IMG/VR virus record: IMGVR_UViG_3300025133_000595
Span: 1-23,892 of that record
Source: a virus
Reading direction: 5' to 3' (one strand)
DNA length: 23,892 nucleotides
Position numbers and translations under genes: made by a program. Shown one piece after another: positions 1 to 23,892 of this stretch (positions are counted from its first letter, which is position 1; the number at the start of each line of letters is the position of its first letter). The notes beneath the pieces are model-generated. The model was not told where the DNA came from. It did not search any database and was given only the letters and a program-made list of their open reading frames with translations.

Positions 1-206
1 GTGCGTGGGCTGAGGACTGTAGTCTTACCTTCGGCACCCATGCCGTAGTGGTAATACGCCTCAAAGAAAGGGTCGCCATTCGGCGGACAGACAAGTCGCA
101 ACTGGTGCGTGCCTTCCTCTGGCTTCCAAAAGTTGTCTGAAGAGTCGCCTCCTCGGGTCGTAAGAGCAGCGTGCTTCTGCCGCATCTTTGCAAGATCAAT
201 ACCCAT
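1..206 (-). CDS. Single-stranded DNA-binding protein, gp32-like (N-terminal part, runs off left edge)
   Basis: Only the first 68 codons are in the window. The ATG at 206 follows a good ribosome binding site (AAGGAG, 8 nt upstream). The visible part has a basic start with LAKMRQKH, then DNFWKPEEGTHQLRLVCPP, then GDPFFEAYYHYG. The pattern F-W-K-P-x-E-G-x-x-x-[IL]-R-[IL]-x-P-P, followed some 10-15 residues later by a tyrosine/histidine-rich strand, is what I know from gp32-type ssDNA-binding proteins of T4-like phages. Those proteins coat single-stranded DNA in replication, recombination and repair. The zinc-binding and acidic C-terminal parts would lie outside the window, so the call rests on the N-terminus alone. 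A host-like promoter lies just upstream, which would suit early or middle expression, unlike the structural genes. Confidence 0.68.
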   Translation of the reverse strand, partial: MGIDLAKMRQKHAALTTRGGDSSDNFWKPEEGTHQLRLVCPPNGDPFFEAYYHYGMGAEGKTTVLSPR

Positions 207-242
207 GTGTTTCTCCTTTACTGGTTAGTTGACCGTGTATCT

Positions 243-270
243 ACTATACCACATCAGGAGAGGGTGTAAA
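243..270 (-). promoter_or_regulatory. Host-type (sigma70-like) promoter before the gp32-like gene
   Basis: On the minus strand TTTACA (265-270) is followed after 16 nt by TATAGT (243-248). Each box differs from the sigma70 consensus by one base. Transcription would start near 236, about 30 nt before the gp32-like ATG. It is the only clear pair of this kind I found between genes here. The function is inferred. Confidence 0.6.
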
Positions 271-271
271 G

Positions 272-706
272 TTAATTTTCTTCCGGCGAGTCTTCTATTT
301 TAAAAATCTTTACGACTTCAATAGGATAAGTCTGAAGTTTTTTTCCTTGGGTGAGAAGCATCGTATTGGTGTATTTTTCCCAGTCCAACTTCAGGTGCCG
401 ACCGGTTGCTCCCTCGTGCTCCATCGCTAAGGCCAGGTTGAGAGCGTTGATTGTATAGAGGGTATTGGTCTGCTTCTTGCGGTGCAGGCGCATCGTGTAC
501 AGACGAGGGTTAAAACTTTTCCCCCGTTCAGTCTGAGCATTGTAGGTTAAAATTTTCTTCGATGGGTCGCTAACATTCCGCAATAAGAAAATATAAGGAG
601 CCGTCAAATTAAGATGATCAGCGATAAATTGAACTTCATCGTGAATTTGCTGGTCCTCCTCTGTAGTAAGAAAGGACGCTAACAAAAAACCTTTTCGCTT
701 ATTCAC
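272..706 (-). CDS. Unknown conserved-looking phage protein, 144 aa, GTG start
   Basis: I do not recognise a named family. The start is GTG at 706, preceded by AGGGAGAATTCC, a good ribosome binding site. No in-frame ATG lies nearby, so GTG is the natural choice. The protein is soluble, with no signal peptide or membrane segment. It opens with MNKRKGFLLASFLTTEEDQQ, has a basic centre (RLYTMRLHRKKQTNTLYTIN, about residues 68-87), then a helical stretch ALNLALAMEHEGATG and a lysine-rich strand-like C-terminus ending in DSPEEN. The basic centre could touch nucleic acid, but nothing proves it. It follows the tubulin-like gene after a 66-nt gap that holds a copy of the recurrent promoter motif, and it precedes the gp32-like gene. 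A helper in replication or gene regulation is possible; this is only from position. Confidence 0.8.
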   Translation of the reverse strand: MNKRKGFLLASFLTTEEDQQIHDEVQFIADHLNLTAPYIFLLRNVSDPSKKILTYNAQTERGKSFNPRLYTMRLHRKKQTNTLYTINALNLALAMEHEGATGRHLKLDWEKYTNTMLLTQGKKLQTYPIEVVKIFKIEDSPEEN

Positions 707-733
707 GGAATTCTCCCTATTGATCTCATAAAG

Positions 734-763
734 CTAACTATTCTAAATAGTCTAAAAAGTTAG
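734..763 (-). promoter_or_regulatory. Recurrent motif GACTATTTA (744-752) inside an inverted repeat
   Basis: The minus strand reads GACTATTTA at 744-752, 37 nt before the GTG start at 706. It sits between inverted arms CTAACT/AGTTAG (734-739 and 758-763), and an inner CTATT-TAG-AATAG can also pair. The same nonamer precedes other genes of this window, so I read it as a phage late-promoter element. The flanking inverted repeat is special to this copy and may mark a protein site or the 3' end of the tubulin-like message. Confidence 0.5.
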
Positions 764-772
764 ATTCGGCAA

Positions 773-1633
773 TCAAGAGTGTTGGGCAAAATCCTGAATT
801 TTATCTGTGTATCCAGCGCACAATACCATTATATTTTCAAATGTAGTTTCGTACACGGAGAAGCTCGCAGAAGCAGTCTCGGTTTTATAACGCTTTACGT
901 GGGATTTGATCTTCTGCATAAGGGAGCCATCCGATTCCATCATCGATGCGGGGATACCATAGAAGAAATGATAGGAGTTGGGCTCGGACAAGGGAAAGAA
1001 GAGTCTTACATCGCCCTGATCCTCCTCAAGCGAAGAGAGTCCAAAAGAACTCATGCGAGACCATGGAGTAGTATCCAAGGAGGTTGAAAGAACGGGGTCC
1101 GTGTGATTATAATAATTCACCATAGCGAACCCATACGCGATAAGGTGGGCTACACTTTTTTCGTACTCCTGTATCGGTACATCACCCACATACGACTCAA
1201 CAGTTGGTCGGTCTACGAGTAATAATTGTTCCAGAATCCCACTTCTGGCATACTCCTGCAACACCTTGAAGGCTATCTTGTCATCTCGTCGTTCGATGTG
1301 TGACATCATGGTACGATCCGGGCAGACATACAGTACATTTAATTTAGCGTGGCTGATAGTTTCTAAAAGACGTAACAACACACCGTTAATAGCCTCTCCG
1401 CCGCCGGTGGCCACCAGAACGTGGTCCCCATCTTTGATGGACCGCAGGTAGATATAAGCCTCTTCTGCGTCAAAATTCTTTTCATATTCTTCCATGTTGT
1501 CACAGGGATCAAGAGCGAGAGTGCCCCGCTCCTTGAGGTGTGTCCCTATCTTATAGATGCGATATTCTGGGTGCTCGGAAAGTTCCTCAGCAAGTCGTAC
1601 CCCCATCTCCCCGAGACCTATCACTTTATCCAT
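773..1633 (-). CDS. FtsZ/tubulin-like protein (putative, degenerate GTPase signature)
   Basis: This 286-aa protein follows the FtsZ/tubulin plan by eye. A first strand and loop VIGLGEMGVRLAEEL (4-18) stand where FtsZ has its glycine-rich T1 loop. HVLVATGGGEAINGVLLRLL (71-90) stands at the T4 signature loop GGGTGTG, with three glycines kept but the T-G-[ST]-G half lost. Then come LNVLYVC (98-104) and RRDDKIAFKVLQEYARSG (115-132), like strand S5 and helix H5 before the ribose-binding turn. Next are LLLVDRP, a long helix like H7, and LDTTPWSRMSSFGLSS, which aligns with the FtsZ T7-loop region (D..D..T.M...G). The strict NxDxxD is not present, so GTP hydrolysis may be changed or absent. The start ATG overlaps the polymerase stop by 8 nt, so the two are likely co-translated. 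A Rossmann-type NAD-binding protein is the main alternative. Confidence 0.55.
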   Translation of the reverse strand: MDKVIGLGEMGVRLAEELSEHPEYRIYKIGTHLKERGTLALDPCDNMEEYEKNFDAEEAYIYLRSIKDGDHVLVATGGGEAINGVLLRLLETISHAKLNVLYVCPDRTMMSHIERRDDKIAFKVLQEYARSGILEQLLLVDRPTVESYVGDVPIQEYEKSVAHLIAYGFAMVNYYNHTDPVLSTSLDTTPWSRMSSFGLSSLEEDQGDVRLFFPLSEPNSYHFFYGIPASMMESDGSLMQKIKSHVKRYKTETASASFSVYETTFENIMVLCAGYTDKIQDFAQHS

Positions 1634-2849
1634 TACTCATCCCTTTCATTTTTCCAAGCGTCTTTCCACTACTCATGTTAATTTTGAAAGACCCAAATCG
1701 TGTAGACGACATTAACTCAACTATAGAATTAATTAGGTGTTCATCCTCCTTTTTGAAATCTAAAACAACTGCATCATGAATAAGGAAAGCAATACGGGTG
1801 CCGGTGCCGTGAGTCCGTAAAAGTTGATCCACTTTAAGAAATTGCAAAAGAGCTAAGTCGGCGGCGGTGGACTGCACTAAATAATTTAAAGCATGATGTT
1901 CAGAAGTATTAGGGATGATCTTGTGGTAGGGAGTAGAGATCTGAGTGCCATCCCAATATTTATCAAGGAGATTATCCTTTTGATAGTAGTCTTCTAATTT
2001 TTTCATTACCTCGGGAGACGCAGCAGTTCGCGAGCCATAGAGCCACGCAAAAAACATAGTTTTGGCTTCCTCTCGGGTGGTGCCCGGAGGAAAGACAGTC
2101 TTTAAGTGGAATTGGTGAATGTCGTCGGGGGGCTGCGGCCTTTCGAGCAATCCGAGAAGGGTACGGATTTCCGCCCCGTTGAAATCGAACTCTAGGTAAT
2201 AATCATTATGAGGAAGAATAGCATCCCGGAAAATCCTATTGAGTGTCAGGATGGGAAACGAACCTTTGGTAGTGGTAAGCCGACCCGTCTTCGTGCCAAA
2301 AAGATCGTAGGACACACAAGACGAGCCCTCTAAAAGTTTGCCACACTGATTATGATACTTGGGATTGGTAGCATATGAAGAGATAAGACGCTTGTCTATG
2401 CGAACAGGGTGCTGGGATATCTCCGATACGAGCATCTGCATTTTTTTATAAAAGTCATAACGGGCAGGCTTGGGCGTGCTCTCAAAAACATGATGGGTTA
2501 TTTTATTCTTTACCTCACACAATTCAACGAGAAAACGGGTAGGCACCAAATCATAAAAACATGTGTCGCTTAAATCTACACGTGCAATATTGAGAGAGCG
2601 TCTAAAAGCCTGTAGGCGACTATAAACATCATCCCAATCGTCCTTAAGGTATTCGGGCAAAACGGATTCTAAGGAGCGCCCCTCTAAATATAAGTTTGCA
2701 TATTCTATGTTGTCATTCCCCCTCAGATACGGAGCATATCTCCATGTCTGAGATAAGTCCGCAGGAAAATGAGCGGGGTCAAAAAGCAGAGTATTGTCGG
2801 CATAAATTCCCACACACTCGTCCTTATCATCTAAGGTCTGAAATATCAT
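1626..2849 (-). CDS. Family A DNA polymerase, short form without exonuclease domain
   Basis: The polymerase core is clear. TKTGRLTT (186-193) is the T-G-R-L motif. FDFNGAEIR (221-229) is motif A, with catalytic D222 and the steric-gate E227. The O helix is complete: R259, K263, F267, Y271-G272 in the spacing R-x3-K-x3-F-x3-YG. N322 and Q326-STAAD match the N-x3-Q-G-T-A-A-D motif of E. coli Pol I, while its preceding Arg is replaced (H318). IHDA (357-360) is motif C, keeping D359 but with Ala for the usual Glu of HDE. Both metal-binding aspartates are present, so activity is plausible. At 407 aa it is far shorter than Klenow or T7 gp5: the first 130 residues show no DEDD exonuclease motifs. 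The gene starts 11 nt after a putative virion gene and has only a weak ribosome binding site (GCGAG). T4-like phages usually use a family B polymerase, so this may be the replicative enzyme of a diverged line or an accessory repair enzyme. Confidence 0.88.
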   Translation of the reverse strand: MIFQTLDDKDECVGIYADNTLLFDPAHFPADLSQTWRYAPYLRGNDNIEYANLYLEGRSLESVLPEYLKDDWDDVYSRLQAFRRSLNIARVDLSDTCFYDLVPTRFLVELCEVKNKITHHVFESTPKPARYDFYKKMQMLVSEISQHPVRIDKRLISSYATNPKYHNQCGKLLEGSSCVSYDLFGTKTGRLTTTKGSFPILTLNRIFRDAILPHNDYYLEFDFNGAEIRTLLGLLERPQPPDDIHQFHLKTVFPPGTTREEAKTMFFAWLYGSRTAASPEVMKKLEDYYQKDNLLDKYWDGTQISTPYHKIIPNTSEHHALNYLVQSTAADLALLQFLKVDQLLRTHGTGTRIAFLIHDAVVLDFKKEDEHLINSIVELMSSTRFGSFKINMSSGKTLGKMKGMSNG

Positions 2850-2860
2850 TGGTCTCGCTT

Positions 2861-4327
2861 TTAGTAGAGATCTGGTATCATTATACCTTCAACGTAGTCT
2901 AATGTTAATGCGGCGGATCGATAGGGTCCTATAAAATTTTCCTGGAGGTATCGGCGGGCTCGATCAAATCGGTCAGACGGCGAAAGCTCATATATATTAA
3001 ACAAACTCTGAAGGCGTGCAGCGTCTTGGGAAGGAGAATAAGTGTGTTGGCGCTCGCGAGCGCGGGAAAGATAAAGAGATTTTAAGAGCCACCGCTCCCC
3101 ATATGTCTTATTGAAGGTGGTGGCATCGGCTGGCTGGCGATGAATTATGGCAGTCTGGGCTCCGCACCGCTGAGCGGTGGGGGAGAAAGTATCCCGCATC
3201 GTAAAGAAGGGCTCAAATTCAACCAGCGCATTATAAAAAGACAATAGATAGGTGGTTAATTCTGCCGGATCTCGGTCCCACACCTCGTTATAGGCGACTG
3301 AAAACAAGATTTCAAATGCTCGTTGCTGGGTGGATCCCCTCACCTCTTGATAGGCTAAGTAGCCAGTGTGAGGTTGGGCGTCTTCCGTAAAATAAACATT
3401 CACATGACGGACTACATCTTCCATGCCGGGTACATTACTGTATCCAAAAGCCCGCGGGCCATTTTCCGGGTCCCCAAAATAAGGCTCACAAGTATCGATA
3501 GGGAGATTGTTGAGTAAAAATCCGTCGGGCTCTATCCCGTACATATACTCCTGCATAGCGGGACTGCGGATATCAGCGATGAAGCGCCAGGGAATATTCT
3601 TATCTACCGCAAACCCATATTGAGCCGCCATGCGCCCGACCATCTCAAAATTTAAATCCTTGAAAATATAACTTTTCGAAAAATCTTCATCATATTTAGC
3701 GTCGGTATTCATTTCGACCATCAGTCCGGTGGACAGTGGACTCACATAACTGCTCTCTAAAAAGCCAGAATAAGTTAAGGGTCCTGCTTGGGATAATAGG
3801 TTCTCTACAAAATCATCAAAGATTTGTAAGAAAGTATCTACCCCCCGAATTTTCTGGGCTCTCCCTGGCGCGCTTAAATACTCGTCATTGAAAGCCGGGT
3901 ACACTACATCAAACATATATTTTTCATATTCCAAAGCCGGAGAAGCCCATCCTTTACCAGCTAAGGGTTGGGACCATGGACTGTTCTCATAGAGTTGCCC
4001 ATTCCTTACGAGGGTCTGGAGGCGCAAGGAAAAATCCGCCCACGCATCTGCCACGAAATCTAAAGCAAAATGGGTGCCACCGTTCCCATACCACAGGGGA
4101 CGAAGGCGGCTTTCTTCTACCGTCACCACATTCCCCTTATGATTTATGGTGCCATAAAAGCGATCAGCGCCCCAGGTATCCATAAAATTAGGCAAAAGAT
4201 TCTCTGGGAATACCACCTTTGCGTAATGCTGCCTTTCTTGGAATATTTCCCGGCTATTATCTCCGTTTTCCCCATACGCGTAAGCCGACGGGTTGTCTTG
4301 GGGGTTGGGCTTATCTTGACGTACCAT
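2861..4327 (-). CDS. Putative virion/baseplate-associated protein, 488 aa, function unknown
   Basis: The protein is soluble and rich in aromatic residues, with no signal peptide or membrane segment. It opens with a low-complexity tail (MVRQDKPNPQDNPSAYAYGE), then HYAKVVFPENLLPNF and WGADRFYGTINHKGNVVTVE. Further on come several F/Y/W-rich stretches such as FLESSYVSPLSTGLMVEM and VNVYFTEDAQPHTGYLAYQE. The last 70 residues are helical and basic. I recall proteins of this style from structural clusters of T4-like aquatic phages, but I cannot name a family. It starts 6 nt after the hub-like gene and runs straight into the polymerase gene, so it is part of the late baseplate transcript. A wedge, spike or fibre-attachment role is possible. 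Confidence 0.75.
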   Translation of the reverse strand: MVRQDKPNPQDNPSAYAYGENGDNSREIFQERQHYAKVVFPENLLPNFMDTWGADRFYGTINHKGNVVTVEESRLRPLWYGNGGTHFALDFVADAWADFSLRLQTLVRNGQLYENSPWSQPLAGKGWASPALEYEKYMFDVVYPAFNDEYLSAPGRAQKIRGVDTFLQIFDDFVENLLSQAGPLTYSGFLESSYVSPLSTGLMVEMNTDAKYDEDFSKSYIFKDLNFEMVGRMAAQYGFAVDKNIPWRFIADIRSPAMQEYMYGIEPDGFLLNNLPIDTCEPYFGDPENGPRAFGYSNVPGMEDVVRHVNVYFTEDAQPHTGYLAYQEVRGSTQQRAFEILFSVAYNEVWDRDPAELTTYLLSFYNALVEFEPFFTMRDTFSPTAQRCGAQTAIIHRQPADATTFNKTYGERWLLKSLYLSRARERQHTYSPSQDAARLQSLFNIYELSPSDRFDRARRYLQENFIGPYRSAALTLDYVEGIMIPDLY

Positions 4328-4333
4328 AATATT

Positions 4334-6895
4334 CTACCCCATTGTCCTCTTTTCAAAGACGCACTCAATTTGAGTAGTGTAACCTTTGGCACTAATATTG
4401 TGTTGAGATTTAACCACGCGATAATATCCCCCCAAAGCCAATACTTCATTACCCATAGCCCCAAGTGCCATGCGACTATCTACATAGATCAAATCACCAT
4501 TCCTATGGATACTGTTGCCAACCATGTCGATGGTGATATTCTGCGGCAAAAATAGAGCACGTGCGGCGGCGGAGGATTGCATACCTGAAGTAGAAGAATA
4601 GTGAGCGGACTCAATATTAAGGGCTTTGAAGTGGGCTTGATCCATTTTCCGGAAATTAAACTTTTTGGCTATCCCACACTCGGCTCCAATAATATAATGA
4701 AAGACGCCATCATCTTCATCCTGCTTTCTATTCCCTTTGCGCGTGGCGTGGTTGACCTGCCGTGCAAATACCACATAATAGTTGTAAATAGGGGCAGCCA
4801 CGTTATCAGTGAGTTGCCTGTTTTTTAAGGCAGTCGGAAAAGACTTGATCATTTCTTCCGTTAAAATATGAATATTCTGATGATCATCAAGCTCCTGCAC
4901 GTCCCAAAAACTACTATAGAGACTCATATCAAAGATAAGGCGCAGGCGATATTCGCTCACCTCGTTCATCAGGCGACCCACCATGCTCATGAGATCATCT
5001 ATGAACCGCTTAAAGGGATAAGTTTTAGCCCCAGTAGCTACTACATTATCATAAAAAAATTGACTTACATATTCTATCGAGATTGGGAGGTTATATAAGG
5101 CCTCGAAGCGGTCGGCAGAAGCACTGCCATACCCTGGAATGCCCAAGTCATATGGAGAGAAACTCCCCAGAATGAGATTCACGTCATGACGCAATTGTGC
5201 TTTCTTCATAGCGGTAGAAATTAAATCTCCCAGGCGCACAAAATAAATGCGGCGCGTTGCATCAGTGGGGGCGTCAGCCCCTTTGGAGATAGTATCAGCC
5301 TGTTCAGGGCTGGACGAGCTATCGACAGTATCATAGGACTTAACCAAGTCTTTGAGTCGGTCTTTCAACTCGGCGCGGCTGTGGGCAAGGGCACTACTCA
5401 CCTCGACAGTTTCGCTTGCCCCAAAAGACTTCGCTGGGTCGGCTTTCACCGTCCCTACAAATACCTTGTGACGATCGATCATCGAGCCCAAAAAACCTTC
5501 TAACCTTTCGGCCATCTGAGCTTTCTGCACTTTGTCGTAGGCGCTTTCAAGGGGGCCCATCCATCTCAATATGTCCTCGTGATTATTGTCGGGATCGGGT
5601 GCGCCTTTATACTTTAACCGTAATAGACTTAACTTGTCCATTAAAATGTCTGTCTCCTCAATAAGCTTGGCGGCGCGAACGGTCGCCAGGGTTTGACCAT
5701 CAGGTCCTTTAACGAGAGGGGTGCCAGACTTCCCTTTGCCTTTGCTTACAATAGATGCGAGGTAGCCGTCAGCCCACACATCCTCAAGATTAATATCATC
5801 TACCGGGATGGAGGTACCCTTGCTTATTAAATCATCTTTTGTATTATGAGACCCGAAGACATCGGAGGTAGGGCTTGTAATATAATTATCGGTACTCCCC
5901 ACATACTGAATACTTAAAGTAGTGGGACCCTCTTGTTGGAAATTAACATTATAATCCACCAGATTTAGCATAATAACCCGCTGCATAACCTGAACCGATT
6001 CCAGAAACCTATTTAGTTTTTGGCGTTTAGTAGCCTGATCTTTCCCGCGGAACAGTTTTATTAATTGTCGCTGACTTCCTTTTGGGACAGCCCACCCCAC
6101 GGTGACTCGGAGTTGGCGAAAGTCATTCTTTAACCCCGCGTTAAAATCGGTACTGGTGGAGACGGCTTTACTGTCGGTGATCGTCTTCATGGCCTCGGCA
6201 ATTTTTGACTCTAAGGCTTTAATACGAGACGCTTCAGTATCGGCTGCCTTACGCGACTCGGCGTCTAAGGGCTTTGCATGAGGAGTCCGCAACCCATTAG
6301 TAAAAAGAAATTTTAAATAGTTGATATTGAGAAGTTCCACCAATGACCCAAAATATAATTCTAAGTTAGCCCCAATGATACGGTCACCTTCGTGCTTATT
6401 ATCATAGTTCCAACTAAAACTCTTGATGCCTACGTTAGATCCGCCAGGGCGGCGGGGTCCAAAAACCTCGTCTAAGGTGCCGGCGTTTCGCCGGGTTTGG
6501 GCCAGGCTGCGTGCAAGGGCGGCGGAGGTGTGATCCCCAAAATAAACTTCTTCTTCGTTGCCTTGGTTATCGCGGATATAGAACCGCATATGAGGTTCTA
6601 AGACCGAGAGCACATTAGGACAAGCATGGACAAACTCGCCGGCGATCGGTGGATTGACCAAAGTAGAGACGAGGACATCGGGGTCCTCGGTATAAGGATA
6701 AAGTCCGTTTATGAGTGTATCCGCACGTGAATCATCAAACCCCTGAAGGGAGGTGGTCAAGCCATCGTCGCGGGCGTAGTGTGCGGCATCCAACACCACA
6801 CTGGTATGACTCACAATCTTGTACAAGTTCTTCAACAATAACAGTTGGCTGGGCTTGGGAGATCTTGACTGCGCTTTACCTGTGGGTCGAGCCAT
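4334..6895 (-). CDS. Large baseplate protein, probable hub component (853 aa)
   Basis: Its position between the gp53-like gene and another structural gene, and its size, point to the baseplate. About residues 155-190 contain KSFSWNYDNKHEGDRIIGAN followed by a strand-rich run (LELYFGSL), a layout I associate with hub-type proteins (T4 gp27, phage P2 gpD). The last 65 residues hold IHRNGDLIYVDS, a glycine/alanine-rich turn, then LGGYYRVVKSQHNISAKGYT and TTQIECVFEKR. This strand pattern (short beta barrel ending G-G-Y-Y-x-V, then S.G..T.L) is typical of the C-terminal part of hub proteins. The middle (about 215-245 and 475-560) is helical and charged. It begins directly at the stop codon of the previous gene (TAGATG). 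T4 gp27 has 391 aa, so this is over twice as long, and fusion of hub and another module is likely. The exact role is inferred. Confidence 0.62.
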   Translation of the reverse strand: MARPTGKAQSRSPKPSQLLLLKNLYKIVSHTSVVLDAAHYARDDGLTTSLQGFDDSRADTLINGLYPYTEDPDVLVSTLVNPPIAGEFVHACPNVLSVLEPHMRFYIRDNQGNEEEVYFGDHTSAALARSLAQTRRNAGTLDEVFGPRRPGGSNVGIKSFSWNYDNKHEGDRIIGANLELYFGSLVELLNINYLKFLFTNGLRTPHAKPLDAESRKAADTEASRIKALESKIAEAMKTITDSKAVSTSTDFNAGLKNDFRQLRVTVGWAVPKGSQRQLIKLFRGKDQATKRQKLNRFLESVQVMQRVIMLNLVDYNVNFQQEGPTTLSIQYVGSTDNYITSPTSDVFGSHNTKDDLISKGTSIPVDDINLEDVWADGYLASIVSKGKGKSGTPLVKGPDGQTLATVRAAKLIEETDILMDKLSLLRLKYKGAPDPDNNHEDILRWMGPLESAYDKVQKAQMAERLEGFLGSMIDRHKVFVGTVKADPAKSFGASETVEVSSALAHSRAELKDRLKDLVKSYDTVDSSSSPEQADTISKGADAPTDATRRIYFVRLGDLISTAMKKAQLRHDVNLILGSFSPYDLGIPGYGSASADRFEALYNLPISIEYVSQFFYDNVVATGAKTYPFKRFIDDLMSMVGRLMNEVSEYRLRLIFDMSLYSSFWDVQELDDHQNIHILTEEMIKSFPTALKNRQLTDNVAAPIYNYYVVFARQVNHATRKGNRKQDEDDGVFHYIIGAECGIAKKFNFRKMDQAHFKALNIESAHYSSTSGMQSSAAARALFLPQNITIDMVGNSIHRNGDLIYVDSRMALGAMGNEVLALGGYYRVVKSQHNISAKGYTTQIECVFEKRTMG

Positions 6896-7234
6896 CTAAA
6901 AGTACTCCAATACTCGTTCTAAGGGGCGTGGGACATAATAAATATCCCCTACTTTAAAATCCGCCTCCGAAGCTTTCTGATTAAACCAGGCAATAATCCA
7001 CCAATATTGAGGAGTACCATACTGTTCATACGCAATATTATACAACTTATCCGTGGCCCCCCACACCTGCGGGTCTCCAGCCAGCGCGGAAGCGCCAAAT
7101 AATGACGGGTAATTAATGGGACGAGAGGCATATTGCTGAATCTGTGTAACACCCCTTTGGGCAAAAAGAGCATCTCGATACCCTTCGGTGGCATTGAGAA
7201 AGATAGGAATTTTTGTATATCGTGAATAAGCCAT
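6896..7234 (-). CDS. Baseplate wedge protein, gp53/LysM-like
   Basis: This 112-aa protein has a short N-terminal part (SRYTKIPIFLNATEGYRD) and a C-terminal LysM-like module: DKLYNIAYEQYGTPQYWWII, then AWFNQ and the closing KVGDIYYVPRP. The sequence L-x-x-I-A-x-x-x-Y-G-x-x-x-x-W-x-x-I-x-x-x-N ... G-x-x-x-x-x-P is the standard LysM pattern. T4 gp53 and the small baseplate proteins of many myoviruses carry it; they bind at the wedge-tube interface rather than to the cell wall. The ATG at 7234 has GGAGA 10 nt upstream. The stop TAG touches the ATG of the next gene. A longer open frame shifted by one base (from 7311) covers this gene but lacks the LysM pattern. Confidence 0.8.
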   Translation of the reverse strand: MAYSRYTKIPIFLNATEGYRDALFAQRGVTQIQQYASRPINYPSLFGASALAGDPQVWGATDKLYNIAYEQYGTPQYWWIIAWFNQKASEADFKVGDIYYVPRPLERVLEYF

Positions 7235-7285
7235 TGGTGTTTTATCTCCGCATCGTAGTTGGTAGGATTAATATCTAAAAGGGTA

Positions 7286-8557
7286 TCAGGGACGGGGTAT
7301 CCAGCCGCCACGGTTATACAAGGGTCCTTGCGTTTTGACCCAGGCGTTGTATTGTGACCGGGTGCGTGTGGTGATGGCGACGTAAGCTGCTGTTTTGTCG
7401 ATGTCGCCGTAATCGATGTAAGATGTTCCTCGCCTCAAATTAACTATCTGGTCAAATTCGTAAAGCTGCCATTTTTCGCGGGGGGTGATCTGCCCGGCTC
7501 GGAGCCCTGCGTTTATGGTGTCTATGGAGAGCTTCTCTTCACCAACGTCAATCTGCCATAACCAGGACTGAAACTGGCTCTCTTCCACTGCGCTGCCCGC
7601 TTCGGGCAGATCCGCGGGTACGGCACTCGCCGCGTTCACCGGCACTGTGGCCCCCTCGCTGCGCACGGCAGTAGCAAATTGATCAGTCACGTAAGGAAAA
7701 TTACCAAAGTTTAACTTAGGGTCATTAAACCTATAGGTTATTTGAGTCCTGGACATGCCATCCTCTATACTCTTTACCTTGACTGGCTTTCTTTTACCGG
7801 TGCTCGCTTCAAAACCCAAACTGTGTTCATGGGTCACCACAAACTCAAAGTTTAACCGAATTGCTTTGGGGTAATATTCGGCTTTTCCTTCGGGAGTCAT
7901 GCCGTAAAAAAATCCATTCTCCACCATAGGGTCCATAGTTATGCCGTTAACAAAGCCGAGAAGTGCACCACCTGTTTGAGAGTTTTGTATTAAATTTCCA
8001 AATTTTACCTTCCACATGGGGTCCTGATTGATAACCCCGATTGCATCCTGGGGATTAGCCGGCTTATCCCGCGATGACTGGGCATATAGAGGGTACAAAA
8101 AACTAATCAGCTTATTAATCTTAAATAAATTACGCATGGCGTGCTCATAAGACTCAGCCGGAACTTCCCAAGCAAGTGATATAGCTCTCTTCGTGTGCAT
8201 AAAGGTTGCCATAGGATCCATCCGCCCGTACACCTTTTCGGAATTCCACGATGAATTATAGGCATCTCCGAAAGCTGTTATGAAAGCAGGGAAGGTAACG
8301 GTAAAGCCTGTGGGCACATGTTCAATATACAAACGCTGCTGTCCCACAGTCTCCAAGTTGCGAGCCCCGGCAACTCGGGTCTGAATGGGACGGCCGTTTA
8401 TGTCTTCGTGATCCTCCCGAGCGGCGGCGGCGGTGCGGGCGTTGCGGGTGATATCTCGTCCAGCCTGAAGGGTTTGACGGTAGTCTGAGTCCCCGGCGAT
8501 GTTAGTAGCTATAGCTTTCGCTTTTCTTTGTGCTCGTAAATTGATTTTCTTGGTCAT
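7286..8557 (-). CDS. Tail-tube initiator/baseplate-cap-like protein, paralogue B (423 aa)
   Basis: Residues 80-158 form a conserved block: HVPTGFTVTFPAFITAF, YGRMDPMATF, RAISLAWEVPAESY and INKLISFLYPLY. These are followed by VKFGNLI, GALLGFVNGITMDP and FVVTHEHSLGF. The upstream gene has the same blocks in the same order, so the two are paralogues. Alternating hydrophobic residues suggest a beta-rich tube-like fold. Tape measure, then two related proteins, then gp53-like, is the place where T4 has gp48 and gp54, which cap the hub and start the tail tube. I infer that role from order and fold pattern, not from direct similarity to gp48 or gp54. The C-terminus (about 340-423) is unique to this copy and basic. 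The ATG overlaps the stop of paralogue A by 4 nt (ATGA), so translation is coupled. Confidence 0.65.
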   Translation of the reverse strand: MTKKINLRAQRKAKAIATNIAGDSDYRQTLQAGRDITRNARTAAAAREDHEDINGRPIQTRVAGARNLETVGQQRLYIEHVPTGFTVTFPAFITAFGDAYNSSWNSEKVYGRMDPMATFMHTKRAISLAWEVPAESYEHAMRNLFKINKLISFLYPLYAQSSRDKPANPQDAIGVINQDPMWKVKFGNLIQNSQTGGALLGFVNGITMDPMVENGFFYGMTPEGKAEYYPKAIRLNFEFVVTHEHSLGFEASTGKRKPVKVKSIEDGMSRTQITYRFNDPKLNFGNFPYVTDQFATAVRSEGATVPVNAASAVPADLPEAGSAVEESQFQSWLWQIDVGEEKLSIDTINAGLRAGQITPREKWQLYEFDQIVNLRRGTSYIDYGDIDKTAAYVAITTRTRSQYNAWVKTQGPLYNRGGWIPRP

Positions 8558-9876
8558 AATCCTGAATAATCCATCTTATTCCAACCAGTCGCTGAATTGG
8601 GGTCCCTAAACAACTCCCCTTTCTCGATCCTTGGATGTCGATACAATAACTCAGCCTCCTCCCTCGTAATCTTGTTGAAGTAGAGAGCGTTGCGGACATT
8701 TAAAGTTCCAAGTCTTTCTCGCTCCATCATTTCTCCAAAGACGCTGCTGTCGTCCGGATCGGGCGCGTCGGGCTCGACTGAATTAATAATATTCTGGCGT
8801 GATGTAGAGCGAGAAGAGGTCCCGGCATCTACCCGAGTATGGTACGGAAAGTTGTTCCATTTCACCTCGGTGTCATTAAAAGAATAAGAGGTGGTTATGG
8901 TTTGTCGGTTACGACGGCGGGTTACCCCTTCAGCCCAATCATATTTTTCATCAATCTTATCCCTGGTTGAGTCACTAACCCGATAGCCCAATTTGTGATC
9001 ATGGAGCACCTTGAGTTCAAGATTCAAGCGAAATGTTTTTGCGAAATATCGAGGTCCCGTGGACGTCACTTCGTTGAACATACCATATTCCATAGCCGGA
9101 TCATAAGTGACGCCGCGGCAGTACCCTAAAAGTCCATCCCCAGAGACCGCACTTATTACAAGGTTCCCAAAACTAATCCGGACCAGGGGACTTTGATTAA
9201 TACCGGTGGCGGCGTTTGTTCGGTCGCCCTCATATAGGGGATATAGATAGCTGATGAGTTGGTTGACTGCGCCCAGATTAAATTCTGCATCAATATAAGA
9301 CTCCGCCGGCACGTTCCACCCCAAGGAAAGAGTTCGTTCCGTACCATTAAATGTAGCAATAGGATCCATGCGACCGAAGACACTCTCCTGGGTCCAGTCA
9401 GCATTATAAGCATCGTTGAAGGTATCCAAAAATGCGGGAAACCCTACCTGAAATCCTGTGGCAATATGGGTAATAGTCAACGTTTGCTTAAGTTGGCGAG
9501 CAAGGTTCGTAACACCCGGAAGATCTCCATGCCCGGCCCGAGTCGTCGCGAGGTAATCCCCCGTCTCATCCATTGATGTCTTAAATGGTATTCCACTACT
9601 TTGTTCGTTAAGTCTGGTCTTGTAGCGATCATTAGCTACTTTTTCGGATTCGGCGCGCAAATAATCAGAGAAAGAAGGAGCTTTCGGAGGGGCAGGAAGT
9701 GTCCCCCCTAAGTCAGTTGAGGCGCGAGCGTTGACCTCGCTGAGGGTTTTGTCGTTCGTGAGCCATGCCCTTGAACTCTGTGCCCTCGCACTGTTAGCCT
9801 CTTGGCTTATGGAGCTTCTATAATGTTGAGCAACCGCAGTTGTGCCAGGTACCAAAGGTGGAAATTTCTTAGCCAT
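8554..9876 (-). CDS. Tail-tube initiator/baseplate-cap-like protein, paralogue A (440 aa)
   Basis: It shares more than half of about 80 residues with the next gene over the core block (residues 137-215), by eye: HIATGFQVGFPAFLDTF, FGRMDPIATF, TLSLGWNVPAESY and VNQLISYLYPLY. Later blocks ISFGNLVI, GLLGYCRGVTYDP and VLHDHKLGY match too. The first 130 residues are a polar, helix-prone arm rich in Ala, Ser and Arg and differ from the other copy. The C-terminal 70 residues (EPDAPDPDDSSVFGEMMERE and beyond) keep a weak match to the other copy around INAGLRAGQITPREKWQLYE versus LNVRNALYFNKITREEAELL. The duplication is therefore probably full length with arm replacement. It starts 3 nt after the tape measure stop. 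It is likely a ring component at the baseplate end of the tube, though a general structural role cannot be excluded. Confidence 0.65.
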   Translation of the reverse strand: MAKKFPPLVPGTTAVAQHYRSSISQEANSARAQSSRAWLTNDKTLSEVNARASTDLGGTLPAPPKAPSFSDYLRAESEKVANDRYKTRLNEQSSGIPFKTSMDETGDYLATTRAGHGDLPGVTNLARQLKQTLTITHIATGFQVGFPAFLDTFNDAYNADWTQESVFGRMDPIATFNGTERTLSLGWNVPAESYIDAEFNLGAVNQLISYLYPLYEGDRTNAATGINQSPLVRISFGNLVISAVSGDGLLGYCRGVTYDPAMEYGMFNEVTSTGPRYFAKTFRLNLELKVLHDHKLGYRVSDSTRDKIDEKYDWAEGVTRRRNRQTITTSYSFNDTEVKWNNFPYHTRVDAGTSSRSTSRQNIINSVEPDAPDPDDSSVFGEMMERERLGTLNVRNALYFNKITREEAELLYRHPRIEKGELFRDPNSATGWNKMDYSGL

Positions 9877-9879
9877 TTC

Positions 9880-12096
9880 TTACCCCCTCACGTACATAGG
9901 ATTAAGGACGACATCGACTGCTTTCTCAATGAAGTCAAGTTGAGTGCCTCCCAATTCTAAAGTAATTGGGAGGGTAAGTTCTTTGACGGTGATAGGACCG
10001 GATTGATTCGATCCTCCCGAACTTTCTCTTCCTCTGCCTGCCCGATTTTCTCCAAAGGTTCCTAATTGCAGTAGTCTTCCCTGGGCATCGGTTATGCGGA
10101 GGTCGTCGGCGCGACCCTTCACTCCGGCTGCATGTATGATGGGTCCGGGCGCAAGCGTCGCGTCGTTGACGGCTCCTGTAAGTTCGGGGACCGATCGTCC
10201 AACACTATAGCCAAACATAGCAGCAGGAATTGCTCCCACGCCCCCGGCTCCCGCACCTATTGCTCCGGCGGTGGCGGCACCGGTCAAGCCACCAGCCAGC
10301 CGTGCACGGGCCAGCTTCTTATCTTCTTCTCCGGTTATACCCAAAGATTGAGCAGCATCTTTAATCAGCAACACGCCGCTGGCGATGCCGCCTATTATCT
10401 TCCCGAAGAAAGCAGCGCCTTTTGATATGGCTGAAAGTTTAGATCCGAGTGCGGACATCCCGCTGATTAGAGGGCTGAACAACACTTTGAGCCCCTTGAT
10501 CGCCCAGCCGATGCTTTTGAGTGCTCCTCCGAGGACCAGCAATTTGCTGGTCAACAGTATGACGCTGGCGATGCCTTTCCCCCAGGAACTGGAGAAAAAA
10601 TCATCCGCGGCTTCAGCCATCTGACCAAGCCAGTCCACTAGTTTGATCGCGGCCGGCGCGAAAGCCATATAGAATTTTTCGTAAGCTATTTGCATTTTTT
10701 CTGTTGCCGTCTTGAATCCAGCCTGACGTTTCTCGTTTATTAGTGTTTCCTTTTGGATTCTGCGCAATTCCATGGGATCGCCAAACATGCGGGTGGCAGT
10801 CTCGGGATCAACCTTTAAGATATCGGCAACCATCTGAAGCTGTCGTTTGCCCATATTCTTCACGACGACGCCCGTACGATCAAACTCGCCGCGCAGAGCC
10901 TTAAACCGGTCGGCATGATCCATATGCATCATATTAACCGACTCAAACTGAGTTCCAAACTGGGCGTTTAACTTACCGGCAGCCTCTGCTGCACTTTCAA
11001 AGGTATCAAAAAGCTCTGCCACATCGAAAATCTGTTTCGATTCCATGCCAAGTTTACGAGCTTCTTCTTGCAGTCTGGTGAATACCTTAATACCTTGCGC
11101 TCCAAAACGTGCCATCTGAGGGTTAAGGTCATTAAAGTCTTTCAGGACTGCGCCGAGGGGACGTCCGGTTCTCATAGCAATCTTTTCAAAAGATGCTGCG
11201 GCTTTGAGTCCGGCTGTCCCAGTGATTCCCAGTCCACGGTTGATCTTATCTAATGTTTTCCCGAAGAGTGCGCCTTCTACACCCTGCACTTTAAACTTGC
11301 GTGCGAGGTCGAAAGTCTCAAAGCGAGCAGTCTTCGACAAGGCATTATAATCCTTGTATTCGTTGCTCAACTCTCCAAGAAGTTGACCCTGTTCCTTGTA
11401 CATGAGCCCCGTGCGGGAGGAACTCTTATAAAAGGTAGCTAAGTCCTTCTGTAAATGGCGAGTGTAGCCTGTTTGGGTTGCCAATGACTTGTTCACTTGG
11501 TCCAGTCCGTGGGCTCGGCGAATCGACTCTTTGGCGATCTCCTTCATACTCTTCAGGTGGCTCATGTTGACGCCGGTGAGGGTTGAGAACAGATCGACGG
11601 TTGCTCCCCACCCTTTTTTGATATCGTGAGCGGCTTTGACGTTATCTTGGGATACGGTGACTAGTTCGCGTTGGTGAGCTATATGGTCTACTAATGTTTT
11701 ATCGGCTTCTTTAAGCGCGGCATGGGCAGCGAGGAGGCTTGCCTTCTCTTTGTCCGATAATTCAATACCCTTAGCTTTTGCCTCGTTCTGGCGGGCTAAG
11801 AGTTCGAGGTACACATTTACTGATTTGATCTCTTGAGCGTTAAGCTGAAGATCGGTCTCTTTCGCCTCCAGGGCTTTCTTATCTTGTATGAGTTTCTTCT
11901 CGCCCCACTTATACTCTTTTTCCTGTAGCTCTAAAAGTCTTTCTTGAGCCTGGATGTGTTTAAGCAGCCGACCGGCTTTCTCTTGGTCGGTCTCGTTGCG
12001 ATTGACCGGTCGTCGAGGATTATTATTGTTGCCGTTGTTATTACCGTTGTTATTACCGTTGTTGTTGCCGTTGTTACCGTTGTTGCCGTTAGTCAT
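9880..12096 (-). CDS. Tail tape measure protein (gp29-like)
   Basis: This protein sets tail length and travels down the tube at ejection. The 738 aa start with an asparagine/glycine tract (3-26), then a charged coiled-coil region (about 35-160). A long helical middle follows, and then a hydrophobic glycine-rich segment of the type IASVILLTSKLLVLGGALKS and GAAFFGKIIGGIASGVLLI (about 505-580). A second such stretch, GGLTGAATAGAIGAGAGGVG, lies near 605-625. The C-terminus ends in a strand pair ITVKELTLPITLELGGTQLD and an amphipathic helix. Coils, membrane-active stretches and a beta tail together are typical of tape measure proteins, as is the place after the assembly chaperones. With the usual 0.15 nm per residue the tail would be about 110 nm, near T4. 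The start is the ATG at 12096; AGGA lies 12 nt upstream. Confidence 0.9.
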   Translation of the reverse strand: MTNGNNGNNGNNNGNNNGNNNGNNNNPRRPVNRNETDQEKAGRLLKHIQAQERLLELQEKEYKWGEKKLIQDKKALEAKETDLQLNAQEIKSVNVYLELLARQNEAKAKGIELSDKEKASLLAAHAALKEADKTLVDHIAHQRELVTVSQDNVKAAHDIKKGWGATVDLFSTLTGVNMSHLKSMKEIAKESIRRAHGLDQVNKSLATQTGYTRHLQKDLATFYKSSSRTGLMYKEQGQLLGELSNEYKDYNALSKTARFETFDLARKFKVQGVEGALFGKTLDKINRGLGITGTAGLKAAASFEKIAMRTGRPLGAVLKDFNDLNPQMARFGAQGIKVFTRLQEEARKLGMESKQIFDVAELFDTFESAAEAAGKLNAQFGTQFESVNMMHMDHADRFKALRGEFDRTGVVVKNMGKRQLQMVADILKVDPETATRMFGDPMELRRIQKETLINEKRQAGFKTATEKMQIAYEKFYMAFAPAAIKLVDWLGQMAEAADDFFSSSWGKGIASVILLTSKLLVLGGALKSIGWAIKGLKVLFSPLISGMSALGSKLSAISKGAAFFGKIIGGIASGVLLIKDAAQSLGITGEEDKKLARARLAGGLTGAATAGAIGAGAGGVGAIPAAMFGYSVGRSVPELTGAVNDATLAPGPIIHAAGVKGRADDLRITDAQGRLLQLGTFGENRAGRGRESSGGSNQSGPITVKELTLPITLELGGTQLDFIEKAVDVVLNPMYVRG
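12019..12090 (-). repeat. GNN/GNNN codon repeat at the start of the tape measure gene
   Basis: The first codons after ATG ACT are an imperfect AAC/AAT/GGC/GGT repeat coding for about 24 Asn and Gly residues. The unit changes from GNN to GNNN along the run. Such a tract is disordered and can change length by replication slippage. In this place it may serve as a flexible leader for chaperone binding or for processing of the tape measure protein. Confidence 0.85.
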
Positions 12097-12108
12097 CTAC
12101 TGGTTTTC

Positions 12109-12438
12109 CTAATTGCGGATAGGCCAGTTAATGCCTGACTCGCGTTCAAAACGCTTAATGGCTACGTCCAGGCGCGCTTTTTGCTGGTAGGTCATGGGGT
12201 CGTCGAGCCCGTATTTACGGATAAAGTCCATATAACGCTTTTCGTTCACTAAAGCATCAGTAAAACGTTCTACCTCAATACGGTTGCCGCGGACCCGAAC
12301 AGGGATTCGACGACCCTTGAACATCTTGGATAAAAGATACTCAATCCATGCAGCCAAGACATGGAGAATGTTCTCGTTTAAGGGCTGATTCTTGAAATCA
12401 TTTAGATCAAACACATCATTTTCAAAATCCGGCTTCAT
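12109..12438 (-). CDS. Small conserved tail-cluster protein, 109 aa, function unknown
   Basis: No named family. The protein is soluble, alpha-helical by composition and charged. ILHVLAAWIEYLLSKMF (25-41) is an amphipathic helix. It is followed by RRIPVRVRGNRIEVERFTDA and KRYMDFIRKYGLDDPMTYQQ, and the end is a basic helix closing with GINWPIRN. I recall similar short proteins, with IPVKVRG and a terminal W-P, beside tail genes of aquatic T4-like phages. The ATG at 12438 has AGGAGG 6-7 nt upstream, the strongest ribosome binding site of the tail region, and a copy of the recurrent promoter motif 23 nt upstream. It ends 12 nt before the tape measure gene. A chaperone or hub-assembly role (position of T4 gp27/gp28) is possible but unproven. 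Confidence 0.8.
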   Translation of the reverse strand: MKPDFENDVFDLNDFKNQPLNENILHVLAAWIEYLLSKMFKGRRIPVRVRGNRIEVERFTDALVNEKRYMDFIRKYGLDDPMTYQQKARLDVAIKRFERESGINWPIRN

Positions 12439-12461
12439 AGAAGAGCCTCCTACTATATCTC

Positions 12462-12470
12462 TAAATAGTC
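12462..12470 (-). promoter_or_regulatory. Recurrent motif GACTATTTA, candidate late promoter for the tape measure block
   Basis: It lies in the 45-nt gap before the 109-aa gene, 23 nt from its ATG. A start about 7 nt downstream of the motif would leave a very short leader with the AGGAGG site. It would let the tape measure and baseplate genes be transcribed apart from the tail tube. Confidence 0.5.
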
Positions 12471-12483
12471 AGCAGCATAGATT

Positions 12484-12759
12484 TTAAGTATATTGACGAC
12501 CGCGGCCGCCACGCGTGGTTTGCTGGGCAGCTTTCATTTGTTCTACTTCATGGGTTTTTTGTTCATGGAGCTTTTCAAGGAACCATAAACGCATCCGAAT
12601 AGGGAGGTTATAGGATTCGAAAAAACTCCACCCCCCAAAATATTTTAAGTCAAAAAGTTGGTTATAGACTGTTTGAAGGTACTCATCATTCAGGCCAAAA
12701 AAAGTCCACGCCGAGCGGAACCTCCATGTCCGCTTCATGTCCGCAGTTGGTGCAAACAT
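12484..12759 (-). CDS. gp51-position tail/baseplate assembly protein, probably made by frameshift from the gp26-like gene
   Basis: The open frame holds 91 codons from ATG at 12759 (a second ATG is at 12738). It lies +1 relative to the gp26-like gene and overlaps its last 74 nt. Neither ATG has a ribosome binding site. The part that looks like real protein begins at FFGLNDEYLQTVYNQLFDL and continues with GGWSFFESYNLPIRMRLWFL and a charged helix. The residues before it (TADMKRTWRFRSAWT) are just the shifted reading of the zinc-site codons. The conserved-looking part thus begins at the T7 run. I infer that the product is mainly the C-terminal 70 residues joined to the gp26-like protein. In T4, genes 26 and 51 are neighbours and both act in building the baseplate hub. 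A separate small protein from an internal start remains possible. Confidence 0.65.
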   Translation of the reverse strand: MFAPTADMKRTWRFRSAWTFFGLNDEYLQTVYNQLFDLKYFGGWSFFESYNLPIRMRLWFLEKLHEQKTHEVEQMKAAQQTTRGGRGRQYT

Positions 12760-13579
12760 AATTCTGAGTCATGTCAATGTTAGGAACAAAGGACACGTAC
12801 GTTCTCCGGAGGTACCGGGCATCTCGCGCCGGCATATTCTGGATAAGTGTTTCTTTCATGATTGGGGATGGATCTCCGTTAACACTAACAATGTAGGCAC
12901 GGAAAATATCGGTGGTGGTGGTGTCGTCCTGCTTGCGCTTGCTTTTGCGCTCCGCTTGTTTCGCCAAAGCAAGTTCATCGCTACCAAAAAGAAGCCGGCA
13001 TTCTACGGTGACTTCCGTCATAGGCAGTGTTATGACGAAGGTCTGATCGTCGGTTAAGGTAACCCCGTTATCGCTTTCGATAGCTTCTCGGAAGTTATTA
13101 ATAGGAGGATCTTCGAGATCAAAGCTGAACTCGTCTGTAACATTACAAGAGGGACACTCGACCTTTGTATCATACATCGCCCCGTAGCCCGTACGTCGAG
13201 CCGCCACCAGTAGGGCATTCTTATCGCCTACCAAAAGATCCCCTACCTGAATAGACGAATCAATGAACAAGTTTTGGAGCATCCGATCCAACGCCAGTCC
13301 TTCCTTAAGAAGAGAGCGGGAAGTAAGAATGTCTTCTTCTTTTGCCGTCATATACCGTATTTCTATCATGTCTACGTTATGCAACGGATGTCCGGCGGGG
13401 TAAAACATCCCGCCGCTGGGCAATTTCACAAATTCAGTTGGTGTGGCCCAATTAAAGGCTGGGGTGTTTGCCGCGGCTTGAGGAGTGCCCGGAGGGTTAG
13501 TTACAATTGGAGCAGGGCTTTCCTCTTGGTGCTCGAAAGCATCTTCGGGAAGCCCTGTCCGGTTTTGATTACGACTCAT
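12686..13579 (-). CDS. Baseplate hub assembly protein, gp26-like, four-cysteine zinc site
   Basis: The 297-aa protein has a disordered Pro/Ala-rich leader (1-45). A conserved start block follows: TEFVKLPSGGMFYPAGHPL, then IEIRYMTAKEEDILTSRSLL (about 48-91). Two CxxC pairs, CPSC (142-145) and CTNC (276-279), lie in strand pairs and probably bind one zinc ion. This F-V-x-L-P-S-x-G..Y and M-T-x-x-E-E-D-x-L pattern with two CxxC motifs is what I know from the gp26-type hub proteins of T4-like phages. T4 gp26 has 208 aa, so this version is longer, partly because of the leader. It is the first gene after the tail tube, as expected for a tail-assembly chaperone. Its last codons hold the frameshift site. 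The start ATG at 13579 has AAAGG upstream, below a strong stem-loop. Confidence 0.75.
   Translation of the reverse strand: MSRNQNRTGLPEDAFEHQEESPAPIVTNPPGTPQAAANTPAFNWATPTEFVKLPSGGMFYPAGHPLHNVDMIEIRYMTAKEEDILTSRSLLKEGLALDRMLQNLFIDSSIQVGDLLVGDKNALLVAARRTGYGAMYDTKVECPSCNVTDEFSFDLEDPPINNFREAIESDNGVTLTDDQTFVITLPMTEVTVECRLLFGSDELALAKQAERKSKRKQDDTTTTDIFRAYIVSVNGDPSPIMKETLIQNMPARDARYLRRTYVSFVPNIDMTQNYVCTNCGHEADMEVPLGVDFFWPE
12697..12703 (-). other. Candidate programmed ribosomal frameshift site (T7 run, +1 or -2)
   Basis: The minus strand reads GTG GAC TTT TTT TGG CCT GAA TGA in the gp26-like frame. Skipping one T (+1) or slipping back two (-2) gives TTT TTT GGC CTG AAT GAT, which enters the downstream frame. 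The fused protein would have 364 or 365 residues. The site is three sense codons before the zero-frame stop, a typical place. A -2 shift is known for phage Mu tail chaperone genes and -1 for lambda G/GT. Confidence 0.55.
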
Positions 13580-13593
13580 TTATAGAACCTTTC

Positions 13594-13623
13594 TTTTCTC
13601 CACTATATCATAGCTGGAGAAAA
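13594..13623 (-). promoter_or_regulatory. Strong stem-loop between the tail tube and gp26-like genes
   Basis: The arms TTTTCTCCA (coding strand, 13615-13623) and TGGAGAAAA (13594-13602) pair over 9 bp. An inner CTAT/ATAG adds 4 bp with a GAT loop and one bulged base. No T run follows on the minus strand, so it does not look like an intrinsic terminator. It may protect the 3' end of the tail tube message or control entry into the gp26-like gene. Confidence 0.6.
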
Positions 13624-13654
13624 TGTTTAAGTGGGAGTAGCTCGGGGGGTGTTC

Positions 13655-14221
13655 TCAGCCGCCGGCTGCGCCGGAGCCGCGTCCTGCACCCGAGATCTCC
13701 AGTTTTGCCCAATCGAACTGCATTTCAATAGTTACTTCATTCATTTCATCGGAGGTATAATCCAACGAGCCGCCGAAATCAACGCTCGTAATGAAAGGAT
13801 TTTGAAGAGCCCATCTTTCGATAATCTTGCCGTCCTCGTTGATCTGATCAATAAAGACTTGCCCGATTTGCTCCGTAAACTTACGCTTACTTAAACTGGC
13901 TTTTGATTGAGCAGCAGTTGTAGGGAACTTATATCCACTTGCGCCGAGAACATCCAAGAAGGCAAAAGACAAATCAGGATGCACAGGATCAACCAAAGTG
14001 ATAGTAATCGGATCCCAAGTAACACGTCCCGGATACTTGAAGGTGTGATCAATATACTGGTGCTCAATCAGGGAGACATTGGCTTTAGGCTTAGTTGCCG
14101 TCTTCACGGTCCAAACCGGGATTGCTCCTTGTCCGCCGGATGAACGGCTGCTAAACTTAAGTTCAAATCGAAACCGGCGTTTTGGCTCTGTCCGCACGTC
14201 ATTCCAAAATAGTTCTGCCAT
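13655..14221 (-). CDS. Tail tube protein (gp19-like)
   Basis: It forms the inner tube of the contractile tail. The 188 aa compare well with T4 gp19 (163 aa). The pattern is that of tube proteins: RRFRFELKFS near the start, PVWTVKTATKPKANVSLIEH (about 35-54), FKYPGRVTWDPITITLVDPV (61-80), then a helix and a closing strand pair NPFITSVDFGGSLDYTSDEM and VTIEMQFDWAKLE. In gp19-like proteins the segment Y-P-G-x-x-x-[WF]-x-P-I-[TS]-[IV]-T-[LF]-x-D is the clearest signature. A short Gly/Ala tail (GAGRGSGAAGG) follows and is probably disordered. It lies directly downstream of the tail sheath, as in T4. The start codon ATG at 14221 has GGGAG 12 nt upstream, rather far. Confidence 0.9.
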   Translation of the reverse strand: MAELFWNDVRTEPKRRFRFELKFSSRSSGGQGAIPVWTVKTATKPKANVSLIEHQYIDHTFKYPGRVTWDPITITLVDPVHPDLSFAFLDVLGASGYKFPTTAAQSKASLSKRKFTEQIGQVFIDQINEDGKIIERWALQNPFITSVDFGGSLDYTSDEMNEVTIEMQFDWAKLEISGAGRGSGAAGG

Positions 14222-14236
14222 TGTCTTACATACTCC

Positions 14237-14249
14237 CTAATATATTTAG
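14237..14249 (-). promoter_or_regulatory. AT-rich palindrome CTAAATATATTAG before the tail tube gene
   Basis: It sits in the 41-nt gap between sheath stop and tube start. The coding strand reads TACTAAATATATTAGGG, close to a T4-type late box (TAAATA) but without the GACTATTTA motif found elsewhere. It may be a variant promoter for the abundant tube protein. Weak evidence. Confidence 0.3.
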
Positions 14250-14262
14250 TATCGCTCTACGA

Positions 14263-17200
14263 TTAATCCTCGAAAGCGGCTCCGCTATTTGTAACTACAA
14301 AGTCGATGGCGAAGAACTCAACAGCACGTGTCGGCTTAACAAGCAACTTAGCGTAGATTATGTTCCGGTCAATCAAGTCCGGAGTGGTGGTGGCATCATC
14401 CAACACAAGTCGGAAGTCTTCGATGCCGTATTCAGCTTTGACACTCTCCAGCAATGGAGATGCCTGCCCTAAGAACCTGTCCCAAGTGTCTTGAGTGTTA
14501 GGACTAAAGAGCAGTCGCGAAGCGATGAATGAGATCTCGCGCTTGAGATAAATCATCAGGCGTCGGACATTGATACGGTCCAGAGCAGTTGCAGTTTGTT
14601 GCAAGGTTTTCTGTCCGAAGATTACAATACCTTCGGCCGGGAACTTGGCGATGGGATTAATATTTGTTTCATACAACGAATCTCTCTGGTCTGACGACAA
14701 GCGTTGAGAGACATCCAGCACCGGCAAGCCGGCAGCGCCTTCACTCAAGCCACCGCGGGTGAACCCAGCAGGCGCAAACCAAGGAGCTTGAAGCCTATCC
14801 GTACTGGAAAGGACTCCCAAAGCTGCAACGCTCGGAGGTGCCCAGAGGCTCTGGTTAGTATTCGTATCCAAGATACGCACCCATGGATAATACGTTGCGC
14901 CATAACTGTTGTTAATGGAGCGTTGTTGCATTGTGTTCACAGCCGCGGCTGGAGTGTTTGCTTCATTAGCAGCATATTGCCCCAGGTTGGTTTCCGTATC
15001 AGGTGTGTACGCATCTTCGATATCCACGATTCCCAAGACATCGGCACGCTCTTCGGCTATTTCCAGCAGATAGTCAGTGACCGTAGCCTTGGTAACGCCC
15101 GGAATAGTGAGAGCATTGCCCTGCACATAGTCCGGATCGGAAACAATGTTAAGCGCCTTACGCAAGGAGAATAGCTCATAAGAAGCTTTTTCATCCGTTG
15201 TCGAAATGGCACTGTTGCGGAAGGGTTCGCGTTCGGTAATATTATATCCGCTCGTCCCACCATGCAAGAGCACGTTAAAGCGATCAACACCTGCCGCCAG
15301 TACCGTCTTGTAGGACGATCCCGAAGGAGCCGACAAACTGGTTCCCGACCGTCGTTGTCCGGCAGCAAAGGTATAACCGTCCGCGGCAGAGCCGGAGACG
15401 TCATCGAGTGAGAAGACCCACGAGGTAACAATGGCGCTGCTGCCCATGCTGGCGCTCGTCTGTCCTTGGATATCATAAGTAGTAGCGGCTGGATTGGCAC
15501 TTTCTCCGCTGCTTTGCACATCGAATGATCGGGCGCGCAGAAGATCCGGCAACTGGCTGCTATAAAAAGTCTCATTAGCTGCGCGACCGGTCCATGCACC
15601 CCAGTAGCAATTGCGCAGGGAACGCGGCGTACCCCATGTACTAAGCTGCCGCAGAGGAACTGTGGGGAAAGTAATAGAGCCGCTAAATCCGGTGGCGTCG
15701 TCTGTTTCTAAGATGTCGGACGAGGCAAAGGAATGACCCGCCAGACCAAATGTGACTGACGATCCGCCTGCAAGCATGGTGTTGACTGCGGCAAGAACAC
15801 CGGAGACTGGAGTGGAGACTGACTCCGACCAGCCCGATGATCCAGAGACCACACCGACATCACGGTATTTAGGAGGACCCCACATACCGAAAGGCAACCA
15901 GCGCGGCTCGCCTGAGCCGGCTTCCACATCCTCGTCCATCACTACGCGGACATAGTTGGACTGATTAGCGTATTGACCGTATTCTACGTTGCGAAGATTG
16001 GTCTTATCATAGCGTTGATAGCGATCGCCGATTTGCTTCGCAATATAATCAGCAGACGCGGGGTTAAGATTAAGGTTATCAAAACGCTCGATGACCTGTG
16101 GGGATGTATCGCTATCGCCCAATCGTCTTACAAGAATAGAGAAGGAGCCATAAGATTGGTAGTCTCCTTCTGGTGCTTTAATGTTCGAGACAGATATCTT
16201 AACCTGACGTTGTACACTTTCGCCGGCGGTCAAAGCCTCCAGGCGGAAAAGTTTCTGCATCTCACTGGCGTAATATGAAGTGTTATTATTGCTCAGATCT
16301 TGCGAGATAAACCAGCCGGTGCTGCCGCGAATAGCTGCACCTTCAAAGTCATTTTGTTGAGAGGTGAAACTTCCGGTGGGAACTGCCATGGGGAACAAGG
16401 CAGCGTGAAGCTTTCCAGAAGTAATATCGGCGGACAAAACCCCAATAGAGTTTGTCCCTTGTGCGCTCAGAGATCTCTCGAAGGACTCTCCGAGAAAATA
16501 CTTTCCACCCTGGTAATAGTCCTGCGTTGCCGCTGTAGTAATAGCAGCATTTGTAATCGTCGGATTCGTGTTGAGAACCTTCCGGATAAAGTTTTCGCTC
16601 TCTGGGTTTAGACTGACGGTGGCTTTCTTAGAAAGATTACTTCCCGTAAAATGGAGAGTAAAGCTATCAATGTTCGGAACTTCTATAAGTGTAGATCCGT
16701 TTTCTCCCGTAGCTGCAACCGCTCCGCCAACCGCCAAGGTTCCCGACAGAAGGGCGCGACCTTGATCCACATAAATTTGAGCCGCCACAGCGCCGCCCAC
16801 GAGGGTCGGTGCCTTAGTGCTAATACTGCCTGAGGGCCAAACGACGAGGGCATAAACCCCACCCGAGTCAGCGCCTTCATCAGTGGCTCCTGCTGTGCCC
16901 ACTTTCCAGCCGGCTTTGCCAGCGGTTGTTGCTTGATCAGATTCGTCGCCGAGAACTCGCATGAAGGTAACGGGTCCGTTATTGGTCAACCACGCCTTAG
17001 CCGCAAAAGGGGCATAAGTGGGGGCGCTGTCATCGCCGATGCGCCAGACATCCCCAGACTTGCCGCCGGGAACAGGGTTCCCAAACGTTTGCACAAAGTC
17101 GGAAAACGAACTCACTGTGACAGGGATATTCGCCGGTCCTTTAGCAGCCCGTCCAATAACAATCGGTCCAACGGCGGTAGGGAGATCAGGCAACTGAGAG

Positions 17201-17268
17201 TTGTCAATCTCCTCCACAAACACACCGGGGGAAATAAACTTAAATCTTCTTGAAGAGTTATCAGCCAT
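14263..17268 (-). CDS. Tail sheath protein (gp18-like), enlarged
   Basis: It forms the contractile outer sheath. The N-terminus FKFISPGVFVEEIDNSQLPD and VGPIVIGRAAKGPANIPVTV (about 9-52) is the classic sheath start: F-x-S-P-G-V-x-x-x-E-x-D and G-x-x-x-x-G-P-x-x-x-P-V. The C-terminal 150 residues carry the conserved sheath core: INPIAKFPAEGIVIFGQKTL, then LDRINVRRLMIYLKREIS, and the ending strand VEFFAIDFVVTNSGAAFED. At 1001 aa it is about half again as long as T4 gp18 (659 aa). The extra length is in the middle (roughly 120-600), rich in Ser, Gly and Thr, which suggests additional surface domains. The start ATG at 17268 has AGAGGAG 10-11 nt upstream, and the promoter motif lies 63 nt upstream. 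The next gene downstream is the tube. Confidence 0.93.
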   Translation of the reverse strand: MADNSSRRFKFISPGVFVEEIDNSQLPDLPTAVGPIVIGRAAKGPANIPVTVSSFSDFVQTFGNPVPGGKSGDVWRIGDDSAPTYAPFAAKAWLTNNGPVTFMRVLGDESDQATTAGKAGWKVGTAGATDEGADSGGVYALVVWPSGSISTKAPTLVGGAVAAQIYVDQGRALLSGTLAVGGAVAATGENGSTLIEVPNIDSFTLHFTGSNLSKKATVSLNPESENFIRKVLNTNPTITNAAITTAATQDYYQGGKYFLGESFERSLSAQGTNSIGVLSADITSGKLHAALFPMAVPTGSFTSQQNDFEGAAIRGSTGWFISQDLSNNNTSYYASEMQKLFRLEALTAGESVQRQVKISVSNIKAPEGDYQSYGSFSILVRRLGDSDTSPQVIERFDNLNLNPASADYIAKQIGDRYQRYDKTNLRNVEYGQYANQSNYVRVVMDEDVEAGSGEPRWLPFGMWGPPKYRDVGVVSGSSGWSESVSTPVSGVLAAVNTMLAGGSSVTFGLAGHSFASSDILETDDATGFSGSITFPTVPLRQLSTWGTPRSLRNCYWGAWTGRAANETFYSSQLPDLLRARSFDVQSSGESANPAATTYDIQGQTSASMGSSAIVTSWVFSLDDVSGSAADGYTFAAGQRRSGTSLSAPSGSSYKTVLAAGVDRFNVLLHGGTSGYNITEREPFRNSAISTTDEKASYELFSLRKALNIVSDPDYVQGNALTIPGVTKATVTDYLLEIAEERADVLGIVDIEDAYTPDTETNLGQYAANEANTPAAAVNTMQQRSINNSYGATYYPWVRILDTNTNQSLWAPPSVAALGVLSSTDRLQAPWFAPAGFTRGGLSEGAAGLPVLDVSQRLSSDQRDSLYETNINPIAKFPAEGIVIFGQKTLQQTATALDRINVRRLMIYLKREISFIASRLLFSPNTQDTWDRFLGQASPLLESVKAEYGIEDFRLVLDDATTTPDLIDRNIIYAKLLVKPTRAVEFFAIDFVVTNSGAAFED

Positions 17269-17331
17269 GGAAAATTCTTCTCCTCTTTAAAAACGCGTGT
17301 ATATTAGCACAAGTATACCAAATGCTACTAA

Positions 17332-17340
17332 TAAATAGTC
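17332..17340 (-). promoter_or_regulatory. Recurrent motif GACTATTTA, candidate late promoter of the sheath gene
   Basis: The coding strand reads GACTATTTATTAG, 63 nt before the sheath ATG, in a 110-nt gap. The rest of the leader is AT-rich and ends in AGAGGAG. This is the longest leader of the motif-bearing genes. Confidence 0.5.
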
Positions 17341-17361
17341 AGTCACAAAACCAAACACCCA

Positions 17362-17378
17362 CCAATATCCGAGATTGG
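17362..17378 (-). terminator. Weak terminator-like hairpin after the gp15-like gene
   Basis: CCAAT and ATTGG pair around a 7-nt loop right after the TAA of the gp15-like gene, followed by TGGGTGTTTGGTTTTGTG. The stem is only 5 bp and the following tract is interrupted by G, so termination would be partial at best. Confidence 0.3.
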
Positions 17379-18260
17379 TTAGCGTCTATATTTATCTTTA
17401 CGTCCCGGTTTAAATTCCGGATCATCACCCACCACTGTTCTCTCGCGACCAATCGTTACTTCGGCAGCCGATTCCCTCACCACTACATTCGGGGTTTCTT
17501 GGTTGACATCTGCCCCCACAAGGTGTCCCAACACTTTAATAGTAATAGTCGTCTTGAAAAGACGCTCGGCGGTCTGAAGTTCAGCGTTATTACTCTCGTT
17601 GGCGAACGATTCATTAACAAAAGCTTCGTATGTGTTCCCCTCATGTTTGATAGAGAAAACAGCCGGTGTAGAGAACTGACTTAAGACAGGTGCAAGCATC
17701 TCGTTCATTTGCTGTTGGTAAGAGGAAATCAATTTAACTTCATACTCAATTTCAATAAAAGTCGGATAAGGCACCATTAATGTCTCATAAACAATTTTTT
17801 GGTTATCGAATGGAAATGTCTCATAAGTCCTGTCAGTTCCATTGCCAAAACGCCGGAGGGCAGTTGCGTTAGCCCTCTCTCTGGTCTTTTCTTGCATGAC
17901 TCGGCGTGCAATAGGAATAGAAGCTTTCCTATTGTAGTAGTCATAGTATGGAGGAATATACACCCCATAACGCCCCTTGTTTTGAGGATTTTTAACCATA
18001 TTTCCCCGAACAATAGCGATCAAAGGATATTCCAACACTCGATCATTAGATCTCAGGTCCCGCTGTTCCTTGATCGCAAAGGATCGCTCAGGGCTGGCGA
18101 AAATAATCGGTACTTTGCTGAAGCCTTTGTTGCTCGTGCAACTAATAGTCAAATCATCGTTCAAGTAATTATATAATGCCTGGTCAATGTCTTCAATCGT
18201 GGAAGGACTAAGAGGGTATGTTGCGCGCAGGTCTTGATTTAATATAGTACGTTTTGGCAT
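17379..18260 (-). CDS. Tail completion / proximal sheath stabiliser (gp15-like)
   Basis: In T4, gp15 closes the top of the sheath and joins tail to head. The 293 aa here match the layout of gp15 (272 aa). KVPIIFASPERSFAIKEQRD (48-67) resembles gp15's VPITYASKEH block. It is followed by LEYPLIAIVRG, a strand similar to the I-L-P-x-I motif. IEIEYEVKLISSYQQQMNEM and LAPVLSQF resemble gp15's Y-E-L-x-I-x-x-R-Y-x-x-D-x-x-Q-I-x-x-x-I-L-P-x-F. A polar, basic tail ends in GRKDKYRR. It begins 3 nt after the gp14-like gene, and gp13-14-15 order is kept. The gene for gp3, a related completion protein, is not recognised here. Confidence 0.82.
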   Translation of the reverse strand: MPKRTILNQDLRATYPLSPSTIEDIDQALYNYLNDDLTISCTSNKGFSKVPIIFASPERSFAIKEQRDLRSNDRVLEYPLIAIVRGNMVKNPQNKGRYGVYIPPYYDYYNRKASIPIARRVMQEKTRERANATALRRFGNGTDRTYETFPFDNQKIVYETLMVPYPTFIEIEYEVKLISSYQQQMNEMLAPVLSQFSTPAVFSIKHEGNTYEAFVNESFANESNNAELQTAERLFKTTITIKVLGHLVGADVNQETPNVVVRESAAEVTIGRERTVVGDDPEFKPGRKDKYRR

Positions 18261-18263
18261 AGC

Positions 18264-18818
18264 TTATTTCCCCGATGATCCTAGTGCGCCGCGGCTAACT
18301 CCACCGAGCACCGATCCAGGGTCAAAGAGTCCGAGACGAGCTTCACGGCATGTGATGCTGCGTGACTGCATATACCCATCTGCAAAGCCCGTATCCTGCC
18401 CAAATAGATTTTTAGCCGAAGCTGCGACGTCTATAATCTCAAAAAAGGTCTCATCATACTGTACAAAATCCCCAATGCGGAGGTACAGGTCCTGATCCTG
18501 AGAAATACGGCGATCATTAAACCGAGATTCTATCATACGTACATTATCATAGCCGTATACTCCCTGTACACGCTCCGACTCGGTATATGCAGTCAAGCAA
18601 TAAACACGGAGTGGCGATAAGAAGTTTTTCTCCACTGCCTCACCATAAAAGTTATAATTTGTCCGATCGACATCGACAGGGAAATATAATATTTGTTGCC
18701 CGATGACCTTTTCGATAACTTCATCGTTAATCTGTTTAACAAAATTACGTTCGGCAGCACCGACAAATAAAGGGGGTGGCGGCTGGAGGGGCTGTGACCA
18801 TCTGTTCTGGCTTGCCAT
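18264..18818 (-). CDS. Neck protein (gp14-like)
   Basis: The 184-aa protein opens with a proline-rich tail (SQPLQPPPPLFVG). It continues with ERNFVKQINDEVIEKVIGQQ, then ILYFPVDVDRTNYNFYGEAV and SPLRVYCLTAYTESE. The N-E-x-x-E-x-x-x-G-x-x-[IV]-x-Y-x-P start and the following D-x-x-[FL]-G-E block are what I recall of gp14-type neck proteins. The second half is strand-rich (DLYLRIGDFVQYDETFFEII). T4 gp14 has 256 aa, so this one is shorter. It lies 4 nt after gp13-like and 3 nt before gp15-like, so the three are surely one translational unit. In T4, gp13 and gp14 form the neck that closes the filled head. Confidence 0.78.
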   Translation of the reverse strand: MASQNRWSQPLQPPPPLFVGAAERNFVKQINDEVIEKVIGQQILYFPVDVDRTNYNFYGEAVEKNFLSPLRVYCLTAYTESERVQGVYGYDNVRMIESRFNDRRISQDQDLYLRIGDFVQYDETFFEIIDVAASAKNLFGQDTGFADGYMQSRSITCREARLGLFDPGSVLGGVSRGALGSSGK

Positions 18819-18822
18819 TTAT

Positions 18823-20070
18823 TTAACCCACGAAAATGCCGACGGGTACCTTACTGGCGGCATCGGTCAGACTGTTTTGAAGACTCATCTCTTTTTCAGC
18901 GAGAACCGAATAGACCATCTCGTCTAATACAGCTTTCAATTCATCGCGTAGAGCTACCTGCTCTTCTTTAGCTTCAGTTACCAAGGCTGGACCGTTGAGG
19001 GTGACTTCAGCATTGGGGATGGGGATGGCGGCCAGCTTGGACCGTACCTGCCCCAATGTCTCTTTGGCTAAAGCTAATGCATAGCGCCGAATCCACTGCT
19101 TACCAATACTGTTGATATTCATGTAGGGAATATTAGGAAAAGGTAACGTATTGACATTATTGATTCCCTCGACCCCATATTTCCGGGTAGGATCGTCTTT
19201 CATGGGATCGTCCCATGGTCTAAAATCGACCCAGAATTTAGTAGGATCATTATCCGGCGTTGGGAAGAGCCGTAAATAATTGTTATTAATGCGGAATGAA
19301 TAATGAGATGCGCGGACGTGCATATCTTCCTCAAAGGTGTAAGCTTGCAAAACATTCTGCCACGCAGGCACAAGTTGGAACGTGCTGTCGTCCGCGTACA
19401 TACCATAAGTGGAAAGATTGCCTACGGTTCCGACTGGGTACCCACCGAAAAAGTTCCACATCACGGACGGAGTTTTATAATAAACCCTGATGACATTAAT
19501 AGCTCGATCACCCACCTGATTATAAAAGTCCGATGCTGGGTCAAGAGAGGCTGTATAGATAATTCCTTGAAGGTCATAATCTTGTTTGTCTATTTGGGTA
19601 GTAAAAGAAGCCGAATAAATAGTGTCGGATGCCCCTACCCCAATATGGGTACTATTAGCTTTCCCCATCGTGGTCAGGTATCGTAACTGAAACTTAGGAT
19701 ACTTTAACTGAGGTGATGATGTTATCCCATCGGCATATGCTGTAAACTCACCATCCTGATCAAACGAACCTGTTGTAGCTCCAAGCAATTCAAACAGTAC
19801 ATTTTTGGACTGATGCGAATTGATGAGATAAGAATATTCGAGGCAAGCCTCCTCATAGGCACTGTAAACATTGCGGGGCTGAATTTCTAAATCAAGGACA
19901 TTCCCACCAAGCTTGTTATAAGTGTGAGCCACTTGATCCACTGCACCACTGATAAAAGCGGGGGTGCTATAAATTCCGTAGGCTAAAGCTGTCGCAACTT
20001 GTGATGCTGTTCCGGTAGCCGGTAAGACAACGGCACTTTGAACACTCTTCGGTTGTAAGTTTAATGGCAT
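18823..20070 (-). CDS. Neck protein (gp13-like)
   Basis: The call rests on the C-terminal third: PFPNIPYMNINSIGKQWIRR and YALALAKETLGQVRSKLAAI, the W-x-x-x-Y-A-x-A-x-A-K-E-x-L-G-x-x-R-x-K pattern typical of gp13. It is followed by the downstream helices found in gp13 (LRDELKAVLDEMVYSVLAEK). The N-terminal half includes RNVYSAYEEACLEYSYLINS, also usual for gp13-type proteins. A middle strand-rich part (about 100-290) makes it longer than T4 gp13 (415 against 309 aa). The start ATG at 20070 has CGAGGA 10 nt upstream, and the promoter-like ACTATTTA is 20 nt upstream, directly after the capsid terminator. It therefore opens its own transcription unit. Confidence 0.83.
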   Translation of the reverse strand: MPLNLQPKSVQSAVVLPATGTASQVATALAYGIYSTPAFISGAVDQVAHTYNKLGGNVLDLEIQPRNVYSAYEEACLEYSYLINSHQSKNVLFELLGATTGSFDQDGEFTAYADGITSSPQLKYPKFQLRYLTTMGKANSTHIGVGASDTIYSASFTTQIDKQDYDLQGIIYTASLDPASDFYNQVGDRAINVIRVYYKTPSVMWNFFGGYPVGTVGNLSTYGMYADDSTFQLVPAWQNVLQAYTFEEDMHVRASHYSFRINNNYLRLFPTPDNDPTKFWVDFRPWDDPMKDDPTRKYGVEGINNVNTLPFPNIPYMNINSIGKQWIRRYALALAKETLGQVRSKLAAIPIPNAEVTLNGPALVTEAKEEQVALRDELKAVLDEMVYSVLAEKEMSLQNSLTDAASKVPVGIFVG

Positions 20071-20090
20071 TATAAATCCTCGCTACCCTA

Positions 20091-20098
20091 TAAATAGT
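20091..20098 (-). promoter_or_regulatory. Recurrent motif ACTATTTA before the neck genes
   Basis: The coding strand reads AAACTATTTATAGGG, 20 nt before the gp13-like ATG and just downstream of the gp23 terminator. It lacks the leading G of the full nonamer. It would restart transcription for the neck genes. Confidence 0.5.
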
Positions 20099-20121
20099 TT
20101 TTTACTTTCCCAAACTTTCGG

Positions 20122-20166
20122 GTAAAAGAAAAACACAAAAGAAAACCCCGCCACTAGGACGAGGTT
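20122..20166 (-). terminator. Intrinsic terminator of the major capsid gene
   Basis: On the coding strand AACCTCG (20160-20166) pairs with CGGGGTT (20144-20150) over 7 bp, with one G-T pair, and is followed by TTTTCTTTTGTGTTTTT. Two further small hairpins lie between it and the capsid stop: TTCACT-CA-AGTGAA (20180-20193) and ACGAT-ATA-ATCGT (20193-20205). This would separate the strongly expressed capsid message from the neck genes. Confidence 0.72.
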
Positions 20167-20205
20167 CCCTTCAGTGTTATTCACTTGAGTGAACGATTAT
20201 ATCGT

Positions 20206-21927
20206 TTACACCAAGTCCGCAACAACAACTAGACCGTACATGTCAGGTCTCACCATCTTCTTCGCGTAGCGAGTCATGACACCCTTACGGGGCACGAAAT
20301 CTTCCGGTCCAAAGATTGTGGGCGTGACTTGCAGCGGCACATACGGGGCGTAGACATAGCCGCTTTCAAGGAAGCTGCTGCCTCGGCGACCCACGAGAAT
20401 CAGATTCCGCGGGAAGTAAGGATCTACGTGAATGTCCATCTTACGGCTGATCGAACCAACCTTATGAACACCCCAGCTACCCTTGTCATCATCGACGGCT
20501 GCCGAAGCACGGAAGCCGCTGGTGAATTCAAGGATGTTTGCCACTTCGGGAGAGCAAACTAAGAAGTTTGCGCCACCACGCAGGGTCTTACGGTGAATGC
20601 GAGCACTCACGTCGTTCACACGTTCCAGGCACGTTTCGTACCATTCGGACACGTTGCCGGTGAAATCCGGATATTGTGTCGTGTTCAACAGAGCACCTGT
20701 TTCAGCGTTAAGGAACTTACCTGGGCTACGGCTCCAGTACAATGTACCGGCGGTCGCACCATTGATCAGGTCTGCAAGAATCTCTTGATCGATTTCAAGA
20801 GCAATCTGCTCAGACAAAATACTTGTCAATTCAACTTCGGCGTCGAGGTTGTGATAAGCATTCAAATCCTGAGCAAGTTCAGGGCTCCACTTAGCCTTGA
20901 GCTTCTTGGTGTTAGCAGTCACCGCCACCGAATCGATCTTAATGTCGATCTGGGGAAGGTTCGTGTTGTTTTCCAACTGCCACGGCGCGGTGCCCATGAC
21001 AGAACCAATGGCTCCACCCTGTGACCACGTGTCATCCAGCGGGAAGCGAATACCGACCAGAGTAGCAGCAGACGTTGCCAGCGCATTACAATCTTCACCA
21101 GTACTGGTCAAGACCATGCGAAGCACGGTTGTCGAGCTACCAGAGTATTCCGTCAAGCGGCGTACTTGGAAGCCGCCCGTGTTGAGTGTTCCGTCGGGAC
21201 CTTCAGTACCCGAAACACAAATGGCAACAAAATCCTTGAGGTTCAGCCCAGCCGGTACGGCTGAGGAGAGAACAACATAGGGGCTGCCAGTTCCGAGAGC
21301 GCCCGAAACAAAAACGGGATCGCCACGGAGAACGTCGAAGAGCGCGCCGCCGGGGCTCGAAGCTGCATCGCCGTATGTACCAGAGGCATCAACGTTGACA
21401 GCCTGAACGCTCGAACCAGTCGGTCCAGCAAAGCCATTATTGAGGCTATAAAAGCTGGATTCGCCGAGGCGATTGCTCAAATCCACACCACCGGTGATCT
21501 GTTGACCGACAACGCCACCACCATAGAGCGAACCGCTAGAACGGTTAGCCAAACGAGCAGTAATACCATTGACAGTCGTCATTGCTGCCGAACCATCGTA
21601 TTGGAAGTCGAGGAAGAAGATGAGTCCACTGGGGAGGCTCATCGGTTGGACCGACACAAGGTCCTGGGCCAAAAGGTTGCCGAAAACACGGCGAACAATT
21701 GGGAAAGCAACCGAGGCAAAGCCTTCGACGTCACCAGCAGCCATTGTGCTGGTTTCTTTAAGCAGTTGAGCAGCTTGGTTTTCCAGAAGACGCGACATGT
21801 TACTACGAGTAACGTCGTCGAGACCTTCCAAAAGACCGGTCTGTTCCCACTTGCCGAGAAGAGCTTCACCCTCGTTGGCAAGAGAGCGTGCTCTGATGCC
21901 TTCTGTTAGGGTTTCAATTACAGACAT
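20206..21927 (-). CDS. Major capsid protein (gp23-like)
   Basis: It builds the head shell. The 573 aa compare with 521 in T4 gp23. The N-terminus LLGKWEQTGLLEGLDD (23-38), SNMSRLLENQAAQLLKE (42-58), then FPIVRRVFGNLLAQDLVSVQ and PMSLPSGLIFFLDF is the standard gp23 opening. KLKAKWSPELAQDLNAYHNL, DAEVELTSILSEQIALEIDQ and the ending YAPYVPLQVTPTIFGPEDF match further conserved regions. Phage prohead proteases of the gp21 type cut after [IL]-x-E, and LLE49 or LKE58 are candidates near the T4 cleavage position. A Gly/Ser-rich stretch (about 125-200) is an insertion region. The start ATG at 21927 has AAGGAG 9 nt upstream. It follows the scaffold after 24 nt. Confidence 0.95.
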   Translation of the reverse strand: MSVIETLTEGIRARSLANEGEALLGKWEQTGLLEGLDDVTRSNMSRLLENQAAQLLKETSTMAAGDVEGFASVAFPIVRRVFGNLLAQDLVSVQPMSLPSGLIFFLDFQYDGSAAMTTVNGITARLANRSSGSLYGGGVVGQQITGGVDLSNRLGESSFYSLNNGFAGPTGSSVQAVNVDASGTYGDAASSPGGALFDVLRGDPVFVSGALGTGSPYVVLSSAVPAGLNLKDFVAICVSGTEGPDGTLNTGGFQVRRLTEYSGSSTTVLRMVLTSTGEDCNALATSAATLVGIRFPLDDTWSQGGAIGSVMGTAPWQLENNTNLPQIDIKIDSVAVTANTKKLKAKWSPELAQDLNAYHNLDAEVELTSILSEQIALEIDQEILADLINGATAGTLYWSRSPGKFLNAETGALLNTTQYPDFTGNVSEWYETCLERVNDVSARIHRKTLRGGANFLVCSPEVANILEFTSGFRASAAVDDDKGSWGVHKVGSISRKMDIHVDPYFPRNLILVGRRGSSFLESGYVYAPYVPLQVTPTIFGPEDFVPRKGVMTRYAKKMVRPDMYGLVVVADLV

Positions 21928-21951
21928 TTTAATATTCTCCTTAGAATTGTC

Positions 21952-22989
21952 TTATTTGTTCATTCCAGCGAGTGTAGCCCAGCGATTATAGGTGGGATCG
22001 CTATCAGTAGAGGTGGGACGCTCATTGCGCGCACCACCAAGAACCACAGAAGAAGTACGGGTAATCACTTCAGACAAAGATTGTGCGGGAGCGGTGTTAG
22101 AACCGCCCGCCAATGTCTTTTGAAGAGTTTCGTACATCATCTTCGCTTCTTCTACGGACGTTGCTTTCCCGACCATATCAACAACTTTATTTTTTTGCTG
22201 CTCATTCAGAGAGGGATCAGTTAGGACACGGTTCGCATATAGTAACCTGGCATTCTGAAGATTAGTTTCTTGCAGTTTGCCTTTCATTTTTTGTAGAATT
22301 TTAGTAATAACTTTATTTTCGTTTTGAAGTCTGTCATTTTCAGCAGAGACTTTTTGAAGGTGCTTGATATCTTCTTCTTCCATACCATCGGTATAAACAT
22401 AAAGACTGCCCTCGTCTTCCTCTTTCTGGTCTTGGCTCAACGCCTCTTCGGCGCGATCCAGTTCGACCTGGGGGATATCAACTACCATCATCTCTTTAAA
22501 GATGTTGACAAGTTCGGCTTCATTAATCTCAATTTCATCATCGTGACGATTCCCAGGGACATTCATAGCCGAGTCATCGTCCAGATCCACTTGAGCTTCC
22601 TCGTCTTCTAAGTTAATGTCTATGTTGTCGGCCACGTCGCCTAAGTCTTCGGAGAAATCATCGTCTGGGGCTTCCGCCGCGGCTGCGAGGATATTATCCA
22701 AATCCACTTCGACAATGCCTTCGTCCTCTAAGTGAGCCATAGGTACCTGCTCCATGGTTGTGGAGGAAACCTCTCCCTCTGCTTGATCTAATTCTGGCGC
22801 ATCAGTCACTATCGCATCTTCCAGAGGATCATCTTCCAATCCCAATGGGTCCTGTTCCGACAAAAGGCGGCTTACCGCTGACTTCACTTCTGTAGAATAT
22901 TTTTCGACTACCGCAGCTTCTGCATTCTTTAGCGCAGCTTCGCGGAGAGCTTTGGCGTCAACAATGGCCTCTTCAAGCATACTGGACAT
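21952..22989 (-). CDS. Prohead scaffold/core protein (gp22-like)
   Basis: The protein directs capsid assembly and is degraded by the prohead protease in the T4 system. The 345 aa have a helical start (1-45), a very acidic middle (about 50-205, many runs of D and E), a coiled coil (about 205-250), and a C-terminal segment. That segment has LLYANRVLTDPSLNEQQKNK and AKMMYETLQKTLAGG and ends in NRWATLAGMNK. The L-L-x-x-N-R-x-L-x-D-x-x-L-x-x-x-x-K block and the acid-rich helical build are typical of gp22-type scaffolds. It is larger than T4 gp22 (269 aa), mainly through the acidic part. Several LxE sites could be cut. Start: ATG at 22989 with GAGGA upstream; an ATG four codons in is also possible. 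It lies directly before the capsid gene. Confidence 0.87.
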   Translation of the reverse strand: MSSMLEEAIVDAKALREAALKNAEAAVVEKYSTEVKSAVSRLLSEQDPLGLEDDPLEDAIVTDAPELDQAEGEVSSTTMEQVPMAHLEDEGIVEVDLDNILAAAAEAPDDDFSEDLGDVADNIDINLEDEEAQVDLDDDSAMNVPGNRHDDEIEINEAELVNIFKEMMVVDIPQVELDRAEEALSQDQKEEDEGSLYVYTDGMEEEDIKHLQKVSAENDRLQNENKVITKILQKMKGKLQETNLQNARLLYANRVLTDPSLNEQQKNKVVDMVGKATSVEEAKMMYETLQKTLAGGSNTAPAQSLSEVITRTSSVVLGGARNERPTSTDSDPTYNRWATLAGMNK

Positions 22990-23027
22990 ATATAATTCCT
23001 CTTCTTTTCGATGCTTTGCATCAAAAT

Positions 23028-23036
23028 TAAATAGTC
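23028..23036 (-). promoter_or_regulatory. Recurrent motif GACTATTTA before the scaffold gene
   Basis: It is 38 nt before the scaffold ATG, in a 76-nt gap. A small hairpin GATGC-AAA-GCATC (23010-23022) lies between motif and gene, and the 12-bp palindrome TCGTTTAAACGA (23043-23054) lies upstream. It would drive scaffold and capsid together up to the terminator at 20122-20166. Confidence 0.5.
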
Positions 23037-23065
23037 TCTTGATCGTTTAAACGACCTGTAAAGTA

Positions 23066-23500
23066 TTAGTCCGTAATTCCCGAGCCCGTGAGAGTATACA
23101 TATTAGAGACGTTAATCCCGGTTATCGCCGCATATAGGTTCCAGCCTTGCACCGGGGCTCCCATGGGACTTGAGACGTATACCCGGTCGGTCTTGATGTT
23201 GAGCACCACAGAGGCTGCCTGGATGCCGTTCAAGTTTTGCGGGAACTGGATCATGTGCATCCCCGTCTGGACCCGATCCGACCCACTTGGTGCGAAACTC
23301 AAATACACGGTTTCGTTCTCGTCGGTGGGGAAAAGAACAATTTCTTTAGTGACGGTGGGAAAATTAATCCGGATCTCTTCGAATGGCGCGAGGAGCGATC
23401 CGGTCACAAACGGTCCACCAGAAGCCTGGTAGGACGGAGTGTTCCCGAGTCCTACTTGAGGTCCTGTGTAATAGTTTGTCTGGTCCGGTGAAATGGCCAT
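23066..23500 (-). CDS. Putative virion protein, 144 aa (head-associated?)
   Basis: I do not recognise a named family. The protein is beta-rich: FEEIRINFPTVTKEIVLFPT (40-59), VYLSFAPSGSD, then IQAASVVLNIKTDRVYVSSP and GWNLYAAITGINVSNMYTLT near the end. It has a Gly/Pro-rich start (MAISPDQTNYYTGPQVGLGN), no signal peptide and no membrane segment. The pattern suits a small beta-sandwich. Placed before the scaffold and capsid genes, it could be a head decoration protein or a short fibre part. I recall short proteins with this ending near head genes of aquatic T4-like phages, but cannot assign a role. The start ATG at 23500 has AGAGGAGA 5-6 nt upstream, the best ribosome binding site of the head region, so expression is probably high. 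The motif ACTATTTA lies 34 nt upstream. Confidence 0.78.
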   Translation of the reverse strand: MAISPDQTNYYTGPQVGLGNTPSYQASGGPFVTGSLLAPFEEIRINFPTVTKEIVLFPTDENETVYLSFAPSGSDRVQTGMHMIQFPQNLNGIQAASVVLNIKTDRVYVSSPMGAPVQGWNLYAAITGINVSNMYTLTGSGITD

Positions 23501-23502
23501 GG

Positions 23503-23799
23503 TTATCTCCTCTTGCCGCGGGTGCTGCTAAAGTTAAATAGTTCGTCTCTTTTTTTATTGACTTTCATCATTAATCTTTTTTTCGCCGCCTTGCGCTCAG
23601 AGTTCTTCTCACAGCCCTTTTTAAAGGTCCGGCGGTCGCGAGCTTCATCCAAGATTCCGCTGCGTTTTACTTTTTTACAGAATTTCCTCACCATTTTTTC
23701 GGCATCGCCGCGACACTCGTCTTGTGAAACCGTGATACAGGTGGACATCGCAGCAGATTGCTGCGCGTGGAATGGTTTTGAATATTTGTTACGTTTCAT
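23503..23799 (-). CDS. bS21-like ribosomal protein encoded by the phage
   Basis: The 98-aa basic protein has a bS21-type core at about residues 33-80: AEKMVRKFCKKVKRSGILDE, then ARDRRTFKKGCEKNSERKAA. In E. coli bS21 the matching part is F-K-R-S-C-E-K-A-G-V-L-x-E-x-R-R-R-E ... R-K-R-A-K. The shared order is a basic helix, the turn [AS]-G-[IV]-L-x-E-x-R-x-R, then lysines with E-R-K. Bacterial bS21 has about 70 aa; this copy has about 25 extra residues at the start, with two cysteines (C21, C29), and a short basic end. bS21 sits near the 3' end of 16S rRNA and helps start translation. bS21 genes are known from phages. It ends 2 nt before the next ATG. Upstream there is only a weak site (AGAAAG). 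A DNA-binding or scaffold-packing basic protein is the alternative. Confidence 0.7.
   Translation of the reverse strand: MKRNKYSKPFHAQQSAAMSTCITVSQDECRGDAEKMVRKFCKKVKRSGILDEARDRRTFKKGCEKNSERKAAKKRLMMKVNKKRDELFNFSSTRGKRR
23535..23542 (-). promoter_or_regulatory. Recurrent motif ACTATTTA inside the 3' end of the bS21-like gene
   Basis: The coding strand reads GAACTATTTAACTTTAG, 34 nt before the ATG of the 144-aa virion protein. Here the motif lies in coding sequence (the Leu-Phe-Asn part of DELFNFSS), yet keeps the same distance to the following start as the other copies. Confidence 0.42.
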
Positions 23800-23892
23800 T
23801 ATTTAAACTTTCTATAGTGAGAATATATTTTTTAATATTGCTTCTTTGCGTGAGCCAAAGTACTCCAGTTTTGGAGTCCCGGTATATTAGTA
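23800..23892 (-). other. Right-edge leader of the bS21-like gene, no gene seen
   Basis: The coding strand has a hairpin ACTCCA-AAAC-TGGAGT (23862-23877) and a second, CTTTG/CAAAG with a 7-nt loop (23844-23860). An AT-rich stretch and CACTATAGAAAG, a possible degenerate form of the recurrent motif, follow just before the bS21-like ATG. The first hairpin may close the gene to the right, but no T run follows. The 3' end of another gene may lie at the very edge; this cannot be settled. Confidence 0.35.

Follow-up and report, generated by a model that had tools for sequence, protein, structure and literature searches.

Does the gene at positions 773 to 1,633 of this DNA code for a protein of the tubulin superfamily, and if so, what could such a protein do beside a phage DNA polymerase? 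The analysed stretch, hereafter the window, is the 23,892-nucleotide IMG/VR virus record IMGVR_UViG_3300025133_000595. The gene lies on the minus strand (773..1633), codes for 286 aa and is referred to here as the compact tubulin; it was assigned from its ORF, fold, family, and codon-position bias. An earlier sequence-only reading had listed FtsZ/tubulin-like blocks in this frame, and all of them (GLGEMG, ATGGGEAING, RRDDKIAFKVL, the long helix, and LDTTPWSRMSSFG) were found in the minus-strand ORF. The ORF is a real gene, with a codon-position bias and homologs in the same slot of many phages. Compared with its 78%-identical relative L001, codon positions 1, 2, and 3 differed by 18%, 10%, and 60%, respectively (dS was saturated in this comparison), and the far greater divergence of the third positions than of the first and second indicates a protein under selection.

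Structure prediction with AlphaFold2 on a 19-row alignment gave a model with a pLDDT of 89.4 and a pTM of 0.89, in which the order of elements is that of tubulin (S1-H1-S2-S3-(H2/H3)-S4-H4-S5-H5-S6-H6-H7-S7-S8-H10-S9-S10); the FtsZ/tubulin-like arrangement of the blocks did not arise by chance. Foldseek returned 358 PDB matches at E up to 0.001, and all 50 that were listed were FtsZ or TubZ, the best listed being FtsZ (E 2.9e-13; TM about 0.70, 12-15% identity). VIA-align gave Z scores of 24.7 for CetZ (264 residues, 3.3 A), 23.7 for TubZ (282 residues), and 22.9 for FtsZ. Among predicted viral proteins, the best match was a 452-aa "FtsZ" of an uncultured Caudovirales phage (E 3e-13), and the weaker matches below it included other phage tubulins. 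The claimed membership in the tubulin superfamily was thus borne out by a model that matches FtsZ, TubZ, and CetZ over its full length and has the two-domain tubulin fold. Two helices are missing from the model: none was found between H7 (residues 154-176) and S7 (residue 194), which is the place of H8, and none between S7 and S8, which is the place of H9.

By sequence, the compact tubulin of the window gave only sub-threshold noise against Pfam, PHROGs, and PDB, and it had no match to PF00091 or PF22453 (TubZ-like_C) at E up to 1. A first search of IMG/VR found one close relative (78%). With the two-sequence alignment as the query, 12 compact loci at 32-78% identity were obtained, and with the upstream DNA polymerase as the query, 9 further contigs, all nine having a compact homolog directly after the polymerase. 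The 19-row alignment as the query showed that at least 585 of 599 candidate IMG/VR stretches encode compact relatives, the best 80 of which were retained. Four different compact members had no tblastn match at E up to 1 in 50,697 phage records, and genome contigs gave no confirmed relative (4 pattern stretches, one pattern only), so that neither a cellular source nor a link to a host emerged. Weak PF00091 matches were seen in 4 of 50 compact members (best E 0.019). The compact tubulins are a large virus-only family without helices H8 and H9, and single members go unrecognised when standard libraries are searched by profile.

In the 178.6-kb contig G002, the compact profile matched a second tubulin of 377 aa (counted from GTG) with the canonical motifs GAGQGGG, GVSGGSGGG, VDNEK, and FDATDYDSIM. 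This canonical tubulin scored above the Pfam thresholds of both PF00091 (37.2 bits, cut-off 33) and TubZ-like_C (31.8, cut-off 26). Its model (pLDDT 69, lower confidence) was closest to TubZ (best Foldseek E 3e-18) and has helices at both the H8 and the H9 places. IMG/VR contained 94 relatives of it among 97 pattern stretches (exact 8-mers), and its sole INPHARED match was Bacillus phage G gp138 (21.8% identity, E 3e-7). The gp138 gene (L222:3031-4161) is annotated as putative FtsZ-like.

In hhalign comparisons, the 50-member compact profile matched that of the canonical phage tubulin (96.2%, E 2.7e-9), and the canonical profile matched FtsZ (99.1%, E 6e-19); controls with an unrelated polymerase alignment gave 0.8% and 0.1%. 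Also, the canonical profile picked up the compact gene in 9 contigs (E 4e-7 to 1.3e-4). Direct comparison of the compact profile with the FtsZ profile was not significant (1.1%), though the register was as expected, and neither was direct hhalign comparison with E. coli FtsZ. Direct FtsZ and PhuZ comparisons were not significant; the sequence link from the compact tubulin to FtsZ runs via the canonical phage tubulin. Structure prediction and the profile chain together make a fold of the tubulin/FtsZ superfamily almost certain for this protein.

The nucleotide pocket was read in the register of the hhalign alignments, with the residue roles of FtsZ, including the guanine-contact Asn in T6 and H7. 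All pocket segments lie on the minus strand. The T1 loop (residues 6-13, GLGEMGVR, 1595..1618; alignment column counts and hhalign) has V and R in place of the C and N of the FtsZ-like GxGxxGCN of relatives. The T4 loop (residues 77-84, GGGEAING, 1382..1405; hhalign and column counts) is degenerate compared with GGGTGTG, E80 being the equivalent of the third G, and the G-box GGGTG(S/T)G is absent from it. Column counts place R142 at the T6 position (1208..1210), and the model and column counts place A162 of helix H7 (residues 154-176, 1106..1174) at the guanine-contact Asn position. The T7-equivalent segment (residues 187-193, DTTPWSR, 1055..1075; model and column counts), with P190, has no NxDxxD and no helix H8 after it, so that both the catalytic T7 loop NxDxxD/E and H8 are absent from this protein. 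At the end of H5 (residues 126-132, QEYARSG, 1238..1258), Q126, A129, R130, and S131 were invariant among the compact tubulins in the 50-row alignment.

The same 50 rows were split at 42% identity to the compact tubulin of the window into 9 window-clade members and 41 outside, the latter termed the sister clade. The T6 Asn (position 142) was present in 0 of 9 window-clade against 35 of 41 sister-clade members, the H7 Asn (position 162) in 1 of 9 against 37 of 41, and the third G of T4 in 0 of 9 (D in 4, E in 3, A in 1, and S in 1) against 32 of 41. A T7-like acid at residue 190 was found in 3 of 9 and 29 of 41, respectively, and most sister-clade members kept the GxGxx(S/T)G loop. A separate 88-row tree recovered the window clade as a single group of 22 rows (100/100 support), and therefore the contrast between the clades counts as one evolutionary event and not as many independent ones; branching inside the clade was mostly unresolved in the quick tree. 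With the pocket asparagines and T7/H8 lost and an acid mostly in the phosphate loop, GTP hydrolysis or tight binding is very improbable, and the compact tubulin of the window has very probably lost its GTPase and become a pseudo-GTPase. The compact proteins of the sister clade probably still bind nucleotide, as their kept residues suggest.

A total of 26 canonical-gene contigs (G002, G012, G013, G015, and 22 from 80 canonical-gene loci, chosen mainly by length) were checked for the compact gene, and 15 of them contained both genes. In 14 of the 15, the two genes are on the same strand, with the canonical gene about 30 kb (about 29-34 kb) 5' of the compact gene; the spacing in G015 is about 22 kb and its second tubulin is divergent. 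The latter (L221:3688-4746) is about 30% identical to the canonical tubulin and carries GGGGGTGSS and SFDSKDL. The other 11 contigs had the canonical gene only: 10 end before the expected place of the compact gene (G036 only just), and G045, with a divergent canonical copy, had no compact gene despite 69 kb of room downstream. The canonical gene lies near the terminase and portal genes in G002 and about 30 kb upstream of the compact gene in window-clade relatives, and it was present in all four window-clade contigs that were reached via the compact gene and were long enough (the contigs of L026, L027, L028, and L035). The window itself ends about 8 kb before the place expected from G002 synteny, so the partner of its compact tubulin is extrapolated from relatives.

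Across the 14 two-tubulin genomes, GAGQGGG, GVSGGSGGG, and VDNEK were kept by every canonical partner and FDATDYDSIM by 13. In all 14, residue 80 of the compact protein was acidic (D or E), and neither position 142 nor position 162 carried Asn; together with GGGEAING in the T4 loop of the window protein, this supports the degenerate GTP-binding signature proposed from the sequence. Mean identity was 93% (89.5-100%) for the canonical protein, a value partly biased by the gathering of its copies through exact 8-mers, against 56% (38-100%) for the compact protein; in contigs reached via the compact gene, identity to G002 was about 92% and 66-71%, respectively. Two generalisations were rejected. 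Two-tubulin phages are not universal: six sister-clade contigs of 148-190 kb (G003-G008) had no second tubulin by the A6 profile or PF00091, and the cultured Far-T4 relatives Mel-JY01, immuto, and RM378 had neither the compact nor the canonical tubulin at the sensitivity used. Pocket loss does not always accompany a second tubulin, the exception being G015, a sister-clade genome with two tubulins whose compact protein keeps the full pocket.

A family-A DNA polymerase gene (PolA, 407 aa, 1626..2849, minus strand) lies directly upstream of the compact tubulin in the window, and its stop overlaps the compact start by 8 bases. Among the 91 compact loci whose contigs extend far enough upstream, 87 had PolA directly upstream (within 1.1 kb), in most cases with an overlap or a gap of no more than a few hundred bases; it was a few kb upstream in three of the remaining four and was not detected in one. 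Only the polymerase part of the 407-aa protein is matched by phrog_17 (profile 964-1210 of 1445); in G002, a separate gene encodes the 5'-3' exonuclease. Upstream of PolA, the genes at 2861-4327 and 4334-6895 (minus strand; 488 aa and 853 aa) are kept in many relatives and had no significant Pfam or PHROG family. Downstream of the compact tubulin lies a 144-aa gene (272..706, minus strand), whose homolog in Flavobacterium phage immuto (gp002, E 1.2e-25) directly adjoins PolA. The order in immuto is PolA, the 144-aa homolog, one small gene, SSB, recombinase, exonuclease, and helicase with no tubulin. This phage is an empty site for the compact tubulin, having the same cluster in the same order with the gene missing.

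Contig G002 is collinear with the window, as 19 of 19 compared window genes were found along one stretch, with one neighbour pair falling in the same place. Its cluster comprises ribonucleotide reductase, DnaB helicase, 5'-3' exonuclease, UvsX, SSB, the 144-aa gene, the compact tubulin, and PolA. In the window, the compact gene stands where the replication cluster meets the baseplate genes. The G002 ribonucleotide reductase (L109:371-2242), near the compact gene, carries a B12-type insertion domain. The tail sheath of the window (14263-17268, minus strand) has 1001 aa, and its best piece against the G002 sheath covers only 475 residues at 72% identity, so a large part of the sheath is variable or inserted.

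The phage had been described as T4-like. The capsid is of the gp23 type (phrog_138), and the best-ranked tblastn matches, which include Mel-JY01, immuto, RM378, and two uncultured huge phages, point to the Far-T4 group and not to T4-like phages proper. Microcystis phage Mel-JY01, the top-ranked capsid relative, has an annotated ribosomal protein S21 gene (L116:146-373). Sections of PMC13037479 assign 113 of 235 predicted hosts of a Far-T4-like cluster to Flavobacteriales, and this order is a lead for the host of the phage studied here.

The best explanation of these results as a whole, which we place just short of an even chance, is that the compact protein is a non-hydrolysing partner or adaptor of the canonical filament that ties replication to positioning or packaging. 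The partnership of the two tubulins, taken by itself, is suggested tentatively and is somewhat doubtful. Counting against it are G015, in which the compact protein retains its whole pocket beside a second tubulin, and G045, in which a divergent canonical copy occurs with ample room but no compact gene. The compact protein would be produced from the replication cluster beside PolA, SSB, and UvsX, would act without nucleotide as a partner, cap, or adaptor for the canonical TubZ-type GTPase, and may connect the TubZ filament with replisomes or with phage DNA under replication; through such a bridge, DNA could be positioned or capsids could be brought to the DNA. In the sister clade, mostly with no second tubulin detected and with the pocket kept, the compact protein would probably bind nucleotide and work alone.

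Several other readings were weighed against the partner role; the sequence-only reading had put forward the organisation of replication or assembly sites, or interference with host FtsZ, as possible roles. The compact protein might instead polymerise by itself, perhaps with weak or no use of nucleotide, and position DNA or capsids independently of a second tubulin, as PhuZ or TubZ would. The sister clade speaks for such a filament, for it mostly keeps the T1, T4, T6, and H7 residues, often with the T7-like acid, and includes the six long contigs without a second tubulin; residues are also invariant at both ends of the GTPase domain (the T1 glycines and the end of H5). In known tubulins, T7 and H8 form the longitudinal contact. 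Both are missing here, the pocket is lost in the window clade, and the canonical copy of related phages is the better filament candidate, which makes an independent filament unlikely. There is a small chance that the protein is directed at the host, mimicking FtsZ and capping or poisoning host FtsZ filaments so that division halts. Its fold is closest to FtsZ, TubZ, and CetZ, and its fast divergence would suit a host-facing protein; the identity contrast with the canonical tubulin could alternatively reflect a fast-changing host target. However, the strict PolA linkage and very wide conservation would be unusual for a small host-takeover gene, and its nearest sequence relative is a phage tubulin and not FtsZ.

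The overlap with PolA and the nearby SSB, UvsX, exonuclease, and helicase genes of the collinear relative, together with the immuto cluster that lacks only the compact gene, fit a replisome accessory with a borrowed tubulin fold, in which a monomer or small oligomer would scaffold PolA or SSB and play no part in a cytoskeleton. Binding does not follow from gene order by itself, a full two-domain tubulin fold would be an odd scaffold, and the co-occurring TubZ would be left unexplained, so the chance of this reading is slim. That the protein is no tubulin at all, being a Rossmann NAD(P)-binding protein with an FtsZ-like layout by chance, is extremely improbable. Short single-domain HMM matches to the NAD-binding family TrkA_N were seen in 12 of 50 compact members (best E 4e-4, sub-threshold), and these were attributed to the GxGxxG turn. 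Against them stand the whole-length match to two-domain tubulins (Z 21-25 over 263-283 residues) and the profile link of the compact family to a Pfam-recognised tubulin; no Rossmann dehydrogenase, which the sequence-only reading had named as the contrary outcome, was among the 50 listed Foldseek PDB matches or the 50 listed VIA-align matches, which are chains of the tubulin superfamily.

Many uncultured Far-T4 phages of marine origin are thus seen to carry a tubulin-fold protein, and the pairing of compact and canonical genes in relatives could point to a viral cytoskeleton of two parts in phages other than the known giant nucleus formers. Extended to this widespread group, the partner role becomes a more speculative proposal, to which we give roughly a one-in-three standing: a highly conserved TubZ-type GTPase encoded beside the packaging genes and a compact pseudo-tubulin, encoded in the replication cluster and having given up nucleotide binding in exchange for a structural or adaptor role, would form a two-component cytoskeleton coupling replication to positioning or packaging, and the sister clade would represent the ancestral state of a single nucleotide-binding tubulin. 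The lineage would then preserve the passage from a tubulin to a pseudo-GTPase subunit, and the viral system would pair one active and one degenerate tubulin. The two clades would then offer a natural series (pocket kept against pocket lost) on what a tubulin does after giving up GTP, and the phages a testable case of spatial organisation of replication and packaging without the known nuclear shell.

With regard to published work, no compact or paired phage tubulin was recognised among the listed open-access PMC papers, and a full-text search there found none that contains both "Far-T4" and "tubulin"; reports elsewhere are possible. The main texts of three Far-T4 papers (PMC4360716, PMC7198788, and PMC13037479) have no mention of tubulin or FtsZ. 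Parts of PMC11835377 report tubulin as distinguishing Chimalliviridae, plus a handful of other large phages, and PMC11724907 and PMC10299810 describe PhuZ as positioning and rotating the phage nucleus and helping capsid migration, yet call it non-essential in nucleus-forming phages. PhuZ of phiKZ (gp39) is a phage-encoded tubulin fold, as is the compact protein, and its gene likewise has a DNA polymerase gene nearby, at a distance of no more than about 10 kb. By profile, it gave 0.6% over 28 columns with hhalign (single-sequence target). Unlike the PhuZ jumbo phages, the compact-gene contigs are of the Far-T4 type and reach about 190 kb. Chimallin (phiKZ gp54 as a single-sequence query of low sensitivity) matched in 0 of 9 large contigs and in phiKZ alone, which argues weakly against a known phage nucleus.

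TubZ of Bacillus plasmid or phage partition (PDB 4ei7 and 2xka) shares the full-length fold with the compact protein, and the canonical partner, to which the compact family is closest by profile, is the one that passes TubZ-like_C and PF00091. The compact protein falls about 100 aa short of TubZ in length and has neither H8 nor H9, and GGGTGTG, the acids of T7, and the asparagines of the pocket are missing as well; its gene adjoins PolA, with no partition-type neighbour recognised. Bacillus phage G gp138 is a relative of the canonical partner and not of the compact protein. FtsZ and CetZ gave the best Foldseek (FtsZ, E 3e-13) and the best VIA-align (CetZ, Z 24.7) matches of the compact model, and the sister clade shares with them a GxGxxGCN-like T1 and the T6 Asn, whereas the compact protein differs from them in its 12-16% identity, degenerate T4, and missing T7/H8. 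Heteromeric tubulins are represented by alpha/beta-tubulin, BtubA/B, and archaeal or plastid FtsZ1/FtsZ2. In contrast to these, little of the pocket and nothing of H8/H9 is left in the compact subunit, whose partnership is putative; if the partnership holds, the phages would likewise combine, within one system, two tubulin paralogs that differ in catalytic status.

Follow-up and report, generated by a model that had tools for sequence, protein, structure and literature searches.

A conserved slip site in a T4-type tail-assembly chaperone gene that probably directs a +1 ribosomal frameshift

The stretch of viral DNA analyzed here (the window; IMG/VR virus record IMGVR_UViG_3300025133_000595, 23,892 nucleotides) carries a gp26-like gene that ends in a run of seven Ts (T7) and a second frame that is open across that end. 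Sequence comparisons indicate that this is quite probably a T4-type tail-assembly chaperone locus in which a +1 slip at UUU_UUU_UGG yields a long form of the protein. The slip site and the relation between the two frames are conserved among relatives, coding selection switches from one frame to the other at the junction, several relatives have no separate start for the downstream frame, and the products are homologous to T4 gp26 and gp51. The chaperone role is assigned because of homology and gene order. The features of the locus and its neighbors are the following.

12686-13579, minus strand: gp26-like gene encoding the short chaperone (G-like, TAC-N), 297 aa with two Cys pairs, in PF12322 and PHROG 150
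12697-12703, minus strand: T7 slip site, read TTT TTT T(GG), leading into the +1 frame; TTTYTTTGG in every related junction
12692-12696, minus strand: GGCCT after the T run, nearly invariant, with the 0-frame TGG directly after the last TTT
12686-12688, minus strand: TGA, the 0-frame stop of the short product, its position conserved in relatives
12484-12702, minus strand: +1-frame extension (T domain), FFGLNDEYLQ...RQYT, 72 aa and a stop, probably joined to the short product by frameshifting
12720-12725, minus strand: GGAGGT, the start of GGAGGTNCCG, Shine-Dalgarno-like, a candidate stimulator 16 nt 5' of the T run
13655-14221, minus strand: tail tube protein gene (PHROG 4542, E=2.5e-23; PF06841, weak)
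14263-17268, minus strand: tail sheath protein gene (PHROG 23, E=3.9e-63; PF17482)
12109-12438, minus strand: small ORF between the chaperone locus and the gene in tape-measure position, with no Pfam or PHROG family match
9880-12096, minus strand: 738-aa ORF in the tape-measure position, so placed by position only

The gp26-like protein matches PF12322, the T4 base plate protein family that includes gp26, over residues 50-295 with 56.4 bits against a curated cut-off of 24.5 (E=4.4e-15 in a profile search), and it matches PHROG 150 with E=1.3e-14. On the minus strand its frame ends GAC TTT TTT TGG CCT GAA TGA, in which 12703-12686 read TTT TTT TGG CCT GAA TGA. The downstream frame spans this end, staying open between 12768 and 12484. 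The only ATGs in the downstream frame 5' of the junction are at 12759 and 12738, and neither has a Shine-Dalgarno-like sequence in front of it. A fused product would have 292 + 72 = 364 aa if the shift is +1 and 365 aa if it is -2. An initial annotation of the window had described the gp26-like frame ending at T7 with the downstream frame open across it, downstream ATGs lacking ribosome binding sites, a fused product of 364-365 aa, and a protein-like part that begins at the T run. The sequence reads as claimed, the recomputed lengths are the same, and conservation sets in at the T run and not at an ATG.

The gene order sheath, tube, chaperone and extension is also that of relatives whose next large gene is annotated as the tape measure. 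The 738-aa ORF in the window matches no family, and phmmer gave no match between it and the same-position genes of five named phages. Several other features of the window can be recorded here. The tail sheath is 1001 aa long, compared with a tail-sheath profile of 496 columns, and appears to have a large N-terminal addition because PHROG 23 matches residues 424-999 only. Just past the tape-measure position, the ORFs at 7286-8557 and 8554-9876 (minus strand) are tandem paralogues with 38% identity over 317 aa; neither has a Pfam match, and they are possibly duplicated baseplate or tail proteins. Farther along, a 286-aa protein without a Pfam match (773-1633, minus strand) adjoins a short family A DNA polymerase-like ORF (1626-2849; PF00476, E=3.9e-14).

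Relatives were collected from IMG/VR by scans run from single sequences, the available alignment (A5) being too little conserved. With the 72-aa downstream peptide of the window, 127 relatives were recovered and 80 loci among them read, and the matching peptides of Flavobacterium phage immuto and Microcystis phage Mel-JY01 contributed 80 and 70 further loci; homologues of the extension are present in 127 + 577 + 70 IMG/VR stretches. A scan of IMG/VR with SP-15 gp26 gave no match other than SP-15 gp26 itself. Because the queries were degenerate back-translated peptides, the scans did not force TTT over TTC. Two named phages have the +1 frame open across the end of a gene annotated as baseplate hub: in Listeria phage LIS04 (L093 4735-4966) the extension is unannotated, and in SP-15 (L090) only its last part is annotated (4821-4940).

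The downstream frame is +1 (equivalently -2) to the gp26-like frame in 183 of 183 junctions checked, and 84 window-clade loci as well as 99 further non-identical junctions keep this relation together with the slip motif. The junction reads either TTTTTTTGG or TTTCTTTGG, the latter replacing T7 in one large clade; the 99 further junctions include 67 with T7 and 32 with TTTCTTT. In L059, too, the run is interrupted (TTTCTTT) and the frame relation unchanged. At junctions, TTT[TC]TTTGG occurs 233 times in 235 related loci, compared with 30 occurrences elsewhere (902 kb, both strands), which rules out chance as the reason for its presence there. The 12 bases TTTTTTTGGCCT are nearly invariant among 51 junctions that are less than 90% identical, even at the wobble positions of the 0 frame; elsewhere in the same genes, Phe codons are TTT and TTC in a ratio of 339 to 168. 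The initial annotation had proposed a programmed shift at the T run and had named an alignment of the junction in relatives as the way to check it. That proposal is supported: the T run (in the form TTTYTTTGG) and the frame relation are kept in all relatives.

The same 51 junctions also carry the mark of a coding frame switch, with variability falling on the third positions of 0-frame codons 5' of the T run and on those of +1-frame codons 3' of it. The locus might nevertheless consist of two overlapping genes, the downstream protein being separately initiated at ATG 12759 or 12738. The window does have these two in-frame ATGs, and a small gene with its own ATG exists in some more distant relatives (Cygsa01, with TAATG, and S-SCSM1), but both ATGs of the window lack a Shine-Dalgarno sequence and protein-like conservation begins at the T run. 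Furthermore, 17 of 84 related loci have no ATG, GTG or TTG 5' of the junction in the downstream frame, and in L007, L017, L085 and L333 that whole frame is without any start codon. Stop codons in the downstream frame lie 3-9 nt ahead of the T run in several relatives, and in L017 and L078 one lies 3 nt ahead of the first Phe codon. Independent initiation is therefore excluded as a general explanation, the four loci without any start having refuted it for the clade, and for the window it is highly improbable. Still less credible is a sequencing or assembly error in the homopolymer that hides a single continuous frame. Homopolymers are indeed error-prone, but run length and frame are identical in more than 180 non-identical contigs and also in the complete isolate genomes of Mel-JY01, immuto and RM378, and relatives keep the position of the 0-frame stop as well as a W-P tail in the 0 frame. 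With so many independent contigs and isolate genomes, such an error is excluded.

The direction of the shift can be judged from peptidyl-tRNA re-pairing, which was tabulated for nine representative lineages. A good +1 slip (UUU to UUU or UUC) is possible in all nine, and a good -2 slip is possible on T7 and T6 sites. On T7, a -2 shift of the kind known in Mu (PMC5009743), in which tRNA-Phe on the second UUU moves back two bases and adds an extra Phe to give a long chaperone of 365 aa, would re-pair as well as a +1 slip. Against it stand three distant lineages, GXN1 (TTC TTT CGT), LuckySocke (CTG TTT CAG) and LR756508 (TTT CTA TTC), that share the frame relation and permit a good +1 slip but no good -2 slip. 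In the TTTCTTTGG clade, which reads UUU_CUU_UGG, a -2 shift would still be permitted but only through a slip of tRNA-Leu. A -2 shift is thus unlikely, and +1 would be much the likelier of the two directions. The initial annotation had left the direction at "+1 or -2"; the frame relation holds, and re-pairing favors +1. A third route to the long form is transcriptional slippage on T7, in which a minor fraction of the mRNAs would carry 6 or 9 Us and be translated normally. The near-invariant homopolymer at T7-clade junctions would suit this route, although seven bases make a short run for transcriptional slippage. The frame relation survives where the run is interrupted (TTTCTTT in 32 of the 99 further junctions and in L059), and this argues against slippage of this type, which is very improbable.

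Sequence elements that might stimulate a +1 shift were sought around the slip site. The stretch GGAGGTNCCG, at -21 to -12, is conserved in the window clade with its wobble bases held: the Glu codon is GAG in 49 of 51 junctions, compared with 42% of Glu codons elsewhere, and the Pro codon is CCG in 44 of 51, compared with 11% of Pro codons elsewhere. This stretch, with its GGAGG element, is a candidate frameshift stimulator. The element is missing in many members of sister clades, and its distance from the slip site (16 nt) exceeds that of known Shine-Dalgarno-stimulated sites. No conserved downstream RNA structure was found in the window clade. A hairpin formed by GGAGGTNCCG and GGCCT across the slip site was also considered, and was dropped because it is impossible while a ribosome covers the slip site.

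If the +1 reading is correct, most ribosomes would translate the gp26-like frame to the TGA and release the 297-aa short chaperone. A fraction of ribosomes would slip one base forward on UUU_UUU_UGG, probably while UGG waits in the A site, with tRNA-Phe re-pairing from UUU to UUU. Continued in the +1 frame, translation would then yield a long chaperone of 364 aa that ends in a helical T domain. If the lambda pair gpG/gpGT is taken as a model, the tape measure would be bound by the part common to both forms, and tube subunits would be recruited by the T domain.

In the AlphaFold model of the short form (pLDDT 88, pTM 0.80), the last helix begins at the Phe pair, and in the model of a T4-type gp51 (pLDDT 89, pTM 0.84), three further C-terminal helices follow the junction helix. 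Foldseek found no significant match in the PDB; the match of highest probability was the HK97 tail-assembly chaperone 2ob9 (0.51, TM (target) 0.52), with a non-significant E of 0.55. Matches among viral predicted structures were baseplate hub proteins of the same family.

T4 gp51 matches PF12322 over residues 1-201 and then continues for about 45 residues more, and its C-terminal 100 residues match PHROG 634. In hhalign comparisons, gp26 and gp51 match at 99.4%, the cyanophage extension and the gp51 C terminus at 95.4% (E 1.9e-8), the cyanophage fused product and T4 gp51 over their full length at 97.7% (E 1.9e-12), and the window-clade and cyanophage fused products over both domains at 95.6% (E 1.3e-8). 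The window-clade fused product reaches 32% directly against gp51, and the controls gp25, gp27 and gp28 are below 1%. Taken alone, the window-clade T domain matches the cyanophage T domain weakly but in register (12%, E 0.002) and gives no hhalign match to T4 gp51, such that the link runs via full-length profiles. On this profile evidence, T4 gp26 and gp51 are paralogues, with gp51 carrying the extra domain as a permanent fusion. As gp51 is a complete gp26-like protein plus an extra domain, the predicted fused product, which likewise has a gp26-like part and a C-terminal helical domain in one protein, corresponds to gp51 and the short product to gp26.

T4 genes 26 and 51 are divergent and lie on opposite strands, and a shift from 26 to 51 is therefore impossible in T4, which by these comparisons gets its chaperone pair from two genes and not from a frameshift. 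The initial annotation had equated the downstream gene with gp51. This assignment of the downstream ORF alone was rejected, since gp51 is itself a complete gp26 paralogue with an extension and genes 26 and 51 are divergent. Its picture of a gp26/gp51 chaperone pair "still joined" in the window survives as to the pair, but not as to gp26 and gp51 being two joined pieces, and the connection that it drew from the T4 hub-assembly proteins to frameshifted chaperones in other phages is supported through profile homology to gp26 and gp51. In Enterobacter phage EC-F2 (L103 2501-3794), unlike in T4, gp51-like and gp26-like genes are adjacent on the same strand, an arrangement that fits an origin by tandem duplication.

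Other T4-type relatives have a different site at the same place. An in-register T_TTT_TTC closes the gene in 80 of 80 relatives of a cyanophage gp26. A small ORF, annotated as 'baseplate hub assembly catalyst' in a named cyanophage, runs through it in the -1 frame. The heptamer is invariant among 58 sequences no more than 85% identical, including its TTC, a codon that accounts for 26% of Phe codons elsewhere. A Shine-Dalgarno-like GARGG is located 9 nt upstream. A five-pair hairpin with compensatory changes (e.g., GGTCC ATAT GGACC) lies 10 nt downstream (L116-L195), and its pairing exceeds all 2000 shuffles and also slid versions, which is support but not proof because shuffles do not keep relatedness. 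Most cyanophage-type loci have an ATG just past the 0-frame stop, where separate initiation of the small ORF is possible; four do not. A -1 relation at T_TTT_TTC is likewise seen in Desulfovibrio phage 7757, PA5oct and Vibrio phage 2.275. S-SCSM1 (L099 4187-4210) departs from the 80 relatives: about 11 additional bases follow its T_TTT_TTC and move the small ORF away from the -1 frame, either because the shift has truly been lost or because the sequence contains an error.

A 2016 review described G-T frameshifting as conserved in long-tailed phages except T4, with -1, -2 and +1 shifts each used in different phages (PMC5009743). The T4-like chaperone genes gp26/gp51 were treated by Vladimirov, Gautam and Davidson (2022, Virology 566:9), as cited in PMC10885494 and PMC12846349; PRFect cites this work for T4-like phages in which the short form and a long fusion each have a gene of their own (PMC10885494). 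As far as these citations convey it, short and long T4-like chaperone genes, and -1 shifts in some T4-like phages, are thus prior knowledge. No report of a +1 shift in the T4-type chaperone family was found in the open-access literature, and the +1 variant looks new, as does a change of shift direction within one gene family at one codon pair. We lean toward the view that orthologous chaperones have repeatedly switched their route to the long form at one and the same Phe-Phe codon pair, by +1 at TTTYTTTGG (previously unknown for the T4 type), by -1 at T_TTT_TTC (cyanophage-type and some jumbo phages), by an apparently separate small gene, and by duplication and fusion in T4. Few cases of programmed recoding are as well conserved as the frameshifts of tail-assembly chaperones, and with +1, -1 and duplicated genes all present in the T4 chaperone family, it can therefore be asked how shift direction changes without loss of the product. 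For annotation, what is listed behind gp26 in many phages as a small hypothetical protein, or as 'baseplate hub assembly catalyst', probably represents the C terminus of a fused product.

Among known systems, the window shares with lambda gpG/gpGT and P2 E/E+E' a place between the tube gene and the tape-measure gene (the latter assigned in the window by position only), a short and a predicted long product from one gene, a conserved slip site near the 3' end, and an overlapping downstream frame without its own start. The shift in those phages is -1, and the likeness drawn here is one of gene order and product pattern; the HK97 chaperone 2ob9 provides the only fold link to known chaperones, and it is weak. 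The Mu tail chaperone has the same frame relation (+1 or -2) and uses -2, whereas re-pairing across relatives of the window, poor for -2 in GXN1, LuckySocke and LR756508, favors +1. The +1 site of E. coli RF2 (prfB) is CUU_UGA, with CUU_U as the slip codon. It resembles the TTTCTTTGG clade, which reads CUU_UGG, in having YUU followed by UG, but in the window UGG replaces the stop codon, and GGAGG lies 16 nt before the T run where RF2 has a Shine-Dalgarno sequence about 3 nt upstream of the slip codon. The cyanophage-type sites occur in the orthologous gene, add a corresponding domain and use the same Phe-Phe codon pair at the junction, but have the -1 relation, the GARGG 9 nt upstream and the small covarying hairpin downstream. 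T4 gp26 and gp51 belong, like the window protein, to the PF12322 family, with the short form as gp26, the long form as gp51 and the same fusion point in the alignment; T4 has two divergent genes where the window appears to have one gene and a +1 shift.
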